Source: Methanoregula sp.
Lineage (GTDB): Archaea; Halobacteriota; Methanomicrobia; Methanomicrobiales; Methanospirillaceae
NCBI GenBank assembly: GCA_026394605.1
Contig: JAPKXY010000030.1
Location: 1 to 64,000, forward strand
Length of the DNA: 64,000 bases
Direction of reading: 5' to 3'
How positions within the stretch are numbered: position 1 is the stretch's first letter; each line of letters starts with the position of its first letter. The position numbers and the translations under genes were made by a program. Of the stretch, positions 1-64,000 are shown piece after piece. The notes below the pieces were generated by a model. The model was not told the DNA's origin and ran no database searches. It worked only from the letters and a program-made list of their open reading frames with translations.

Positions 1-204
1 TACGTCTTCTTCTTTTTTCCCGGAAGCAAGGCGGCAGGGACATGCACGGTAGCCATACCGCTGCTCATTCTTCAGTAATCCCCGGACAAGGTTTTTTGTA
101 AAATCTGCATCCGGGTTGAACCGGTAACCACCGTCTTCTGCCTCTTTTTTAAGAGTTGTATAGGTTGCATCCACGAGAGGTTCAGCGATGATCGGCAGTG
201 TCAT
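1..204 (-). CDS. Ferredoxin-thioredoxin reductase catalytic subunit (partial, 3' end off window)
   Basis: Reading leftward from ATG at 204, the first 68 codons begin [20 protein letters not shown] and contain [14 protein letters not shown], the first CPC motif of the ferredoxin-thioredoxin reductase beta-chain family. That family uses a 4Fe-4S cluster and a redox-active disulfide to pass electrons to thioredoxin-like partners. The remaining cluster cysteines lie outside the window. The ATG overlaps the stop codon of the upstream glutaredoxin-like gene (ATGA), so the two are probably translated together, and the neighbour is a plausible disulfide partner. The family call is firm; the actual electron donor and target are not visible. 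Confidence 0.85.
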
Positions 205-482
205 TTTACAAACACCCCACGAATCTCATCTTCCCGGAACCCCACAATACACCGTTTGTCGTCTATCACAAGTGTTGGAAATGACCCGCGCGGGTTCCAC
301 TTCTCCATGTCGGATAGAGCCCTGTCCTGCCCTTTTTCATCAAGGAGATCGACATAGACAAAATGGAAATCAATACCGAGATCCTTGAGCAGCTGCTTTG
401 TCTTGTTGCACCACTGGCAGGTGCTTAGCGCATAGAGCATCACATCGCCAGCCTTCCTGCCACTTACGTGTTCGACATCCAT
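201..482 (-). CDS. Glutaredoxin/thioredoxin-like thiol-redox protein
   Basis: A 93-residue protein with a CQWC active site near residues 22-25 followed by a thioredoxin-fold pattern (FHFVYVDLL, then [10 protein letters not shown] with the cis-Pro). The start at 482 (MDVEHVSG) is chosen because GAGG lies six bases upstream; an ATG four codons further upstream has no such site. It overlaps the ferredoxin-thioredoxin reductase gene by four bases, suggesting that the reductase reduces this protein. It probably acts in cytoplasmic disulfide reduction or redox signalling, which is inferred from the family and context. Confidence 0.85.
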
Positions 483-673
483 GAAAATCCTCACGTTCCT
501 GTCAATGGCAGAAGATTGAGAGGTATACTATTTAAAAATGGGGATAGGGGCTCTCACTGGTGACTCACTACCAGGATGGGGCGAAGATACGAAATACCGT
601 ATCTTCACGACCAGAAAGGGATGAAGGCAGGGTTTACCGGACCTTCAGCACCGTATGCAAATGCGAAAAAAAA

Positions 674-1171
674 TCAGCGGTTCCTCATCATCACTTCGAT
701 ATCTTCGAGAAGAGCCTGCAAATCCTCCTCATGCCCGACTTCCATCTGGAGGATACCGAGCAGGATGTTATAGGTAACAGGATCCTTATCCTTGGTTTTT
801 TTCATAAGGCTGTTGTAGGTCTTGATGGCGCACTGCTCACCCTTGATGTTCTGCTCGAGGACCTTGATCACATACGGATCATCGGGCGCATCGTAGCCGC
901 AGTTGGTTAGTTTGTACCATTCCTGCGGTTTGGTCACCGGCGTCCCTCCGAGCTGGATGATCCTCGTGGTGAGCAGGGTTGCATGCCCGAGTTCTTCCGT
1001 CGCATGCAGGGTGAGCTCGGCAATAACCGCCTCCTTGTTGGGCCCTCGGACTATCTTTGAACCAATCCAGTACTGGTAGTATGCTAGCCATTCATCGCTG
1101 TACGCCTTGTTGAGCTGTTTGACCAGTTCGACGACGTCGGTATCAACTATCTTTCTTCCTAACGTTCCCAT
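674..1171 (-). CDS. Ferritin-like (Dps/bacterioferritin-type) protein
   Basis: A 165-residue all-helical protein with a di-iron ferritin pattern: E27 in SDEWLAYYQYW, ATEELGHA (E60 and H63), E112 in KGEQCAIKTY, and MEVGHEED (E144 and H147). These are the EX2H-type ligands of ferritin-like domains. It is annotated in methanogens as a Dps-like ferritin and probably stores iron or detoxifies peroxide. A strong GAGGTGA site precedes the start. It lies beside the thiol-redox pair and is divergent from carA, which suggests an oxidative-stress neighbourhood. The exact subfamily (Dps, bacterioferritin or rubrerythrin-like) is not settled here. Confidence 0.85.
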   Translation of the reverse strand: MGTLGRKIVDTDVVELVKQLNKAYSDEWLAYYQYWIGSKIVRGPNKEAVIAELTLHATEELGHATLLTTRIIQLGGTPVTKPQEWYKLTNCGYDAPDDPYVIKVLEQNIKGEQCAIKTYNSLMKKTKDKDPVTYNILLGILQMEVGHEEDLQALLEDIEVMMRNR

Positions 1172-1251
1172 GTTTCTTCACCTCACGATCCGGTTTTTGT
1201 ATGTGAATGTCCACTCTTTTCCTTTTTATGCATATCCCTCGTGCCAAAAAA

Positions 1252-1266
1252 ACCCGATTGTCGGGT
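1252..1266. promoter_or_regulatory. Small perfect hairpin in the carA/ferritin intergenic region
   Basis: ACCCGATTGTCGGGT is a 6-bp perfect inverted repeat with a 3-base loop. It lies between the divergent ferritin-like gene and carA, about 100 bases before the chosen carA start. It could be an operator or a leader hairpin. Nothing in the sequence ties it to a specific regulator. Confidence 0.3.
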
Positions 1267-1363
1267 CCTAAAAAATTGCGCGTTCCCTGATGGTTTTAAG
1301 CCCCCTCAAACTTCGCTCTGCACTATCGTTAATAACCTTACCGACAAATTGTGTACGGAAATC

Positions 1364-2419
1364 ATGAAGGCGGTTCTGGGTCTTGAGGATGGGACGTTTG
1401 TCACAGGAGAAGGTTTTGGTGTTGAGGGTCAGTGTTCCGGGGAACTTGTCTTCAACACTTTAATGACCGGGTACACGGAGGCACTGACCGATCCCAGCTA
1501 TTACGGGCAGATCCTGATGTTCACCTTCCCGCTGATCGGGAATTACGGAATGGACGCTTACAATGCCCAGAGCGATCGGGTAATGGCGCTTGGCGCCGTG
1601 TGCCGCGAGATCTGCGAGAAGCCGGATGTCCGCCCGACTATCCGGGAATATTTCGAAGAGAATGGTCTTTTTGGCTTATGCGGTATTGACACCCGCAGCC
1701 TCACCATCAAGACAAGGGTGAAGGGGACGCTCCGTGCTGCCCTGATTGTCGGGGATGACAACGGGGAACATGCGGCTGAACTTGCGAAAAAGACCGCCCC
1801 GATCTCTGACTATAATCTCATTCCGGCCGTCTCCTGCACAAAACCCTACCGCGTTCCCGGCACCGGCAAAAAGATCGCCATCATCGACCTCGGGCTCAAG
1901 AAAAATATGATCCGGAGTCTCTCTGTACGCAACGGCGACCTGTACATATTCCCGCATAATGTAAAATCCGACGCCATCTTCTCCTGCGAACCGGACTGCC
2001 TGTTTATCACCAATGGTCCGGGTGACCCCAAGACCGCACAACAGACCATAAGGACCGTAAAAAAATGTATCGGCGAGCTCCCCGTCTTTGGCATCTGCAT
2101 GGGGAACCAGATCTCGGCACTCGCGCTGGGTGGGGACACCTATAAGCTCAAGTTCGGGCACCGGGGCTCAAACCAGCCGGTCAAGTACAAGGACGGCAGG
2201 ATTTTTATCACCACTCAGAACCATGGCTTTGCGGTTGATGGAGATTCCCTGCCCGAAGGGAGCGACGTAACGTTTGTCAATGCAAACGATGGCACAGTAG
2301 AGGGATTCGAGGATGAAAACCTCAAGATCAACTGCGTACAGTTCCACCCAGAGGCGCACGCCGGTCCGCGCGATACGGAATGTCACTATTTTGACGGCCT
2401 GTTCCGGAGGCTCGCATAA
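1364..2419 (+). CDS. carA: Carbamoyl-phosphate synthase small subunit
   Basis: Glutaminase subunit that supplies ammonia for carbamoyl phosphate in arginine and pyrimidine synthesis. The start at 1364 gives MKAVLGLEDGTFVTGEGFG, the usual CarA N-terminus; the reading frame is open for 41 more codons upstream, but these do not look like CarA. The class I glutamine amidotransferase domain shows FGICMGNQ (nucleophile Cys) and VQFHPEAH (catalytic His). The 351-residue length is normal. The stop overlaps the carB start (TAATG), so the subunits are translationally coupled. argF, argG, pyrE and pyrC elsewhere in the window use the product or work in the same pathways. Confidence 0.97.
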   Translation: MKAVLGLEDGTFVTGEGFGVEGQCSGELVFNTLMTGYTEALTDPSYYGQILMFTFPLIGNYGMDAYNAQSDRVMALGAVCREICEKPDVRPTIREYFEENGLFGLCGIDTRSLTIKTRVKGTLRAALIVGDDNGEHAAELAKKTAPISDYNLIPAVSCTKPYRVPGTGKKIAIIDLGLKKNMIRSLSVRNGDLYIFPHNVKSDAIFSCEPDCLFITNGPGDPKTAQQTIRTVKKCIGELPVFGICMGNQISALALGGDTYKLKFGHRGSNQPVKYKDGRIFITTQNHGFAVDGDSLPEGSDVTFVNANDGTVEGFEDENLKINCVQFHPEAHAGPRDTECHYFDGLFRRLA

Positions 2420-5400
2420 TGCCCAAGAAAGACCACATCAAAAAAGTGCTGATCATTGGATCAGGCCCCATCCAGATCGGGCAGGCGGCTGAATTTGATT
2501 TTTCCGGAAGCCAGGCGTGCCGGGCGATGCGGGAGGAAGGGGTACAGGTCGTCCTTGTCAATTCCAACCCCGCGACGATCCAGACTGATCCCGAGATGGC
2601 GGATACGATTTATATCGAGCCCCTCCGCGCTGATATCATCGCAAAGATCATTGAAAAGGAGAAACCTGACGGTGTCCTATCCGGAATGGGAGGACAGACC
2701 GGGCTCAACATGACCGCGGAACTCGCTGAGAAGGGGGCACTGAAAGGGGTCGAGATCCTCGGGACCCCGCTTGAGGCGATCTACCGTGGGGAAGACCGGG
2801 AAAAATTCCGCGACCTGATGCAGAGCATCGGCGAGCCAATTCCTAAAAGCATAATCCTCACAAGCCTTTCCCAGATTGATGACGCCATACAGGCTGTCGG
2901 GCTTCCGGCTGTCGTCCGTCCTGCCTATACGCTTGGCGGAGCGGGGGGTGGAATCGGAAAGACGCGGGAGGAACTGATCCGCATTGTCGAGATCGGTCTC
3001 TCCCGTTCACGCATCCACCAGGTGCTCATCGAGGCGAGCGTGATGGGCTGGAAGGAGATCGAGTTCGAGGTGATGCGGGACTCCGCGGATACCTGCATCA
3101 TCGTGTGCGGGATGGAAAATGTCGATCCCATGGGGATCCATACCGGGGAGAGCGTGGTCGTCGCACCGATCCTCACGCTGCGGGACGACGAGTTCCAGAC
3201 GCTGCGGAGTGCGGCGATCAAGATCATCCGAGCGCTGGATGTGCAGGGCGGCTGCAACATCCAGTTCGCGTACCTTGACGGGCAGTACCGTGTGATCGAG
3301 GTGAACCCCCGTGTATCGCGCTCGTCAGCACTCGCGTCAAAAGCGACGGGGTATCCCATTGCCAGAGTTGCAGCGAAGATCGCAATCGGACTCCGTCTCG
3401 ATGAGATCATGAATACGGTCACCGGTTGCACACCCGCGTCATTCGAACCCACGATTGACTATGTGGTGGTAAAAGTCCCCCGCTGGCCGTTTGACAAGTT
3501 CAAAGGGGCGGACCGCACCATCACGACCTCAATGAAGAGCACCGGGGAGGTGATGGCGATCGGGCGGACCCTTGAAGAAGCGTTCATGAAGGCGAAGCGC
3601 TCGATCGACACCGATGTCACCGTCCACACGAGCCATAGTGAGATCCGCATGATCCTCTCACGGCCGACCGATGAACGCTTCCACACGCTCTTCGATGCGT
3701 TCCGGCAGGGCTTTTCCATTGACGAGGTTGTCTCCCTGACCTCGATTACCCCGTTCTTTTTGGAAAAGATTAAAAATATTGTCGGCATGGAGGAGTGCCT
3801 TGCAGCATCCTGCGATCCGGACACTATCATGCAGGCAAAACGGTACGGGTTTGCAGATTACGAGATCAGCAGGCTCTCCGGTAAGCCAGTTGAGGAGATC
3901 GAGGCCGTTTCAGGAATGCCTGCCTACAAGATGGTTGATACGTGTGCCGCGGAGTTTCCGGCACGGACTCCCTACTTCTACTCGACCTGCGAACCGTTCT
4001 GCGAGATCGAGCCCACAGATACCCAGAAAGTGCTCATACTCGGCTCAGGCCCGATCCGCATCGGGCAGGGGATCGAGTTCGATTACTGCACGGTCCATGC
4101 GGTCAAAGCGCTGCGCGAGGAGGGCGTTGAGGTTCATATCGTCAACAACAATCCCGAAACGGTGTCTACCGATTTTGACACGTCAGACCGCCTCTTCTTC
4201 GAACCGATGCAGCTGGAAGACGTGGCAAACATCTTAAAAAAAGACCACTATCAGGGCGTAATGGTCCAGTTCGGCGGGCAGAACGCGGTCAACCTCGCGG
4301 TCCCCATTGAGCAGGAGATCAGGAGGCTGGGTCTTGCAACAAAAATTCTGGGAACGAGCCCGGATGCGATGGATATTGCGGAGGACCGCAACCGGTTCAG
4401 CGTCCTTCTCGACAAGCTCAGGATCCCCAGCCCACCCAACACCTCCGCGTATTCCGAAGGGGAGGCACGGGAGAAAGCTGAAAAGATCGGGTATCCCGTG
4501 CTTGTCCGCCCCTCGTATGTACTTGGTGGCAGGGCGATGGAGATCGTCCACGATGCAACCGAACTTGAGCTGTATATGAAGGAAGCGGTGCGGGTAAGCC
4601 GGAACCACCCGGTACTGATCGACTCCTACCTCCAGAATGCGATCGAACTTGATGTGGATGCGGTCTGTGACGGCGAGGAGGTGCTGATCGGCGGCATCAT
4701 GGAGCACATCGAGCAGGCAGGTATCCATTCCGGGGATTCCGCGTGCGTGATCCCAACGCAGTCCCTGTCACCAGCGGTAATTGAGAAGGTCCGGGACCAC
4801 ACCCGCAGGATCGCGCTCGCGCTCGGTGTTGTCGGGCTCGTAAACCTCCAGCTCGCGGTAAAAAATGATATTGTCTATGTGCTCGAGGCAAACCCGCGGG
4901 CGAGCCGGACGGTACCGTTTGTCTCCAAGGCAACCGGGCTCCCGATTGCAAAGATTGCCGCGAAGGTAATGATCGGGAAGAAACTGCGCGACCTCGGCTA
5001 CCGCGAACGGGAGATCAGCCATGTGGCTGTCAAGGAAGTACTGCTCCCATTCAACAAATTACTGGGCGTGGATACGATGCTCGGTCCTGAGATGAAGAGC
5101 ACCGGTGAAGTAATGGGAATTGACTACGACTTCGGGCTCGCGTATTACAAGGCATGCATTTCGGCGGATAACGAACTCCCGCTCAAAGGCAACATCTTTG
5201 TTTCGGTCAACATGGAACAGAAGGACGAGGTAATCCCAATCGCACGGAAACTCCGCGATCTCGGGCTGATCCTGTACGGCACGGAAGGAACGGTGGAGTA
5301 TCTCCACGAAGCCGGCGTTGAAGCGCACCTCGTGCGCAAGGTAAAAGAGGGTTCACCCAATGTCATCGACATGATGCGGCACGGGGAGATACGGCTCATC

Positions 5401-5586
5401 ATCAACACACCCACCGACAAGCAGTCACGGCAGGATCACTACCAGATCATGCGGGCGGCCGTCGATTTCAGCATCCCGTATATCACCACCATCCAGGCAG
5501 CACGGGCAGCGGCGCTCGCCATCGATGCGATCAAGCGCGAAAAGATGACGCTGGAGCCGATCGGGCACTACATAGGTGGCAATTGA
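2419..5586 (+). CDS. carB: Carbamoyl-phosphate synthase large subunit
   Basis: The 1055-residue synthetase makes carbamoyl phosphate from bicarbonate, ATP and CarA-derived ammonia. The two homologous halves are visible: GSGPIQIGQAAEFDFSGSQA near residue 13 and GSGPIRIGQGIEFDYC near 540, each opening an ATP-grasp module. A C-terminal MGS-like allosteric domain follows. The gene is a single full-length polypeptide, not split into two as in some methanogens. It overlaps carA by one base and is followed by a T-run that may terminate the operon. Confidence 0.97.
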   Translation: MPKKDHIKKVLIIGSGPIQIGQAAEFDFSGSQACRAMREEGVQVVLVNSNPATIQTDPEMADTIYIEPLRADIIAKIIEKEKPDGVLSGMGGQTGLNMTAELAEKGALKGVEILGTPLEAIYRGEDREKFRDLMQSIGEPIPKSIILTSLSQIDDAIQAVGLPAVVRPAYTLGGAGGGIGKTREELIRIVEIGLSRSRIHQVLIEASVMGWKEIEFEVMRDSADTCIIVCGMENVDPMGIHTGESVVVAPILTLRDDEFQTLRSAAIKIIRALDVQGGCNIQFAYLDGQYRVIEVNPRVSRSSALASKATGYPIARVAAKIAIGLRLDEIMNTVTGCTPASFEPTIDYVVVKVPRWPFDKFKGADRTITTSMKSTGEVMAIGRTLEEAFMKAKRSIDTDVTVHTSHSEIRMILSRPTDERFHTLFDAFRQGFSIDEVVSLTSITPFFLEKIKNIVGMEECLAASCDPDTIMQAKRYGFADYEISRLSGKPVEEIEAVSGMPAYKMVDTCAAEFPARTPYFYSTCEPFCEIEPTDTQKVLILGSGPIRIGQGIEFDYCTVHAVKALREEGVEVHIVNNNPETVSTDFDTSDRLFFEPMQLEDVANILKKDHYQGVMVQFGGQNAVNLAVPIEQEIRRLGLATKILGTSPDAMDIAEDRNRFSVLLDKLRIPSPPNTSAYSEGEAREKAEKIGYPVLVRPSYVLGGRAMEIVHDATELELYMKEAVRVSRNHPVLIDSYLQNAIELDVDAVCDGEEVLIGGIMEHIEQAGIHSGDSACVIPTQSLSPAVIEKVRDHTRRIALALGVVGLVNLQLAVKNDIVYVLEANPRASRTVPFVSKATGLPIAKIAAKVMIGKKLRDLGYREREISHVAVKEVLLPFNKLLGVDTMLGPEMKSTGEVMGIDYDFGLAYYKACISADNELPLKGNIFVSVNMEQKDEVIPIARKLRDLGLILYGTEGTVEYLHEAGVEAHLVRKVKEGSPNVIDMMRHGEIRLIINTPTDKQSRQDHYQIMRAAVDFSIPYITTIQAARAAALAIDAIKREKMTLEPIGHYIGGN

Positions 5587-5639
5587 GGATCAATGATCCT
5601 GATGCTGATATTTTTTAATGGTAATAATCGAGGTACAAC

Positions 5640-5649
5640 TCTTTTTTTT
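5640..5649 (+). terminator. Candidate T-rich terminator after carAB
   Basis: A run of eight T residues lies about 55 bases after the carB stop and before the convergent pilin gene. Archaeal RNA polymerase terminates at oligo-T without needing a hairpin, so this is a plausible end for the carAB transcript. Confidence 0.4.
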
Positions 5650-5702
5650 GCCAGGAAATAATGCCGCTTCTTCAAACGTGAAGCGAAAAAAGAGAGAAAT
5701 GG

Positions 5703-6173
5703 TTATACGGTTGTGTCCATGATCACTTGTTCAGAACCATCTGCAAAGTGACAGGTGACCGTAACCGAGTCTCGTGCCGATGTTCCCTTGTCCTTGAGGA
5801 TATAGACAGAACCAGTGGATGGTTTTACACCTGGAGCTGTAGCTAAGAGAGCCGCACTTGCCACACCATTAGCCGCCGTAGATCCGCCATCGGCCAATCC
5901 AGTATACCATGGTCCGGCATACGCCGTTGCGTTGCCGGGGACTGCAATTTTCAGGTATTGCACGGATGCGTCGTCCGCCCCACCCTGATAAGTGATCTGA
6001 ATATCAGACGCCTGCTGTCCCACTGTGGCAGCAACGACCTTGCTCTTCTGGATATTCCCTGCCATACCGAACACGAATGCAGCGATGACTGCTGCAAGGA
6101 TGACGGTGATGGCAACCATCAGGATCACACCGATAACGGGTGATACTGCATCATCATTCTTGATTAACGCCAT
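5703..6173 (-). CDS. Archaeal type IV pilin (Pilin_N domain)
   Basis: A 156-residue protein starting MALIKNDDAVSPVIGVILM, with the class III signal and hydrophobic N-terminal helix (VAITVILAAVIAAFVFG) typical of archaeal type IV pilins. The signal would be processed by a prepilin peptidase near the charged-to-hydrophobic boundary. The remainder is a small extracellular beta-rich domain rich in Gly, Ala, Ser and Thr. The start is placed at 6173 because GGTG lies upstream; the ATG four codons earlier is less well spaced. The gene stands alone, with no secretion ATPase nearby, so it is probably one of several dispersed pilins. Confidence 0.85.
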   Translation of the reverse strand: MALIKNDDAVSPVIGVILMVAITVILAAVIAAFVFGMAGNIQKSKVVAATVGQQASDIQITYQGGADDASVQYLKIAVPGNATAYAGPWYTGLADGGSTAANGVASAALLATAPGVKPSTGSVYILKDKGTSARDSVTVTCHFADGSEQVIMDTTV

Positions 6174-6243
6174 ACTTTCAAACACCTTTTATAATGTCCG
6201 GAACCCGGGCATGACAATGTATGATAGATTATTTCTTATTTCG

Positions 6244-6253
6244 GTATATAAAT
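6244..6253 (-). promoter_or_regulatory. TATA box for the pilin gene
   Basis: On the minus strand this reads ATTTATATACC, a good archaeal TATA box about 71 bases before the pilin start. It implies a leader of roughly 45 nt that carries the GGTG ribosome site. Confidence 0.5.
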
Positions 6254-6457
6254 GTTTGTCAATTTTTTTCCGAAATATAGGCTCTTGATGGAGGAATCCG
6301 CGTTGTTACTGCCTCATTTTTCATGGAATATCGGGAATTCCATCAACACGGTGATTAGAAAAATGTTTCCCTTGATCGCAACAACGACCACAGGAAGGGT
6401 GATGGTGATAGAGATTGCAGAAATCCCTGCTATTCAGAAATGACGGGGATGGATGAT

Positions 6458-7918
6458 CTATATCTCTCTCCGCTGATTGCCAAACCTGAAAAAACCCGGC
6501 GGGACGAGGATCTCGAACCGCGCCCCTTTTCCCGGTTCACCGGTCTCCTGAATGGATAGTCCTGTGATGCTTAAAATCTCGGTTACGAGGAACAATCCAT
6601 AGCCGGTATTCCGGTAATATTCACGCCGGAAGATCTTCTCCTTTGCATGCTGCGGGATACCGGTGCCATTGTCTTCGCAGATGAGGGCCACCCCTTTTTC
6701 GTCCTGCCGATAATAAAACCGGATCCTAGTCAGCTTTTCCGCGTGGCGCAGGGAGTTGTCAACGAGGTTATAGATGACCTTTTCGAGCAGCATGTCGGCA
6801 TACACTTCAAGGTCGTCAAGGTCGACTTCCAGCGCAACCCCCCCGAGGTGAAGATCGGTAACTGCATTGTCAATGGTGAACCGCACATTCTGCCAGTGGG
6901 GAGCGGCGGTGCCAATATTCTGGTAGTCGCGGGTGAAACGGATCTGTTTCTGGATCAACTGGGTGATCTGTTCGATCTTGTCAAGATGGTTGCTCACGGC
7001 AGGATCAGTTGTGATCTCATGGGCGAGAGAGAGGTACATGACCAGCGCCGTGATCTGGTTGAGGATGTCATGGCGGGTGATAGACGAGAGCGTGTTCAGC
7101 TTCCGGTTCGCCAGCTGGATCGCATCCTCAAAGCGTTTCCGTTCCTGGATCTCAGCCTTGAGCACTTCGTTTGCCTTCATGAGCTCGGTGGTGCGTTCCC
7201 TGACGCGGATCTCCAGATCTTCCCTTGCTTTCTGGATCACCTTTTCTGCAATCTTTCGTTCCGTGATATCGATCGCCGAACAGATAGCAGTGTACTTCGG
7301 GACCATGGTCGCGGTAACGAGGAAATGGCGCATCGCACCATCAATGGCATGGAAGACGAGCTCCACTTCACCAGACAGTGATTTTGACCGGAGGTGCGAA
7401 AGGAAATGGTCGCGGTCAGCAGACTCCGGAAGGATGGTTGATAGGTCCCGTTCAAGCAAATCCTTGCTTTCGAATTTGAGCATGCAAGCGCACTTCTCGT
7501 TCATCTCCTTGATGAGGAGGGTGCGGCAGTCAAACGTAAAGATTCCCGCCTGGGAGTTTTCAAAGATGCGCTGGTATTTGCGTTCCCCCTCCCTGACTCC
7601 GACGGCAAATGACGATGTCACGACCCCGATGGTGACAAAGATCACAAACCATGCGGTGGATACTGCAATGAGCCTCGGGTCAGACAGCCCGTAGTAGTAA
7701 ACGAGCGACATATAGACGGCAGAAAGCAGGACCGAGAACATGACGCCCCGGTGCGGGTAGAGGTAGACAAATATGATGATGGGCAGAAAATATAAAAACG
7801 GGAAGACATCAAAGATGCCATGAGTCAGAGACAGGATCGTTGAATAAATAGCACCAAAGACGGTACAAAGAATGACGCAGATCCAGAAGACCTGATGCTT
7901 CAGCACCTGTTCTGTCAT
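6458..7918 (-). CDS. Membrane-bound PAS sensor histidine kinase
   Basis: A 486-residue sensor. An N-terminal membrane region of several helices (to about residue 105) is followed by a PAS domain (about 112-222, from RKYQRIFENSQAGIFTFD), a coiled coil with RVRERTTEL, and an H-box SITRHDILNQ of the type common in methanogen kinases. The HATPase has an N-box (YNLVDNSLRHAEK), G1 box (CEDNGTGIP) and G2 box (GYGLFL). It probably autophosphorylates in response to an unknown signal; no response regulator is adjacent. Its start overlaps the stop of the upstream paralogue (ATGA), so both are made from one transcript. Confidence 0.9.
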   Translation of the reverse strand: MTEQVLKHQVFWICVILCTVFGAIYSTILSLTHGIFDVFPFLYFLPIIIFVYLYPHRGVMFSVLLSAVYMSLVYYYGLSDPRLIAVSTAWFVIFVTIGVVTSSFAVGVREGERKYQRIFENSQAGIFTFDCRTLLIKEMNEKCACMLKFESKDLLERDLSTILPESADRDHFLSHLRSKSLSGEVELVFHAIDGAMRHFLVTATMVPKYTAICSAIDITERKIAEKVIQKAREDLEIRVRERTTELMKANEVLKAEIQERKRFEDAIQLANRKLNTLSSITRHDILNQITALVMYLSLAHEITTDPAVSNHLDKIEQITQLIQKQIRFTRDYQNIGTAAPHWQNVRFTIDNAVTDLHLGGVALEVDLDDLEVYADMLLEKVIYNLVDNSLRHAEKLTRIRFYYRQDEKGVALICEDNGTGIPQHAKEKIFRREYYRNTGYGLFLVTEILSITGLSIQETGEPGKGARFEILVPPGFFRFGNQRREI

Positions 7919-8790
7919 CGCATCCCCTCGAGTCGGTCGCTATTCTGTTCTCCGAACAGAAGGGCATTCTCATCCATCTTATGCTCAAGGATCTCCGCTT
8001 TAAGATCGTCGTTAATCTTCTCCAGATGGGCGGTCCTCTCCCTGACCTGCCGATCCAGTTCCTCGAGCGTCAGGCGGATCTCTTCATCGGCGGTCTTTTC
8101 CTGCGTGATGTCAATGGCAGAACAAAGCACCACGCGATTCGTGGAAAGTATTGCCGAAACCAGACAGCGTCGCGGAGTACCGTCCTTTGCCCTGAGCAGG
8201 ACCTCTTTCTGGAACGCACCTTTCCCATCCTTGATACCAGAAATAAACGCCTCCCGTTCCACCTCGCTCATCCAGATTGAAGCAATCTCCTTGCCGATGA
8301 GATCGTCACGCCCGTATTGCAGCATGCGGGCGCACTTGGGATTGATGTCAAGGATCCGCAAGGAACGGATTTCGAAACAGAATATACCGTCCTGTGCGTT
8401 TTCAAACACATTCCGTATCTTTCTTTTATCATCCCGCAACCGGTTCGCATATGATGAGGCAACCACCCCGATGGCGATAAAGATCACAAACCACGCAGAA
8501 GAGATGGCGATCTGGATGGGATTGGATGTACCATAGGAAAAGACAAGACCTATGTACACCAGGCCGATACCAAGGGAGTAGAGCACGCCGTATTTCGGGT
8601 AGAAATAGACAATGAGAATGATGGCAAGGATATACATGAACGGGAAGACATCGAAGATGCCATGACTCACTGAAAAAATCGAGGAAAGGATCGCGCCGAT
8701 CGTCACCGAGGTAACAATGAAAAGATATAAGATCTCGTCATTCACACGACCGCCGATGTCCATGCTGTCTCCCTTGATGACGACAGGCAC
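7915..8790 (-). CDS. Membrane-PAS protein, kinase-less paralogue of the downstream sensor
   Basis: The 291 residues match the layout of the kinase immediately downstream: the same multi-helix membrane domain (SVSHGIFDVFPFMYILAII compared with SLTHGIFDVFPFLYFLPII), a PAS domain (NVFENAQDGIFCFE) and the coiled coil RQVRERTAHL. It stops in that linker, before any H-box or ATPase domain. It therefore cannot phosphorylate by itself and may heterodimerise with, or tune, the full kinase. It may have arisen by tandem duplication with loss of the 3' half. Its 3' end overlaps the kinase start by four bases. Confidence 0.8.
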   Translation of the reverse strand: MPVVIKGDSMDIGGRVNDEILYLFIVTSVTIGAILSSIFSVSHGIFDVFPFMYILAIILIVYFYPKYGVLYSLGIGLVYIGLVFSYGTSNPIQIAISSAWFVIFIAIGVVASSYANRLRDDKRKIRNVFENAQDGIFCFEIRSLRILDINPKCARMLQYGRDDLIGKEIASIWMSEVEREAFISGIKDGKGAFQKEVLLRAKDGTPRRCLVSAILSTNRVVLCSAIDITQEKTADEEIRLTLEELDRQVRERTAHLEKINDDLKAEILEHKMDENALLFGEQNSDRLEGMR

Positions 8791-8949
8791 GCGAGGGAAT
8801 CAGGGAATTTCCCTATCTTGCGAATTGGTATCCATTTGGCGTACCCAGCGATGGAAATTTCTCTAACAATACCTTACATCTCAACATATATATACACCTT
8901 AGAACCCAAAGCCTCCGCAACGTCAACGGTTGACAGGTGGTTCCGGTGG

Positions 8950-9543
8950 TCAGGCTGAGCGATCGGTGAATTTTTTCAGATCACCGGCTCGGTTTATATT
9001 GGAAAATGTGACAAGTGATGGATCGAATGTCCGTAATTCTTCCACTGGCACGTAATGTGCATTCAGGTTCCGCACCATTGCCCGGAGCGAGAGAGATTCA
9101 TGACACTCGAGGTATGAAAGGAGGGCACTCTTGCGGTACACGGCATGGAGAGGTTCATACATTTCGCGGTTCCAGCAGGGAATTGCCGCGTCGTAAGTAC
9201 CGATCCGGTCAAAAAGGTGGGCGACGACTGCAGGATTCACGCATGGCATGTCGCATGCGGCAACGAATATAAGGTCTCCCTGCGCCGCCCGGGCACCGGC
9301 ATGCAGTCCGCCGATCGGACCGATGCCTTTTCTGATGTCAGTGATGCAGCGGACGTTAGAAAGGTGCAAAAACCGCGAACACTGCGCCGGATCCCTCGCG
9401 ACGAGGATGATCTCATCGGTGATACAACTGAGGGATTCGGTAATGCGTTCGATAAATGTCCTGCCATCAAACGTGAAAAAATATTTTTCCTGTCCATCCG
9501 CACGGCGCGCTTCCCCGCCGACCAGCACCACCGCAGATCTCAC
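8950..9543 (-). CDS. mobA: Molybdenum cofactor guanylyltransferase (MobA-like)
   Basis: A 197-residue nucleotidyltransferase of the MobA/MoeA-associated GT-A fold. The N-terminus (VVLVGGEARR, then GQEKYFF) matches the family's nucleotide-binding loop, followed by GPIGGLHAG and AACDMPCVNP, the usual metal-binding Asp region. It probably adds GMP to molybdopterin to form the dinucleotide cofactor of formate dehydrogenase and formylmethanofuran dehydrogenase. The start is GTG and overlaps the stop of a 41-codon ORF upstream (GTGA). Confidence 0.88.
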   Translation of the reverse strand: MRSAVVLVGGEARRADGQEKYFFTFDGRTFIERITESLSCITDEIILVARDPAQCSRFLHLSNVRCITDIRKGIGPIGGLHAGARAAQGDLIFVAACDMPCVNPAVVAHLFDRIGTYDAAIPCWNREMYEPLHAVYRKSALLSYLECHESLSLRAMVRNLNAHYVPVEELRTFDPSLVTFSNINRAGDLKKFTDRSA

Positions 9544-9665
9544 GCCTCCACTCCCTTGGTTGCAAATGGATCCGTGAACCAGACCACCTTCACATCGCAG
9601 CTCTTTGACATCTTCGCCGCAACCGGTACACCGGCGGGGCCGGCGTCCGATATCAATACAATCAT
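9540..9665 (-). CDS. Small 41-residue protein coupled to mobA
   Basis: ATG at 9665 opens a 41-codon frame (MIVLISDAGPAGVPVAAKMS at its start) that ends in the mobA start codon. AAAGGTC upstream of the ATG is a possible ribosome site. The sequence resembles the beginning of a nucleotide-binding or Rossmann-type fold, but it is too short for a full domain. I do not recognise it. The overlap arrangement, common between true genes in this window, is the main argument that it is translated; it may simply be a coupling leader for mobA. Confidence 0.45.
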   Translation of the reverse strand: MIVLISDAGPAGVPVAAKMSKSCDVKVVWFTDPFATKGVEA

Positions 9666-9702
9666 GTGCTGACCTTTCTGGAAGTGTTTGTCATCCGTCG
9701 GG

Positions 9703-10164
9703 TTAAGATTTCCTTTTCGGTTTCGTCCGCAGCACCGTCTTTTTTTCCATCGAAAGCAGCGCTTCCTTGATCTCGGGCAATGGCGAGAATCCCCCGATCC
9801 CGTGCGCACCAACAATACGATGGCAGGGCACGACAAGGGGTGTGGGGTTGCGTGTCATTGCCTGCCCTACAACACGCGGGGCTGTCCCTGCCCGCCGTGC
9901 GATTTCCCCGTATGTTGTGGTTGATCCATAGGGCACCCCGCGCACAAGATTGTAGATTCGGCCAAAAAGCGTATCGGTTTCGGTGGCGATGCTGTTCAAC
10001 AACAAAAGATCCACCGGCTGCCCCATGCAGAACTTCCGGAGAAGGGGCGGCACCGGACCGGATAGACCGGTCGTTGCAAACCTTACCTGATAAACGGCCT
10101 GTTCATTCCACCAGACATTGACAAACCAGAGACCGAACCGGCAGGAGCCTCCTATGATATCCAT
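9703..10164 (-). CDS. ogt: Methylated-DNA-protein cysteine methyltransferase
   Basis: A 153-residue suicide DNA-repair protein. PLVVPCHRIVGAHG holds the acceptor Cys114, and VPYGSTTTYGEIA is the conserved helix-turn-helix approach that inserts the DNA-binding helix. The family transfers alkyl groups from O6-alkylguanine to the Cys irreversibly. Its start overlaps the stop of the Rad3-type helicase gene by 13 bases, so two DNA-repair genes share a transcript. Confidence 0.93.
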   Translation of the reverse strand: MDIIGGSCRFGLWFVNVWWNEQAVYQVRFATTGLSGPVPPLLRKFCMGQPVDLLLLNSIATETDTLFGRIYNLVRGVPYGSTTTYGEIARRAGTAPRVVGQAMTRNPTPLVVPCHRIVGAHGIGGFSPLPEIKEALLSMEKKTVLRTKPKRKS

Positions 10165-12164
10165 CCTGTAATCTCCCTGCCCATCATTAAGGCATCACAT
10201 TCGATCATCTCTTTTTGCAGCCATAGTGGAAGCGTATACCGGATCCCTGGTTCGAGGAACCTCCGCTCTCCCAGCACCAGAACTCCGCGGTCAGATGGCG
10301 AGCGCAGTACGCGTCCGAGTGCCTGCAGTGCTCGGTTGATGGCAGGCAGGGTGTAGCAGAGAAATTCGCCCTCAGTGCCGAATTTGCGCCGGAAATAATC
10401 AATCACCATCCTTCTCACGCGGTTATAGGGGGCTAGAGGGAGTCCGATTACCATCGCGCCCGAGAGCATCTCTCCCCGGTAATCGAGCCCTTCGCTCCAC
10501 TTGCCCCCGCAGACAGCGAACAGGAGCCCCGACTTCCCTTTCTGCGGAAGTGCCAGAAATTCGGCAAGTGCAGTTGTGGCATCCGAAGCCTCCCGCGGTT
10601 CGATAAAGATCTGCTTCGCAGGAATCTGCGCCGCACAGCGCTTTGCGAACCGGTCGAGGATCTGGTAGCTGGGAAAATAGATCGCGAGGTTTCCCTGCAG
10701 CGTGGCGAATGTTTTGATGTACTGTTCGATGCGGGTCGTATTTTTCTGGTTCTGGCGCATGGAAAACGCGGTCGTGATTTCCGTTGCGCACAGGACAAGC
10801 CGGTTTTGTTTTGGGAATGCATTAGAGAGGGTGAGTGTCGTAACCGTTGCATCCTCAAAAAAATAACGGCGGAAACTTTCGACAGGTGATAACGTCCCGG
10901 AAATGAGAACGCTGCAGGAGTGTGATCCGCAGATATCCTGGAGCGATGATGAGGGGTCGATATTACGTACCTCCAGAGCAATTTCCTCATCCTGCCAATG
11001 GTATACCGTAAGGTATGCGGGGTTTCTTGCGGATTCGTTGAGCCGGAACAGGAACGTGGTAAGTCGTTCGATTGCGGTTTCGCGGTACTCTCCTGCCTTC
11101 TGGTTCTTCTCACGGACCAGATCTGAGATGTGCATGAGGTCATCAAGGATCTCATCCATGTCCTTATACAACGAGCTGCGAACAACCATCCGGTCGAAGA
11201 TCACCGGGTCAAACCAGTCCTCGGGTTCCGTGGAATTTTTCAGACCTGCAATAAAATCAGTGAGACGCGGGAGCACATGCTGAACCGCGTCTACGCCCTT
11301 GTGGCGCCGGCGCAGCGCCAGAAGCTCGCGGGATGCCTGCTCTAGGTCGCGTTCTTTGAGGACAGATCTCTCGATGGACTGGATCACCTCGCCGCAATTG
11401 TGCGCTTCATCGATCAGCAGCAGTACATCCTGCGGTTTGATTCCGATTGAGAGGTAGAGTTGCTCGCGGATCATGCGATCGAACAGGTGGTGGTAGTTGA
11501 GGATGATGACATCTGCATTCCGGGCAGCATGCATCATCAGTTCATACGGGCAGATCTCGTGTGAAAACTCCCCCAGATCTTGAGGTGGAACTATCTCCGC
11601 TATCACGCGATCAGCCCGTGTGCGCAGTGTGGCGGATGGCACCATCTTCACGCCGCCGGCATCGCCCTGCACGAAGACACGGCTGTGGATAAAGTACGGG
11701 CAGATGAGGGGATGATCCCGGTCCATCCGCCGGATCTGCTGGAGAATAAAGGGATCCTTTGTTGGCACGAGCGCCCCTTTTTCCGCCCGGTCCCGCATCA
11801 GCGAGATGGAGAATGTCTTTACCCCCTTACACCTGCGGTAGACATCTCCTTGACCGCCAAGCGGGCACATCCCTGCTTTGCCCATCAGGTACGCGACACG
11901 GAGCTGTGGCTGCTTTTTTTTAATCAGGGCAAGTTCGCGGATAAATGTCGCAAGCTGGCTTTTGGTGCGCACCGCAATAAGCACTTTTTTACCCTTGCGC
12001 TCCGCAAGCAGTGCTGCGACTACGCTCGACTTGCCGCTGCCGGTCGGGGCGTCGATCATCGCAATACCGCCATCACGTGCACACTGCGCTGCAAATTCGA
12101 GCATCCCGCGCTGCAGCGGGCGGTATTCCTCGTACGGGAAATAGGTCTCGAACGCGTCCATCAT
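10152..12164 (-). CDS. XPD/Rad3-family DNA helicase with 4Fe-4S cluster
   Basis: Superfamily 2 helicase acting 5' to 3' on DNA, probably in repair. From the proposed start MMDAFETYFPYEEYRPLQRG, Walker A is DAPTGSGKSS, the DEAH box is LLLIDEAHNCGEV, and the late motif QALGRVLRSPSDRG is present. Between Walker A and DEAH lie cysteines in GKAGMCPLGG, YRRCKG, PLICPYF and EICPYE, matching the four-Cys iron-sulfur domain of XPD. The start could also be 19 codons upstream (12221, MGGYRF); neither has a strong ribosome site. The longer 800-codon open frame runs antisense into purB and is not credible. It is divergent from purB. Confidence 0.92.
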   Translation of the reverse strand: MMDAFETYFPYEEYRPLQRGMLEFAAQCARDGGIAMIDAPTGSGKSSVVAALLAERKGKKVLIAVRTKSQLATFIRELALIKKKQPQLRVAYLMGKAGMCPLGGQGDVYRRCKGVKTFSISLMRDRAEKGALVPTKDPFILQQIRRMDRDHPLICPYFIHSRVFVQGDAGGVKMVPSATLRTRADRVIAEIVPPQDLGEFSHEICPYELMMHAARNADVIILNYHHLFDRMIREQLYLSIGIKPQDVLLLIDEAHNCGEVIQSIERSVLKERDLEQASRELLALRRRHKGVDAVQHVLPRLTDFIAGLKNSTEPEDWFDPVIFDRMVVRSSLYKDMDEILDDLMHISDLVREKNQKAGEYRETAIERLTTFLFRLNESARNPAYLTVYHWQDEEIALEVRNIDPSSSLQDICGSHSCSVLISGTLSPVESFRRYFFEDATVTTLTLSNAFPKQNRLVLCATEITTAFSMRQNQKNTTRIEQYIKTFATLQGNLAIYFPSYQILDRFAKRCAAQIPAKQIFIEPREASDATTALAEFLALPQKGKSGLLFAVCGGKWSEGLDYRGEMLSGAMVIGLPLAPYNRVRRMVIDYFRRKFGTEGEFLCYTLPAINRALQALGRVLRSPSDRGVLVLGERRFLEPGIRYTLPLWLQKEMIECDALMMGREITGWIS

Positions 12165-12269
12165 GTACGGTTCGTTGTTCGCGCTCTTTAGTTCATTGGG
12201 ATAAAATCGGTAACCTCCCATATTCGGATCGATGCTATCTTGACCATGAAGAAACACAGATCTCTTCAC

Positions 12270-13610
12270 ATGCCAGTCCACCCCATCGAGGAACGGTACG
12301 GCACATCGGAGATGCGTGCCGTGTGGAGTGAACAGAACCGCTTTTCCTGCATTATCGCTGCCGAAGTCGCACTCGCACAGGCAGAAGCGGTGCACGGGAT
12401 GATACCGCAGGCTGCAGCTGATGTGATCGTGAAACATGCCAGGCATGCGTCGCTTGCCCGTGCAAAGGAGATCGAGAACGAGATTAACCATGATATGATG
12501 GCAATCGTGAGATCCATGAGCGAGGCGTGCGGTGACGCGGGCAGGTGGATCCATTACGGCGCGACCTCCAATGACATCCTTGATACCGCCACAGGGCTCC
12601 AGCTCAAGCAGGCGCTCAACCTGATCGATGAAAAGCTGCGGATGCTACTCTCAGTACTCCTCGATCGCGCGGCAGAAACAAAAACGCTGGTCTGCGTGGG
12701 AAGAACGCATGGTCAGCACGGGGTGCCGACAACGTACGGTCTGCGGTTTGCAATCTGGGCGAGCGAAGTGGGCAGGCATACCGAACGGCTCGAACAACTG
12801 CGCCCCCGCGTTGTGGTGGGGCAGATGACCGGTGCGGTGGGCACTCAGGCTGCGCTGGGAAAAAAAGGGATGGAAGTTCAGGCAACAATGATGGAGTTCC
12901 TTGGTCTTGTGCCCGTTGATGTATCCAACCAGGTGATTGCGCGGGACCGGTACGCGGAGTATTTCATGTTCCTTGGCAATGTCGCCACAACACTTGACAA
13001 GATCGGGATCGAACTGCGGACGCTCCAGCGGACCGAAATTGGTGAAGTGGAGGAGGCATTCGGCGCAAAGCAGGTGGGATCGAGCACGATGCCGCACAAG
13101 CGCAATCCCATCAAAAGCGAACAGGTCTGCGGATTGGCGCGTATTGTGCGCTCTGCGATCGAGCCGGCGCTTTGCAACAATACACTCTGGGACGAACGCG
13201 ACCTCACAAATTCATCATGCGAGCGGGTGCTCTTCCCGGAATCTTCGATTCTCACCGATCACTGCATCCGGCTCATGACCGGTGTGGTGCGCGGGCTTGT
13301 GATCAACCGCGCAGCGATCCGCCGCAACCTTCTCCTCCTGCAGGGGATTAACATGGCGGAATCGGTGATGATCGAGCTCACGAAAAAGGGGATGAACCGG
13401 CAGGATGCCCATGAACGTGTGAGAGTGGCGAGTATGCAGGCACTCGCTGAACAGCGATCGCTTGCCGATATTCTTGCCACGGATCCCGAAATAATCAGGT
13501 TCTGCTCAAAACAGGAACTTGAGCAGTTACTCGCCCCGGATAGCTATATCGGGACATCGGTGCATCAAGTAGAGCGGGTGATTGAAAAATTATCACCTCT
13601 CTGCCGATAG
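12270..13610 (+). CDS. purB: Adenylosuccinate lyase
   Basis: A 446-residue fumarase/aspartase-superfamily enzyme that cleaves SAICAR and adenylosuccinate in purine synthesis. The start at 12270 (MPVHPIEERYGTSEMRAVW) matches the family N-terminus. Visible motifs are HYGATSNDILDT, the general-acid region GRTHGQHGVPTTYG, and the signature GSSTMPHKRNPIKSE. An upstream in-frame ATG at 12246 is possible. The gene is divergent from the Rad3 helicase and ends with TAG. Confidence 0.97.
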   Translation: MPVHPIEERYGTSEMRAVWSEQNRFSCIIAAEVALAQAEAVHGMIPQAAADVIVKHARHASLARAKEIENEINHDMMAIVRSMSEACGDAGRWIHYGATSNDILDTATGLQLKQALNLIDEKLRMLLSVLLDRAAETKTLVCVGRTHGQHGVPTTYGLRFAIWASEVGRHTERLEQLRPRVVVGQMTGAVGTQAALGKKGMEVQATMMEFLGLVPVDVSNQVIARDRYAEYFMFLGNVATTLDKIGIELRTLQRTEIGEVEEAFGAKQVGSSTMPHKRNPIKSEQVCGLARIVRSAIEPALCNNTLWDERDLTNSSCERVLFPESSILTDHCIRLMTGVVRGLVINRAAIRRNLLLLQGINMAESVMIELTKKGMNRQDAHERVRVASMQALAEQRSLADILATDPEIIRFCSKQELEQLLAPDSYIGTSVHQVERVIEKLSPLCR

Positions 13611-13731
13611 CAAATCTTATCGGGTTGGTTGTCCCCCCTACCTCTTTGGGACTCATATTAACAATTGCTGTTTACCCGCGAACGGTGTCGATTTGCCTCA
13701 GTGACGGTAAAACCTGAAAAGAATTGAATAT

Positions 13732-13741
13732 GCTTATATAC
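13732..13741 (+). promoter_or_regulatory. TATA box for the cupredoxin-like lipoprotein
   Basis: GCTTATATAC lies about 23-32 bases before the ATG at 13764. That spacing predicts transcription starting at or just before the start codon, so the mRNA would be nearly leaderless; no ribosome site is evident. Confidence 0.5.
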
Positions 13742-13763
13742 AGAAATAACAAAAAAGAGATGC

Positions 13764-14252
13764 ATGAATAAATTACTTGTTGTCCTGATGATCCTGTTTG
13801 TCGGGATTCTAATCTGTGGATGTACTTCGCAACCTGCCGCACCTGCAACTCCAACTGCTGCGCCAACGACTGCGGTGCCGACACCTGTGCCAACAACTGT
13901 TGCACCGACCCCGGTTCCTACGAATGCAACGGTCAATGTGACAAAGACTGCAACCCCGACCCCGACGCCCCAGCCATCGGTCACGATAACGTTCAACAAT
14001 GATATGACGATTACCCCAGGCACAACTGTCTATATACCAGTCGGAGGAAAAGTAATCTGGAAGAACAATGACCCCTTCAAGCCCCACGGTGTTCAGGCCA
14101 TCGACGTTCAAACAGCAGCTTACTTTGGTGGTATGGACACAAACGTAATTCCCTACGGAAAGACGCTTGAGGTTACCTTTACTAAAAAGGGTGCATACGA
14201 TTACAAAACGGTATTCCAGCAAGAGACTACTGGAAAAATAATTGTCACGTAG
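13764..14252 (+). CDS. Cupredoxin-like surface lipoprotein
   Basis: A 162-residue exported protein. The N-terminus has a hydrophobic signal ending in a lipobox (ILICGC, modified Cys near residue 19), then a low-complexity Pro/Thr/Ala spacer to about residue 70, then a plastocyanin-like beta-sandwich (VTITFNNDMTITPGTTVYIP, VIWKNNDPFKPHGV). One His (KPHG) aligns with a copper ligand, but the C-terminal Cys-His-Met ligands expected of type 1 copper proteins are absent. It may therefore bind no copper or bind it differently. It is anchored on the outside of the membrane. Confidence 0.82.
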   Translation: MNKLLVVLMILFVGILICGCTSQPAAPATPTAAPTTAVPTPVPTTVAPTPVPTNATVNVTKTATPTPTPQPSVTITFNNDMTITPGTTVYIPVGGKVIWKNNDPFKPHGVQAIDVQTAAYFGGMDTNVIPYGKTLEVTFTKKGAYDYKTVFQQETTGKIIVT

Positions 14253-14428
14253 ACAGAACAATAACAATATTTCGTTCAGGAATAACCCCCTGAACCCCAT
14301 CCTTTTTCTTCTCTGGTATCTCATATACGGCTTTTTTCTGGAGGGAATGCTGATTCGGTATTGAGCTTGAAAATATATCCTCAGAGCTAATACGTATACA
14401 ACACCACTACCACATGGGAGTATCAGTC

Positions 14429-15622
14429 ATGGGAAAAGGTACTATAGTTCTAGCATATTCCGGCGGGCTTGACACATCGATCTGCATTCCTCTCTTAAAA
14501 GAGCGGTATGAGTATGATCGCGTTGTCACTGTTGTGGTTCATGTCGGGCAGCGGGATGAAGAGATCGAGACGGCAACTGCCAAAGGCAAGAGACTTGCAG
14601 ACAAGCATTATACGATCGATGCACGGGAGAAGTTCGTCAGGAACCACATCTTTCCCGCAATCAAGGCAAACGGCTCGTATGAGGGGTATCCCCTAGGCAC
14701 ATCACTTGCCCGCCCCCTGATTGCAGAGGAAGTTGTGTATATCGCAAAAAAGGAAGGGGCACACGCCGTCGCGCACGGATGCACGGGGAAAGGCAACGAT
14801 CAGCTCCGGTTTGACGTTATTATCCGCGGCGCTGGTCTCGATGTCGTCGCCCCGATTCGGGAACTGAACCTGACGCGGGAGTGGGAGATTGGATACGCAA
14901 AAGAACATACAATTGAAGTCCCGGTCAAAAAGGATAAACCCTGGAGCATGGACGAAAACTGCTGGAGCCGGAGCATTGAAGGAGGCAGACTTGAGGATCC
15001 GGCATTTTATCCCCCGGAAGAGATCTATGTATGGACAGTTTCACCAATAAAAGCCCCAAATACGCCAGAAAGAATCAGCATCGGGTTTTTAAAAGGTATT
15101 CCCACGACATTGAATGGGAAAAAGATGGGTGGTTACAACCTGATCCAGAAGCTGAATGTGCTCGCCGGGAAACACGGTATTGGTCGAAACGACATGATCG
15201 AGGATCGCATCCTTGGGCTCAAGGCACGGGAGATCTACGAGCACCCGGCAGCGACCGTACTGCTCGCTGCCCATCGGGATCTCGAAGCGCTTGTACTGAG
15301 CCGGCAGGAACTCGCGTTTAAACGGATGGTGGATGATAAGTGGTCAGAGCTTGCGTACATGGGACTTGTTGACGAACCGTTGTACGCCGGGCTGAACACC
15401 TTCATCAATACCACACAGGAGAGGGTGAACGGGAACGTTGATCTCGAACTCTTCAAGGGATGCGTCCGCGTGCTTGGCAGGAGTTCTCCTGATTCACTCT
15501 ATTCCGATGATCTGGTTTCCTTCGATAGCGATGCACTCGATCAGTGCCATGCAATCGGCATTTCTCATTATTATGGCATCCAGGCACGGATGTTGAAACA
15601 GCGTTCAAAAAAGAAACGATAA
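14429..15622 (+). CDS. argG: Argininosuccinate synthase
   Basis: A 397-residue ATP-dependent ligase that joins citrulline and aspartate. The start at 14429 ([13 protein letters not shown]) is preferred because GGGAG lies eight bases upstream; an ATG five codons earlier overlaps that site. The PP-loop AYSGGLDTS and the second signature [14 protein letters not shown] are both present. With argF 2.4 kb downstream it covers consecutive steps of arginine synthesis, although the genes are convergent and not in one operon. Confidence 0.97.
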
Positions 15623-15624
15623 AG

Positions 15625-16029
15625 TTATACTATTTTTTGTCCCGCATTTGGTCCAGGAGTGCAATCAAATACTTCGGTGATCTTAAGTATGAGCAAACCC
15701 TTTGCCGGATAATGAGGGCCTCTTGCCTTGATCTGTGCCTTGATCTTTTCATAATCAGGGCCGCTCGTCTTTACGGTTACATCCCCCTTGATCTGGTAAC
15801 AGCGCTTCTTTTCTGGGTCCCAAACATAGAGTGCTATGTGGGGGTTTTCCTTTACATTGGCAAGGGTCTTTACCATATAGTTGTCCCCGATCCAGATGGT
15901 ATCGTCAGCAACAAGCTGCACGGTTGCCATTGGCGCGACGTTCGGTATACCATTTTTCGATGCGGTGGCAACGGCAAAGATCTTATTCTTCGCAAAGACT
16001 TCTTTCATCTCCGCGGTTAATGTGACCAT
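15625..16029 (-). CDS. FMN-binding pyridoxamine-5'-phosphate-oxidase-like protein
   Basis: A 134-residue split-barrel flavoprotein. The start at 16029 (MVTLTAEMKEVFAKNKIFAV) is chosen because AGGAGGTGA lies directly upstream; a longer frame starts 24 codons earlier. The patterns ATASKNGIPNVAPM, DTIWIGDNYMVKTLANVKEN and NPHIALYVWD are typical of small PNPOx-like proteins of anaerobes that bind FMN. The substrate is unknown. It ends two bases from argG and is convergent with it. Confidence 0.85.
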   Translation of the reverse strand: MVTLTAEMKEVFAKNKIFAVATASKNGIPNVAPMATVQLVADDTIWIGDNYMVKTLANVKENPHIALYVWDPEKKRCYQIKGDVTVKTSGPDYEKIKAQIKARGPHYPAKGLLILKITEVFDCTPGPNAGQKIV

Positions 16030-16254
16030 CTCTTTCACCTCCTCTCCTACGGACAATGATGGTGTGTTCAAGGGTTTATGTTTTACGCCTGAGTCGTTCA
16101 TGGTTGAATCGTTCTGCTCCTAAAATATTCTTTCAGCGCTTCAGTCAAAAGCATAAAATGCACTATTAAGTCAGATGCATCGGTCTCGGTCTCCGATCTG
16201 CACCGTCGAACCGAATAGAAAATTATAAGGAGATCCAATTAAAAATCGGATACT

Positions 16255-17754
16255 ATGTGCGCCAATTTTTTTAGTCGCTTCATAAAACCAAAACCCCATA
16301 TTGTCGAGAGTCCCCCGCCCCCCTCAATAATGCACGGCCCCGGCATGACGTTCCCCGAATATAAGAATAAACCGTATTTTATCGTAGCATCGGTGGAAAT
16401 GGGAAATACGACAACCAAATGCATACTTACCGGCGTGAATCTTGAAACTGGCATGTCATATGTGATTAACAAGCACGTGAGCATGTCACGGGATATCAGG
16501 AAACCCAAATCAGGTGAAACAATATTTGGTGAGACGCTTGACGGCACCGAGCTCACGCGGGAATCAGTGACTGACCTGGTACGCGACACCCTGCTCAAGT
16601 GCCATGAAGAAGCACATCTTGATGTGAATACCGATCTTGACTTTGTCGTCCGCAGCACGGGGGTTGTCGCCGAGATGGAGTCGCCGGATCAGATCGGGGA
16701 TTTTGTGATTGCGCTTGCCAATGGCTGCCTGATTGCCGGGGTCCCTCCACGGAAGATGACACCGCCAATGTCAAAGGCAAACCAGTCAGAAAAGCTCCAG
16801 CCATTCAGTTTCGCCGACAAAGTGGTCTTCGTCGGTGCGGTAGCCGGCGTGATTCCCCCGGTTGGCTCCACGGGTGTCGAGATGGTCGCAAACGAGATGG
16901 AAGGTGAACTTGCCATGGCCGGGATCAAGGAAGGGGCTAAATGGACGATGGTGGACTTCCGCAACCCGTGCATATCCATCGATTTCGGCACCACACTTGA
17001 CGGGAGGATCACCAGTGATGTGGCACCCGATGCCAAGAATCCCTTTGCCAAGACCGTGGGGAACTTCTGCGGGCTTGCAGGAGCCATCCCAGATGCGATT
17101 GTCCGCGGTACTGGCCTTGTCCACGAACGGACAGGGACGGCGCTCGATATCTTCGGTGAACATAGTGTGACTGGAGGGCTGTTCAAGGGGGGTAACCTGA
17201 AGATTGTTGACGAGTATGTCAAACGCTCCCATAAGCACATTGATATCCGGATAGTGCCACCGGAACGGGACAGGTTCGGGCGTGTACCTGTCAATGCGAA
17301 ACTGGCAAAGGAATCAGGCATCGCGATGATCGGTTGTGACTGCGGTGTTAACAGCAGCGAGCTTGATGATCTGGTCGCGATCGGGTCTGAAATTTTCAAA
17401 AAATATAAATTTGGCACCCTCAATATGGTCGTTGACCGGGTATGTGCGAAAATGGCGCTGCGGTTGGTTGACGTAGCGGTTGAACAGGGTCTAGTGCCCA
17501 GAAATGCATCGATCGGTTTTACCGGGCGTGCCGCCATTTCAGGACGGAAACCCGAATATATTCTTGAGGGAATTGTAAAACGAGATCTTTTCGACACCCC
17601 CAACGACCACGTAGTCTTTGTCGATGATGGGCTTGCACGGGGAGCGGCGCTGATGGGCAGGTGTATGAACTCGCTGGGTAAGCCAAAGAACCCCATCGGG
17701 GGAGTCCGTGGCGGTCCCTGCATCATGAAACGACGGATTAAAATTGGAAAATAG
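16255..17754 (+). CDS. Methanogenesis marker protein 14 (DUF2114)
   Basis: A 499-residue protein matching the methanogenesis marker 14 family, which is nearly confined to methanogens. Visible parts include YFIVASVEMGNTTTKCILTG, a nucleotide-binding start like those of ASKHA-fold ATPases and of corrinoid-activating RACE-type proteins, and later ISIDFGTTLDGRI, which resembles a second phosphate loop. This suggests an ATP-dependent activation role. The biochemical function is not established as far as I know. The first 35 residues are low complexity, so the start may lie later. A 78-codon gene follows after 11 bases. Confidence 0.9.
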   Translation: MCANFFSRFIKPKPHIVESPPPPSIMHGPGMTFPEYKNKPYFIVASVEMGNTTTKCILTGVNLETGMSYVINKHVSMSRDIRKPKSGETIFGETLDGTELTRESVTDLVRDTLLKCHEEAHLDVNTDLDFVVRSTGVVAEMESPDQIGDFVIALANGCLIAGVPPRKMTPPMSKANQSEKLQPFSFADKVVFVGAVAGVIPPVGSTGVEMVANEMEGELAMAGIKEGAKWTMVDFRNPCISIDFGTTLDGRITSDVAPDAKNPFAKTVGNFCGLAGAIPDAIVRGTGLVHERTGTALDIFGEHSVTGGLFKGGNLKIVDEYVKRSHKHIDIRIVPPERDRFGRVPVNAKLAKESGIAMIGCDCGVNSSELDDLVAIGSEIFKKYKFGTLNMVVDRVCAKMALRLVDVAVEQGLVPRNASIGFTGRAAISGRKPEYILEGIVKRDLFDTPNDHVVFVDDGLARGAALMGRCMNSLGKPKNPIGGVRGGPCIMKRRIKIGK

Positions 17755-17765
17755 ACTGGTGATAT

Positions 17766-18002
17766 ATGGCAGACGAAGAATTGTTTGATATTCTCATCCC
17801 TCCCGGGGTGCCACGGTCAATCATTGCGGAAGTTGTAAAGAAATTTGATGTGAAACTGGTTGAACGCAAGGAACGGATCCGGTTTGCGAACATGGAAGGT
17901 GACGAACGTGACCTTCTCGCATTCCGCGGTAAACACGAGATTATGGAGCAGGTTGAGAAATATATGCGCCAGCGGCTGGAGGATTTTATCAGGGAAGACT
18001 GA
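17766..18002 (+). CDS. Small conserved protein following marker 14
   Basis: A 78-residue charged protein (start MADEELFDILIPPGVPRSII; then KKFDVKLVERKERIRF, FRGKHEIMEQVEKYMRQRL). It begins 11 bases after the marker 14 gene and is surely co-transcribed, so it may assist that protein. The composition suggests a small alpha/beta fold without metal ligands or membrane segments. I do not recognise a named family with certainty. Confidence 0.75.
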   Translation: MADEELFDILIPPGVPRSIIAEVVKKFDVKLVERKERIRFANMEGDERDLLAFRGKHEIMEQVEKYMRQRLEDFIRED

Positions 18003-18015
18003 GCGTTCTGGTGAT

Positions 18016-18933
18016 TTATTTCCCGTTTTTCAATAATTTGATCAATAATGCTTTCTGGGCGTGCAACCGGTTTTCTGCCTCATCCCACACAAGGCTCTGG
18101 TTACCATCAATAACGCCGTTACTGATCTCCTCCCCGCGATGCGCGGGCAGGCAGTGAAGCACTCTTGCATCAGGGGATGCGAGCTTCAGCAGATGTTCAT
18201 CTACGGTGTATCCCCTAAATGCCTCAAGCCTGGCTTCGCGCTCGTTTTCCTCTCCCATTGAGATCCAGGTGTCGGTGACGATCACGTCCGCGTCCCTGAC
18301 AGCGTCATCCGGTGACCGGGTTAACCGGACCGTGCCTCCAATCTCTTTTGCATGTCTGATGATCTTTTTGGAAGGTGCATACCCCCCCGGACTTGCCACT
18401 GATATTTCCATACCGGTCAAAGCAGACGACAGGACGAGGGAGTTGCAGACATTGTTCCCATCGCCGACCCAGGCAATCCGCAATCCCTTCATATCTCCAA
18501 AATGTTCCCTGATGGTCATGATGTCTGCAAGGAGCTGGCAGGGATGCTCACGATCGGAAAGCCCGTTGATGACAGGAATGGTTGCATACTGTGCGAACTC
18601 TTCAATGGTGCTGTGCTGATACGCACGGATCATCACCGCAGAGACATAGCGGGAGGCAACACGTGCGGTGTCCCGTACTTCCTCACCCCTGCCAAGCTGC
18701 AGGTCCCTTGTGGAGAGAAAGAGGGCGGTTCCCCCAAGTTCGTTCATCCCGACTTCAAACGAGATATGGGTCCTTGTCGAGGACTTTTCAAAGATCATCG
18801 CCAGACTTTTTCCGCGCAGCACATGGTGAATGGTTCCCCTAGTGCGCAGTTGTTTCAGACGGATCGCGTCTGAGAGAATCTGTTTGAGTTCATCACTGGT
18901 AACATCAAGAATCGAAATAAAATCCTTCTTCAT
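18016..18933 (-). CDS. argF: Ornithine carbamoyltransferase
   Basis: A 305-residue transferase that makes citrulline from carbamoyl phosphate and ornithine. Motifs visible are [14 protein letters not shown] (the STRT carbamoyl-phosphate loop), [12 protein letters not shown] and [13 protein letters not shown] (the catalytic Cys loop). The start at 18933 ([11 protein letters not shown]) overlaps the purD stop in an ATGA arrangement; the open frame reaches eight codons further upstream. Co-transcription with purD joins arginine and purine synthesis. Confidence 0.97.
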
Positions 18934-20222
18934 CGCAGCTCCTTCATGTGGTTGCACCGCTTCGAAAGAAGTCCGGTGGTACCGATATCCTTGCGGTGTC
19001 GCACGCGCCCTTTGACAGTTGACGCCGCCATTTCTGCTTTTTTTTCTGCCTCTTCAAGTGTCTGACCGATGCCCACGAAGGCAAGTGTCCGTGAACTCTG
19101 GGTGAAGAGCTGACCACCCCGTTCATCGACATTCGCATAATAGAGCAACGCAGCACGGGGGTTTTCAATGGTAAGTTGATCTCCAATATTGGGGGCATCG
19201 GGATAGCCTTCCGGAACAATATACTTACAGACTGTCGCTGCATTCTCGAAGCTCACCCCCTTCGATGATAGTGATCCCTCTGTGATGCTGACCACAATAT
19301 CGGAAAGATCGGATGTGAGGAGCGAGAGCACATTCATTGCCTCGGGATCACCGAATCGTGCATTGAACTCTATGACTTTCGGACCTTCAGATGTGTTCAT
19401 GAACTGGCCATAGAGGATCCCTTTGAACGGCTGTCCGATTTTTCCCATCACTGCAACAACTGATCTCATGATCCCGAGTGCTGCTGAATAATCAGAATGG
19501 GTGACAAAGGGCAGTGTGTGGTCCGGCATCGAATACGACCCCATCCCGCCGGTATTAGGTCCTACATCCCCCTCATAGGCGCGTTTATGGTCCTGGACGA
19601 GGGGCATGGGGACAAGATGAGCGCCATCCGTAAACGCCTGAAGCGTGAACTCCTCACCGACCAACCGCTCTTCAAGTACCACATTTCCCCCCATCTGCTT
19701 GACATAGGCGATTGCACCTGCACGGTCGACCTGCTCACCCATGATCCTGACTCCTTTTCCACCGGTAAGCCCGATCGGTTTTATCGCAAGGTCGCCGCCA
19801 TAATCCTTAATAAACGAGACCGCATCATCCACACCATGACAGATCCTGAATACGGGGCAGCCGGCGATCTTATGTCGCTCCATCATCTCCCTGCAGAACG
19901 CCTTGTCGGTTTCCAGCCTCGCTGCGGCGCGATCAGGGCCGACACATGCCACACCTGCATGCTCGAGTCTGTCGACGATACCGGCCTCCAGCGGTGCTTC
20001 CGGTCCGATGAATGCATAATCTGCCCCGACCGTCTTTGCAAATTCAATTACTCTTTTGACATCGGTCTCCTTCTGCAGCAAAGTCTTTTTTACAATTTGT
20101 GAGATACCCGGATTTCTTTTTGCCATTACGGAAAAGAGATCCACACCCATGGTGCGTGACAGCGCCACAGCGATTGCATGCTCGCGCCCGCCACCGCCTA
20201 CCACGAGTATCTTCATATCCAT
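18930..20222 (-). CDS. purD: Phosphoribosylamine-glycine ligase
   Basis: A 430-residue ATP-grasp enzyme for the second step of purine synthesis. The N-terminus [20 protein letters not shown] is the Rossmann-like substrate domain; [18 protein letters not shown] and [15 protein letters not shown] mark the ligase core, and [13 protein letters not shown] carries the metal-binding region. GGTGAG nine bases upstream supports the start at 20222 over the ATG two codons later. Its stop overlaps argF. Confidence 0.97.
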
Positions 20223-20248
20223 AACTACGAGCTCACCCTAAAAATTGT

Positions 20249-20761
20249 TTATGCCTGAAGTAATTCGTTGACACGCACCAGCGGGACGAGCCGGATACCG
20301 TACTTTTCAAGCATCTCTGCTGCGCCCTGTTCCCGGTCAACAACAGTTACCACGCGATCGATTCGTGCCCCCGATGCACGCAGCGCTTCAACGCCATAGA
20401 GTGCGGAACCTCCCGAAGTCGTCACATCTTCCACAAGGAGCACAGATCTCCCTTTTACCTCGCCGATCACGGCATCCTTTTTTCCGTGGCTCTTTTCGGT
20501 GCTCCTGATGATTGCAAAGGGTCTGGAACTCTCCAGTGATACAGCAACGGCGAGGGGAACACCCCCAACCGCGACACCGGCAATGACATCAAATTCGAAT
20601 TTCTCTGCGATTGCCTCCGCAATTGCAGCAAGCAGCGCCGGATGCGTTACTGCTGATTTGACATCGATATAGTAATTGCTCTGTGCACCTGACGCGAGAC
20701 GAAACGAGCCAAACTCAATGGCACGGTGTTCGATGAGTAGGTTTGCCAACTGGTTTACCAT
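20249..20761 (-). CDS. pyrE: Orotate phosphoribosyltransferase
   Basis: A 170-residue pyrimidine enzyme that attaches ribose-phosphate to orotate. GSFRLASGAQSNYYIDVKS and the PRPP loop VLLVEDVTTSGGSALYGVEA are present. The start overlaps the end of the carS gene by seven bases, so it is expressed with a lipid gene; purD follows on the same strand after 26 bases. Confidence 0.96.
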   Translation of the reverse strand: MVNQLANLLIEHRAIEFGSFRLASGAQSNYYIDVKSAVTHPALLAAIAEAIAEKFEFDVIAGVAVGGVPLAVAVSLESSRPFAIIRSTEKSHGKKDAVIGEVKGRSVLLVEDVTTSGGSALYGVEALRASGARIDRVVTVVDREQGAAEMLEKYGIRLVPLVRVNELLQA

Positions 20762-21318
20762 GGTACGTCCTTCACCCCACTGTTATATCCGATAATATTT
20801 ACCAACCTGTGAAGGATGGGTGTGATGATCAGAATAATCAAAAGGACGGGGATTGTTACATACATGAAAAGCCAATCAGGATCGACGATGAGCATGAGTA
20901 AAAACGCCCCGGCAACGAGATCGTACTGGTCAGCAATCGGCCATCGTTCACCGCGCTTTTTCCCCAGCCTCCGTTTAAAGAAACTTTTACACAAATCCCC
21001 AAAAAGCGCTCCAACCGCAAGGACAAATACAGAAATGACTGTGTGAACAGGGAGCATGGTCCAAGAGAACCGTGTGGCAAGATACATCTGGAGTGCACCC
21101 ACAATCACTCCAACGAAAACACCGATAAAAAAACCGCGGTATGTTTTCCCTTCACCCAGTATCCCCCTGCCGTCACCAAAGTTCTTGTTAAAGTCGATCG
21201 GCGTCCCTCCACCACACAGCGCGGCAATCGGGTTTGGCACATACGCGGGCAGCATGATCCAGAGGGCTGATAGCAATGATATTATCAAGGACTCAACACT
21301 AATAATATTGCACTCCAA
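20755..21318 (-). CDS. carS: CDP-archaeol synthase
   Basis: A 187-residue multi-helix membrane protein of the CarS (formerly DUF46) family, which makes CDP-archaeol from CTP and digeranylgeranylglyceryl phosphate. The signature region MLPAYVPNPIAALCGGGTPI and ILGEGKTYRGFFIG is clear, followed by several hydrophobic helices. The start is probably TTG at 21318; no ATG lies upstream of the first helix. It is divergent from the tes-like gene across about 75 bases, grouping two lipid-core genes. Confidence 0.92.
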   Translation of the reverse strand: MECNIISVESLIISLLSALWIMLPAYVPNPIAALCGGGTPIDFNKNFGDGRGILGEGKTYRGFFIGVFVGVIVGALQMYLATRFSWTMLPVHTVISVFVLAVGALFGDLCKSFFKRRLGKKRGERWPIADQYDLVAGAFLLMLIVDPDWLFMYVTIPVLLIILIITPILHRLVNIIGYNSGVKDVPW

Positions 21319-21394
21319 TACGTGTAATAAATAGAAGATAACAACATTAAAGTTACTCTATTTGGTTCCTGATCGGCAACAAAGAGGGACATGG

Positions 21395-22858
21395 ATGTTT
21401 GTAAAAAAGACTAGGAGCCTCTGTCCCGTATGCAACTCCGTAATATCGGCGGACATTATTGAGGAGGACGGGAAGATCTGGCTGAAACGCACGTGCAGCG
21501 ATCATGGGGTGTTTCGGCATATTTACTGGTCCGACCCCCTTATGTATCACCAGTTCGAACGATACGAGGCAGTAGGAAACGGGATCGAAAACCCCCAGAG
21601 TGTTGCGCCGGCTGATAGTTGTCCAACAGCCTGCGGACTCTGCAGTAACCACCATTCCGGTACCCTGCTCGCAAATATCGATCTCACGAACCGGTGCAAC
21701 CTCAATTGCGACTTTTGTTTTGCCAACGCACGCGCCTGCGGGTTCATCTATGAACCGAGTTTTGATGATATTGTCAGGATGATGGAGGTTCTGCGCTCTG
21801 AAAAACCCGTTCCTGCCCCCGCCGTGCAGTTCTCTGGTGGTGAACCTACCATGCGGGATGATCTTGTTGAGATTATCAGAAAAGCAAAAGAGATGGGATT
21901 TCCTCAGGTACAAATCGCAACCAATGGTGTCAATCTCGCAAAGGATCTGGGATATGTCAAGCAGCTCAAGGACGCAGGGCTCAACACGGTCTACCTTCAC
22001 TTTGACGGTGTCACACTGGCGACGAACCCGTTTTTAACGATGCATAAGAAAGTGATCGAGAATTTACAGAATGTAAAACTCGGGTGCGTTCTTGTTCCAA
22101 CTGTGATCCGCGGCAGGAATGACCATGAGCTCGGCGCCATCATCCGGTTTGCAGCCGATCATATCTCAGTTGTGCGGGGCGTCAATTTCCAGCCCGTCGC
22201 GTTCACCGGGGCGGCGAGCGATGAAGATATCAACACAGCGAGGATTACAATCCCCGAAGTGCTTGCGGGAATAGAGGAGCAAATGCAGGGTGTCATTAAA
22301 AAAGATGATTTTTATCCGGTTCCCTGCGTCCTTCCGTTTTCCGATCTTGCTGAAGCGTACACAGGTCAACAGCAGGTCAGGTTCACGGCGCACCAGCACT
22401 GCGGTGCTGCTACCTACGTCTTTATCACAAAAGACGGTATTACTCCGGTGAACCGTATGGTTGACGTGGAAAGCCTCTTTGAAGCGATCGAGAAGATGGC
22501 AGAGACCTTAAAGAAGGGTGGCACGATCAACAAATATAAAGCGCTCATTGAGGGCGTGAAATCCATGCACGAATCCGTGAAGAAGGGAGAACAGAGCAAC
22601 ACTGCCGAGTTCTGGAAGTTAATCGGAAAGACGTTGATTGGTCAGAACTTCGAGGCGCTTCGGGAATTCCACTGGAATGCTCTCTTCATCGGTACCATGC
22701 ACTTTATGGATCGGTACAACTATGATCTCGAGCGCGTGCAGCGCTGCTGCATCCACTATGCAACACCAGACGGGCGTATCATCCCCTTCTGCACGTATAA
22801 CAGCGGTCCGGTGTACCGTGAGCAAGTCTGGAAAAAATTTGCCAAAACCAGTGAATAA
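21395..22858 (+). CDS. tes: Radical SAM tetraether lipid synthase (Tes-like)
   Basis: A 487-residue radical SAM protein. The N-terminus has cysteine pairs (LCPVCNSVI, CPTACGLCSNH) before the radical SAM motif NRCNLNCDFCFANA and SGGEPTMRDDL. This arrangement with extra cysteine clusters matches the enzyme that joins two archaeol phytanyl chains into biphytanyl tetraethers (MJ0619/MA_1486 group). ATG at 21395 has GAGGGA just upstream; the longer frame starts at a TTG. The position divergent from carS supports a role in lipids. The exact assignment among neighbouring radical SAM families is from memory of the family. Confidence 0.8.
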   Translation: MFVKKTRSLCPVCNSVISADIIEEDGKIWLKRTCSDHGVFRHIYWSDPLMYHQFERYEAVGNGIENPQSVAPADSCPTACGLCSNHHSGTLLANIDLTNRCNLNCDFCFANARACGFIYEPSFDDIVRMMEVLRSEKPVPAPAVQFSGGEPTMRDDLVEIIRKAKEMGFPQVQIATNGVNLAKDLGYVKQLKDAGLNTVYLHFDGVTLATNPFLTMHKKVIENLQNVKLGCVLVPTVIRGRNDHELGAIIRFAADHISVVRGVNFQPVAFTGAASDEDINTARITIPEVLAGIEEQMQGVIKKDDFYPVPCVLPFSDLAEAYTGQQQVRFTAHQHCGAATYVFITKDGITPVNRMVDVESLFEAIEKMAETLKKGGTINKYKALIEGVKSMHESVKKGEQSNTAEFWKLIGKTLIGQNFEALREFHWNALFIGTMHFMDRYNYDLERVQRCCIHYATPDGRIIPFCTYNSGPVYREQVWKKFAKTSE

Positions 22859-22883
22859 AAATCCAAATTCGTCCTCCTCCCTA

Positions 22884-23819
22884 TCAAGGAAATGGCAGCA
22901 CAATGGCAGTTCCGTGCATCATTGCGATCTTCGCAATGGCAAGATCTTGTATGGCAAGTCCTGTTGAATCAAAGATGGTGATTTCGTCAGGTCGGGCCCG
23001 CCTCTTTTTTCCGATAACTACTTCTCCGAGGGTTCCTGAAATATTCTCTTTTTTATACAACCCTTTCTGGATTGGCACATTGATCTCACCTGAATGAACT
23101 GCCTGCGCCATATCATCAACAAAGACAGAAGCACGGTTCAGGAGCGCAGGATCCAGTTCCTCTTTTCCCGGCGCATCGGCTCCGATTGCATTGATATGGG
23201 TTCCTTCATGCACCCACTCGCTCATGACAAGGGGTTGGCGGGATGGGGTGGTCGTGACCAGTATATCACAATCGCAAGCACGTTCAATGGTTGTACTGTG
23301 GCATTCGATTCCTGTGATTCCTGGAGAGAACCGATCAGCATGAACCGGGTTTCTGCTCCAGACACAGATTTCCTTGATCGTAATCTCCTGCGCAATTGCG
23401 GCAACCTGCGCCTGCGCCTGCCTGCCAGTCCCGATAAGTCCTAATACGACCTCTTTTTTGGGAGCAAAATACTTGGATGCAACAGCGCCGGCTGCGCCGG
23501 TTCTCATATCGGTGAGCTGTGTTGCGTTGATGATTGCCTCCGGTTTTCCTGTGGCAATATCGAGAAGTATGGTGAGCGCCATGACGGTTGGGAGCCCGCG
23601 GGCAGGATTGTTGGGATGGACGTTGACGATCTTCACACCTGCAATGCCAAGTGAGGGGAGATATGCGGGCATCGTCCGGAAATCACCCTGTGGAAGGGTC
23701 ACATACAATTTGGGGGGCATCTGGACAAGGTTCTTCCCGTGATCGGCAAATGCCTCCTCTACGGCACGGTTGACCTGTTTAAGATCAAGTCCTTTGTCGG
23801 TGCCGATGTAATATTTCAT
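22884..23819 (-). CDS. Alanine dehydrogenase / ornithine cyclodeaminase family
   Basis: A 311-residue NAD-binding enzyme of the mu-crystallin/ornithine cyclodeaminase family. VNVHPNNPARGLPTVMA and TQLTDMRTGAAGAVASKYF are substrate-side motifs, and LGLIGTGRQAQAQVAAIAQ is the dinucleotide-binding loop. Archaeal members act as alanine dehydrogenases; pyrroline-5-carboxylate or ornithine activity is also possible. AGGAT precedes the start. It is convergent with tes. Confidence 0.88.
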   Translation of the reverse strand: MKYYIGTDKGLDLKQVNRAVEEAFADHGKNLVQMPPKLYVTLPQGDFRTMPAYLPSLGIAGVKIVNVHPNNPARGLPTVMALTILLDIATGKPEAIINATQLTDMRTGAAGAVASKYFAPKKEVVLGLIGTGRQAQAQVAAIAQEITIKEICVWSRNPVHADRFSPGITGIECHSTTIERACDCDILVTTTPSRQPLVMSEWVHEGTHINAIGADAPGKEELDPALLNRASVFVDDMAQAVHSGEINVPIQKGLYKKENISGTLGEVVIGKKRRARPDEITIFDSTGLAIQDLAIAKIAMMHGTAIVLPFP

Positions 23820-23918
23820 ATCCTGTTATCGAAGTTTATGGAATTTGAATATATGCTTGTCCACGTACACGGGATCAAAAAGGTAAACACAATTATAAAA
23901 AAATGTTCATAAAAAAAG

Positions 23919-24200
23919 TTATGGATAATCCATCTCTTTGAGTGCTTTATCAGCCAGCTCCTTCATGCGGGTGGAGATACGGCTCGATGAGGTGTAGTCG
24001 ACATCCTTCATTGCGTTTGCAATTTCGGCTCCCAGCACAAAGATCGCGTATTTATGCTCCATTTTGCTTTTATGCTGCTGAGAGGGTGTGATTTTTAGCG
24101 CCATATACTGGGAAAATTTGAGGTTGGGGTTGATGGCTTCAAGATAACTCTTCACATCAAAGAGCATCTGATGGAGCTCGATCAGTTCTTCTTTGTGCAC
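23919..24200 (-). CDS. UPF0058 family protein
   Basis: A 93-residue helical protein (MHKEELIELHQMLFDVKSYL at the start) that fits the archaeal UPF0058 family. It has no membrane segments and few cysteines, and its function is unknown. It lies upstream of the alanine dehydrogenase gene on the same strand, 100 bases away, and just downstream of dnaG. Confidence 0.85.
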   Translation of the reverse strand: MHKEELIELHQMLFDVKSYLEAINPNLKFSQYMALKITPSQQHKSKMEHKYAIFVLGAEIANAMKDVDYTSSSRISTRMKELADKALKEMDYP

Positions 24201-24265
24201 CCTGTCACACTCCGCGTGTATCGTAGTTTGCCTGAAGATAAATATTTTGCTTGGATGGGGGTAAT

Positions 24266-25498
24266 TCAGAAACCCATTTTCATCAGCCTGATGGTCAACG
24301 GGCGCTTTATAATGCCTTTGAAATCCTTTGCTGCAACATACTCCAGTCCCTTCATAACCAGGCGGTCAAGAAGTTTCTGGTCAATAGACCGGTCGACAAC
24401 AAGGCCGTTCACAGGGCTTTCGATTGTGTCAACAGCCTTTTCGATTTCATCGGGTTTTGTCTCGCGTACAACGGAGAGATCTGAGGCAAGAAACCGTGCA
24501 AGATGATGACCGCGGACGTCCTCTATGTGGTCCCGCAACGTCTGCGGGACACGCTGTTGTCCCTTGCGGGATCTTATTGCAGGATACTGGATTTTCCCCC
24601 CCTTCTCTGAACTCTCTGATTCATCAGTATCCCGCGACAGATGTAAATCCTGCGGCAGTTCGGCACTGTCCTTAAAATACTGGTCGCGGACATATTCGAT
24701 TGGCACCTTGTTTCTTAAGGTTTTAATTACTTCTTTGCGCGTCATGTCCTCGACACTTTTCCCGCGTGGGGAGAACGCGACAAAATCGATTTCTGCAACC
24801 TGCAGCAGTTCGCGCAGGATCAGTTCACCGCCACGATCCCCATCGAAAAACGCGGTGGCAGTCTTTTTTTCGCAGAGATCGATGACCAATTTCGGGATAT
24901 TAGTTCCCTCAACCCCGACGGCATTCTTGATGCCGAACCGGAGCAGGTTCAATACATCCGCCCTGCCTTCGACAATGATGATTGCATCTGAGTCCATAAC
25001 ATTTGGACCGGCAGGCACCTTCTCTTCGCCAATTGAACCAATCTTCTCGACCCGCAGGCTCTGCCGCACATCATCAAGGAGTACAGTACTGTCGATGGTG
25101 CCGTCATCGAAACGTTCGATAAGGATCTCCTTTGCCCGGTCAACTATCCGCCGGCGCTTGCTTACACGAATATCTTCGATCGAATCGACGGTCACATGTG
25201 CAATGCAGGGTCCGACGCGGTCGATGGTCTCAAGTGATGCGGCAAGAATGGCAGTTTCCGCACGGTCGAGTGAGGTGGAGATCAGGATCTCCCCTTTTGT
25301 CTCGCCTTTCTTGCTTGTTATCTGGACGTCGATCCTTCCGACTCGCCCGGTCCGCTGGAGATCACGCAGGTCAAGGTCTTCGCCGAGTAACCCTTCGGTC
25401 TGGCCAAATATCGCGCCAACTACGTCAGGTTTCTCGACCACCCCCTCTGCAGTGAGGCTGATGTGAATAAGATACTTTGTCGTATCTGGTGAATACAA
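24266..25498 (-). CDS. dnaG: Archaeal DnaG primase
   Basis: A 410-residue TOPRIM-domain primase that in archaea also associates with the exosome. The TOPRIM glutamate motif is [13 protein letters not shown] and the acidic pair lies in [21 protein letters not shown] start at 25498 ([15 protein letters not shown] follows) is supported by GGGGTG seven bases upstream; the ATG 23 codons earlier leads through an unlikely His-rich stretch. The C-terminus is charged, as usual for the archaeal protein. Confidence 0.95.
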
Positions 25499-25629
25499 GT
25501 GAACGCACCCCCATGGATCATGCGATGAATGAAATGCGTGATCATAGGTATAACATATATATATCACCTATAATTACTTAAAGGATATGTTCTGGGACAA
25601 CGCCGTAACTGTCCCGATTAATACAACTA

Positions 25630-25950
25630 TCATATCATGGACTGCACACAGAGAAGAAGATCCTCCTTTGTCGTTCCAGCAATAGTGATCCGTTTTACTG
25701 GTGAGGCAGCTCCGGATTGAATCCATACAGCACTCTTTGGAAGGTGAAATGTCTTTGCAATGAGCGAAATCAACGCCTTGTTTGCCCTGCCCTCAACCGC
25801 CGGTGCGGTAACATGGCACCCGATGGTCGTTCGCCATTCATTGAACCCAGCAGGAAAAACATCCCTTTTGCTATTGGTAGTTACTTCGATGGTTATGATT
25901 GCGCAGTTGTCGGTCTCTGATATGGCATCAGCAAGGGAAGGCAATCTCAC
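25630..25950 (-). CDS. UPF0235/DUF167 (YggU-like) protein
   Basis: A 106-residue protein with ITIEVTTNSKRDVFPAGF and the family signature VTAPAVEGRANKALISLIAK, typical of the YggU fold. It is conserved across archaea and bacteria but its role is unknown. It lies 130 bases upstream of dnaG on the same strand, across a very AT-rich spacer that probably holds the dnaG promoter. Confidence 0.9.
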   Translation of the reverse strand: MRLPSLADAISETDNCAIITIEVTTNSKRDVFPAGFNEWRTTIGCHVTAPAVEGRANKALISLIAKTFHLPKSAVWIQSGAASPVKRITIAGTTKEDLLLCVQSMI

Positions 25951-26212
25951 ACCAGTCCTAAAAGAAGGAACATGTCGCCCGGCATTAACACACGCGGATC
26001 ACCTGTGGCATGCAGCCGTTCATCACCCGTTAATTAACCCTCTGCCGGGCAGTGCCTGTCGCGAAACCGGGTTGTCCCGTGGATCATATCCAGGCATCCG
26101 CCAATCGATCACCCGGGGACCTATGGAGGCGCTATTTCGGCACCATTTCACATATGTACATCAGATATTTAGTGTTTGGGGATCGGAACCCTTGTTCCGT
26201 TCACCCGGATGA

Positions 26213-27469
26213 TCATCGATTATAACCGCGTCCCGGGAACCACTGGGGTGAGCCTTTAAAAAATTCCCCCTCACAGTACACCATTGTACCCCCCATGATC
26301 ACCTGTCGGGGAAACACCGCCATGTGATTCTCGAAGGGGGTCCAACCGCATTTACTATGGAGGGTGTCGGCACGGATGCGCACCGGTGTTTTCGGGTAGA
26401 GTGCAAAGTCTGCGCGGTCACCGACCTCAAAGCCTGATTTGCGGATCCCGAGCAGGGTTGCCGGGTTCAGGGATGTTTTTTCGATGACCGATATGACCGA
26501 TATTTTCTTATCCAGAATGTGCCCGACCAGAAGGGGCATCATGGTCTCAACACCCGGAATGCCCGCAGGTGCATCAGAAAATTTTTTTTGCTTTTCTTCC
26601 ATTGTATGTGGGGCGTGATCTGATGCAATGACGGTAATGCGACCCCACCGTTCCCACAGGTTCTTCCGTTCCCGCTCTGTGCGTAACGGGGGGTTCACCT
26701 TCCCAAAGGCACTGGAATTGTCAACCGATTCAAGGGAAAGGAAGAGGTGGTGCGGGGTCACTTCCAAAGAACCCGATGCCGCATCCAGTGATGCGGCAGA
26801 GGACAGGTGGCAGAAATGCACCCGGCAGCGGGATGTATTGCAGCTGTTCACGGTACGAACTGCCTGTTCCTCGCTCTGGATTGACCGTGCCTGATCGTGG
26901 GATCTGAGATCCAGGTCAGACACTGGTGTAATCTTCTCTGCATGGATTGTTGCAAGGGCATTAAGGTTTCCGATTCTCTTAAGTGCCTGTTCGAGTGTTG
27001 CCTCGCCGATTGCTTCTCCGTAACTTGAGGGGGAAAAAAATGTCTCCCCGAATGCGATTGCCCCGGCATGCCACATCGCTTCAAAATCTGTTCCTGCTGT
27101 CACCCCGCTGTTGATCGCAAAATGGCATGCGGAATGCAACTGCGCATCCAGTACCCTGTCATTACATAAACCCGGTGTGGTTATCGGGGGGATGGTATTG
27201 GGCTGGTCAATAACCAGTGTTACACCGCCTGCAAGGGCGCTCCTGCTACCGCTTCTCCAGTCCTCTTTGGATGATTGTATCCCACCGCGCATATGTACAT
27301 GCATATCACTGGCAGCGGGAAGCACCAGGTAGCTGCTGCAGTCGATTGCATCATCAGACAGCAACCCTGCCCCGACATGGCTGACCGCCCCCCTGCTCAG
27401 TGAGATATCAGCTATGCGGCCCTCCGGCAAGTTGACATTTTTCAGGACCAGAGAGACACCGGTTGTCAT
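26213..27469 (-). CDS. pyrC: Dihydroorotase
   Basis: A 418-residue amidohydrolase for the third pyrimidine step. DMHVHMRGG is the metal-binding HxH site, FCHLSSAASLDA follows, and VIASDHAPHTMEEK carries the catalytic Asp. The start at 27469 (MTTGVSLVLKNVNLPEGRI) fits the family; the frame is open for 30 codons more. No ribosome site is obvious. With carAB, pyrE and this gene, much of the pyrimidine pathway is in the window but dispersed. Confidence 0.93.
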   Translation of the reverse strand: MTTGVSLVLKNVNLPEGRIADISLSRGAVSHVGAGLLSDDAIDCSSYLVLPAASDMHVHMRGGIQSSKEDWRSGSRSALAGGVTLVIDQPNTIPPITTPGLCNDRVLDAQLHSACHFAINSGVTAGTDFEAMWHAGAIAFGETFFSPSSYGEAIGEATLEQALKRIGNLNALATIHAEKITPVSDLDLRSHDQARSIQSEEQAVRTVNSCNTSRCRVHFCHLSSAASLDAASGSLEVTPHHLFLSLESVDNSSAFGKVNPPLRTERERKNLWERWGRITVIASDHAPHTMEEKQKKFSDAPAGIPGVETMMPLLVGHILDKKISVISVIEKTSLNPATLLGIRKSGFEVGDRADFALYPKTPVRIRADTLHSKCGWTPFENHMAVFPRQVIMGGTMVYCEGEFFKGSPQWFPGRGYNR

Positions 27470-27671
27470 TATATCATTATTTCGTATTTCAGGATATAGG
27501 GATGGTGCCTGGACCATGTCGTTTGCCGCACCATTCGGGTATAATGCATCCTTTTGCAATGGTGCGATAATTTTTTTTCGTCAAAGATGAAAACACACAG
27601 TACCCGAAAGGAGTAAATCACCCACACAATGCACCAATTAAAAATTTTCATGCTGTAATAAGGAGGGATGT

Positions 27672-28415
27672 ATGGATAAAGTAATCAAATTCACGGCAAC
27701 CGTGTTTATTGTCATCTTCGTGGTCTTTATATCAATTCTCGCGTATAACGCGTTTGTCGAGAACGCGTACCGCCAGTCACTTGTAAGTACATATTCATAC
27801 AAATGTACCATATCCTCGGATGCTGTGCTCACGAATGTTACGTTGTTCATTCCGGTTCCTGTGGATAATGCGGGAAATTCCCCGATGGTCGAACGGTTCA
27901 GTATACGTGAGGTCAACGGTCTCCCGCCGGAGTGGAAAACAATGTTACTTGGCTCAAACAAAGGGACCATGGTAAAGATCAGCACCCCCGTAATTAATCC
28001 GGCGCAGAACGGAACAATGGGGAAGGAGTACACCATCGAACTCACCCTCCGTGCCCCTTCCCCGCGCCTGATTGATACACGGACCCCGCTGGTGAATGAT
28101 GCGATGTTCCGTCCGGTACAGGATTTGAGAAACGCAGACTGCCGTGAAACAACCGGTGGTGGAACCGGAAAAGGGACCTGCTATAGTTATTCAAGCGCGG
28201 TGTATGCTGATTATTCCTCGTCATCAGATGCCCGCGTGAGTATCGGTTCAGAAGTAGCGGGCAGGAATGAATGGAAGATTTTCGAACATGCCTTCAACGA
28301 GTACCAGACATCCATTAGCGTCCTGATGACCGGGGATCAACATGGCTGGGTTATTGCCCGGGGATTCATGGAAGTTGGTGTCGGGTCGTATGACGTACCG
28401 GTTATTAAGAAATAG
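27672..28415 (+). CDS. Membrane-anchored extracellular protein of unknown function
   Basis: A 247-residue protein with one N-terminal hydrophobic segment (about residues 5-26) and a long extracellular part rich in Thr, Ser and Asn with a beta-strand pattern (CTISSDAVLTNVTLFIPVPV). Two further cysteines (NADCRETTG, GKGTCYSYS) could form a disulfide. A strong AGGAGGGATGT site precedes the ATG. I do not recognise the family; it resembles other surface proteins of Methanomicrobiales in composition only. Confidence 0.75.
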   Translation: MDKVIKFTATVFIVIFVVFISILAYNAFVENAYRQSLVSTYSYKCTISSDAVLTNVTLFIPVPVDNAGNSPMVERFSIREVNGLPPEWKTMLLGSNKGTMVKISTPVINPAQNGTMGKEYTIELTLRAPSPRLIDTRTPLVNDAMFRPVQDLRNADCRETTGGGTGKGTCYSYSSAVYADYSSSSDARVSIGSEVAGRNEWKIFEHAFNEYQTSISVLMTGDQHGWVIARGFMEVGVGSYDVPVIKK

Positions 28416-28500
28416 AATTTTTGGACATGGAATCTGTTAAATCCGCAAGTGAGATGGCAGGTTTTTTCCAGGCAAGATTACATCAAACATTCAATGTAGG

Positions 28501-28716
28501 ATGAATACACAAGAGGATGGCAGGTACCGGACATCCGTTCAACCAGGCTGTACGGTGGATATTATCCGGAAAGGGGATCAGCACAGCGGAAGACGGACAC
28601 GGGGGGTTGTGCAGGAAATCCTTACCAACGCTCTTTTTCATCCCCATGGTATCAAAGTCCGTCTGAAGGATGGTCCGGTGGGAAGGGTATCTGAAATTAT
28701 CGGAACGAATACATAA
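28501..28716 (+). CDS. YwbE family protein (DUF2196)
   Basis: A 71-residue protein with PGCTVDIIRKGDQHSGRRTRG, then FHPHGIKVRLKDGPVGRV, the pattern of the YwbE family, which is widespread in bacteria and archaea and of unknown function. Its small, basic, KOW-like fold suggests nucleic-acid contact. The gene ends 61 bases before the convergent tRNA-Leu. Confidence 0.88.
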   Translation: MNTQEDGRYRTSVQPGCTVDIIRKGDQHSGRRTRGVVQEILTNALFHPHGIKVRLKDGPVGRVSEIIGTNT

Positions 28717-28777
28717 TATTTTTTTGGATTTAAAAATGGGTTCCTGTGAATTTTTAAAAAAAAAACAGCGACAGCGA

Positions 28778-28862
28778 TGCGAGGGAAGGGATTTGAACCC
28801 TCGAACACCTGCGTGACAAGGCCCTCAACCTTGCGCCTTTGACCTGGCTTGGCAACCCTCGC
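28778..28862 (-). tRNA. tRNA-Leu (GAG)
   Basis: The minus strand folds as a tRNA. Acceptor stem GCGAGGG/CCCTCGC, anticodon stem CAAGG/CCTTG around the loop TTGAGGG (anticodon GAG), a long variable arm as in tRNA-Leu, T-arm GAGGG-TTCAAAT-CCCTT and discriminator A. No intron is seen and CCA is not encoded. Confidence 0.95.
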
Positions 28863-29042
28863 TTTGTGCCATATCAAAGAGGTTGTCTATGTTAAAGAAA
28901 TTTATGCAACGAGCGCTCTTTTTTTTAAACGGGAGAGACACGACAGCAGTCATACACACCCTGCTTTAAAGATATGCACCTGCCCGGTGAGGAATGAATC
29001 CAGAATCACCCTAATAAAATGATCCACAAACAACATAGGTGT

Positions 29043-29054
29043 ATATTTATATAC
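29043..29054 (+). promoter_or_regulatory. TATA box for the ACT-domain regulator
   Basis: ATATTTATATAC lies about 20-31 bases before the ATG at 29074. This fits a nearly leaderless transcript. Confidence 0.45.
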
Positions 29055-29073
29055 GTTATACCCAGTGCTTTGT

Positions 29074-29574
29074 ATGTGGTCAGACATCATCCATGAGTTC
29101 GCGGACTCCCCGTCCCAGAGCCGTGTGGTCAGGTTTCTTTTGGAGAATGGATTTGGTGTCACAGAGGAGGGAAGGATCAGTTGCAACGGCATCGAGGTTC
29201 CTGCAACCGCAATTGCAAAGGCAATCGGGTCAGACCGGCGTGTGGTAGATTCGACAGCACACCGGATCCTAAAACGCCCGGTGCTGCGCGAGATCTTTAT
29301 CAATATGCGGGCAACACCGGATCTCTCCCATGTTGCAGAAGCACTCGGTTTTACGGTGATAACGGTTCTCCCCAAAAACGCGAGTGAGCGCGGCATTGTG
29401 GGTGCAACAGTGCGGGTGCTATCAGACCAGCGCCTCTCGATACGGCAGATCTTTGTGACTGACCCGCACCTGTCAGAAGAACCAAAGCTGGTGATTATTG
29501 TCGAAGACCAGTTGCCGACCGGCGTCATCGAAACAATCCGGGCACTACCTCAGGTAAAACAGGTAATCATCTGA
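29074..29574 (+). CDS. HTH and ACT-domain regulator of amino acid metabolism
   Basis: A 166-residue protein. The N-terminal half resembles a winged or simple helix-turn-helix (SQSRVVRFLLENGFGVTEEG, ATAIAKAIGSDRRVVDST). The C-terminal half (about 90-166) has an ACT pattern, RGIVGATVRVLSDQRLSIRQ followed by a terminal strand pair. Such proteins sense an amino acid and regulate transcription. The start at 29074 (MWSDIIHEF) is preferred over one three codons earlier because of the TATA spacing. Confidence 0.78.
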   Translation: MWSDIIHEFADSPSQSRVVRFLLENGFGVTEEGRISCNGIEVPATAIAKAIGSDRRVVDSTAHRILKRPVLREIFINMRATPDLSHVAEALGFTVITVLPKNASERGIVGATVRVLSDQRLSIRQIFVTDPHLSEEPKLVIIVEDQLPTGVIETIRALPQVKQVII

Positions 29575-29585
29575 TATCAAAGAAT

Positions 29586-30086
29586 TCACGTTTGACAAAG
29601 GAGTTCCACATCGAGCGCAAGGTGGTACATCCTGTTCCGAATTTTTTTATGCAGATGGATAGCGGAAGAAATAGTTTCAAAAATCGTAACCGGGTGTGTG
29701 CCTTTAACAAGGTTATCTGCATGGGCGACGATACGCTCCTCAATCGTGTGTGGAATGCAGTCCCGTGGCACCAGAGAAAGAAGCGTGCATTCATCGGCAG
29801 TGAGTCCGGCACCAATATGCCGTTCAACAATTTGCGCCACCAATTCGGAAAAACCAAGGGAAAGGCATATGCGGGCACCTTCCTGTGCGTGCTGGATTGA
29901 ATGGTTTGTCCCCCGCCCGATGTCGTGGAGCATCGATCCAGCCTCCATCAGTCCGCAATCTACAAGTGGATTATCCCCTGCAAGGGTTAGTGCATAATCC
30001 GTGACCGCGCGGCAGTGTGCGATAACGTCCTCACTGCAGCCGGCGTCACTGAGCACCGCCTCGTACAGTTCACGAGGACTGGGCAT
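29586..30086 (-). CDS. HD-domain phosphohydrolase (HDIG family)
   Basis: A 166-residue protein with the HD metal-binding motif set: EDVIAHCRAV, then SMLHDIGRGTNHSIQH and QIVERHIGAGL, and AHADNLV near the C-terminus. It probably hydrolyses a phosphodiester or nucleotide, with substrate unknown. The start at 30086 (MPSPRELYEAVL) overlaps the tfe gene by 17 bases, so the two are co-transcribed. Confidence 0.85.
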   Translation of the reverse strand: MPSPRELYEAVLSDAGCSEDVIAHCRAVTDYALTLAGDNPLVDCGLMEAGSMLHDIGRGTNHSIQHAQEGARICLSLGFSELVAQIVERHIGAGLTADECTLLSLVPRDCIPHTIEERIVAHADNLVKGTHPVTIFETISSAIHLHKKIRNRMYHLALDVELLCQT

Positions 30087-30600
30087 GACCGAGGGATTCT
30101 TCAATGCTCCGGATCCGCTGTTGGAGGGCAATAAGGAGTGCTTCATTGTCAAAGTGCATGATCGGGTTCTCACACTCATGACATTTGAACTCGTTATCCA
30201 GCGCCTGAACAAAGGGATAAATGATACCGCAATCCTTGCAGATGAAAAAATCATTCTCTTCTTCGAATTGTGCACGGTTTTTAAGTTTGTCGAGCACAAC
30301 TTCAAGATCCTCCCGGATTGCGTCATAGATCTTGTCGATGCGGAGTTGCCAGAGATAGGTGAGCCACCCGGTTTCGTTATTTTTTATCCGGTGGTATTCC
30401 GCAATCCGTTTCTCATACAAGGTATAGAGCGAGTGTCGCACCGTGTTCAGGTTGATGTCGGTCTTTGCGGCAAGGTCTTCATCGCTGTATTCCCCCTCAT
30501 CGGGGAACCGCTTCAGAAGATCAAGTCCCTCGTCACCAATCAACCGGTGCAGATAGGCACGGATTGCCGGATCGTTCAGCACGTCGTCCACGGAATCCAT
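30070..30600 (-). CDS. tfe: Transcription initiation factor E, alpha subunit
   Basis: A 176-residue archaeal TFE-alpha. The N-terminal winged helix (LIGDEGLDLLKRF through NTVRHSLYTLYEKRIAEY) is followed by a zinc ribbon with CKDCGII and CHECENP. The protein stabilises the open promoter complex with TBP, TFB and RNA polymerase. The ATG at 30600 overlaps the stop of the upstream ATP-grasp gene (TGATG); a GTG one codon upstream is possible. Confidence 0.96.
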   Translation of the reverse strand: MDSVDDVLNDPAIRAYLHRLIGDEGLDLLKRFPDEGEYSDEDLAAKTDINLNTVRHSLYTLYEKRIAEYHRIKNNETGWLTYLWQLRIDKIYDAIREDLEVVLDKLKNRAQFEEENDFFICKDCGIIYPFVQALDNEFKCHECENPIMHFDNEALLIALQQRIRSIEESLGHAQSS

Positions 30601-31673
30601 CACCGTAGATATTGTTGAACCGTTGTAATATTCTTATCCAGCAGTTCGAGTGCTCCCTTTCTGGTCGAACCCGAACCATAAACGCTGATAATTGCCTGAT
30701 CTTCTTCAAAAAATGTGTCCGGCCACGGGATATCGGCAACAATCGGCGACAGGTGTTTGAGATCTGTACAAACCGTCATATCCCTGTCAGCAAAAAGAAT
30801 GCTGCGGGCAGCATACTTCATGGCACGGGGCTTGATTCTGGGCAAAATTCCCCTGCAGGCATCTATGTGCATCTGGAACAAGCTGCATCCCGTTGCCATT
30901 TCAACCGTATCAACAGTCGCCTGGAATCGGGGGTTGATCTCAATAGCATAGGCATCATCTCCCGCAACGAAATCGATCCCGATTGTACCGGTGCATCCGC
31001 TCGACGCAGCAATCTGCTCGGCAACTGCGATCATATGGTCTTTTTGCTGATGTGCAAACGGCGTCACCGATCCGCAGAACCCGAATGGAGAGTTTCCTGT
31101 ACCCCGCAGGATTTGCTCGTTTACTGCAACCGCGCAGGCGCGGGTTCCATCAGCCACGCAGCAGACACTTGCTGGTATGCCCTCCACCATCTCCTGTCTG
31201 ATCGATGGAAGATCCGGATACAGCGCTTCCCATGCTGCGTTCTCTTTCTCATTTCTGACAACCGCGTTGCGCCAGCCCCCCGCACCGCGCCGTGGTTTGA
31301 GCATGGCAGGGAACTCGCCATTGGAAACAAGCCGCGGGACCGGCACCTTCAGTCTTTCAAAAAAATGCTGTATCTCCAGTTTATCGAGAAAACGTATCAC
31401 GTGCCCGCGTGGTGTACCGCAGAGGGGAATCATTGTTTTTATATCCTCTGCACCACTTGTCACCACGACCATGTCAAACCGGTATCTGTTCGACATTTCC
31501 CCGATGGCAGAAGGGAGGTCTTCCAGTTCATCGAACCGCAGGCTGTCAGTGGTGTACCAGCTCAGGTCCTGATCGCAGAAGTGATCCACTGCACATACCG
31601 AATACCCGGCACGGAATGCGGCCTGTGCAACATGGCGCGTTGCAAACCCTGCTACCAGCACGCGCCCGTTCAT
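30600..31673 (-). CDS. ATP-grasp carboligase-like protein
   Basis: A 357-residue predicted carboxylate-amine ligase. The N-terminal Rossmann-like part (RVLVAGFATRHVAQAAFRAG) leads into an ATP-grasp fold with MLKPRRGAGGWRNAV, a metal-binding GTIGIDFVAG, and AYAIEINPRFQATVDTVEMA. Two archaeal groups of this kind exist, including the tyramine-glutamate ligase of methanofuran synthesis, and I cannot choose between them. It overlaps trm56 and tfe at its two ends, forming a tight cluster with no common pathway. Confidence 0.8.
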   Translation of the reverse strand: MNGRVLVAGFATRHVAQAAFRAGYSVCAVDHFCDQDLSWYTTDSLRFDELEDLPSAIGEMSNRYRFDMVVVTSGAEDIKTMIPLCGTPRGHVIRFLDKLEIQHFFERLKVPVPRLVSNGEFPAMLKPRRGAGGWRNAVVRNEKENAAWEALYPDLPSIRQEMVEGIPASVCCVADGTRACAVAVNEQILRGTGNSPFGFCGSVTPFAHQQKDHMIAVAEQIAASSGCTGTIGIDFVAGDDAYAIEINPRFQATVDTVEMATGCSLFQMHIDACRGILPRIKPRAMKYAARSILFADRDMTVCTDLKHLSPIVADIPWPDTFFEEDQAIISVYGSGSTRKGALELLDKNITTVQQYLR

Positions 31674-32194
31674 CAGTCCTCCGTCTTTTTCCCGGATCGC
31701 GAAGGGATGATCCGAATTTGAGCATCGGGATATGCCTTCGACAGTTCCTTTCCTGAAAACAGGTGATCAAGGAACAGGGCGAGGCTCGAAATCTCAGAGT
31801 GAGGCTGGCTAGTGACCGCGACATTGTAATCGGCAAGCCCGAAGACTTCACCGGGAACTTTCTCCGCCCCGACGATGACAAGGATCTTTTCCTTCTCCCT
31901 GATCTCCCCAATCACGTCAGGAAGGTTGAGACCGTACATCGTCAGATGCACGACCGTGCCTCCGCGATCTTTCCACTCATTGATACACCGCCGCCACCTG
32001 ACATTATCCTGACAGAAGAATGTTCCGCCCCACCGGCTCACAACATCAGTGATGCTCTGCACCACACCGCTGTCAGCTTCGGCAAGGTACATCCTTTCCG
32101 CACCGAGCGCCCGTGCTGTCAGTCCGACATGGGTAGTCACCCGCTGGTCGCGTTCAGGCCTATGACCGATCCTGAGAATCGAAACACGAGTCAA
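31673..32194 (-). CDS. trm56: tRNA (cytidine-56-2'-O)-methyltransferase
   Basis: A 173-residue SPOUT-class enzyme of the archaeal aTrm56 family, which methylates C56 in the T-loop of tRNAs. The start [20 protein letters not shown] and the knot region [21 protein letters not shown] match. The stop overlaps the start of the ATP-grasp gene (ATGA). It ends the series that runs on the minus strand from 32.5 kb. Confidence 0.92.
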
Positions 32195-32197
32195 AGG

Positions 32198-32473
32198 TTA
32201 TTCCTTCTTCTTTGCCTTGATGACGCCATTCTCAAAGGTATAAGGAAAGCTTTCATCATAACGCATCTGGCATTTGAGAAGCGATTCCCCGATGCTTAAA
32301 ACCCGCACGCCCGTGTCCATCCATTCGATCAAAAAACTCCTTTCAAGACGCTGGAGGGACGAAGTGACTGTTATAAGATCAAAACCGCTGGCTGCGGCAA
32401 GGCTGTCCGGTGCTCTTGCCGTCTGATGTAACATGAGGTGGTAGATGATCCAGTCGATGTCCTCGTCCTTCAC
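32198..32473 (-). CDS. Small winged-helix protein
   Basis: A 91-residue protein beginning at GTG (KDEDIDWIIYHLMLHQTA) with a helix-turn-helix-like pattern, SLAAASGFDLITVTSSLQRLERSFLIEW, that suggests DNA binding. It lies three bases upstream of trm56 and is probably first in that operon. I do not recognise a named family. Confidence 0.7.
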   Translation of the reverse strand: MKDEDIDWIIYHLMLHQTARAPDSLAAASGFDLITVTSSLQRLERSFLIEWMDTGVRVLSIGESLLKCQMRYDESFPYTFENGVIKAKKKE

Positions 32474-32598
32474 CTGTAATCATTCCATGCTCGCGTCAAT
32501 ATAATTTTTTGTTTGGGGGAACTATAGTCAAAGACCTTACTATTGATACTTATAATGTCTTGTCAAATGGTGGTTTCTGACATCCGGAAGAAACAGCC

Positions 32599-32673
32599 AT
32601 GAGAAGAAACCGCAGGGTTCTTCGAAATATTCTGAAAGAATACGAGAAGAAGCTGAAAGATTCTTCGAATTAG
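32599..32673 (+). CDS. Putative 24-residue basic peptide
   Basis: ATG to TAG encodes MRRNRRVLRNILKEYEKKLK plus four residues: a lysine/arginine-rich amphipathic helix. GGAAG lies about ten bases upstream. It sits alone in a stretch of 370 bases without other genes, between trm56-side genes and the hairpin cluster. A short frame of this kind can arise by chance; composition and the possible ribosome site are the only support. Confidence 0.35.
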   Translation: MRRNRRVLRNILKEYEKKLKDSSN

Positions 32674-32731
32674 TGTTAACGCAGCCAATTCCCTATCGGA
32701 CCAATCTTTTTCTCTTTTGAGACTACAATGG

Positions 32732-32801
32732 GTCCCCAGTTATCGACTGGGGACAGTGGCAATGATGAATTGCCACTTGGTCAAGAATGTTGCGTTCAAC
32801 A
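32732..32801 (+). promoter_or_regulatory. Three consecutive perfect hairpins upstream of 32846
   Basis: Three inverted repeats occur in a row: GTCCCCAGT-TATCG-ACTGGGGAC (32732-32754), AGTGGCAAT-GATGA-ATTGCCACT (32755-32777) with no gap between the two, and TGTTG-CGTT-CAACA (32788-32801). Stems are 9, 9 and 5 bp without mismatch. They end about 45 bases before the next gene. They may form a structured leader or a stable small RNA. Confidence 0.55.
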
Positions 32802-32845
32802 CTATAAATGCAAAAGAGTATTCTTATTGGCAAGCGACCAATCGG

Positions 32846-33262
32846 ATGTGGATGGATTCATTGTCATCTCCCCCGTCTTACCCAGAGCTGGTCGAGCTTG
32901 CAGAAAAGCTTCTGGACGAGTGCGGGGAGGATGGGGGGCTGCTCTCGGAAAGGCTTGAAGGGCTCTCCGGTGCGGTTCGCGATGAGATCCTCGTCTCAGA
33001 TCGCCTCAATGCCTTTCAGACATTTTACTATTTTTTCAAAACATATCCCGATAACATCCACATGGAACGGCTGATGCTTCAACCCGCATCGGCATTGCTC
33101 GATGGTGTGTTAATTGATGAGATCGATCTCCTTGAGCTTATTTTTGCTATCGTCGATCACGAGGCTGTCATGGTGGTCAGCGACGGAGAACACGCGCTTG
33201 CCACATTCCTTGGAACTGATGCGTATCGTGACGCACTTACATATATTCATTCGGCCCTATAA
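32846..33262 (+). CDS. Conserved hypothetical acidic protein
   Basis: A 138-residue acidic, mostly helical protein (MWMDSLSSPPSYPELVEL at the start, later LNAFQTFYYFFKTYPDNIHM and LLELIFAIVDHEAVMVVSDG). No motif identifies a family. The frame is open further upstream through the hairpin cluster, but those codons do not look like protein. It is convergent with the UPF0280 gene, overlapping it by six bases. Confidence 0.6.
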   Translation: MWMDSLSSPPSYPELVELAEKLLDECGEDGGLLSERLEGLSGAVRDEILVSDRLNAFQTFYYFFKTYPDNIHMERLMLQPASALLDGVLIDEIDLLELIFAIVDHEAVMVVSDGEHALATFLGTDAYRDALTYIHSAL

Positions 33263-33970
33263 CCGGTCGCCGGCACTGATCAGGTGTTCGTCCACTGTGG
33301 CGCTGACCAGCGGCGGAAGCGTGCCCCACCGTTCGGTATGGTTGCCAAGAACCGCAAACACGCCATCGACCTCGCCCGGGTCAAGGTTTGAAAATACTGT
33401 CGTATCGCCGATCCTGATCTGGTTGCAGACCGATGTCGCCCATGCATCGGCAAGCGTGACATCATGAGAAAAGACCGTGACCGCATCGGCGATACCAAAC
33501 GAGATCGAGGGGCCGACTGTTGCAGATGATGTACAAATGCCAAGAATTTTTTTCTGGGGCGGTACAACAAAGGCCACCCTGTCCGAGACAGGTGCCGCTC
33601 CCGCATGAACGCCCACCCGCACGGCACGGTCGCTGACGAGTGCGATATCCCCGCCATTGTCGATCACACCGAACACTGCACCATGCTCCACCATTGCATC
33701 GATGCCCGCCCATGCGATCGCACCAGCCACGGCTGCCATCGGTCCGACGTTTGCTTGTGCAGCTGCCCGCGCCATCCGCATGATCACCAGCTCGTCCGAG
33801 TCAGGCTTGTAGGGCTCGAGAGTTACCAAAAAAAAAGGGTCGCGGGCGATGTACCGCTCAAGCACCTGCCGTGCTGCAATGATGCCCTGTTTTGCAGCAC
33901 CGACATGTTCGGGCTCATCGGCGAGGATTGTGGCGATTGTTTCGCGATAGAAGAACCGTTCTCTGATCAT
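33257..33970 (-). CDS. UPF0280 (ApbE-like) protein for sulfide assimilation
   Basis: A 237-residue protein of the UPF0280/COG2122 family, related to ApbE by fold. It shows RMARAAAQANVGPMAAVAGA, IDNGGDIALVSD and GICTSSATVGPSISFG. From memory, the Methanosarcina acetivorans member MA1715 is needed for efficient sulfide assimilation. Here it overlaps the NIL-ferredoxin gene (ATGA), and the DUF39-CBS gene overlaps that one, giving three genes of one process in one operon. Confidence 0.9.
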   Translation of the reverse strand: MIRERFFYRETIATILADEPEHVGAAKQGIIAARQVLERYIARDPFFLVTLEPYKPDSDELVIMRMARAAAQANVGPMAAVAGAIAWAGIDAMVEHGAVFGVIDNGGDIALVSDRAVRVGVHAGAAPVSDRVAFVVPPQKKILGICTSSATVGPSISFGIADAVTVFSHDVTLADAWATSVCNQIRIGDTTVFSNLDPGEVDGVFAVLGNHTERWGTLPPLVSATVDEHLISAGDRL

Positions 33971-34353
33971 ACGGGTAGGGTCAGGGCATTATGTGGGCAT
34001 GCCTCCAGGCACTTGCCGCACAGCACGCACCGTTCCTCGACAAGCTGCAGTTTGTAGTCAGCGTTAAACGAGAAGACTTCACGGGGGCAGATGCTGATAC
34101 AGGCGCCGCAATCCACGCACTCGCTCTCGTTTAGAGTCACGCCGCGTTCGAGGATCCGAACCCTCGCACCGAGGTTAATCATTGTGTCACTGACAAGACG
34201 GCACTGGTCATCCGGTACATCGATAAGTGCCTCACCCTCAGAGGAATCGATGACCGCACGTTCCACGTTGATCAGGACTCCCGTGTCACGCACGACCTGT
34301 GCAATGATCGGCTTTCTGCCCTTTCCCCGTGAGAAGTTCACCAGCAGTTTCAT
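33967..34353 (-). CDS. NIL-domain ferredoxin, homocysteine synthesis
   Basis: A 128-residue protein with an N-terminal NIL domain (about 1-75) and two 4Fe-4S motifs, CVDCGACISICPREVF and CVLCGKCLEACPHNAL. It matches MA1822, which with MA1821 allows homocysteine formation from aspartate semialdehyde and sulfide. The start at 34353 has GGAGGTG six bases upstream and overlaps the preceding gene by ATGA; a GTG three codons earlier is weaker. It probably supplies electrons to the DUF39 protein. Confidence 0.93.
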   Translation of the reverse strand: MKLLVNFSRGKGRKPIIAQVVRDTGVLINVERAVIDSSEGEALIDVPDDQCRLVSDTMINLGARVRILERGVTLNESECVDCGACISICPREVFSFNADYKLQLVEERCVLCGKCLEACPHNALTLPV

Positions 34354-35858
34354 TTCAGCCACCTCCCCCCTAAAAGTTTCCCAAGGTCGATCGCGGTGAG
34401 CATTGCAACAACGTGATGCTGTTCATCCACAACAGGAAGCGCGCTGATGTTGTGATGTTCCAGTTTGCGCACAGCAATGTCAACCGCCTCATCGGGGGTC
34501 GTTGTGATCACTTTCGTTTTCATGATATCCCGCACAAGACTGGCTTTTCCAGGGTTTGCGACTGCTTTGGAAACATCAAATGTCGTAACAATACCTACCA
34601 GTCTGCCTTCCTTGTTGATTACAGGGAGGTGGTTGGTCTCGCCCCTGAGCAGCCTCTGTGCAGCCGTCTTGATCTCCTCTCCTTCCCCAATGCTCACCAC
34701 CTGGCGGTCCATAATGTCCAGAACCCGCGGCCCTTTGACTGTCTCGTACAGCGGACGCACCTGTTTTTCTGGATTGATCGACCGCGTGGGGAGACACAGC
34801 TCCATCTTACCCTGTCGGATCCAGTCCTTCAGTGTTTCAGCTACGAGCCTTGCTTTGCGGAAACTGGAAAGCGACGATGTCCTGACATCCTCGCCATTAA
34901 GGCTAACCGTTCCGCTCCGCAGTTCGGCATACGTCACCTTGCGCAATGCAGGGCGGTTGCGACTCGGGATGCCATAATCGATCAGGTCAACTGTAATGTC
35001 CTCATCGCGGACCGCTGTAGCGCGCACGACATCTGTATCGATCACCGGCAGCGGTATACCAAGTCCAACGTAGAGCGTGACACCATACCCGAACATCGTG
35101 GCGGCGCGCAGGAAATCCTGTGACATCCTGGTCATGTCACCGGTCACCATGAGTGTCCCGAATCCTCCGGCAGGGGAGTGCTGGGTTCCTTCGCCGACCA
35201 CCATCCCAAGTGCACCGCAGAGGAACATGGGCACGCCGCTGCCGATCAGCCGGAATTTCGGATCATTCGATATCGGGTTGAGGAGACCAGAGCCGGAATA
35301 TGTGATGTTTCCGGTGTTGGGAAGCAGGGTGCCCATGTAGGTGTGAAGCGTCCGGTCCGTCGTATTGATGGCCGCGTTGTACCGCTGGTATGCGTTGCGG
35401 GGATTGCACATGATTGCCTGGTTCAGGTTCTCAAGCAGCAGCTCGGTGGTGATCGTGCGTCGCGGGTAGCAGTCAGTACCGCGGGAGATCGCCCGCAGTT
35501 CAACTGCCTTGCCCGCGACAAAATCCTCGATTACATGAGCGCCGCCGTACTGTTCTTCCCTGGTTGTCGACTGCTGGGTGGCGCCGATATATGCGTCGAC
35601 AGCTGCAAGTCCGCCATATGCCTCTACGTCATTTAACCAGATCCTTTCCATGCGGATGGGGGGTTCAGCGTGACCGAAGTTGAGGAATGCTCCTGATGAG
35701 CACATCGCGCCGAACGTGCCGGTGGTTACAACATCCACTTCCTTTAAAGCCCCATTCTCGCCAAGTTCAGCAACGATGTCGGGCATCTCCTCTGCCGTGA
35801 CGACCCGTGCATTGCCATCGCGGATCCGCTCGTTGATCTGATCGATAGACTTGCGCAT
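34350..35858 (-). CDS. Homocysteine biosynthesis protein (DUF39 plus CBS pair)
   Basis: A 502-residue protein. The N-terminal DUF39/COG1900 domain (about 1-360) has TFGAMCSSGAFLNF and RGTDCYPRRT, whose cysteines are plausible sulfur carriers. A C-terminal pair of CBS domains (from VLDIMDRQVVSIGEG) probably binds an adenosyl ligand. It matches MA1821 of Methanosarcina. The start at 35858 (MRKSIDQINERIRDGNARVV) fits; the frame is open another 50 codons through an AT-rich stretch that holds the promoter. It leads the operon. Confidence 0.92.
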   Translation of the reverse strand: MRKSIDQINERIRDGNARVVTAEEMPDIVAELGENGALKEVDVVTTGTFGAMCSSGAFLNFGHAEPPIRMERIWLNDVEAYGGLAAVDAYIGATQQSTTREEQYGGAHVIEDFVAGKAVELRAISRGTDCYPRRTITTELLLENLNQAIMCNPRNAYQRYNAAINTTDRTLHTYMGTLLPNTGNITYSGSGLLNPISNDPKFRLIGSGVPMFLCGALGMVVGEGTQHSPAGGFGTLMVTGDMTRMSQDFLRAATMFGYGVTLYVGLGIPLPVIDTDVVRATAVRDEDITVDLIDYGIPSRNRPALRKVTYAELRSGTVSLNGEDVRTSSLSSFRKARLVAETLKDWIRQGKMELCLPTRSINPEKQVRPLYETVKGPRVLDIMDRQVVSIGEGEEIKTAAQRLLRGETNHLPVINKEGRLVGIVTTFDVSKAVANPGKASLVRDIMKTKVITTTPDEAVDIAVRKLEHHNISALPVVDEQHHVVAMLTAIDLGKLLGGRWLK

Positions 35859-35878
35859 ATCCCGAAATATCGTTTTAT

Positions 35879-35895
35879 GAATATTTATAATATTC
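35879..35895. promoter_or_regulatory. Palindromic TATA element shared by divergent genes
   Basis: GAATATTTATAATATTC is a perfect inverted repeat of 7 bp around TAT. It lies 21 bases before the DUF39 gene start on one side and 10 before the NIF3 gene on the other. Because a TATA box read from either strand is present, it could serve both promoters. The transcripts would have little or no leader. Confidence 0.45.
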
Positions 35896-35904
35896 TTTAT
35901 TACT

Positions 35905-36666
35905 ATGAGTAATATGCCGCCAGTCAGAGTCATTAATTTGACGTTCCCATATTCTGCTATGGATGTGGGTGCATTTATTGAAGAGATGGAGCGGTTGGCA
36001 CCTCCCATGCTTGCCGATGAATTCGATCAGGGAAGGATCGGGCTTGTTGTTGAAGGTCGGACCGGTATCACCAACGTCTGCTGCGCCCTCGATGCCACAT
36101 CCGCTGTTGTAAAACAGGCTGTTGCAGCGTCCGCAGATATGCTCGTAGTGCACCATACGCCGCTCTGGACACCAGTGACACAGCTTACCGGACACACCGC
36201 ACGGCTGATGCGTGCGTTGCTTGCTGCTGAAATGAACCTCTATGTCATGCATACGAACTTCGACCGTGCTGATAACGGTGTTAATGATGCACTTGCCCGC
36301 TTGCTGTCGCTTACCGATCTCACTCCCATGTCACTTGGGCAGATTGGGACCTGCAGTATCACGCCAGCTGAAATCTCCCGGCGCCTTGGCGGTAACGTCC
36401 GGATCTGGGGAGAGAGGGGGGTCATCAAACGACTCGCGGTGATTGCCGGCAGCGGTTTTAACCCCCATCTCCTAGATGAAGCGAAAGGACTAGGTGCCGA
36501 TGCATTTCTTTCGGCTGAGATGAAACATGCGGTTGCCCGTGTCGCGCCAATCCCCTGCATTGAAGCGACCCATTACGCACTCGAAGCTCCCGCAATGAAG
36601 GATCTTGCAGCTCGCATGGGTTGGAAATATATCGATGATCCGCCCCTTATCCGTTCCATTCCATGA
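35905..36666 (+). CDS. NIF3-like dinuclear metal protein
   Basis: A 253-residue protein of the NIF3/YbgI family. Metal-binding residues are visible in VVHHTPLWTP and VMHTNFDRADNGVNDAL and near the C-terminus in IEATHYALEAPAM. Related proteins bind two metal ions and have been linked to GTP cyclohydrolase-like or phosphatase activities, but the cellular role is unclear. The start at 35905 (MSNMPPVRVINLTF) could also be the Met at codon 19. Its stop overlaps the SWIM gene (ATGA). Confidence 0.9.
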   Translation: MSNMPPVRVINLTFPYSAMDVGAFIEEMERLAPPMLADEFDQGRIGLVVEGRTGITNVCCALDATSAVVKQAVAASADMLVVHHTPLWTPVTQLTGHTARLMRALLAAEMNLYVMHTNFDRADNGVNDALARLLSLTDLTPMSLGQIGTCSITPAEISRRLGGNVRIWGERGVIKRLAVIAGSGFNPHLLDEAKGLGADAFLSAEMKHAVARVAPIPCIEATHYALEAPAMKDLAARMGWKYIDDPPLIRSIP

Positions 36667-36980
36667 ACGACATTTTTCGATGGCTTTTTGAACACAAGGA
36701 GTTCACTCCTGAGATAAGGCAGGAGATCACAACAGCGTTTGGCAAACAGGGTGATAAGGCACTTGCCGCAATTGACAAGCGACGGGTGAAAAAATACCTT
36801 GACTTTTTTATCGTGGAAGGGGCGACATCGGAATACGTCATCGATGAGGATTTCTGCACCTGCGGGGACTTTCTTTATAGAGGAAGGGAGTGCTGGCACC
36901 TGCTTGCAGTCCGGCTTGCGATTGCCAGTAGTTCCTGCGTGCGGGTTGACACCTGGTACCAGGAGCGATGGAAAACATAG
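36663..36980 (+). CDS. SWIM zinc-finger protein
   Basis: A 105-residue protein with the SWIM signature CTCGDFLYRGRECWHLLAV (CxC, then CxH). SWIM fingers bind DNA or proteins and often accompany recombination factors. It is co-transcribed with the NIF3 gene through a four-base overlap. This is the last chromosome-type gene before the AT-rich block and ends in TAG. Confidence 0.85.
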   Translation: MNDIFRWLFEHKEFTPEIRQEITTAFGKQGDKALAAIDKRRVKKYLDFFIVEGATSEYVIDEDFCTCGDFLYRGRECWHLLAVRLAIASSSCVRVDTWYQERWKT

Positions 36981-37449
36981 GTGTAAAATTTTTTTATTCA
37001 TTAACGGGAGTTGAACCTGCTATTCAGGTGAAGAAACCCATTTTTATTATATCATTGGGCATATACAGGGAGGGAACAGTGCCTATACTCGAAAATTAAT
37101 ATTTTCTCATGCTCCTTTGTCGCACTTCGAAGATATCATGATGGATATCATCTCAAATTCACCCTGCCTTTTCGTCATGGTGAACACTCCCTTACCCCCC
37201 TGCGCTATTAGTGATAGTGATGTATTATTGTGCTGGCTATATCGCGATCGGGGGCGGCACAGCGGCGGGGGTGAAACCTCCTTGAGCGTTCGTAAAGAAT
37301 ACAATATGTCTGACTAACGGTCTCTAACATCTTAACGTTTAAAAAAAAAGTGCATTTCCATCCATCCCTTGATCCTTATGAGAATGCTCCCGCCAAATCC
37401 TTTAAAAAAGATACAATAATTACTCTCTGAATTGAATTATTGATACAAC

Positions 37450-37484
37450 ACGTGGTTTTTCATGCTCGAAAAAACCATATCAAT
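37450..37484 (+). repeat. Degenerate copy of the alaS start region (candidate left att)
   Basis: ACGTG, then ATGCTCGAA (37462-37470), then ACCATATCAAT (37474-37484) match ACGTG, ATGCTCGAA (50339-50347) and ACCAGATCGAT (50355-50365) at the 5' end of alaS, in the same order with small spacing changes. Flanking direct copies at both ends of the AT-rich block could be attachment sites. The match is short and gapped, so chance remains possible. Confidence 0.4.
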
Positions 37485-37520
37485 GTGGTATAATTATGGT
37501 TTTTATAGAATATATTATGT

Positions 37521-37586
37521 TATAATCTATCATTAAAAATTATTAACCCAAATCCAACTTTGATAAAGTTGTTATAGATTAATAAT
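37521..37586. repeat. Nested inverted repeats
   Basis: AACTTT-GAT-AAAGTT (37556-37570) is a perfect hairpin. Around it, TATAATCTAT at 37521 faces ATAGATTAATA near 37574, and ATTATTAA faces TTAATAAT, giving an extended imperfect stem. It could be a recombinase arm site, an operator or a terminator-like structure. Confidence 0.4.
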
Positions 37587-37762
37587 CCCTAAGGAATTGT
37601 CCAATAATTTCTATTGCTATTATTAAAAAAGGTATTGGGTTTGTCGAGATATGGTGATTGTGCCCGGAATGCTGCTAGGTTTTTTATTCTAATCCATTCT
37701 TGAGACAATAAATTATATACAATCTAACTTTTTATACAATCATTTGTAGAATGGGAGGGCAT

Positions 37763-38797
37763 ATGCAAAAAATTAACAAAATCTTTGGTGTACTTGTGAT
37801 TTCTATCATTATTGCATTCTTTATCGTCTTTTGTGGATGTGTCGCAGGACCACAAGGGGGCCCCACTCCAAAAGAGACACCATCCGACAGTCTTGGGGGA
37901 AAACCAAGTAGTATGATGGGTAAGATTGCTTTTTTATCTTCAGGTGGGAATCTCCATCTTATTAATCCGGATGGAACAAATGAGGTTAAATTGGTTGATG
38001 GAGCTGGTGGTGATTTTTTATGGTCGCCTGATGGAAAACGAATCGTATACAATAATGTAAAAGGTATAGTGTATAATGGAATATCGGTTATTAATGTTGA
38101 CAGAACGAATAATATTAATATTAATAAAAAAACGATGTTGCAAGGTATGTGGTCATCCGATGGTAAAAAAATTCTCTTTGTTGAATGGTCTGATGACCAG
38201 AATTTAAATACCATTGATTCAGATGGACGAAATTTGATAACACTAATAAAAGATAATTCTACCTATAGACCATGTTGCGCTTTTTTCTCTCCAGACAATA
38301 AAAAAATTGCATATATAATTTCGGGACCCGAATCTAACGGACTGTATATAATGAATACGGATGGAACCGGCCAGAAAAAATTGACCACGGGTTATGTAGA
38401 TTGTTATAGTGGGGGGGGAACCGTATATTCTTCTGATTTAGCTTGGTCACCTGATGGGAAATCAATCGCATATTCCAAAGATAATACTCTACATAGTATA
38501 AATCCAGACGGAACCAATGAAATTCAAATCGCCCTTGGAACTGAGCCAGTTTGGACTCCAGATGGAAAAAAGATAATCTACCGCAAGGATGCATTATTTC
38601 AGGTTAATCCAGACGGAACAAATATTAAGTTAATAACAGGGATGACTCCCCCTTGGGGACATATTCCTAGTTTTTCTCCGGATGGGAAAAATTTTGTTTT
38701 CAGTTCAGATAGTTCCATCTACGTTTTTACTACTGATGGCAGTGGTTCACCTAAACAAATTGCCAGTGGCTACAATCCAAAATGGTCTCCTGTTTAA
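37763..38797 (+). CDS. TolB-like beta-propeller lipoprotein
   Basis: A 344-residue exported protein. A signal segment ends in FCGC (lipobox), and the rest is a series of about seven WD40-like/PD40 blades with repeated LxWSPDGKxIxY and xINPDGTN motifs, as in TolB C-terminal propellers. It probably binds proteins or peptides at the cell surface. The start at 37763 (MQKINKIFGVLVIS) is preferred over one four codons earlier. GC is low, like the rest of the block. Confidence 0.85.
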   Translation: MQKINKIFGVLVISIIIAFFIVFCGCVAGPQGGPTPKETPSDSLGGKPSSMMGKIAFLSSGGNLHLINPDGTNEVKLVDGAGGDFLWSPDGKRIVYNNVKGIVYNGISVINVDRTNNININKKTMLQGMWSSDGKKILFVEWSDDQNLNTIDSDGRNLITLIKDNSTYRPCCAFFSPDNKKIAYIISGPESNGLYIMNTDGTGQKKLTTGYVDCYSGGGTVYSSDLAWSPDGKSIAYSKDNTLHSINPDGTNEIQIALGTEPVWTPDGKKIIYRKDALFQVNPDGTNIKLITGMTPPWGHIPSFSPDGKNFVFSSDSSIYVFTTDGSGSPKQIASGYNPKWSPV

Positions 38798-38962
38798 TTG
38801 ATAATTCTCAATATTTTTTAAGAGAAAGTTGAAAATTCCTTATACAATGGACACCTTTTCGGTAGGGTTAATACAAACTTATTTCTTTACAAAGGGATAG
38901 CATCAAATATAAAAATAAAAAATTATTAAAATGATGCTGGAGTAAGTGTTGGGGAATTGAGA

Positions 38963-39466
38963 ATGACTAGACATAGATATAAAAATCAAAGAAGAAGAGA
39001 ACCGCGGAAAAAGCAGAATCATTATACTGAGGATCTGGAAGAACCCACCTCATTAAAGTCAATAGCATATATATTTGGTGTTATCGTAAAAACGATCTTT
39101 AAGGTTATTATTTGGATCATCAAACTACTTGGAGAATTTTTTGCAGACGTCCTAAAAGATTTAAGACAGGCGCAGGACCAAAAAAGCCGAATAAAATTCC
39201 AAGTTGAACCCCGCGTTATTCAACCTCCTAGTGGAACAATAATTGTAATCGATGGTAATCGTGTGATTTCCAACAAAAATATGACGCCAAAGGTTGATAG
39301 AAGGACTGCTACAGAAATTGCTTTGGGAGGACGTTTTGAAGGGGCCCAACAAGATGATGATAGATCAGCCACCGAGATTGTATTAGGAGGATCTTTCGGA
39401 GATAAACCTCGGAAAGGTAATAAAACAGCTAGTCAGAAGGTATTGGGTGGAAAATATTTAAGATAA
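38963..39466 (+). CDS. Membrane-associated protein with short LGG repeats
   Basis: A 167-residue basic protein with one long hydrophobic segment (about residues 30-60, FGVIVKTIFKVIIWIIKLLG). The C-terminal 60 residues hold three copies of a 14-residue pattern: RTATEIALGGRF, RSATEIVLGGSF and KTASQKVLGGKY. I do not recognise the family. It lies just before the convergent integrase and is flanked by AT-rich spacers. Confidence 0.6.
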   Translation: MTRHRYKNQRRREPRKKQNHYTEDLEEPTSLKSIAYIFGVIVKTIFKVIIWIIKLLGEFFADVLKDLRQAQDQKSRIKFQVEPRVIQPPSGTIIVIDGNRVISNKNMTPKVDRRTATEIALGGRFEGAQQDDDRSATEIVLGGSFGDKPRKGNKTASQKVLGGKYLR

Positions 39467-39481
39467 AATTGAATTAACTTT

Positions 39482-40069
39482 TTAAGTATTCCTCCCGTTC
39501 CACCCACTGACATACATCCTTATTTTTTGTTTTTCTTGATCTGAAAATACGACTGAAAGGTAATGTTTTTGCAAAATATCTACGGAGTGACCCAACGATG
39601 ACGATATCCGTAGTCCATCATCCGGGAAACATGCCATTAACCACGATACCCAGGTTTTCCTCGTAAGCTTTGGGGTTATTCCCTCATCACCGATACCTGC
39701 CTTTCTTGCAGCTCTTTTCAGGTCGAAAAACCAGGCAAAACGGCTTATATATTTTATTTCCTTATTTCTCACCGCACCCACAAAATCCCTGATTGAGCGA
39801 GACCCAATGTTGGAAAGCATTATCTCGCGTTCTCGTTGACCAGCCTTTTTCTTTAAAACCGCGGATTTTGGGAGATGAATATATCCTCGTTTTTCATTGA
39901 ACCATTCAGGATGTTGGAAAAATCTCCAGAATTCCGCACCGCGCATTCCGCTAAACAACATGGCATCAAAAATGAGCCGATGTTTTGGATTCAGATGAGA
40001 TCGAAGCGCTTCATACTCGTCGGGCGTGAGAATGCGCGCGCCTTGTTTGATTATTATATTTTGTGTCAT
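39482..40069 (-). CDS. Compact tyrosine recombinase (integrase)
   Basis: A 195-residue integrase consisting mostly of a catalytic domain. The first catalytic Arg is in FSGMRGAEFW, the HxxR position reads KLTRKTW (Lys replaces the usual His), and SLGHSVDILQKHYL gives the late His and the nucleophile Tyr. There is no N-terminal core-binding domain. It resembles small archaeal plasmid and virus integrases. It is convergent with the LGG-repeat gene and divergent from the SprT-like gene. Confidence 0.85.
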   Translation of the reverse strand: MTQNIIIKQGARILTPDEYEALRSHLNPKHRLIFDAMLFSGMRGAEFWRFFQHPEWFNEKRGYIHLPKSAVLKKKAGQREREIMLSNIGSRSIRDFVGAVRNKEIKYISRFAWFFDLKRAARKAGIGDEGITPKLTRKTWVSWLMACFPDDGLRISSSLGHSVDILQKHYLSVVFSDQEKQKIRMYVSGWNGRNT

Positions 40070-40079
40070 ATATATTATT

Positions 40080-40235
40080 ATGTTATAACATTATAAATAC
40101 GTTTTTATAATGCTGTTAGCTCAGCCCAGTATATACTGCTCAAAAAAAGCGTGATACGATGAGAGTTTTGGCCAATAATCCAAAGAAAGCTAACAAAATA
40201 GTCTATATTGTTAGCTCACTGAAGGGCAGTATATC
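40080..40235. promoter_or_regulatory. Repeat-rich divergent control region
   Basis: Between the compact integrase and the SprT-like gene lie a palindrome ATGTTATAACAT (40080-40091), TGTTAGCTCA twice in direct orientation (40114 and 40209), an inverted AGCTAACA (near 40188), and CAGTATATACTG (40126-40137) echoed by GGCAGTATATCG (40225). Each direct repeat is followed by an AGTATAT TATA-like core, so the copies probably mark two regulated promoters or integrase-binding sites. Confidence 0.5.
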
Positions 40236-40913
40236 GTGAAATTAGAAACAACTTGGTTGGAGAACTGCCCGATTACCCTTTTATCCGGGAAAATTGTATA
40301 CTCTTTATTCACGATGACAACAGTAGCAAAAATGTATAAGGCTATATGTAAAACTTATTTCCCTTTATGGTCCCCGTGGGAATATCGATACAATCCCTCT
40401 TGGGGTAATTCTGGATATTGTAACTATAGACAAAAACTCATTTTTTTTGGCTCAATAAATCCCACCTTGGTAATTCATGAGATTTGTCATGCTGTTACTA
40501 AAGAATCTCACGGCAAACGGTGGCAAGCGCGGATGAAGAAAGCGTCAATAATGGCTAAAAAACAGGAGAACCCAGATTTATCGACTGAAATAATAAATGA
40601 CATCAGTTTATGTCTTAAAGATAATGAAAAAATGGGATTAGTAATTGCTAAAAGGATGATGTATGATCAAATTGAAAATGCAATCAATGAGTTATATTTA
40701 CAAATCGACGAAATTGGCATAACTCACATCGTCGATCACATTTTATCAGAGAACGGTATCAAAAAAGAATGGGATATGCCTTTATACAATAAAACGTTCC
40801 GACGGGGGATGGTTGTCGCTGAAAAAGCATTAAAGGAAAGAATGAGAGATGAGCAAATAAAACAGAGATTTACTCCAGTTACTAACCCCCTACCAACACG
40901 TCGAAAAACATAA
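40236..40913 (+). CDS. SprT-like zinc metallopeptidase
   Basis: A 225-residue protein starting at GTG. VIHEICHAVTKESHGKRW gives the HExxH zinc site and the downstream HG of SprT-like proteases, which in other systems cleave DNA-bound proteins. The remainder is charged and helical. Placed next to an integrase in a mobile block, it may help clear proteins from DNA or counter host factors, but that is inference. The family call rests on the motif alone. Confidence 0.7.
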   Translation: MKLETTWLENCPITLLSGKIVYSLFTMTTVAKMYKAICKTYFPLWSPWEYRYNPSWGNSGYCNYRQKLIFFGSINPTLVIHEICHAVTKESHGKRWQARMKKASIMAKKQENPDLSTEIINDISLCLKDNEKMGLVIAKRMMYDQIENAINELYLQIDEIGITHIVDHILSENGIKKEWDMPLYNKTFRRGMVVAEKALKERMRDEQIKQRFTPVTNPLPTRRKT

Positions 40914-41131
40914 AATTGAGCTTTTTTACATCCACTCGTTATTAGCTCTTTAGCCTACCAATACTTTCAATTGATTGTGACAGAAAAACTTTTAAAAATC
41001 ACGAAAAGATAGCATTTCGTAAATGGAGTGAGAGGTCAGCACATAAGTGGAAAATTGATTGGGGACGATATAAACACTTACTAAGGCCTAAAACGGAAAA
41101 TTTTATAAAACAATGGGATGAATGGACAAAG

Positions 41132-42073
41132 TTGATAGACTCTTCCAAAGATCCTTTTTATCGTTGCCCAAAGTGTGGCTGTATTCAATGTTATCCTTCT
41201 TTAGATAAATCAAAAAATGTTCTAATAAAAGATACTCGAATACATTGTGTAAACGATTGTGGTATAATAACTGAAAAAGATATAATCACATCGAAAGATA
41301 TTGAAAATGCAGAAATATTAGCCCAAAAGCAACTAGAAAGCGAAAAATTGTTATTGTTATCCTTGTTCAATCCATGTGTAGACTGGGCTAATAAACATGG
41401 TTTAAAGAAGGTTACTGAAACCGATATTGATGCTTTTCTTATAGAGAGAGATAGACCTTTTCCCCGGACTAAAAAAAGGTCACTTCGAACATTGGTTAAC
41501 TCATATATAGACTGGATTAAAGAACATAGTTTAAAGAAGGTTACTGAAGCCGAGGTTAATGCTTTTCTTTTAGACAGAAATATAGACCTTTCATCTCGGA
41601 TTAAAAAGGGATCTAAAAAAGGTTCACTTCATGAATTGATTAATCCATTTGTAAACTGGGCTAAAAAACATGATTTAAAGAAGGTTACTGAAATCCATGT
41701 TGACTCTTTTCTTTCAGAGAGAGATATAAACCTCTCACCTCGGACTGAAAGAAGGTCACTTCGTGATTTGGCTAATGCATATGTAGAATGGGCTAAAAAA
41801 CATGATTTAAGGAATGTTACTCAAATGGATATTGAAACTTTTCTTTTAGAGAGAAATATAGACCTTTCATCTCAAACAAAAAAAGGGTCTAAAAAAGGGT
41901 CGCTTGATGCATTGGTCAATCCATGTGTAGTATGGACTAAAAAACATGATTTAAAGAAGGTTACTGAAACCGATGTTGAAGATTTTCTTATAGAGAGTGA
42001 TATAGACCTTTCACCTCGAACAAAAAGGAGGGCACTTCGTCCATTGGTTAATAGCATAATAAAGCCAAAATAA
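41132..42073 (+). CDS. Zinc-ribbon protein with tandem recombinase core-binding-like repeats
   Basis: A 313-residue protein. Residues 10-45 hold cysteines (CPKC, CIQC, HCVNDC) of a zinc ribbon. From residue 75 to the end there are five repeats of 44 or 48 residues plus a 13-residue sixth: SLRDLxNxYVxWAKKHDL, then KKVTExDVxxFLxERxIxLS. Each resembles the first part of the SAM-like core-binding domain of tyrosine recombinases. Linkers alternate between short (TKRR) and long (TKKGSKKG). No catalytic domain follows. The start is TTG at 41132, but the frame is open back to 40946 and the upstream codons look protein-like, so the true 5' end is uncertain or damaged. Confidence 0.7.
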   Translation: MIDSSKDPFYRCPKCGCIQCYPSLDKSKNVLIKDTRIHCVNDCGIITEKDIITSKDIENAEILAQKQLESEKLLLLSLFNPCVDWANKHGLKKVTETDIDAFLIERDRPFPRTKKRSLRTLVNSYIDWIKEHSLKKVTEAEVNAFLLDRNIDLSSRIKKGSKKGSLHELINPFVNWAKKHDLKKVTEIHVDSFLSERDINLSPRTERRSLRDLANAYVEWAKKHDLRNVTQMDIETFLLERNIDLSSQTKKGSKKGSLDALVNPCVVWTKKHDLKKVTETDVEDFLIESDIDLSPRTKRRALRPLVNSIIKPK

Positions 42074-42392
42074 CGGCTTTTTACACTATTCCTTATTAAT
42101 AAAAACACGGGTAATATTCCACTTATAATAACAATTCATAAAAAGAGAGAATTAAACCATCAGTGTTAAAGTGCTGCTATGGGGATTTGAATCCTATTGC
42201 ATAATTTATCACAATTCTATTGATTGCTCTTTACTCGGTTGTGCTTATTAATCAGGTTTTTATGAAATTGCAAGCATGGAAATCCGTGAAAATAAAAAAG
42301 CAAGACTATTTAGAATTTCATTATTAGAAATTTTTCGTTGATTCAAAATAATCAACCGATACCTTAATCGTAATATCATTTAATCAACAATT
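42074..42392. other. Non-coding AT-rich spacer
   Basis: No convincing gene is seen in these 319 bases. A 21-codon frame at 42276-42341 (start MEIRENKKARLF) lacks a ribosome site. A tRNA T-arm-like string occurs near 42182 but has no matching acceptor or anticodon arm. The promoter of the DUF4145 gene presumably lies at the right end. Confidence 0.5.
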
Positions 42393-43049
42393 ATGAAATG
42401 TCCTCATTGTTTGACCGGTTATCACCCAAAACTTCATAGTATTCATTTGTATCCAGATTGTGAGGGAGCAAAAAGGATAGATCAGACTATATGTTCCGAA
42501 TGTGGTAAGTCAAGTATTTTTCTTCAGTTAGGTACTCATACAACCGCGGGTGGGCAATTAGTAGATTCTTTAGTAGAAAAAACACTATTGGTTTATCCAA
42601 AAGGAAGTATGCGACCTCCTTGTCCCATTGAAGTTCCAGATGATTTTTCAGAAGATTATAAAGAAGCGTGTTTAGTATTAGGAGATAGTCCTAAAGCCTC
42701 GGCTGCATTAAGTCGTAGATGTTTACAGCATATTTTGCGGGAAAAAGCCAATGTGACACCAAGTGAGTTGTCTAAAGAAATTCAAGAGATTTTAGATAGA
42801 AAAGTATTACCTTCACATTTATCAGAACATCTTGATGCAGTAAGAAATATCGGCAATTTTGCTGCACATCCGAATAAGAGTAAGATTACTGGAGAAATTA
42901 CATCCGTTGAACCTGGTGAAGCTGAATGGTGTCTCGATGTAGTAGAAGGTTTATTTGATTATTATTTTGTACAACCAGCAATAACGGCAAAAAAGAGGGC
43001 TGCATTAGATAAAAAATTAGCTGATGCGGGAAAACCCCCGATGAAATAA
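42393..43049 (+). CDS. DUF4145-domain protein
   Basis: A 218-residue protein. It opens with a zinc-ribbon-like pair (MKCPHCLTGYHP, then CSECGKSS) and continues with the DUF4145 helices, SEDYKEACLVLGDSPKASA, LSRRCLQHILREKANV and LDAVRNIGNFAAHPNK. DUF4145 proteins are common beside restriction, toxin and phage genes, and their function is not established. The neighbours here are accessory genes, which fits. Confidence 0.85.
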   Translation: MKCPHCLTGYHPKLHSIHLYPDCEGAKRIDQTICSECGKSSIFLQLGTHTTAGGQLVDSLVEKTLLVYPKGSMRPPCPIEVPDDFSEDYKEACLVLGDSPKASAALSRRCLQHILREKANVTPSELSKEIQEILDRKVLPSHLSEHLDAVRNIGNFAAHPNKSKITGEITSVEPGEAEWCLDVVEGLFDYYFVQPAITAKKRAALDKKLADAGKPPMK

Positions 43050-43175
43050 AATTAATAAAAGTATCTTTATTTGAAATCGATTCTGCTATTTGGTAATCGT
43101 AAATCTTTTGATTAATCATCACTCGGCTGTGATAATAGAATTTAAGGGATTGCATCCATACCTTAAAGGTAAAGC

Positions 43176-43367
43176 ATGGATTACCAAGCCATCAAACAAG
43201 AGATAACAGGCAAGAAAATCCTATTCGCTGCTGTACTCGGCATAATCATGGGACTTACCTTGCAGGCTGTAATTGTTATCTTTGGTCGATGGCGGTACAT
43301 GCCGGTGCTGTTCGTGCTTGTTGCATTGATTTTCATCCTGGCTGAAATATTATGGATTAATTGGTAA
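43176..43367 (+). CDS. Small two-helix membrane protein
   Basis: A 63-residue protein with two hydrophobic helices (ILFAAVLGIIMGLTLQAVIV and PVLFVLVALIFILAEILW) and a short basic N-terminus. It overlaps the convergent Cys-rich lipoprotein gene by 18 bases. Its GC is higher than its surroundings, suggesting a separate origin. No family is recognised; it could be a holin-like or accessory membrane protein. Confidence 0.6.
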   Translation: MDYQAIKQEITGKKILFAAVLGIIMGLTLQAVIVIFGRWRYMPVLFVLVALIFILAEILWINW

Positions 43368-44063
43368 GTTGGGACACACATGCTCCGGATCGCAAAAACC
43401 ACTGGAGCATGGGTAACAGAGATGAATTTTTTGACACCAAATCCAACCCGGTTGACAGGTCGGATAGGAATTCATGGTTGGTGGAAATGTAAATGTAAAG
43501 GGAATACATTTGCAATCATTTCCAATTCGATCAAGTGAAGGACATATAATCCATTGGTTATCACAACACTCCCCGCCTGCTTTGCAATACATAGTACCGC
43601 CACAGTTACATTTCACCGAACCCGTTGGATAACATCGATTATCCTCTCCCCTGAAATAATCGGTAGGGCACCTTTCCATCCACTGATTATTAATACACTC
43701 CCCACCTGCGGCGCAATACATAGTACCGCCACAGTTACATTTCACCAAACCCGTTGGATAACATCGATTATCCTCTCCCCTGAAATAATCGGTAGGGTTA
43801 CATTTCACTGAATCCGTTGGATGACATCGACTATCATCTCCCCTGAAATAATCAGTAGGGCACCTTTCCATCCACTGGTTATTAATACATTCCCCACCTG
43901 CGTCGCAATACATAGTACCGCCACAGTTACATTTCACTGAATCCGTTGGATGACATCGACTATCATCTCCACGAAATGATCCAGTGGGACAAGAGATACA
44001 CCCAGCAATTAAAAGAGAGAAAAGCAGTCCAAATACAAGAATTAATATTATTTTAATCTTCAT
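43350..44063 (-). CDS. Cysteine-rich repeat lipoprotein
   Basis: A 237-residue exported protein with a signal ending at LLIAGC (lipobox). The main body has tandem 43-residue units with six cysteines each (CPTDYFRGEDNRCYPTG, then VKCNCGGTMYC and GGECINNQW). At the DNA level the units are 129 bp and almost identical, and one is shortened to 63 bp. The C-terminus is also Cys-rich (CQPGWIWCQKIHLCYPC). It is probably a disulfide-rich surface protein; the function is unknown. Confidence 0.75.
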   Translation of the reverse strand: MKIKIILILVFGLLFSLLIAGCISCPTGSFRGDDSRCHPTDSVKCNCGGTMYCDAGGECINNQWMERCPTDYFRGDDSRCHPTDSVKCNPTDYFRGEDNRCYPTGLVKCNCGGTMYCAAGGECINNQWMERCPTDYFRGEDNRCYPTGSVKCNCGGTMYCKAGGECCDNQWIICPSLDRIGNDCKCIPFTFTFPPTMNSYPTCQPGWIWCQKIHLCYPCSSGFCDPEHVCPNLPINP

Positions 44064-44140
44064 GATATCGAGTAGGAGTTAAATACAATAAATATATAGG
44101 TTTTCCTCAAAAATTTAGATCATATAGACACTTTATATAG

Positions 44141-44263
44141 ACTATTTTTTCTCAACCGCAGGAACATTCAAACCAGCTGCACCAGTTCTGCCCACAGAAC
44201 GCCGCTATTAACCTTGAACGAGAAGGAGTGCTTGAAACAGAATATCACCAACCTTCCGATTGA
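44141..44263 (+). pseudogene. Possible remnant of a coding sequence
   Basis: An open frame of 40 codons ending at TGA (44261) reads like protein near its end (CPQNAAINLEREGVLETEYH) but has no start codon and is preceded by a stop. The segment has higher GC than the surrounding bases. It may be the tail of a gene truncated by rearrangement within the block; a random frame cannot be excluded. Confidence 0.3.
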
Positions 44264-44560
44264 CTATCCCCGTTAAAAAGCAAATATCAGTAAATGGATA
44301 AAAGTTTATAATCATGCCCCTTATCAAGGGTAAATGGGTTTTATCTCTTAAAACCAAGCTTTTGTAATGATTTGCTCATTGTTTTTCATACCCACATTCC
44401 TGAATTTCATAGACAAATCCGAACGCGCGGGTACGAAGGCCCTTTAATTATTTATTAGTCTTGAACATAAAAACCACAAACCCGACCAATTTTTTCGAAG
44501 GAAAAAGGGGATTTTTATGTCAATTCAAGCTGATTTGTGGGTGTTTTATTGACGTGTGGC

Positions 44561-44776
44561 CATTTTCCACCCAAATATTAAGGAATTGATACACGTTTCT
44601 TTGATCTGCTGTTAATTTTGATTAGGGTGGTAAAACACAGTTATTTTTAAAAAATATTTACTTGTAATGAACAATATGGAAGATTTTAAAACATAGGATC
44701 ATTTTCCACCCTGTCTCAGATCCTATATCATTTGGGTGATCTAGTTAGTAAAATCCTATTTTTTGGGTGGAAAATC
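44561..44776. repeat. Repeated GGGTGGAAAAT motifs (candidate replication site)
   Basis: ATTTTCCACCC occurs at 44562 and 44701, its reverse complement GGGTGGAAAAT at 44765, and a variant GGGTGGTAAAA at 44625. They lie within 215 bases immediately 3' of the PrimPol-D5 gene. GGGTGGGAAAAT also overlaps the start of that gene (near 47115). The region of 750 bases between 44064 and 44814 has no convincing gene and otherwise only AT-rich spacer. Confidence 0.5.
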
Positions 44777-44814
44777 GTGATATGATTCTACACCCTTGCA
44801 GTACCCTAAGATAA

Positions 44815-47121
44815 TTATTGTATGCTCGCTTGTGTTTCTTTTAAGAACTCAATCATATCCGTTCCATGTACAGTACTTTGCCGGACCCAGTCGAACTTCA
44901 GTAACTCTTTGTAGAACAATTTCTTTCCTTTGGACGGGATTTCTTCAGATGCGCACCATCTTCCATATTCCGTCCATATATCTGTTTTGTTCATTTTTTG
45001 CCCGATGAGCTTCCTTTCTTTAATGAATCTGAGTACATCATCTTGTTGTTGATGATAATCCTCCAATGCCATCGTCATTTTATCACTGATTTTGAGATGA
45101 CCAAGCTGTTTGTACTTACGATACCCCTCTATAACCCACGAAAATATGCCAGCTGATTCTTCTTTTATCAGAATTTTGTGATAGAGGTCAATCTTTCGAT
45201 CCCTTGGGATTGTCCTGGTAAAGGGGAATAATACAATCCTTCGCCACATTGCGTGTGTTGTATCGGTGATATTCGGAAGCTCATTAAGCATCAACCATAA
45301 ATCAAACTGGGGATCGATATTATCCCATTCCCCGTATAAGAATCTACATTTTATCAGCTCTCCCCCCGTGATTCTTTTCAGCAATTCCGTATCTAAAATC
45401 TTCATCTGGGATTTTGATTTTTTATCGTCTGATGCTTCAGCTGCAATTACAAATCGTGCCCCTTTGAGAAGTGCAAGATCACTTCTCGGGTCCGTTACGG
45501 GTTTTACTGCAAAAGTATCAAAGCTCGTTTGGGTTGCATAATCAGCGAATAGTGACGTTAGGACATTGAAGGTGGTGCTCTTCCCATTTTCACCTGCTCC
45601 ATGAGCAAGGAATAATACTTGCTGGGGATTTTTCTCAATGAATGTATATCCTACAGCAATTTGGAAAGCTTCAGCAAGCTCATCATCATCACCGAATATG
45701 AATTTAATGTGTTCTTCCCATTTTGGACATGTTGCTCCTGGAATATAATCCACGTTCATCTTTTTTGAGATCCGATAATCTCTGTTAAACGGTTCAAGCT
45801 GCATTGCCGCAAGATCAAATACCCCATTATTAAGCACGATTTTTTCCTGAAGATTATCGATATCTCTTTGTTCAATAGCAATTTGCGGTTCTGATGATGC
45901 TAGCTTGGTAATATTTGTAATCTTAGTAATTGTGTCAAGCTGTTTGAGATGATTGAAGAATTTCTCCCGGATATACTTGTCGTGGATACTAGGGAGCTCG
46001 CTCCACATATCCAGCACCATTTTTTTCGTTAAATCCTGAACTTTGTTTGTTGTATCTATTTTGTATCGTCTCCCATCCCACACAAACCACTTATTCATTG
46101 TTTTGCAGAATAGGAGAGAATCACCAAATAAATCAGCAAACCGGTACGCAGCTCCATTTTCTGTAAGATGGTAGCCTTTCCATTGTTCTGCCACCTCTTT
46201 GTGTTGAATGTACTGACCAACAACACTTTGAAGAGCATTCTTTATTGTAAGCTCTCCGTAAGTGAGCTGGCCCCGTTTAGCGTCCCATTTGGCCCGATAA
46301 AGTTTGGATTTTCTGAATATCCTGTCAATTTGAACTGCATTTTTTGTATAGAATGCGAGATAATTACACAGAGCTTGATCGGCTTCTGATTGCGAGGGGT
46401 ATTTTGAAAAATCACCATTAATCAGGTCTCGGAAATGTTCGCGGTACTCCCGCTTCTTTGAGCTGTTAATGATCGATATTATCGTGTCATCTGATAGCTC
46501 ATCTTTTTCAATGTTAGGAAATGTACTCGCCGGATCCGGTCTGGGTGAATCATCAATCTTACTGTACAGTGAATCGATTGCAGCTTGTGAAGCTCGAATC
46601 CACGTATATTGAGACAGGACATTGCCAGTGACAGTTAAATATCGCCCGGAATCGTACATTTCAATATTAGCTTTTCTTGATCGATTACCGGGTTTTTTTC
46701 CAATACATAGAATGTGGATGCCCTTTCCGGATGGGGATATTTCTGCGTAGCTGTTAAATTGTTGGATATATCCTTCAATATCCGGATCAATCTCTCCATC
46801 ATCATTTATCACGTGGTCAAAATCTACTCCAATAATATCCGAATCTTTCGTAAGAACGAATCCTATACCATTGAATCCATTTACTTTAAAAGATTGTACG
46901 GCAACCTCAAACGTACTCCACGTTCCGGAGTTTGTGGTATCGGCTTTATCTCCAGTAATGGGGTTGTAAGGTATTTTCGTCACCAGTCCATCTTTCGTCT
47001 CATTTCTCCAAATGATCCAGTTAGGGATCATTTTGATTTGATCCGGTATATTACCAAAGTTAACGAGGTCCACGTCGATTTTATCCGGATGAGGAATCCA
47101 AGATGCAATTACCTCTCCCAT
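44815..47121 (-). CDS. PrimPol-D5-type replication protein (primase-helicase)
   Basis: A 768-residue plasmid/virus replication protein. An N-terminal primase-polymerase (about 1-190) shows the catalytic GVDFDH and SPSGKGIHILCIG. A middle D5_N-like linker is followed by a superfamily 3 helicase with Walker A FLAHGAGENGKSTTF, Walker B region GARFVIAAEAS, and sensor-like WLMLNELPN. A wH-like C-terminus ends the protein. It would prime and unwind the element's own DNA. The presence of such a protein makes the block a replicating element, at least in origin. Confidence 0.92.
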   Translation of the reverse strand: MGEVIASWIPHPDKIDVDLVNFGNIPDQIKMIPNWIIWRNETKDGLVTKIPYNPITGDKADTTNSGTWSTFEVAVQSFKVNGFNGIGFVLTKDSDIIGVDFDHVINDDGEIDPDIEGYIQQFNSYAEISPSGKGIHILCIGKKPGNRSRKANIEMYDSGRYLTVTGNVLSQYTWIRASQAAIDSLYSKIDDSPRPDPASTFPNIEKDELSDDTIISIINSSKKREYREHFRDLINGDFSKYPSQSEADQALCNYLAFYTKNAVQIDRIFRKSKLYRAKWDAKRGQLTYGELTIKNALQSVVGQYIQHKEVAEQWKGYHLTENGAAYRFADLFGDSLLFCKTMNKWFVWDGRRYKIDTTNKVQDLTKKMVLDMWSELPSIHDKYIREKFFNHLKQLDTITKITNITKLASSEPQIAIEQRDIDNLQEKIVLNNGVFDLAAMQLEPFNRDYRISKKMNVDYIPGATCPKWEEHIKFIFGDDDELAEAFQIAVGYTFIEKNPQQVLFLAHGAGENGKSTTFNVLTSLFADYATQTSFDTFAVKPVTDPRSDLALLKGARFVIAAEASDDKKSKSQMKILDTELLKRITGGELIKCRFLYGEWDNIDPQFDLWLMLNELPNITDTTHAMWRRIVLFPFTRTIPRDRKIDLYHKILIKEESAGIFSWVIEGYRKYKQLGHLKISDKMTMALEDYHQQQDDVLRFIKERKLIGQKMNKTDIWTEYGRWCASEEIPSKGKKLFYKELLKFDWVRQSTVHGTDMIEFLKETQASIQ

Positions 47122-47133
47122 TTTCCCACCCTT

Positions 47134-47394
47134 TTAGACTCTATAAATCCGTTCACAATCACCCGGTATATCATCTGGGAACCAGGCATCTCTTCCAATG
47201 ATGATGAACTCCTCATATTCAACGACCTTTTCTGCGTCATATTTTGAAAACAGATACGATATCATCGGATCATAACTGAAGGCGGGCGCAAGTTGGTTAA
47301 CCACATTTGCAGCTAGTCGATTGACGTATTCGCCAGTAATTTCGCCTTCTTCCATCGAAATATCAAGTAATTGGTCACAATCAGATTCGGTCAT
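47134..47394 (-). CDS. Small acidic protein between regulator and replication protein
   Basis: An 86-residue acidic protein (MTESDCDQLLDISMEEGEIT at the start; later YDAEKVVEYEEFIIIGRDAW). Start at 47394; a TTG two codons upstream is possible. It overlaps the RHH gene by 14 bases and lies 12 bases before the replication protein, so all three form one operon. It could be a copy-control or antitoxin-like partner of the regulator, but no family is recognised. Confidence 0.6.
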   Translation of the reverse strand: MTESDCDQLLDISMEEGEITGEYVNRLAANVVNQLAPAFSYDPMISYLFSKYDAEKVVEYEEFIIIGRDAWFPDDIPGDCERIYRV

Positions 47395-47533
47395 CGTCAA
47401 AACCGCGCCTCTGATCTTTGCATTGTAGCATCTGTTTTACAACTTCGGTAATCGTCTTTGACTCTTTTTCAGAAATCGCTTTAATTTCATCAGCAACTTC
47501 TGATCTAACCATTATGGAGGTATATGAAGCCAT
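47381..47533 (-). CDS. Ribbon-helix-helix (CopG-like) regulator
   Basis: A 50-residue protein. ASYTSIMVRSEVADEIKAIS is a beta-strand plus helix of RHH repressors and KESKTITEVVKQML the second helix. The start at 47533 has GGTGAT eight bases upstream. Such proteins often control plasmid replication or antitoxin operons by binding short palindromes; a 14-bp perfect palindrome lies 13 bases before its start. It is first in the operon that ends in the replication protein. Confidence 0.75.
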   Translation of the reverse strand: MASYTSIMVRSEVADEIKAISEKESKTITEVVKQMLQCKDQRRGFDDDRI

Positions 47534-47545
47534 TTTTATAATCAC

Positions 47546-47559
47546 CATACATATGTATG
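47546..47559. promoter_or_regulatory. Palindromic operator candidate for the RHH regulator
   Basis: CATACATATGTATG is a perfect 14-bp palindrome located 13 bases upstream of the RHH start codon. RHH repressors bind such sites in pairs and shut off their own operons. Confidence 0.5.
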
Positions 47560-47820
47560 TAAGTAACAATGGATATAGATCTCCCTTCCCTCCAATCTCG
47601 CCAACCAGGATTTCTCACATCAGTCCCCATTTTGGACATTTGAGGCATATTCCAATTCCTTGAATTCACTTCTTTTCTCTTCCTTCTGGTCGATATCAAT
47701 TTCATCAACCGCTACTCAGAGCGTTTCGCAAGTATAAAACCGTATGGGTTGGATTTGAGCCCAGATAGCAAAACAGGAGATTTTATGAATTTAAATTAAT
47801 TGTTAAATAAAAAAGTTTTT

Positions 47821-47990
47821 CTCAGATCTCAGCAGCTCTGAGTACATGAAAATACTCAGATCTCAGCAGCCCTCAATAGGATGCAAACACTCAGATCTCA
47901 GCAGCTCTCAGTACATGCAAATACCAAGATCTCAGCAGCTCTCAGTACATGCAAATCTCAGTACATGCATACGCTCAGATCTCAGCTCAC
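47821..47990. repeat. Tandem 34-bp iteron-like direct repeats
   Basis: Four tandem units of 33-35 bp (47821-47854, 47855-47889, 47890-47923, 47924-47956) each contain AGATCTCAGCAG; units 1, 3 and 4 continue with TACATG. Partial units follow to about 47990. There are no gaps and the unit contains BglII-like palindromes (AGATCT). The repeats lie in a gene-free stretch of about 550 bases (47534-48087) upstream of the RHH-PrimPol operon. They are likely an origin, partition or incompatibility site. Confidence 0.7.
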
Positions 47991-48087
47991 AGCTCAGACT
48001 TATCATAAACGCAGCCCAGGTATTTTTCTTGAATTAATATGGGTGCACGTACCCCTATCTCTATAATAAAAAATTGTTTATGTAATT

Positions 48088-48615
48088 TTACTCATCAACG
48101 AAGAACTGATCACCAATCGGTTGAGGTAGGTCAGGGATGTTTATTGTATACATGCTTGAGGTAAGCGATACGAGCCCTTCCTTCAATGCTATTCTCATCA
48201 GGTCTGCTCGTAGCTTACTGCATATGATGATGCTGTCCTTCCAGCTACCTGTCGTTGAGTTCCATCCGCTTACTGCGATCTCCCACCATCCTCTAAATAC
48301 ATCAAACAACTCTTTATAATTCCTGACAACTCTCTTCCTTTCTTGTTCTGGTATTTGTTGTTGTGGTCTTGGAATGGGGGTAATATAATCGGATGGTTTC
48401 TTTGGTAATGGAACTGCAACCCATATTCCATCTTTACCCCATTGGTCAGCCATCCATTTTCCCTGAACATCCAACATAGCCGATTCAAAACTCATGATAA
48501 TATCGATTTCTTTTATAATGGCATACGAATCGTAAATATAGGTAAATGATGCCATTATGGTTCCCAGGCTTTCCCTCATGTCTGATATATCGATTTTGCT
48601 TTTTTCGATTGACAA
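48088..48615 (-). CDS. Hypothetical protein of the integrated element
   Basis: A 175-residue protein from a TTG start preceded by AAGGTGAG (SIEKSKIDISDMRESLG). It is Trp-rich (FRGWWEIAVSGWNSTTG), with a C-terminal acidic tail. No motif identifies a family. It lies between the iteron array and the large integrase and probably belongs to the integrase operon. Confidence 0.6.
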   Translation of the reverse strand: MSIEKSKIDISDMRESLGTIMASFTYIYDSYAIIKEIDIIMSFESAMLDVQGKWMADQWGKDGIWVAVPLPKKPSDYITPIPRPQQQIPEQERKRVVRNYKELFDVFRGWWEIAVSGWNSTTGSWKDSIIICSKLRADLMRIALKEGLVSLTSSMYTINIPDLPQPIGDQFFVDE

Positions 48616-48619
48616 TCTC

Positions 48620-48793
48620 TCACCTTAATCCGCAAGCTTTCATAAATTTTTCTCGAGAGAAAAGGGGATTATCCGCGGCAAAAAGTATCGCATATTTCCT
48701 TGCAACCTTTTCTCTTGCTGCCACTGGTTTGATTCTTCTGATTATTCCGGCAAATTCCTGATAATGCCGGCGTTGATATTTAGGACGAATTAT
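48620..48793 (-). CDS. Overlooked small basic protein, start uncertain
   Basis: An open frame that ends in the ribosome site of the next gene reads as a coherent basic protein of about 50 residues (HYQEFAGIIRRIKPVAARE, then NPLFSREKFMKACGL). A pattern like NPxFxREKFxxACG recurs, as I recall, in small proteins of archaeal viruses and plasmids. It has no ATG or TTG at the expected place; only a GTG at 48724 or a non-standard ATA/ATT near 48790 beside AGGTGA could start it. Confidence 0.4.
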   Translation of the reverse strand: MIRPKYQRRHYQEFAGIIRRIKPVAAREKVARKYAILFAADNPLFSREKFMKACGLR

Positions 48794-48882
48794 ATCACCT
48801 AATTAATATATATTTATCCTAGAATAAAAATGTAGCACAAAAGAATGAGCGATTATAAGGCGTTATAAGCCAATAAAAAAGA

Positions 48883-50295
48883 TTATCTCGTTGTAAAAAT
48901 AGTGCGTTTTTTAGGTGATTTTTCCCTTATAGTAATTTTTTCATCATCATTCCCAATCGTGATATTTGCTAATTGCTCTGGCGATATAAGTGATGGTGAT
49001 TTCTTAGGAGCAACAGGTGATGGTTCCCGCGGCGCTTGTAATCGTGGGATATTCTTGATACCAGAAATCTCATCCACCTTATCCACCACTTTAAATCTCT
49101 TGATCAGTTCTTCAGTCATTGTATTCTTCCACTGCTGGAACTCTTCACGGAGCGTTTGGTTTTCTGACCGTATTTCCATCAATTTTTGTTTTAATTCGAT
49201 ATTTTCAATATGAATATCCTGGGTTTTCTCCCGGATATTCTTCATCTCCTCTTTTGTTTTCACAATCTCTTCGACATTATCGTCATAAATCCTGAGGTAC
49301 GGTTCGCCTTTAAGATATATTTCCAACATTTTTTCCAAAACTGGTCGATTATATGTCCTTTCTAACGTCGATAGATGGCCGGTAAAAAACTTTATATAGA
49401 ACTCAGGAATCCCAGAATACCCTAAATTTGTGACAAAATATTTGCGGAAAAGATGAAAATGGATTGTTGATCTTCCGGTGTCCTGGTCTTTTCTCATCAA
49501 TCCCGATTTGTAAAGAGCTGTTTTTAAAATATTTTCGGCGTTGTTCTTACCAAATGTGAAAATGCGGGCATCATCTTTTGATGTTTTCACACGGAAACGG
49601 CCACGGCTACGCCCTATAATATAATCCGTGTATTTCTCTCGTATTGCTAGCCATTGTTTGAGAAGTTCTACAGCCTCTTTATTTATGAACGTGGTACGAG
49701 AATGAACATTTTTGGTACCCGTGCCATTCTTTTTCCGCCCTTTTAAAGATATAATCCCATAAGTATCATGGATTTTTACATCATCAAGCGTGAGGTTCAA
49801 TGCTTCACCCAACCTCAATCCTGATGACACGATTAGCATGATAAGAGTCTTTAGCTTCAGGTCTGCAACGTTGAGTATCTGCCGTATTTTTTCTTTCGTC
49901 AGGTCATCCTCTTCTGATATAGGCCCGCCAGAACTAATTTTATTTCGCAGGTTTTTCTCTTGTTTTCTCGTCAGCTCAACGTTGTTATAGAGCATGAGCT
50001 CTTTCACGGCATTTAGGTAATACGATGACGTAGTAGGTGCGTATAATTTCTCACAAGTGTTCCCAAAATGAATCAAGTCAGCTAAGTAATCCCTTTTCTC
50101 CCGAAAATAACGGTCAGCAAAATCTTCAAATTTTTCCTTCTCTTTTTCAGAAACTCTTTTTCCTTTCCGCGTGAAACCGTATGTGAATGAAAGAAAAGCT
50201 ATTACACCGGAATAATAGCTCGATCTCGTTGAACTCACACTATACTGGCCGAGAAAGGAAGCAATCCGTGCCATGCTGGTCAATGGGTGCGTCAT
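48883..50295 (-). CDS. Tyrosine recombinase (integrase) with C-terminal coiled coil
   Basis: A 470-residue integrase. An N-terminal core-binding region (about 1-140) precedes the catalytic domain, with Arg in SSGLRLGEAL, HFHLFRKYF (HxxR) and FTGHLSTLERTYNR (late His and Tyr). About 130 residues follow, beginning with a coiled coil (EEIVKTKEEMKNIREK). The start at 50295 lies about 25 bases after a TATA box. The gene is divergent from alaS with 43 bases between start codons, which places the right end of the element there. It probably catalyses integration and excision. Confidence 0.9.
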   Translation of the reverse strand: MTHPLTSMARIASFLGQYSVSSTRSSYYSGVIAFLSFTYGFTRKGKRVSEKEKEKFEDFADRYFREKRDYLADLIHFGNTCEKLYAPTTSSYYLNAVKELMLYNNVELTRKQEKNLRNKISSGGPISEEDDLTKEKIRQILNVADLKLKTLIMLIVSSGLRLGEALNLTLDDVKIHDTYGIISLKGRKKNGTGTKNVHSRTTFINKEAVELLKQWLAIREKYTDYIIGRSRGRFRVKTSKDDARIFTFGKNNAENILKTALYKSGLMRKDQDTGRSTIHFHLFRKYFVTNLGYSGIPEFYIKFFTGHLSTLERTYNRPVLEKMLEIYLKGEPYLRIYDDNVEEIVKTKEEMKNIREKTQDIHIENIELKQKLMEIRSENQTLREEFQQWKNTMTEELIKRFKVVDKVDEISGIKNIPRLQAPREPSPVAPKKSPSLISPEQLANITIGNDDEKITIREKSPKKRTIFTTR

Positions 50296-50308
50296 CTTAT
50301 AAAACTTT

Positions 50309-50320
50309 GTATAAAAATAC
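50309..50320. promoter_or_regulatory. Shared TATA box between integrase and alaS
   Basis: GTATAAAAATAC is an imperfect inverted repeat read as a TATA box on both strands. It lies about 20-30 bases before alaS and about 14-25 before the integrase start. Both genes appear to use it, with nearly leaderless transcripts. Confidence 0.45.
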
Positions 50321-50338
50321 CACATGGACGTGTATTTA

Positions 50339-53080
50339 ATGCTCGAAGAAGAGTACCAGATCGATTATTTTAAAACACAGGGCCTGACCCGGAAGGTATG
50401 CAGGAGTTGCAGTTCAGCGTTCTGGACACGGTAGTCCTCCCGCGAGATCTGTGGCGACGCTCCCTGCGAACCCTACAATTTTATCGGCAACCCGGTTTTT
50501 TCCTGCAGCACACTCGATAGCATGAGGGAAGCGTTCCTATCATTTTTTGAAAAAAACGGGCACACCCGCATCGCACGGTATCCGGTAGTTGCACGGTGGC
50601 GGGATGATATTTATCTTACCATCGCTTCGATTGCTGACTTCCAGCCTTTTGTTACCGCCGGAATAGTGCCCCCGCCAGCAAACCCGCTTACGATCTCCCA
50701 GCCCTGCATCCGGTTAAATGATCTCGATTCTGTCGGGAGATCGGGACGGCACCTCACGATGTTCGAGATGATGGCGCACCATGCCTTCAATTCCCCGACC
50801 GATGAGGTGTACTGGAAGAACCGAACGGTCGAGCTCTGCGACCAGTTCCTCCAGTCCATCGGTGCTGACCTCAACCGCGTGACCTACAAGGAACACCCGT
50901 GGATAGGTGGAGGCAACGCCGGTCCGAGTCTCGAAATACTTATCGGGGGGCTGGAAGTCGCGACGCTCGTTTTTATGAGCCTCGGCAGACAGAAGACCGG
51001 ACAACCGGGGATCGATCTGAACGGGGAAATGTATTATCCGATGAAGACACGGATTGTCGATACAGGTTACGGGCTTGAACGGCTGGTCTGGGCATCGAAG
51101 GGTTCACCCACGATTTATGATGCTGTCTTTCCCGAAATGGTGAGCCGGGTGATGAGCGCTGCGGGTCTCTCCCACATGCTGGAGAACAAGGAGTTCACGA
51201 AAATCCTCGCGCTCAACGCGAAATATGCCGGGCTCATGGATATCTCCAGCTCCAACCTCTACCAGCTAAGGAAAAAGGTTGCAGCGTCAATCGATGTGCC
51301 GCTCGATAAGCTGGACCGTATGATCACCCCGATGGAGAAGGTGTATGCTATTGTCGACCACACCCGCTGCCTTGCCTATATGCTCGGGGACTGCATCGTC
51401 CCCTCCAATGTCAGGGAGGGCTACCTCGCACGGCTCGTCATCCGGCGGACGCTGCGGATGATGAACGAGCTGAAACTACAGGACAACCTTGCCGACCTGA
51501 TCGAGAAGCAGATGCGCATTGTCGGCTTTAAATCCTTTGAACAGGACATCGCTGTTGTTCGCGAGATCGTTGACCGCGAAGTCGAGAAATATGCCACAAC
51601 CCTCGATCGCGGTACACGAATCGTCCAGAAGATTGCAAAGACCTACAAAGCCAAGAGCCAGCGCGTTCCGATGAGCGAGATCATCACCCTGTACGACTCC
51701 CATGGCATTCCGCCAGAAATGATCAAGGATATTGCGACAAACGAAGGTGCGGTTGTCGATCTCCCTGACAATTTCTATTCGCAGATTGCGCAAATGCACT
51801 CCGAATCGAAAAAGGAAGAGGGGGAGGATGCACAGGCAAAATACCTGGAACGGGTGCAGGGGCTTCCATCAACGAAGAAACTCTACTACGAACAACCTGC
51901 CGATATCGAATTTGAGGGAGTCGTGCTTGACTTTTTTGACGGGTTTGTGGTCATGGACCAGACCCTCTTTTACCCGGAGGGCGGTGGGCAGCCCTCGGAT
52001 ACCGGTACGCTGGTCTCCGCTGAGAGCATGGTCCGTGTTGATGGCGCGCTCAAGATCGGGGAGGTGATCCTCCACCACATCAGTGGGGGTGTCCTGAAGC
52101 GCGGTGACCGCGTTAAGGGGATGGTCGATGAGGAGCGGCGCTGGTCGTTGATGCGCCACCACACTGCAACGCATATCCTGCTCCATGCTGTAAAAGAGGT
52201 ACTTGGCGTCCACATCCACCAGGCGGGGGCGCAGAAAGGGCAAGAAAGCTCGCGGCTCGATATCCGGCACTTCAAGCATATCACCATGGATGAGATGCGT
52301 CAGATCGAGATCGCCGCCAACCGCATGATCATGGCAAGCCAGCCGGTCGAGATCGCTGTGGAGGACCGGACCCGGGCAGAGCAGAAATACGGTTTTATTC
52401 TCTACCAGGGGGGTGTTCCTCCCGGTCGGGACATTCGCGTCGTAAAAGTCGCCGGCGACATCGAAGCCTGCGCGGGCACGCACTGCAGGAATACCGGGGA
52501 AGTTGGTGTGGTCAAACTCATCCGTGTTGAGCATATCCAGGACGGCATTGAACGGATCGAGTTTGCAGCTGGTATCGCTGCACTGTATTATATGCAGCAC
52601 CTTGAGCAAATTGTCAATTCTTCAGCTGATGTACTCTCCGTCCAGCAGGAAAACCTGCCGGCTACGGTGACGCGGTTTTTTACTGAATGGAAGGACTTAA
52701 AAAAAGAGATCGAACGCTTAAGCCGGACTCTGGTGGAGATCGAGACAAAAAACCTGGTTGCCGAATCGATCGGGGGAATATCAGTTGTTATTAAGCGTCT
52801 GGATCTTCCTGCACGCGAACTTTCAGCCATTGCCATCGGGGTATCGGCAAACGGCGGTGTTGCACTCCTTGCGGGCAGCACCGAGAGCGCCCGTGTGGTG
52901 CTCGCATCAGGCGACTCCCGTGTGAATGCCGGAGAAATCATCGGGCAGGTCTGCCTCCTCCTTGGTGGCAAGGGTGGAGGTAAGCCGACACTTGCGCAGG
53001 GCGGCGGGCCGAATGTGGCGCAGATCGACTTTGCATTGAAGGTCGGGCGCGAACGGATTATTGCAGCACTTCATGGCTGA
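50339..53080 (+). CDS. alaS: Alanyl-tRNA synthetase, with in-frame TAG at codon 32
   Basis: Archaeal-type AlaRS charges tRNA-Ala. The frame from ATG at 50339 reads as an archaeal N-terminus (MLEEEYQIDYFKTQGLTRKV, then CRSCSSAFWTR), has TAG at 50432-50434, and continues with EICGDAPCEPYNFIGNP. Frame and zinc-binding cysteines are intact on both sides. The catalytic core, the editing domain with its HxxxH (MRHHTATHILLHAV), CAGTHC and a C-terminal DHHA1 part (GKGGGKPTLAQGGG) follow. Counting the TAG codon it has 913 residues, normal length. A start at Met62 (50522) would give a bacterial-like N-terminus but has no ribosome site. The stop overlaps the next gene by eight bases. Confidence 0.9.
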
Positions 53081-53804
53081 GACTGTCATCGTTCTGGAAC
53101 CGGGCGAGGAGAAGGCGACCAAGATCGCAAAAGCAATGGCGAGCAAGACGGCAAGTGATATCCTCAAGTTCATTGGTGAAGGACCAAAAACGTCCACCGA
53201 GATTTCCGAACGACTCTCCCTGCCGATGAACACTGCAAAATACCATATCGAGAACCTGCTCGACGCGGGGCTCATCAGCGTTTCCGCCACAAAATACAGC
53301 GTCAAGGGGCGGGAAGTCAAGGTCTACTCGTTAACCAACCAGCTCCTCATCGTAGCGCCACGCCAGTCAAATGTGCATTCGCTGCTCCTGAAGTACGTCT
53401 CACTCTTCGGAATTGTCGTGCTCGGCTCTCTTGTTATTTCACTCCTTTTTCCGATACTTGCATCATATGGTGGAATTAATGAGGGCATTAACGCTGTCCC
53501 CCGCGCACCGGTGCAGGAAGCCGGAGCTGCGTTTGCAAAAGCCACTTCAGATGCGGGTGTGGGGAATGTTTCATCATTAACCGGTGCAACGGCTGCTCTC
53601 GCAAAAGCCACTTTAGAGGTAGCGGCAGGGAATGCATCAGCACCACCTGATGCAACGGCTGCTCTCGCAAAAGCCTCTGCGGACTCGATCGTTTCCGCCC
53701 CACCCTCCGCGCTCGATCCTGCGTTTGCATTCTTATGTGGCGGGGTTCTGGTGATCTTCGTGCTTGTCTGCTATGAAGTATATCTCTGGCGGAAAATGAG
53801 ATGA
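53073..53804 (+). CDS. Membrane-anchored winged-helix regulator
   Basis: A 243-residue protein. The N-terminal third is an ArsR-like winged helix (ASDILKFIGEGPKTSTEISE, NTAKYHIENLLDAGLI). Then come one transmembrane helix (about 110-130), a spacer with Ala-rich repeats (AAFAKATSDAG, AALAKATLEVAAGN, AALAKASAD), and a second helix near the C-terminus (FLCGGVLVIFVLVCYEVY). It may be a sensor that transmits a signal from the membrane to DNA. The start at 53073 overlaps alaS by eight bases. Confidence 0.75.
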   Translation: MAETVIVLEPGEEKATKIAKAMASKTASDILKFIGEGPKTSTEISERLSLPMNTAKYHIENLLDAGLISVSATKYSVKGREVKVYSLTNQLLIVAPRQSNVHSLLLKYVSLFGIVVLGSLVISLLFPILASYGGINEGINAVPRAPVQEAGAAFAKATSDAGVGNVSSLTGATAALAKATLEVAAGNASAPPDATAALAKASADSIVSAPPSALDPAFAFLCGGVLVIFVLVCYEVYLWRKMR

Positions 53805-53831
53805 TAAAAAGTGCTCAAACTTAAAAAGGGG

Positions 53832-54674
53832 TTATTTCTTTTTTGTAATTTTTATAACGACCGCAATTCCTCCGATCACGGAGAGCGCAAGCAGGGCAAG
53901 TAGGGGGGATATCGCGGTTTTTGTCAGGGTTATTGTGGGGGTCGCAACCGTTGTTGCGGGAAGTCGTGTGGTATTCACCGGGACAGGAGTTTTTATTGTT
54001 GTCAGGGGCTTAGTTGGAGAAGCATCACTGACATGGAACGTTATAGTCCCGATGAACCCTTTTGTATCTGTGAAATGGACCTCATAATCCCCACTGTTCC
54101 CGACGGGTACAATCCTTGTGAACTTTCCATCACCCGATTTCATATCCTTGCTTGTCTCAATCCACTGGGGGCCAAATAGCGGACCGCTGGGACTACGCAC
54201 CTCAATCTCAATGCCATCATTTCCGAGTTTTGTGATCGATCCCTCGATACGCAGCGCCTCGGCAATATCCTGATTGAGCGGCGATGTAATGGTAATTTCG
54301 CCGGAACGGTCGATGAGTTTGATGAGTTTCAGGTAGACCGAATCTGACCGCAGCCTTGGTTCGTCAGCGCCCCTGAACTGGATTTCCACTTTATAATTCC
54401 CGCCTTTCAATCCCTGGGTATCAAACAACGTATACTGGGTTTGTTGGTTATCCTGTATCGTAACGATCTTGCGCGCAATTTCTGTAGCGGTATACCGGGT
54501 TTCATAAAAGACAAGGTCAAAACTGGTTCCTGCGGGAAAGTCAGAATCGACGGAGATTTTCAGCGTCTGCCCGATCTGAATGCTCTCCGGGCAGTCAATA
54601 TACAGCCCGTATGCTGAGGCAGAACCGATAACCAGCAGGGAGAGGGTGATAATGAGGAATACCATCTTGTTCAT
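53832..54674 (-). CDS. Surface protein with C-terminal membrane anchor
   Basis: A 280-residue exported protein. It has an N-terminal signal (MNKMVFLIITLSLLVIGSAS), beta-rich domains (IDCPESIQIGQTLKISVD, ITITSPLNQDIAEALRIEGS), a Thr/Pro-rich stalk and a C-terminal helix followed by KITKKK. This architecture, with a sugar-ready stalk, is common in Methanomicrobiales surface proteins. The function is unknown. It is convergent with the winged-helix gene. Confidence 0.78.
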   Translation of the reverse strand: MNKMVFLIITLSLLVIGSASAYGLYIDCPESIQIGQTLKISVDSDFPAGTSFDLVFYETRYTATEIARKIVTIQDNQQTQYTLFDTQGLKGGNYKVEIQFRGADEPRLRSDSVYLKLIKLIDRSGEITITSPLNQDIAEALRIEGSITKLGNDGIEIEVRSPSGPLFGPQWIETSKDMKSGDGKFTRIVPVGNSGDYEVHFTDTKGFIGTITFHVSDASPTKPLTTIKTPVPVNTTRLPATTVATPTITLTKTAISPLLALLALSVIGGIAVVIKITKKK

Positions 54675-54747
54675 GTCTACATCATCGAACTCGAAAGGAA
54701 TAAGGATTTCTGCATGGGGAGTGGTAATCCATCATTAATCGAAAAAT

Positions 54748-55353
54748 TCATATCATATCAATAAAATTTTTTAAAAGTCTCAATCCCACGGCCCCGCTCT
54801 TTTCGGGATGGAACTGCACCCCGTATGCATTCTTATTCCAAATGGACGATGCAAACGGGCAGATATATGTGGTGGTTGTGAGGGTATGGTCAGGCAGGGT
54901 GTCAGCGTAATATGAGTGAACAAAATACACATACTCTTCCATAGCAAAACCATCAAAGAGCGGGTTCTCCGGTTTCTCCATATAGATAGAATTCCAGCCC
55001 ATGTGGGGCACTTTCATACCGATTGCGCGGGGAAAGCGCTTCACCAGTCCCGGGATCAACCCGAGCCCCGCATGGACGCCATGTTCCTCACTGACCTCCA
55101 TGAGCATTTGCATACCAAGGCAGATGCCGAGGAGGGGCACATGCTTTGTTGCTTCGATGACCATCGTCCTGAGTGATCCCAGTTGCTCCATGCCCTCGCG
55201 GAAGGCGCCGACACCTGGAAGCACGATCCCATCAGCAGATGTGATCGTGTCAGCATCCGCTGTAATAACGGCGTTTCCACCCGCATTTTCCAGCCCCCGG
55301 ATTACGCTGCGCAGGTTGCCCAGCCCGTAATCAACAATTGCTATCGTCCTCAA
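54748..55353 (-). CDS. hisH: Imidazole glycerol phosphate synthase glutaminase subunit
   Basis: A 201-residue class I amidotransferase that supplies ammonia to HisF in histidine synthesis. IAIVDYGLGNLRSV opens it, GICLGMQMLME contains the nucleophile Cys, and GVQFHPEKSG the His-Glu pair. The start is TTG at 55353, supported by GAGGGGCGGG upstream; the longer frame to 55389 lacks a site. It overlaps the PAPS-reductase-like gene by 23 bases. hisF is not in the window. Confidence 0.95.
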   Translation of the reverse strand: MRTIAIVDYGLGNLRSVIRGLENAGGNAVITADADTITSADGIVLPGVGAFREGMEQLGSLRTMVIEATKHVPLLGICLGMQMLMEVSEEHGVHAGLGLIPGLVKRFPRAIGMKVPHMGWNSIYMEKPENPLFDGFAMEEYVYFVHSYYADTLPDHTLTTTTYICPFASSIWNKNAYGVQFHPEKSGAVGLRLLKNFIDMI

Positions 55354-56752
55354 GTTCCCGCCCCTCTTTAAGTCTCCAGCGGCCGGCACATGCCCAGTCC
55401 TGTGGAAGACCGCGAAAGTGCTGCCATTCTTCGAGATGTTTGCTCCATCCTGCCCAGAGCACAGGATAGTCTACCTCGATCATGTGTATCAATGCCATAT
55501 CACTGGACGGGCACATGAAGCATCCGATCCTGTCCAGGCGGTGCTCATAGAGTATATTGTACGGTGCACGTTCCCGCATCAGATACAGCCAGACATGCAG
55601 TGCAGTCCAGTTGTGGATGGGTGCTGCGCAGAGCTGCGCAGGCACATTGGGATTTTTCCAGATGCGCCTGCTCTGGGCGCGGCGCAGGGATTCGTACTTC
55701 CGCTGACCGATAAACGAGAGGCATTCCCTCCATTGCGTCCGGATCAATTGCTGAACCGGATCCAGTTTACAGATTTTGCAGCACCAGCGGGCATTAATGG
55801 CTGGCGGTCCCCGCTGGTTGAAATGCTCCCAGAACCGGTTCTCGCTGGTCGTACTGAAAAGCTCGGTTTGATAGCGTTGTGCCACCTCTTTTACATTTGC
55901 GTAGGTTTCAGGAAACTCCATACCGGTGTCAGCAAAGAGCAGGGGGGTTTTCCCGATCGCTTTGTTGACAACAAGCAGAGTGGCAAGACTGTCCTTTCCT
56001 CCAGAATACGAAATATTTTTTGACAGTTCGGTGCGTGAGCAGACATCCTGCACGAACCGCACTGCGGCAGACTCAGATCTCTCCAGCACCCCATCGTTTG
56101 CTGTTACTGCATCATCCCATGTTGCTTTTCCACAGGTGATGGTTGACTTCACGTTCCTGCGGGTTTTTACGACCATGCCCCGGTGCATCGAACATGCGGT
56201 ATCCGCATCCACCCGCGCCCTGCCGACACCGATGCAGGTACTATCGCACGCGAGAATGAAGACCTCATCGCCAGCGAAAACTGCATCGTCGATTGACACC
56301 AGTCCCGGCGCGAGCACGCTCACCCCGTTGTCGCGGATTGCTGGTACGGCACCATCATCCACGACAACAACGTGCCGCACCGGTTTCAGAAGCGTTCCTG
56401 CTTCCGGGCGTGGAATAGGTTCCCACCGCCGCTCTTCTGGGATATACCGGATTGACCCGGGAATCCCTCCCCCCACAACAACCTCCTCCATCCGGTCCCT
56501 GTCCGGCACCTTATTGAGGAGTGCAAGATGACCTGCGGGAACAAGCGGGACGCCGAAATGATCTTCATAAATGGCGTTAATCAGGTTGAGGTCAGCCTGA
56601 AATGCAGGACGCGCATCTCCCGGGGGAGTCACCGGTACTTCCCTGGTTGCATTTCCGCAGTGGCACCGGTCGGCAAGCACCGGTACATGGCAGGAATCGC
56701 ACCAACGCAGAAGGATGCTGCCATGATACGAGGGGCGCATTGCTTTAGTCAT
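55331..56752 (-). CDS. PAPS reductase-like PP-loop protein with zinc ribbon
   Basis: A 473-residue protein. The N-terminus has a Cys pair set (RWCDSCHVPVLADRCHCG) forming a zinc ribbon. A PUA-like domain (about 150-230) follows, and then an adenylate-binding PP-loop NISYSGGKDSLATLLVV, CCKICKLDP and a CFMCPSSD cysteine cluster. Such COG0175 members in methanogens are linked to sulfur or tRNA-thiolation chemistry, but the substrate is unknown. The start at 56752 is uncertain, as no ribosome site is seen. It precedes hisH in the same transcript. Confidence 0.8.
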   Translation of the reverse strand: MTKAMRPSYHGSILLRWCDSCHVPVLADRCHCGNATREVPVTPPGDARPAFQADLNLINAIYEDHFGVPLVPAGHLALLNKVPDRDRMEEVVVGGGIPGSIRYIPEERRWEPIPRPEAGTLLKPVRHVVVVDDGAVPAIRDNGVSVLAPGLVSIDDAVFAGDEVFILACDSTCIGVGRARVDADTACSMHRGMVVKTRRNVKSTITCGKATWDDAVTANDGVLERSESAAVRFVQDVCSRTELSKNISYSGGKDSLATLLVVNKAIGKTPLLFADTGMEFPETYANVKEVAQRYQTELFSTTSENRFWEHFNQRGPPAINARWCCKICKLDPVQQLIRTQWRECLSFIGQRKYESLRRAQSRRIWKNPNVPAQLCAAPIHNWTALHVWLYLMRERAPYNILYEHRLDRIGCFMCPSSDMALIHMIEVDYPVLWAGWSKHLEEWQHFRGLPQDWACAGRWRLKEGRELEDDSNC

Positions 56753-56859
56753 ACGCACTGCGGGAATAAAAAATATGTGAGATGCTGAATCCGGATTGTT
56801 TATTACGGAAAATACGACAACAATAAAAATTTTAACATGGGTGTCTCATCAGTGATTTT

Positions 56860-57201
56860 TCACGAGGAGCCGTTTTGTTCTTCTGGCTGGGGTTCGAGGA
56901 GGGCGATTAGTCCGGCACTTCCGAAACAGATGATGGCAGGGGCGTAGAGATACAAAATATTGAGTGTGCCCGCCAGAGGAGCGGTAATCAGGATCCATAC
57001 TGCCGAGGAGAGAAGCATCCAGCCTGCGAATTTTGTTTCACTTGCTGCGATTGCGGCACCCATCAACCCCATGCTTGAAAAAAGAGCTGCCTGGACACCT
57101 GAGAGGGTATATTCATTGGAGGTAGCGGTGACAAGAACAAACAGTGCTGCTGCCAACCCGAAAAACCCTCCTGTAACGCCGATAATAAAAGATCGCTTCA
57201 T
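56860..57201 (-). CDS. Four-helix membrane protein
   Basis: A 113-residue hydrophobic protein with four predicted membrane helices (for example IIGVTGGFFGLAAALFVLVT and GWMLLSSAVWILITAPLAG) and a short charged C-terminus. It resembles small DUF4064-like membrane proteins, but I cannot assign a family. It is separated by about 100 bases from its neighbours. Confidence 0.6.
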   Translation of the reverse strand: MKRSFIIGVTGGFFGLAAALFVLVTATSNEYTLSGVQAALFSSMGLMGAAIAASETKFAGWMLLSSAVWILITAPLAGTLNILYLYAPAIICFGSAGLIALLEPQPEEQNGSS

Positions 57202-57530
57202 ATGATTTCTGTTTGGTGGATTGCAGATAAATTTTTTATTGTTTTGTTAAAATACGATTTAAAAAAAACCGCGCAAGCCTAATTGACACAAATATGCTGT
57301 CTGAAAAATTGAAATCAAATAAAAAAAATGGCATCTTTGGTTTATATTTTCCGTCGATGTAATCAGGTGAAAATGAAAAAAAGAGCAATTCAAATCGATC
57401 GCAAGGATTGTAAAAAAAAAACATGGCAGATGATCCGTGAATCAGATTTCCGACTATAAATCACCACAAATATTTTAAATAATTAAATTAATCAGTTTAA
57501 TAACGAAATGTGGCAGGAGGTGGACTCGTA
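57202..57530. other. AT-rich intergenic stretch
   Basis: No gene is credible in these 330 bases. The right end (from about 57460) is very AT-rich and presumably contains the promoter of the 26-codon Lys/Ala gene, ending in GGAGGTG (57516-57522). Confidence 0.5.
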
Positions 57531-57611
57531 ATGGCAGTAGCAAAGAAAATGGCGGCGAAGAAGCCCGTAGCCAAGAAACCAGCCGCAAAGAAGGCAGCAA
57601 AGAAGAAGTAA
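57531..57611 (+). CDS. 26-residue Lys/Ala-rich peptide (histone H1-tail-like)
   Basis: ATG to TAA encodes MAVAKKMAAKKPVAKKPAAK followed by KAAKKK. GGAGGTG at 57516-57522 lies eight bases before the ATG, the strongest ribosome site in the region. The composition matches the C-terminal tails of histone H1 and the bacterial HC2-like proteins, which bind DNA nonspecifically. It lies upstream of the convergent tRNA-Gly. The function is inferred from composition only. Confidence 0.65.
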   Translation: MAVAKKMAAKKPVAKKPAAKKAAKKK

Positions 57612-57704
57612 CGCACAAGTGATTCTTCTTTTTCTAAACATCCCGTTTTTTAATAAAATTACAATTTTTTTAGGAAACGCTCACAAAAAAGAATTATTCT
57701 ACCA

Positions 57705-57776
57705 TGCGCCGACCGGGACTCGAACCCGGGTTTAGGCGTTGGCAACGCCTAGTGATAACCACTACACTATCGGCGC
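57705..57776 (-). tRNA. tRNA-Gly (GCC)
   Basis: The minus strand folds as a tRNA with acceptor GCGCCGA/TCGGCGC, anticodon stem AGGCG/CGCCT around TTGCCAA (anticodon GCC), and T-arm CCGGG-TTCGAGT-CCCGG. No intron and no encoded CCA. Confidence 0.95.
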
Positions 57777-57985
57777 AAAATTTGGACTCGCGCTTTCAAA
57801 GGTGGGCAGTCAAAGAATAAAAGTATATCGTAATTCGGGGATGGCAGGTGTACATCCGTCCATAAATCCACGATAGTGCTGACCGCATTGCAGCCCGTTG
57901 CTTTTCTCTCATTTCATGTTTTAATCTCAATTACCGGCTCATACTCCAACACCTTAATGTAACGCAATTGCGAATCTAATAACTG

Positions 57986-58612
57986 ATGACCCCGCTCTTT
58001 GTTGATCTTACCGGTAAACGCGTGGTGATCTTTGGAGGAGGGAACGTGGCAGCACGCAAGGCGGTTTTTTTTTGTGTCAATGCAGATGTGCTCGTAGTCA
58101 GCCGTTCATTTTCCAGAACAATCACTGCACTTCCTGTAAGCCGGCGGGAACTGGATGTTGCTCTGGTATCCGATACGGTACTGGAACGCATTTTACACGG
58201 TGCCTTCATCGGTGTTGCGGCACTCTCTGACCGTGAACAGAACAACCGGATCGGCAGGATTTGCAGAAACAGGGAAATTCTGTTCAATAATGCAAATGGC
58301 GAACGCGGCGATCTCATCATCCCATCGGCAAGCCGGGGAAAACATTATACGATTGCAATGAGTACTGACGGGGAGAGTCCAGCGGTATCCCGATTTGTCA
58401 GGGAGCAGATAGGGGCAATGTTCTCCCACCTTGATGAAATGATCGTTTTCCAGGGCATCCTGCGGCAGAGGCTCAAAGCGGTGGAACCGTCACAGAAACG
58501 GCGAAGTGAGATCCTCTGGGATGTGTTGAACGATCCGAGCGTCTGGGATGCGCTGGGGCGTTCATCAACAGAGGCACACGAGATCGTGAAACTGAGGTAC
58601 CTGCATGGTTGA
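57986..58612 (+). CDS. Precorrin-2 dehydrogenase (sirohaem synthase N-terminal type)
   Basis: A 208-residue NAD-binding protein that oxidises precorrin-2 to sirohydrochlorin and may also insert iron. VVIFGGGNVAARKAVFF is the dinucleotide loop and ANGERGDLIIPSASRG the catalytic region. Sirohydrochlorin is the branch point to F430 and sirohaem in methanogens. It overlaps hemA by eight bases and so opens the tetrapyrrole operon. Confidence 0.92.
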   Translation: MTPLFVDLTGKRVVIFGGGNVAARKAVFFCVNADVLVVSRSFSRTITALPVSRRELDVALVSDTVLERILHGAFIGVAALSDREQNNRIGRICRNREILFNNANGERGDLIIPSASRGKHYTIAMSTDGESPAVSRFVREQIGAMFSHLDEMIVFQGILRQRLKAVEPSQKRRSEILWDVLNDPSVWDALGRSSTEAHEIVKLRYLHG

Positions 58613-59891
58613 ATATGGCGCAGCTCCGATTGCAATTGCCGGTTTGAGCCACCACACAGCCCATGTTGCCGCGCTCGAAGCATTCCGATTTTTAAATGAG
58701 GGGGAGTTCCTCAGGAGTGCTGCAGAACGATTCAAGGGAGTCCTCCTTCTCCAGACATGCAACCGCGTGGAGGTGATCGTGCAGGGCGAAGCAGCGGCGC
58801 TTTCTGATTTTTTACAGGAACGGGAACGGCACGGATTCTTTGTCAGGGAAGGGACAGACGCGCTCAGGCACCTCTTTGAACTCGCAGCCGGCGTCGATTC
58901 AATGATCGTGGGTGAGGACCAGATCATCGGACAGCTCAAAAAAGCGCTCGCTGATGCACAAGCGGCGACAACGAGCAGCAACCTTCTCGAGATCTGCATC
59001 AATAAAGCCGTGCACGTTGGCATTGAAGTCCGCAAACGGACCGAGATCAACCGCGGGGCGGTATCGGTCGGATCGGCGGCGGTGCTCCTTGCGGAATCTC
59101 AGCTTGGAACCCTTGAAGGTAGACATATCCTTGTCATCGGCAGCGGGGAGATGGGACGTCTTGTCGCCCAGGCACTTGCGGCAAAGCACCTGACAGCGAT
59201 GTATGTCGCAAACAGGACATACGGGCGTGCAAAGATCCTTGCGGACAAAATCGGGGGCAAGGCGGTACGGCTGTCCGAACTTTACCATTACATCACACTT
59301 TCGGATGTTATCATCTCCTGCACGTCAGCCCCCCACCCGATCATCCACAAACAGGATCTCAAACAGGCGATGAAGGCGCGGTGCTGGCCGGTCGAGGGGC
59401 ACCCCTACCCGCTTATCCTGATCGATATTGCACAGCCGCGCGACGTTGAGGAAGGGGCTGAAGCAATCGACGGCGTCCGGCTCTTTACCATCGACAACCT
59501 GCGCATGATCAACGAGCAGACGATGAATAACCGGAAAGCGGAGGCAGAGCGGGCGCGGCAGTTTATTGAAGACGAACTCATCCTCTTTCTCCGTCAATTG
59601 AACAGGAAGACCGCAGATGATATCCTTGCCTCGCTCCATAGCTGGGCAGAGGCGGTTCGTACAAGGGAACGGGATAGGGCGATTGCGCGACTGGGGTGTT
59701 CTGATGAACGAACCGCGGGGGTTGTTGACGATCTCACCCGGGTGCTTGCAAAAAAACTACTGACCGATGCCACGTTTGCGATACGAGCGAGTGCCGAATT
59801 AGGCGATCTTGAAGCAGCAGAATCATTGCTCAGGGCAATTACGCAGGGAGAGCGGCTCTCCTGCGATCCTCATGCATCCAGGAAAAAATAA
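58605..59891 (+). CDS. hemA: Glutamyl-tRNA reductase
   Basis: A 428-residue enzyme that reduces glutamyl-tRNA to glutamate-1-semialdehyde, the first committed step. LLLQTCNRVEVIV contains the catalytic Cys, VDSMIVGEDQIIGQLK the specificity loop and ILVIGSGEMGRLVAQAL the NADPH site. It begins within the precorrin-2 dehydrogenase gene; an ATG four codons later is possible. hemL later in the cluster uses its product. Confidence 0.97.
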   Translation: MVEYGAAPIAIAGLSHHTAHVAALEAFRFLNEGEFLRSAAERFKGVLLLQTCNRVEVIVQGEAAALSDFLQERERHGFFVREGTDALRHLFELAAGVDSMIVGEDQIIGQLKKALADAQAATTSSNLLEICINKAVHVGIEVRKRTEINRGAVSVGSAAVLLAESQLGTLEGRHILVIGSGEMGRLVAQALAAKHLTAMYVANRTYGRAKILADKIGGKAVRLSELYHYITLSDVIISCTSAPHPIIHKQDLKQAMKARCWPVEGHPYPLILIDIAQPRDVEEGAEAIDGVRLFTIDNLRMINEQTMNNRKAEAERARQFIEDELILFLRQLNRKTADDILASLHSWAEAVRTRERDRAIARLGCSDERTAGVVDDLTRVLAKKLLTDATFAIRASAELGDLEAAESLLRAITQGERLSCDPHASRKK

Positions 59892-59909
59892 ATTTTCTGT
59901 CAATGTGTA

Positions 59910-60509
59910 TTAAAAGAAGATTTCCTCGCGAGGGAACCTGAATTTCTGCAGTGGTGCATCTGCAGCATACCCGATAGCGCAGAGAACCGTAGGGACAAGG
60001 TGTTCGGGTAAAAAGAGCAAATCTGCATACGCTGCAGGGTTAAATCCCCCCATGGGACAGGAATCGAACCCGAGTGCCTTTGCCCCATTCACCGCATTGC
60101 AGAGCGCGATGTGCACCTGCTCGCGTGCGAACGCAAGACGCCGCTCCGGGCTCATTGCGGCGACATATCCTTTCATCAGCCCGGTATATTGCGCGATTAC
60201 GTTCTTTGGCATCGCTGTCCGGTTGAGTGCATTCTCGACCTTTCCGATAAGCGGCTCAAGCTCGGGATTGGCACAGAAGACCAGCAGGTGCGAACACGTG
60301 GTCACCTGTGGCTGGCTGTTGGTGGCAGGCAGCAGCTTCTCTTTGATCCTTGCAGCGGTGACCACTTTGATCTTCCATGGCTGGAGGTTGAATGCGGATG
60401 GTGAGTACCGGATAATATCCAGAAGCTTGAGCACCTGTGCCTCATTGATCATCCTGCCGTCAAATTTTTTTGTTGCGTAGCGCTGCATCACAATATCGGT
60501 ATAATCCAT
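59910..60509 (-). CDS. Nitroreductase-family FMN oxidoreductase
   Basis: A 199-residue protein with MQRYATKKFDGRMI and SPSAFNLQPWKIKVVTA (FMN-binding), and GFDSCPMGGFNPAAYADLL. The family reduces nitro compounds or other electron acceptors using NAD(P)H and FMN. The start at 60509 (MDYTDIVMQ) has GAGGGTG upstream. It is inserted, on the minus strand, between hemA and hemB, without evident connection to tetrapyrroles. Confidence 0.9.
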   Translation of the reverse strand: MDYTDIVMQRYATKKFDGRMINEAQVLKLLDIIRYSPSAFNLQPWKIKVVTAARIKEKLLPATNSQPQVTTCSHLLVFCANPELEPLIGKVENALNRTAMPKNVIAQYTGLMKGYVAAMSPERRLAFAREQVHIALCNAVNGAKALGFDSCPMGGFNPAAYADLLFLPEHLVPTVLCAIGYAADAPLQKFRFPREEIFF

Positions 60510-60612
60510 AGAACACCCTCTCATCCGGTCATGTTTACAATCTCTGGTAGTGCGTCAGGGTATAAAAGATGAGATGAGTCTGCACAATAAAAGATGACGA
60601 TGCGGGATGCAG

Positions 60613-60924
60613 TCAGGCAGTTTTTTTGACAGTTGTGGTACTCCGTTGCTCCTGTTCTGTTCCCCGGATGCAGTGGTAAGCTTTCTGGAGTCCCGCCACA
60701 TCTTTGACCGGACACGTCGGGCAGATGCACCCTTTCTTCTCGAATGTGCACGTCGGACTGCGCCCGATGATGCAGTAGAGCTGTTCATATTTCTCGCGCA
60801 TGCACTCATTATAAGTCGGGCAACCGCTGCACACACAGAGGTCTTTTTGTTCAGCGATGAGCCGTGCACTTCCCGTCTCGTCCATTGTTGTCAACTTCTG
60901 AAGGAATTCTTCAAATCTGTCCAC
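60613..60924 (-). CDS. DUF2769 cysteine-rich protein
   Basis: A 103-residue protein matching DUF2769: CVCSGCPTYNECMREK and CTFEKKGCICPTCPV. The clustered cysteines suggest an iron-sulfur or zinc site. It is typical of methanogens, with function unknown. The start is probably GTG at 60924 (DRFEEFLQKLTTM follows) with GGTGGTG upstream; an ATG six codons earlier lacks a site. It lies upstream of the nitroreductase gene on the same strand. Confidence 0.8.
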   Translation of the reverse strand: MDRFEEFLQKLTTMDETGSARLIAEQKDLCVCSGCPTYNECMREKYEQLYCIIGRSPTCTFEKKGCICPTCPVKDVAGLQKAYHCIRGTEQEQRSTTTVKKTA

Positions 60925-61106
60925 ACAACACCACCCCTTCATTCAGGAGTAAGTACATAATAAAAAATTCGGTATATTTTAATGCATGCCCGCTCACAAC
61001 CCCTACCCATCAATTGCCGACGGGGAATCCGCCAACGAATTGTAAACCATAAATAGCATCGCTCCTCAATTGGATACTGGAGATTCTTTTTACTGGCTGG
61101 TGACTG

Positions 61107-62093
61107 ATGATGTTTCCTGCACGACGGATGAGAAGGTCACGCTCACGCAACATCCAGCCGATGTTGCAACAGACCAGTCTTTCAACAAATGATCTTGTGG
61201 TCCCGCTTTTTATCGATGAGAGCATCTCACGTAAAAAACCTATCGGCTCAATGCCCGATCAGGTGCGGTACCCGATTGGTGGAATCGGACGTGTTGCAGA
61301 CGGGTTATGGGATCACGGGTTGCGGGCGATTCTCCTGTTCGGCATCCCAAAGAAAAAAGACACCGGGGCAACCGCCGCATATGCAGAAAACGGCGTTATA
61401 CAGCAGGCAGTGCGGGAGATCAAAACGGTCGTTCCTGATATGGTGGTAATCACGGATGTCTGTGCCTGTGAATATACGAGCCACGGTCATTGCGGGATTA
61501 TCGGAACGACGCGCTCAGGCACTGACCTCCTCAACGACCCATCGCTCGAACTTATGAACAGGATTGCGGTCAGCCATGCAGAAGCCGGTGCGGATGTGGT
61601 TGCCCCTTCATGCATGCTCGACGGCATGGTCGCGTCAATCCGATCGGCTCTGGATGGTGATGGACGCGAGGATGTGCTGATCATGTCGTACTCCACCAAG
61701 TTTAACTCCGTCTTTTATGGTCCATTCCGGGAGGCGGCGGATTCGGGATACTCGTTTGGCGACCGTTCCAGCTACCAGATCAATCCGGCAAATAAACGGG
61801 AGGCGTTTCTTGAATCAGAGCTCGATGCAAAGGAGGGCGCCGATATCCTGATGGTCAAGCCGGCGGGGTTCTATCTCGATGTGCTTGCTGAGATCGCTAC
61901 GCTCGGCCTGCCCATTGCCGCGTTTCAGGTGAGCGGGGAGTATTCAATGATCAAAGCTGCGGCGCAGCGTGGCTGGATCGACGAGAAGGAGGCTGTCCTC
62001 GAGAGTCTCACCTGCATCAAACGCGCAGGGGCAGATCTCATCATCAGCTATTTTGCCCGGGACGTTGCGGGGTGGCTTGATGAAGTCAAGTGA
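61107..62093 (+). CDS. hemB: Porphobilinogen synthase
   Basis: A 328-residue enzyme that condenses two aminolevulinates. [14 protein letters not shown] carries the zinc-binding cysteines, [16 protein letters not shown] and [15 protein letters not shown] hold the two Schiff-base lysines, and [13 protein letters not shown] follows. GGTGA precedes ATG at 61107. The stop overlaps hemL by 14 bases. Confidence 0.97.
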
Positions 62094-63321
62094 ACTGTTT
62101 GCTTCTGCCCGACACCTGATGCCCGGCGGGGTCAGCAGCCCGGTGCGTGCCATCCAGCCCTATCCTTTCTATGTATCCCATGCGGGCGGGTCCCGTCTCT
62201 TTACCGTTGACGGAAAGCACCTGATCGACTGCTGCCTTGCCTATGGTCCCCTCATCCTTGGTCATGCCAGCCCGGTTATCAAAGCAGCGATCGCAGCACA
62301 GCTGGAGAACGGATGGCTCTATGGCACGCCTGTACCACTTGAACCTGAATTTGCGCGCACAATAACCGCTGATCATCCGGGTATGGATATGGTGAGGTTC
62401 GTTTCGAGCGGTTCAGAAGCAACGATGGCGGCGATCCGGCTTGCGAGAGGTTTTACTAAAAAAAAGGATATCGTGAAAGTTGAAGGAGGGTTTCACGGCG
62501 CCCATGATGCGGTGCTCGTAAAAGCAGGTTCCGGTGCAACGACGCTTGGCATGCCAGATTCCGCAGGCATCCCTGCTGATGTGGTCGCCCATACCCGGCA
62601 GGTGCCGTTCAATGACCCTGAGGCACTGGAAAGCCTGCTTTCGAAGAACAATGACGTCGCTGCGCTCATCATCGAGCCGGTGCTCGGTAACATCGGGCTG
62701 ATCGTTCCTGATAAGAACTACCTTCAGGAGATCCGGTCAATCACCCGCGCCTGTGATGTCCTGCTGATCTTTGATGAGGTGATCACCGGTTACCGGCTTG
62801 GCATCGGTGGCGCACAGGTGAGATATGGTGTAAAACCCGATCTGACTACCCTGGGTAAGATTATCGGAGGGGGGCTGCCGATCGGCGCATTTCTGGGCAG
62901 GCGCGAGATCATGGAAATGGTGGCGCCCGCAGGCCCGGTATACCAGGCTGGTACATTTTCAGGAAACCCGCTCTCTCTCTCTGCCGGCATCGCGACAGTG
63001 CGGTGGCTGCACGAACACCGGAATGCATATGCGGTTCTTGAGAATAACACGCGTGCGATCGAGGAGTTGATCAAGGATGGGGGCACGGGTTCGTTTGTCC
63101 GGCTGGGATCGATGTTCAAGTACTTTTTCAGGAACGCACCTCCGCGCAACTACCGCGAGGTGAAGGAATGTGATACCGGTGCATTCCACCGGTTCTGGAC
63201 ACGTATGCTTGAACAGGGCATCTTCCTTCCCCCCTCGCAGTTTGAAACCAACTTCCTGTCAGTTATGCATACCGATCAGGATATCCAGGCTATTGCTGCG
63301 GGTTATCGATCATGTCTATAA
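62080..63321 (+). CDS. hemL: Glutamate-1-semialdehyde 2,1-aminomutase
   Basis: A 413-residue PLP enzyme forming aminolevulinate. The start at 62080 gives [20 protein letters not shown], the family N-terminus. [33 protein letters not shown] and [18 protein letters not shown] (PLP Lys) are present. The longer open frame to 61969 is antisense noise over hemB. Its stop overlaps hemC by ten bases. Confidence 0.97.
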
Positions 63322-64000
63322 TCATTGGCACACGGGGTAGTAAGCTCGCGCTCGCGCAGACCGCCACTGTCTGTGGGAAGCTTGCTGCAATGGGAATTGA
63401 CGCTGAAAAAAAGGTCATCGCCACGCAGGGGGACACAGTGACTGGCGTACCGCTCCATGAGATCGGTGGACAGGGCGTCTTTGTGCGGGCGCTTGATGAT
63501 GCAATCCTTGTAGGTGAGATTGACTGCGCAGTGCACAGCATGAAGGACATCCCTGCATTCCGACCTTATGGACTGTTCATGGCTGCCATTATCAAGCGTG
63601 ATCCCCCTGCTGACTATATCGCGTACCATTCAGTCCTCGCGGGTGTCAGGGTAATTGGCACGTCCAGCATCCGCCGTCGCGCCCAGCTGCTCCGCCATGA
63701 TCCAGACCTTACTGTAAAAGACTTGCGCGGGAACGTGGACACGCGGATCCGAAAACTGAACGCAGGGGAGTACGATGCGATCGTGCTTGCGGAAGCAGGT
63801 CTGATGCGTCTCGGGATACGGGTTCCCGGTGAGCGCCTGCCGCCTGACACCTTTGTCCCGTCTCCCAATCAGGGGACAATTGCAGTCGTGAGTCGCGCTG
63901 ACCCTTCGCTTATGGAGACCCTCTCCGCCCTCGACCACCCGCAGACCCGGAATGATGTGGCTATCGAGAGGGCGGTGATGGAGCAGATGGGCGGGGGATG
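63312..64000 (+). CDS. hemC: Hydroxymethylbilane synthase (partial, 3' end off window)
   Basis: The first 229 residues are in the window ([20 protein letters not shown] at the start). [31 protein letters not shown] and [20 protein letters not shown] match the enzyme that polymerises four porphobilinogens. The dipyrromethane-attachment Cys lies beyond the window. It ends the visible hemA-B-L-C cluster. Confidence 0.96.

Follow-up and report, generated by a model that had tools for sequence, protein, structure and literature searches.

A probable MITE-like mobile element in Methanomicrobiales with palindromic modules

Related repeats and the proposed assignment

BOX elements of pneumococcus and BIMEs of enterobacteria are mosaics of hairpin units set between constant ends, and the number of units is variable. 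TA-target bacterial MITEs include Correia/NEMIS of Neisseria and RUP of pneumococcus, for which IS630-Spn1 is the proposed partner (PMC2229807). As far as the available portion of that source describes them, these repeats are small, non-coding and mainly intergenic, carry terminal inverted repeats that end in TA, can give rise to strongly paired transcripts and exist as internal length variants (PMC2229807). For archaea, the available portion of PMC3852290 lists, for Methanosarcina mazei, an IS630-linked MITE of 89 bp whose repeat measures 16 bp, together with 19 MITE-like repeats that have no autonomous partner.

The window analysed here, a 64-kb stretch of Methanoregula DNA, contains a repeat that is very probably a Methanomicrobiales mobile DNA element, MITE-like and non-autonomous, whose building blocks are palindromic modules. 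Like BOX elements and BIMEs, it has repeated hairpin units in variable number between constant ends; unlike them, its constant ends are transposon-like (TATAGT/ACTATA) and its target is TATA-like. The traits listed above for Correia/NEMIS and RUP, from small size to internal length variants, recur in the present element (PMC2229807, as far as available). It differs from those repeats in its archaeal host, in its counted copy number of 1-9 per genome and in its long forms of several hairpin modules; no partner transposase was found for it, and no sequence match to Correia/NEMIS or RUP was established. The absence of an autonomous partner is shared with the orphan archaeal repeats of PMC3852290. 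The archaeal MITEs described there are from different genera, however, and in a comparison by description only, the available portion of that source makes no mention of hairpin-module growth, which is a less usual feature for a MITE. Among the publications consulted, including the available portions of PMC2686161, PMC2229807, PMC3733652 and PMC3852290, no mention of this repeat was found, and the family seems to be undescribed, though its kind is already known. The assignment accounts for the hairpins to which an earlier note had drawn attention, disposes of a spurious small ORF and a spurious RNA-leader candidate, and puts on record a methanogen repeat family that is mobile and hairpin-modular.

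Hairpins and architecture of the element

Hairpins 1 and 2 (Table 1) are perfect 9-bp stems with 5-nt loops and abut with no gap, exactly as the earlier note had stated, and their arrangement is real and non-random. Perfect hairpins with stems of 9 bp or more and loops of 3-8 nt number 6 in the window; 30 first-order simulations gave between 0 and 4 (mean 1.5), and an abutting pair arose in 0/30 of these. A third perfect hairpin, said to follow 10 bases later, proved to be a stem of only 4 bp (GTTG-CGTT-CAAC, 32789-32800), and in the fold its bases pair with 32671-32683 as part of the outer stem of a larger structure. The 221-nt region folds with z = -6.1 (0/200 shuffles were as good), and both strands of the element fold about equally.

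When copies are compared side by side, they have a common architecture: TATAGTCAAAGACCC...GGGTCTTCTC, which forms the left hairpin, is followed by optional M2/M3 modules and then by a core of the pattern AGTGTTAACGCA...GACCAATC...GATTGGTC...TGCGTTCAACACTATA. The core comprises 90 positions closed by a 13-bp stem, that is, it is surrounded by a 13-bp inverted repeat; the inverted repeat at the element ends themselves is short. In other copies the left hairpin reads AAGACCC/GGGTCTTC or AAAACCC/GGGTTTTC, and the left hairpin is of the reverse-complement type relative to M3. The short form of the element (118-134 bp) consists of the left hairpin and the 90-position core. Long forms measure 284 (window), 289, 292 and 462 bp, their extra hairpins being placed either between left hairpin and core or inside the inner stem of the core. 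M2 is found in C20, G001, G004, G006 and G005 copies and is absent from short copies. Hairpins 1 and 2 are extra modules of the inner stem, on its 3' side. One G005 copy has a hairpin resembling hairpin 2 (GTGGCAAT...ATTGCCACTTGG) at the equivalent place, and another inserted hairpin pair is common to G005 and G004 copies. As expected of a MITE, the element is short (118-462 bp), repeated and without a protein of its own, and is bounded by terminal inverted repeats, TATAGT...ACTATA.

The 24-codon ORF reported in the earlier note does exist, but it consists of two copies of a hairpin module and a small hairpin in codon reading, and in the paralogue G000:C20 the reading ends after 10 codons. Judged from its sequence, the ORF is a by-product of the repeat modules.

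Table 1. Features of the element and its surroundings in the window
Feature	Position	Strand	Basis
Whole element, TATAGTCAAAGACC ... TGCGTTCAACACTATA, 284 bp	32523..32806	+	ends aligned with other copies; spacer compared with congeners
Left hairpin, AAGAC/GTCTT in the window copy	32530..32562	+	comparison of copies
Optional hairpin module M2, TGGTGGTTTC...GAAACAGCCA	32568..32599	+	comparison of copies
Optional hairpin module M3, GAGAAGAAACCGCAGGGTTCTTCGAA	32601..32626	+	direct repeat with 32644-32669
Second M3-type module, GAGAAGAAGCTGAAAGATTCTTCGAA	32644..32669	+	direct repeat
24-codon ORF, judged to be M3/M3 modules read as codons, not a gene	32599..32673	+	not kept in C20
Core of element, covariance-model match of 67 bits	32669..32806	+	
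Outer stem, 5' arm, TAGTGTTAACGCA	32671..32683	+	fold, covariation
Outer stem, 3' arm, TGCGTTCAACACTA	32791..32804	+	fold, covariation
Inner stem, 5' arm, GACCA	32699..32703	+	fold
Inner stem, 3' arm, TGGTC	32778..32782	+	fold
Hairpin 1, extra module inserted in inner stem	32732..32754	+	short copies lack it
Hairpin 2, extra module in inner stem	32755..32777	+	
CTATAAAT, right terminus and flank, TATA-box-like, probably facing the downstream gene	32802..32809	+	sequence, target-site comparison
Flanking gene, conserved, used in empty-site test	32198..32473	-	
Flanking gene, conserved, hypothetical, 8/8 genus genomes	32846..33262	+	

Copies, empty sites and insertion targets

With 32560-32830 as query, several further places were found in the window's own genome, the matches falling into two conserved blocks with variable sequence between them, and relatives gave more. 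With a covariance model of the core built on 12 copies, this genome (G000) yields 6 strong core copies and a weak seventh at C8, besides echoes on the reverse strand. Across 199 genomes of the order, 5 are represented among the matches listed (E up to 0.01); G001, G005 and G006 fall outside those matches and were found by BLAST and R1. At E up to 0.05, 43 covariance-model matches over 40 stretches were reduced, by dropping 11 reverse-strand duplicates, to 32 distinct core copies in 8 Methanomicrobiales genomes (G010, nine; G000, seven; G004, five; G001 and G005, three each; G006 and G038, two each; G130, one). The nearest copy is in the same genome for 13 of the 32, against 4.9 expected, and for 20 when G004 and G006 are merged; the element has amplified within lineages. 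The copies are divergent, nearest neighbours being 58-90% alike, so no recent jump is seen. Viral contigs gave 0 matches to the element, and a genome-contig search, which may not cover records close to the window's genome, returned a single record, a SPRUCE Methanomicrobiales MAG.

At the window locus the flanking genes lie 373 nt apart, against 85-97 nt without the element in six of seven congeners; the seventh lacks upstream synteny here. Among 10 further insertion sites compared with congeners, seven align through the junction without the element in at least one of them, which brings the empty sites to 8/11 overall. These seven are G004:1890 (empty in G006, at 90%, and in G001 and G005), G004:1654 (G006, G005, G001, G003, G007 and G002), G004:272 (G003 and G007), G004:1848 (G005 and G006, the latter with another insert nearby and the junction intact) and G000:C50b, C50c and C8 (each in at least one congener). 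The remaining 3 are ambiguous or uninformative: at G004:1606, G006 carries a different insert, and C50a and C20 are uninformative for this comparison.

The targets are of A+T/TATA type. At G004:1654 the empty site reads ATCAG-TATA-TTAAAAC-like in four of six congeners; in the occupied state the sequence is TA[...]TATA, with the element between TA and TATA. The TA duplication is cleanly readable at this site only, the other sites being compatible but ambiguous. Two copies interrupt reading frames, that at G004:272 a shikimate kinase frame, which also has a frameshift, and that at G000:C7 a pemK/mazF-like frame (both families recognized by eye).

G006 also contains a repeat of another kind, which forms a GAAGATGTCC..GGACATCTTC hairpin of its own (L193/L205; G006:C288 about 2851-3075 and G006:C306 about 3893-4149). 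Its two positions correspond to, or lie close to, places where G004 carries the element, which suggests shared hot spots of insertion.

Palindromic DNA, rival readings and the mobilizer

Could the repeats be structured non-coding RNA genes or 5' leaders, multiplied by duplication? The earlier note had proposed a structured RNA or leader, and the structure itself is real and larger than was noted then. The covariation that it suggested looking for in relatives is present, with compensatory changes in paralogues as well: 22 of 30 pairs show a Watson-Crick double change among the 32 copies (24 when the 11 reverse-strand duplicate rows are included), and the covariation score exceeds 500/500 shuffles and all slid controls in the 43-row alignment, which was itself fitted to the structure. 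These changes, the stable fold (z = -6.1) and the intergenic position of most copies are what an RNA family would lead one to expect. RNA under selection is also expected to tolerate G-U and avoid A-C. Departures from pairing are nevertheless G-U in 57 and A-C in 48 of 931 pair cells (p = 0.44, 32 copies), and 18 and 19 respectively in the 14 best copies, so that no strand-specific constraint was seen in the 931 cells. Since G-U and A-C departures are equal and the two strands fold almost equally, palindromic DNA is favored over strand-selected RNA; the equality fits perfect DNA palindromes that decay symmetrically. At gathering thresholds Rfam recognizes only two tRNAs in the window, and over the hairpin region it gives only two sub-threshold, chance-level matches. 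Against an RNA family also stand the insertions within two genes, the syntenic spacers that lack the element and its patchy presence (5 of 199 genomes among the matches listed). We consider this reading unlikely, and for the window locus the leader and its tiny ORF found no support: what lies there is a dispersed insertion without counterpart in six of seven congeners, with no wobble preference and no Rfam match. Strong covariation can arise from DNA palindromes, and a comparison of G-U with A-C departures offers a cheap means of discriminating these from RNA.

A REP/BIME-type repeat, moved via single-stranded hairpins by a Y1 (RAYT, IS200/IS605-like) transposase, would suit the opposite orientations of the hairpin units (left hairpin versus M3) and the frequency of solo M3-type hairpins in the order, where they occur in 48 of 61 genomes, with up to 98 in one and a control near zero. 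Y1_Tnp (PF01797), however, was detected in 0/37 genomes of the window's family, including every carrier searched, and the termini are inverted repeats at TATA and not tagged hairpin feet; such an origin is very improbable. Hardly credible at all is a chance neighborhood of several unrelated palindromes, a decayed left hairpin beside a separate core: modules do differ from copy to copy, and a clear left hairpin is missing from some (e.g., G010:140055 and G130), but in short copies the core is immediately preceded by the left hairpin, at a constant total length of 118-134 bp, and the empty sites are without both. An integron attC site came into question because GTTCAAC in the element fits the attC motif RYYYAAC; it was rejected, as the order of the arms does not suit attC and the copies occupy ordinary intergenic sites.

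For the MITE-like element, the termini and the TA/TATA target suggest mobilization of the IS630/Tc1 type. Within the order, IS630 elements in G014, G021, G028, G040 and G057 end in TATAGTTAAGAACC, or in TATAGTCAAGAACC at one G057 end, and the latter matches the left end of the element, TATAGTCAAAGACC, at 12/14 positions. The right end matches IS630 ends only over TATAGT, and G057 has no significant match to the element (E 0.025). DDE_3 (IS630, PF13358) was found in one of seven carriers searched, G006, whose ends differ; most carriers lack the IS630 transposase that an IS630/Tc1-mariner-derived MITE would lead one to expect. In a search of seven carriers, inverted pairs of the left terminus at IS-like spacing were not seen, and two terminus searches for an autonomous copy gave no convincing pair. 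A weak inverted pair in G010 (325943/327578) was discarded, as the 3' part of its interior looks, by eye, like an ordinary gene. Because no autonomous partner sharing the termini was found, the mobilizer is one that we infer, and this transposase may have been lost.

Under this proposal the element would be moved in trans by a transposase, probably one of IS630/Tc1 type, that recognizes the TATAGT termini and inserts the element at the TA of a TATA sequence, which the right end, ACTATA, would then restore. Template switching during replication would keep the palindromes perfect and add modules, and correction of this kind would generate covariation without selection on an RNA. More tentatively, and as a possibility we rate as rather doubtful, the element may grow by capturing or copying hairpins, correct its palindromes by template, target promoter TATA boxes and rebuild TATA with its right end. 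The same extra hairpins recur among different species, and a distance of 37 nt separates CTATAAAT from the start codon (ATG, 32846) downstream. Congeners retain TATA, with conserved sequence after it, at the sites G004:1654 and C8, and in the occupied copies TATA is supplied by the terminal ACTATA of the element. From their sequence, the TATA-like sites are putative working promoters. If this scheme is correct, insertion would leave a gene expressible under new upstream DNA and the covariation would mimic a conserved RNA; an element that restores TATA could rewire promoters without silencing genes.

Several further observations concern the surroundings of copies and related hairpins. Two copies in the window's genome lie by tRNA genes (L029:6929-7061 and L029:13886-14019); one adjoins sequence that matches sR3, a box C/D family, and is probably an intron of a tRNA gene, and the other adjoins tRNA-Ala. 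Many Methanomicrobiales carry numerous solo hairpins of the pattern GAGAAGA N6-14 TCTTCGA, in both orientations (e.g., G032, 98; G004, 50; G003, 39; G050, 29; G054, 27), with a reversed-pattern control near zero, and their stems differ in matching ways (ACC..GGT, AAC..GTT, ATC..GAT). A tandem array in G010 (L039; C1 about 1580090-1580510) consists of about ten 41-bp units, each with one GAGAAGAATCCAGAAGATTCTTCGAA hairpin. Directly after the copy at G000:C8 (L141), a stretch beginning TATAAACAACCTTCATTTTGTGACC is conserved at about 79-90% in six congeners, possibly as an RNA gene or leader that has escaped annotation.

Follow-up and report, generated by a model that had tools for sequence, protein, structure and literature searches.

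The window analysed here, a stretch of 64,000 nucleotides from the genome of a Methanoregula species, encodes a protein with five tandem helical modules of about 46 residues each (41363-42055). We read this protein, with a probability of roughly 0.5 and chiefly on the basis of sequence comparisons, as a non-catalytic and probably DNA-binding component of an integrated archaeal element, built of modules that would each represent half of an integrase core-binding (CB) domain. CB domains normally occur once, and rarely twice, ahead of a catalytic domain. The literature that we searched holds no description of a five-fold array of CB modules, which agrees with a preliminary description of this DNA that had called the architecture undescribed, although a stand-alone CB-like protein (MpsB) and proteins with a double CB (RitA) are on record.

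The array gene and its repeats

The array frame extends from 40946 to 42073 on the forward strand and comprises 375 open codons with no internal stop. The preliminary description had taken this entire span for the gene, which does not hold, as position 40946 is no start codon but the first base after a TAG stop (40943-40945). The first ATG, GTG or TTG in the frame is the TTG at 41132, with all cysteines and modules downstream of it, and initiation there gives a product of 313 residues (Table 1). The 62 codons upstream of this TTG could reflect a lost start, an unusual start or an untranslated segment. If the preceding TAG were read through, the frame would extend to a TTG at 40916; we did not adopt UAG read-through as an explanation for an extended N terminus, as TAG terminates other genes in the window with no meaningful extension. 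Overall, to judge from its sequence, the gene looks intact.

The modules are anchored by the motif L[KR][KN]VT at frame residues 153, 196, 244, 288 and 336, i.e. at spacings of 43, 48, 44 and 48, so that the alternation of 44 and 48 residues first reported is nearly exact, the opening spacing being 43. The 48-residue spacings are distinguished by an extra KKGS (SSRIKKGSKKGSL, SSQTKKGSKKGSL), which bears out the earlier suggestion of a two-repeat duplication unit; likewise, a 276-nucleotide segment, equivalent to 92 amino acids or two modules, is present in two copies with 80% identity and contributed to the array. Tandem Repeats Finder (TRF) run on the array gene recovered a 144-nucleotide period (score 570) and a 276-nucleotide period with 2.5 copies (score 852), and the repeats are far above chance. 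Whereas the five repeats initially counted correspond to the five anchored modules, the "partial sixth" repeat (SPRTKRRALRPLVNSIIKPK) is the helix with which a module regularly closes, because the single-module relatives discussed below end in the same way (SPRTKKRALQAVVNSKIKNP; LPQTQRALYAMVNVQLKTKR).

The cysteine pattern behind the N-terminal zinc ribbon that had been proposed is indeed present, with knuckles CPKCG and CVNDCG, but a profile search for a zinc ribbon in the array protein gave no significant match, the Lar_restr_allev profile reaching only E=0.037, which is below the cut-off. The absence of a catalytic domain (R..K..HxxR..H/W..Y), also part of that account, was corroborated, with no PF00589 match to the array protein in Pfam and none in NCBIfam.

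Table 1. Coordinates of the array gene, its parts, its relatives and features of the surrounding island
Feature	Position	Strand	Remarks
Open codons 5' of the TTG (62)	40946..41131	+	Without ATG/GTG/TTG; preceded by TAG 40943-40945
Coding sequence	41132..42073	+	From first usual in-frame start codon TTG; 313 aa; TAA 42071-42073
Cysteine knuckles CPKCGCIQC ... HCVNDCG	41165..41278	+	Probable zinc-binding N-terminal part; sequence pattern
Helix IENAEILAQKQLESEK leading into module 1	41285..41365	+	Alignment with both single-module relatives
Module 1	41363..41503	+	Profile match
Module 2, with KKGS insert	41492..41647	+	Profile match
Module 3	41636..41779	+	Profile match
Module 4, with KKGS insert	41768..41923	+	Profile match
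Module 5, with closing helix	41912..42055	+	Profile match
Copy A of the 276-nt duplication unit, with two modules	41462..41737	+	80% identical to copy B
Copy B of the 276-nt duplication unit	41738..42013	+	80% identical to copy A
P4/D5-type primase	44815-47121		In the island; profile matches
Four 34-bp direct repeats CTCAGATCTCAGCAGCTCTCAGTACATGCAAATA	47821-47961		Between primase and integrase
Integrase	48883-50325		Adjoins alaS; PF00589 2.5e-17
Single-module relative, Methanoregula sp. OWC_0057 (G086)	L011:5326-6162	+	278 aa
Single-module relative, G354	L023:1460-2077	-	205 aa

Relation of the module to integrase core-binding domains

Profile comparisons make it likely that the module is homologous to the CB domains of integrases. 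When the whole array protein is compared with Pfam, Phage_int_SAM_4 scores 41.5 bits (cut-off 27) and SAM_1 26.6 bits (cut-off 22.3). These matches were not accepted at face value, since they are reproduced neither by single modules, which give E-values of 0.0057-0.11 or no match (at most 17.5 bits) with unrelated families close behind, nor by the single-module relatives, for which Pfam gave no SAM match; the pass of the whole protein is therefore inflated by repetition.

A different line of evidence comes from 49 matches to the module profile, nearly all below significance, which were examined in open frames of at least 75 residues from 394 genomes. Eight of these 49 matches are tyrosine recombinases of one archaeal family, each being hit inside its CB domain, which constitutes an enrichment for the CB domains of this family; they comprise an integrase, L034, and seven relatives with 35-55% identity to it (seven of the eight carry PF00589), and are mutually related rather than independent. 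A radical-SAM family likewise accounts for 8 of the 49, via one short conserved motif. HHalign comparison of the module with the integrase CB domains selected in this manner gave a probability of 96.2% and a score of 49.5 (shuffle maximum 17.9), a result that we did not rely on because of its selection bias, and the comparison was repeated with unselected members. Searching the phylum with L034 provided 21 members of the family that had not been picked up through the module, and against the resulting CB profile (n=21) the module gave a probability of 91.6% with a score of 34.7, as against 9.5±2.0 and a maximum of 22.1 for 150 column shuffles; the two single-module relatives alone gave 72% and a score of 27.2. 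The comparison of a repeat with integrase CB profiles for which the preliminary description had called turned out in favour of the relationship.

The register was constant across comparisons, passing from the end of helix A through d(l)kkVT, helix B (dvedFl.eR) and SpxT to helix C, and in the module-selected integrase set the long-short-long unit aligns with helices A-C over 52 columns. The CB domain of the archaeal tyrosine recombinases of the L034 family (G309:C1:216299; PF13495/PF02899) has the same order of elements as the module, namely a long helix, d(l)kkVT, a short helix with eVedfIl.R, SpxT and a further long helix; it differs from the array in that a module amounts to about half a CB domain, and in that the array has five modules in tandem with no catalytic domain following them. 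The CB domains of XerA from Methanomicrobia, at 3.9%, are indistinguishable from background in comparison with the module, and XerA was set aside as a CB reference on falling to background level once its one module-selected row was removed. The relationship therefore concerns a single branch of the archaeal integrases, or it has decayed elsewhere. Given that the XerA CB domain consists of two crossed hairpins with two helices each (PMC3646895), one module looks like one hairpin, and the alignments support the view that the equivalent of a module is a pair of one long and one short helix, or about half a CB domain. The resemblance to core-binding domains noted at the outset accordingly survives as a distant relation at the profile level, but the notion of a whole SAM-like domain in every repeat does not.

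Structure prediction for the 375-residue frame without an alignment was poor (pLDDT 53.5). A model of two modules based on five sequences (pLDDT 78.7, pTM 0.47) displays alternating helices of about 20 and about 10 residues, but no solved or viral structure matched: Foldseek searches of the PDB and BFVD with this model (pLDDT 79, pTM 0.47) recovered no CB domain, which counts against CB homology, though weakly in view of the quality of the model. Sequence searches of the PDB also gave no match.

Distribution, origin and divergence of the modules

A profile built from the modules of the array was searched against 232 genomes of the order and 394 of the phylum. In the order it retrieved the window genome itself and one strong relative, from Methanoregula sp. 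OWC_0057 (E=1.8e-27), and in the phylum one further relative, from the genome G354 (2.5e-18). The 58 genomes searched from the class to which G354 belongs showed no further members of the family, and viral contigs, phages and plasmids yielded no homologues; a search of genome contigs for module homologues returned one. The occurrence of only two relatives in such a patchy pattern indicates a rare, patchily distributed archaeal domain, with the five-fold array known from one genome. The single-module relatives fall under no family in Pfam, NCBIfam or PADLOC, and these comparisons thus define a small archaeal module, C-terminal in position, that had not been annotated before.

Homologues with other repeat counts, the search for which had been advised, thus do exist, and both relatives possess one module, located at the C terminus, with differing N-terminal parts. 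The helix preceding the module is common to the array and both relatives (KAE.LAQKQL.SE; IKKAERLVQKQLEQQRE, IEKAEMLAQKQLDSERE), and the G354 protein additionally has a cysteine-rich N terminus, as does the array protein. Since both relatives carry one C-terminal module, the array is the product of a tandem amplification of this unit. In G354, the module gene is followed directly downstream, at the end of the contig, by a gene for an ATPase-like protein (L023:1-1260, minus strand; PADLOC TmtA 4e-111).

Changes between modules are unevenly distributed. In columns where the two outside relatives agree they affect 10 of 70 cells, as against 35 of 95 in the remaining columns (Fisher p=0.0014), and 8 of the 14 columns common to both relatives do not vary among the five modules, compared with 1 of 19 of the others. 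That the conserved columns of the relatives are also kept between modules indicates that the protein framework has been under selection. Across the modules as a whole, there are 49 non-synonymous and 7 synonymous changes (omega about 2, p=0.058), so that the non-synonymous class is no rarer than an unconstrained sequence would lead one to expect; p-values for positive selection range from 0.007 to 0.14 with the mutation model. This pattern fits relaxed or diversifying change at positions outside the framework.

Proposed function, alternatives and genomic setting

Under our preferred reading the protein would consist of cysteine (zinc) knuckles, a connecting helix and then the five tandem modules. 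Each module would supply one long-short helix pair and the first part of the long helix that follows, with its closing long helix continuing and doubling as the opening helix of its successor, and two successive modules (92 residues) would pack into the equivalent of one four-helix CB domain. Such a chain of CB-like hairpins would most likely lie along duplex DNA, where it might mark, bridge or mask a site, in a manner similar to the assistance at oriT proposed for the CB-only protein MpsB, and the N-terminal knuckles might provide a zinc site or a second contact. The preliminary description had imagined that such an array could read, for example, the iterons of the element, which would be the repeats at 47821-47961. 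If correct, five half-CB units divorced from catalysis would show that the grip of an integrase can be converted into a repeat-based DNA binder. A more specific and improbable version has the array as a DNA-reading solenoid, in which every helix pair would touch a constant number of base pairs and a longer array would accordingly read a longer site, the framework residues being fixed and others free to diversify between modules; if true, it would represent a new, integrase-derived class of repeat-protein DNA binders. The array would also lend itself to studying how many base pairs are read per hairpin.

Two described systems offer partial parallels. MpsB of Salmonella genomic island 1 (SGI1) is a 98-residue CB-like protein (PF13495) needed for transfer, and is co-transcribed with the recombinase-like MpsA, the two forming a pair (PMC6414798). 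Like the array protein, MpsB is CB-like, devoid of a catalytic domain and encoded by a mobile element; however, it has a single domain in its 98 residues and an operon partner in MpsA, and is likened to the array by description and not by sequence. In contrast to the MpsB operon, the recombinase-like gene near the array lies on the opposite strand and has relatives unaccompanied by an array. The RitA tyrosine recombinases have two sequential CB domains in one protein (PMC8138268) and so share with the array protein successive CB-type units in a single chain, but they combine their two CBs with a catalytic domain, which the array protein lacks, placing it outside RitA.

The array might instead act off DNA as a CB-hairpin-derived alpha-solenoid, a scaffold for protein-protein contacts or oligomerisation that, for example, tethers the recombinases of the element or another nucleoprotein complex. 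Helical hairpin repeats are commonly scaffolds, the net charge of the array is modest (+12 over 237 residues), most of the conserved columns of the module hold hydrophobic or structural residues (L, W, L, V, T, F, L), and the relatives carry the single C-terminal module on otherwise different proteins. We nevertheless consider this unlikely, because the nearest sequence relatives of the module are DNA-binding domains and the array is basic (pI 9.6), with stretches such as SPRTKRRSL and KKGSKKGS. It is also rather improbable that the array sits at the att or core sites of the short recombinase encoded at 39482-40069 or of the integrase, as a split half or a directionality factor. The short recombinase, 195 residues long and catalytic-only, is encoded 1.1 kb from the array gene, and MpsA and MpsB set a precedent for a recombinase-like and CB-like pair (PMC6414798); yet its seven relatives of 194-223 residues occur in genomes in which no array or module was found, so that the protein does not depend on the array and a split recombinase with it is unlikely, the two genes are on opposite strands, and the module is closer to another integrase family than to either candidate partner.

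There is a small chance that the gene is decaying or drifting, a recent functionless tandem expansion in a frame that has lost its start codon. The first 62 codons without a usual start, the high share of non-synonymous changes between modules and the restriction of the array to one genome would agree with this, whereas the 313 stop-free codons in DNA of about 35% G+C, the far greater invariance of the columns shared with the relatives and the existence of a TTG start ahead of every cysteine and module argue otherwise. Least favoured by the evidence, and very improbable, is an unrelated small helical domain, such as a DEK_C-like three-helix unit, with the CB likeness arising by convergence of an L..VT..dv..FL motif. 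The DEK C-terminal domain (PF08766, 1q1v) resembles the module in comprising about 55 residues arranged as helix, L..VT, helix and helix, and no other structure of domain size was matched by the full model, itself of low confidence (probability 0.44, TM 0.54 by target), but that match disappeared with the better two-module model and has no counterpart in a sequence-profile match. DEK_C was rejected as a candidate, having no match in the window genome or that of the Methanoregula relative at E<=10, with a stray 11.6-bit match elsewhere in G354; moreover, the score against the unbiased CB profile is well above those of shuffles.

The window genome is an archaeal assembly of 1.62 Mb in 60 contigs, and the array gene is contained in a low-G+C island of it, from about 37 to 50.3 kb (34-40% versus about 50-55%). 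With its primase, integrase and direct repeats this island is probably an integrated element, and the 34-bp repeats are a candidate for its replication origin. Attachment repeats of at least 12 nucleotides were not found between 36.9-37.8 kb and 50.2-50.6 kb, and a search of the island for RNA families gave none. The array gene is directly preceded by a gene for a short SprT-like protein (40236-40913, plus strand; PF10263 1e-4, below the cut-off), and beyond it that of the short tyrosine-recombinase-like protein (39482-40069, minus strand), which begins at the catalytic domain (R..KLTR..LGH..Y), matches phrog_1 integrase (3.6e-10), has no Pfam family and has its 194-223-residue relatives in seven other Methanomicrobiales genomes. 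Further upstream, a probable membrane protein (38957-39466, plus strand; no Pfam family) shows a hydrophobic stretch and a thrice-repeated C-terminal motif (ATEIALGGRF, ATEIVLGGSF, ASQKVLGGKY). On the other side of the array lie genes for a DUF4145 protein with cysteine knuckles (42393-43049, plus strand), which is matched by the PADLOC phage-defence model PD-T7-4 (2.8e-20) and by phrog_1305 (1.4e-29), and for a cysteine-rich lipoprotein-like protein (43350-44063, minus strand) with internal tandem repeats of 192 and 63 nucleotides. In the adjoining alaS, the frame from the ATG at 50338 (MLEEEYQIDYFKTQGLTRKVCRSCSSAFWTR) meets an in-frame TAG at 50432-50434 and then continues (SSREICGDAPCEPYNF...); with this TAG read as a residue, a single frame of 918 residues runs from 50324, and the TAG could represent a nonsense mutation, an assembly error or recoding.
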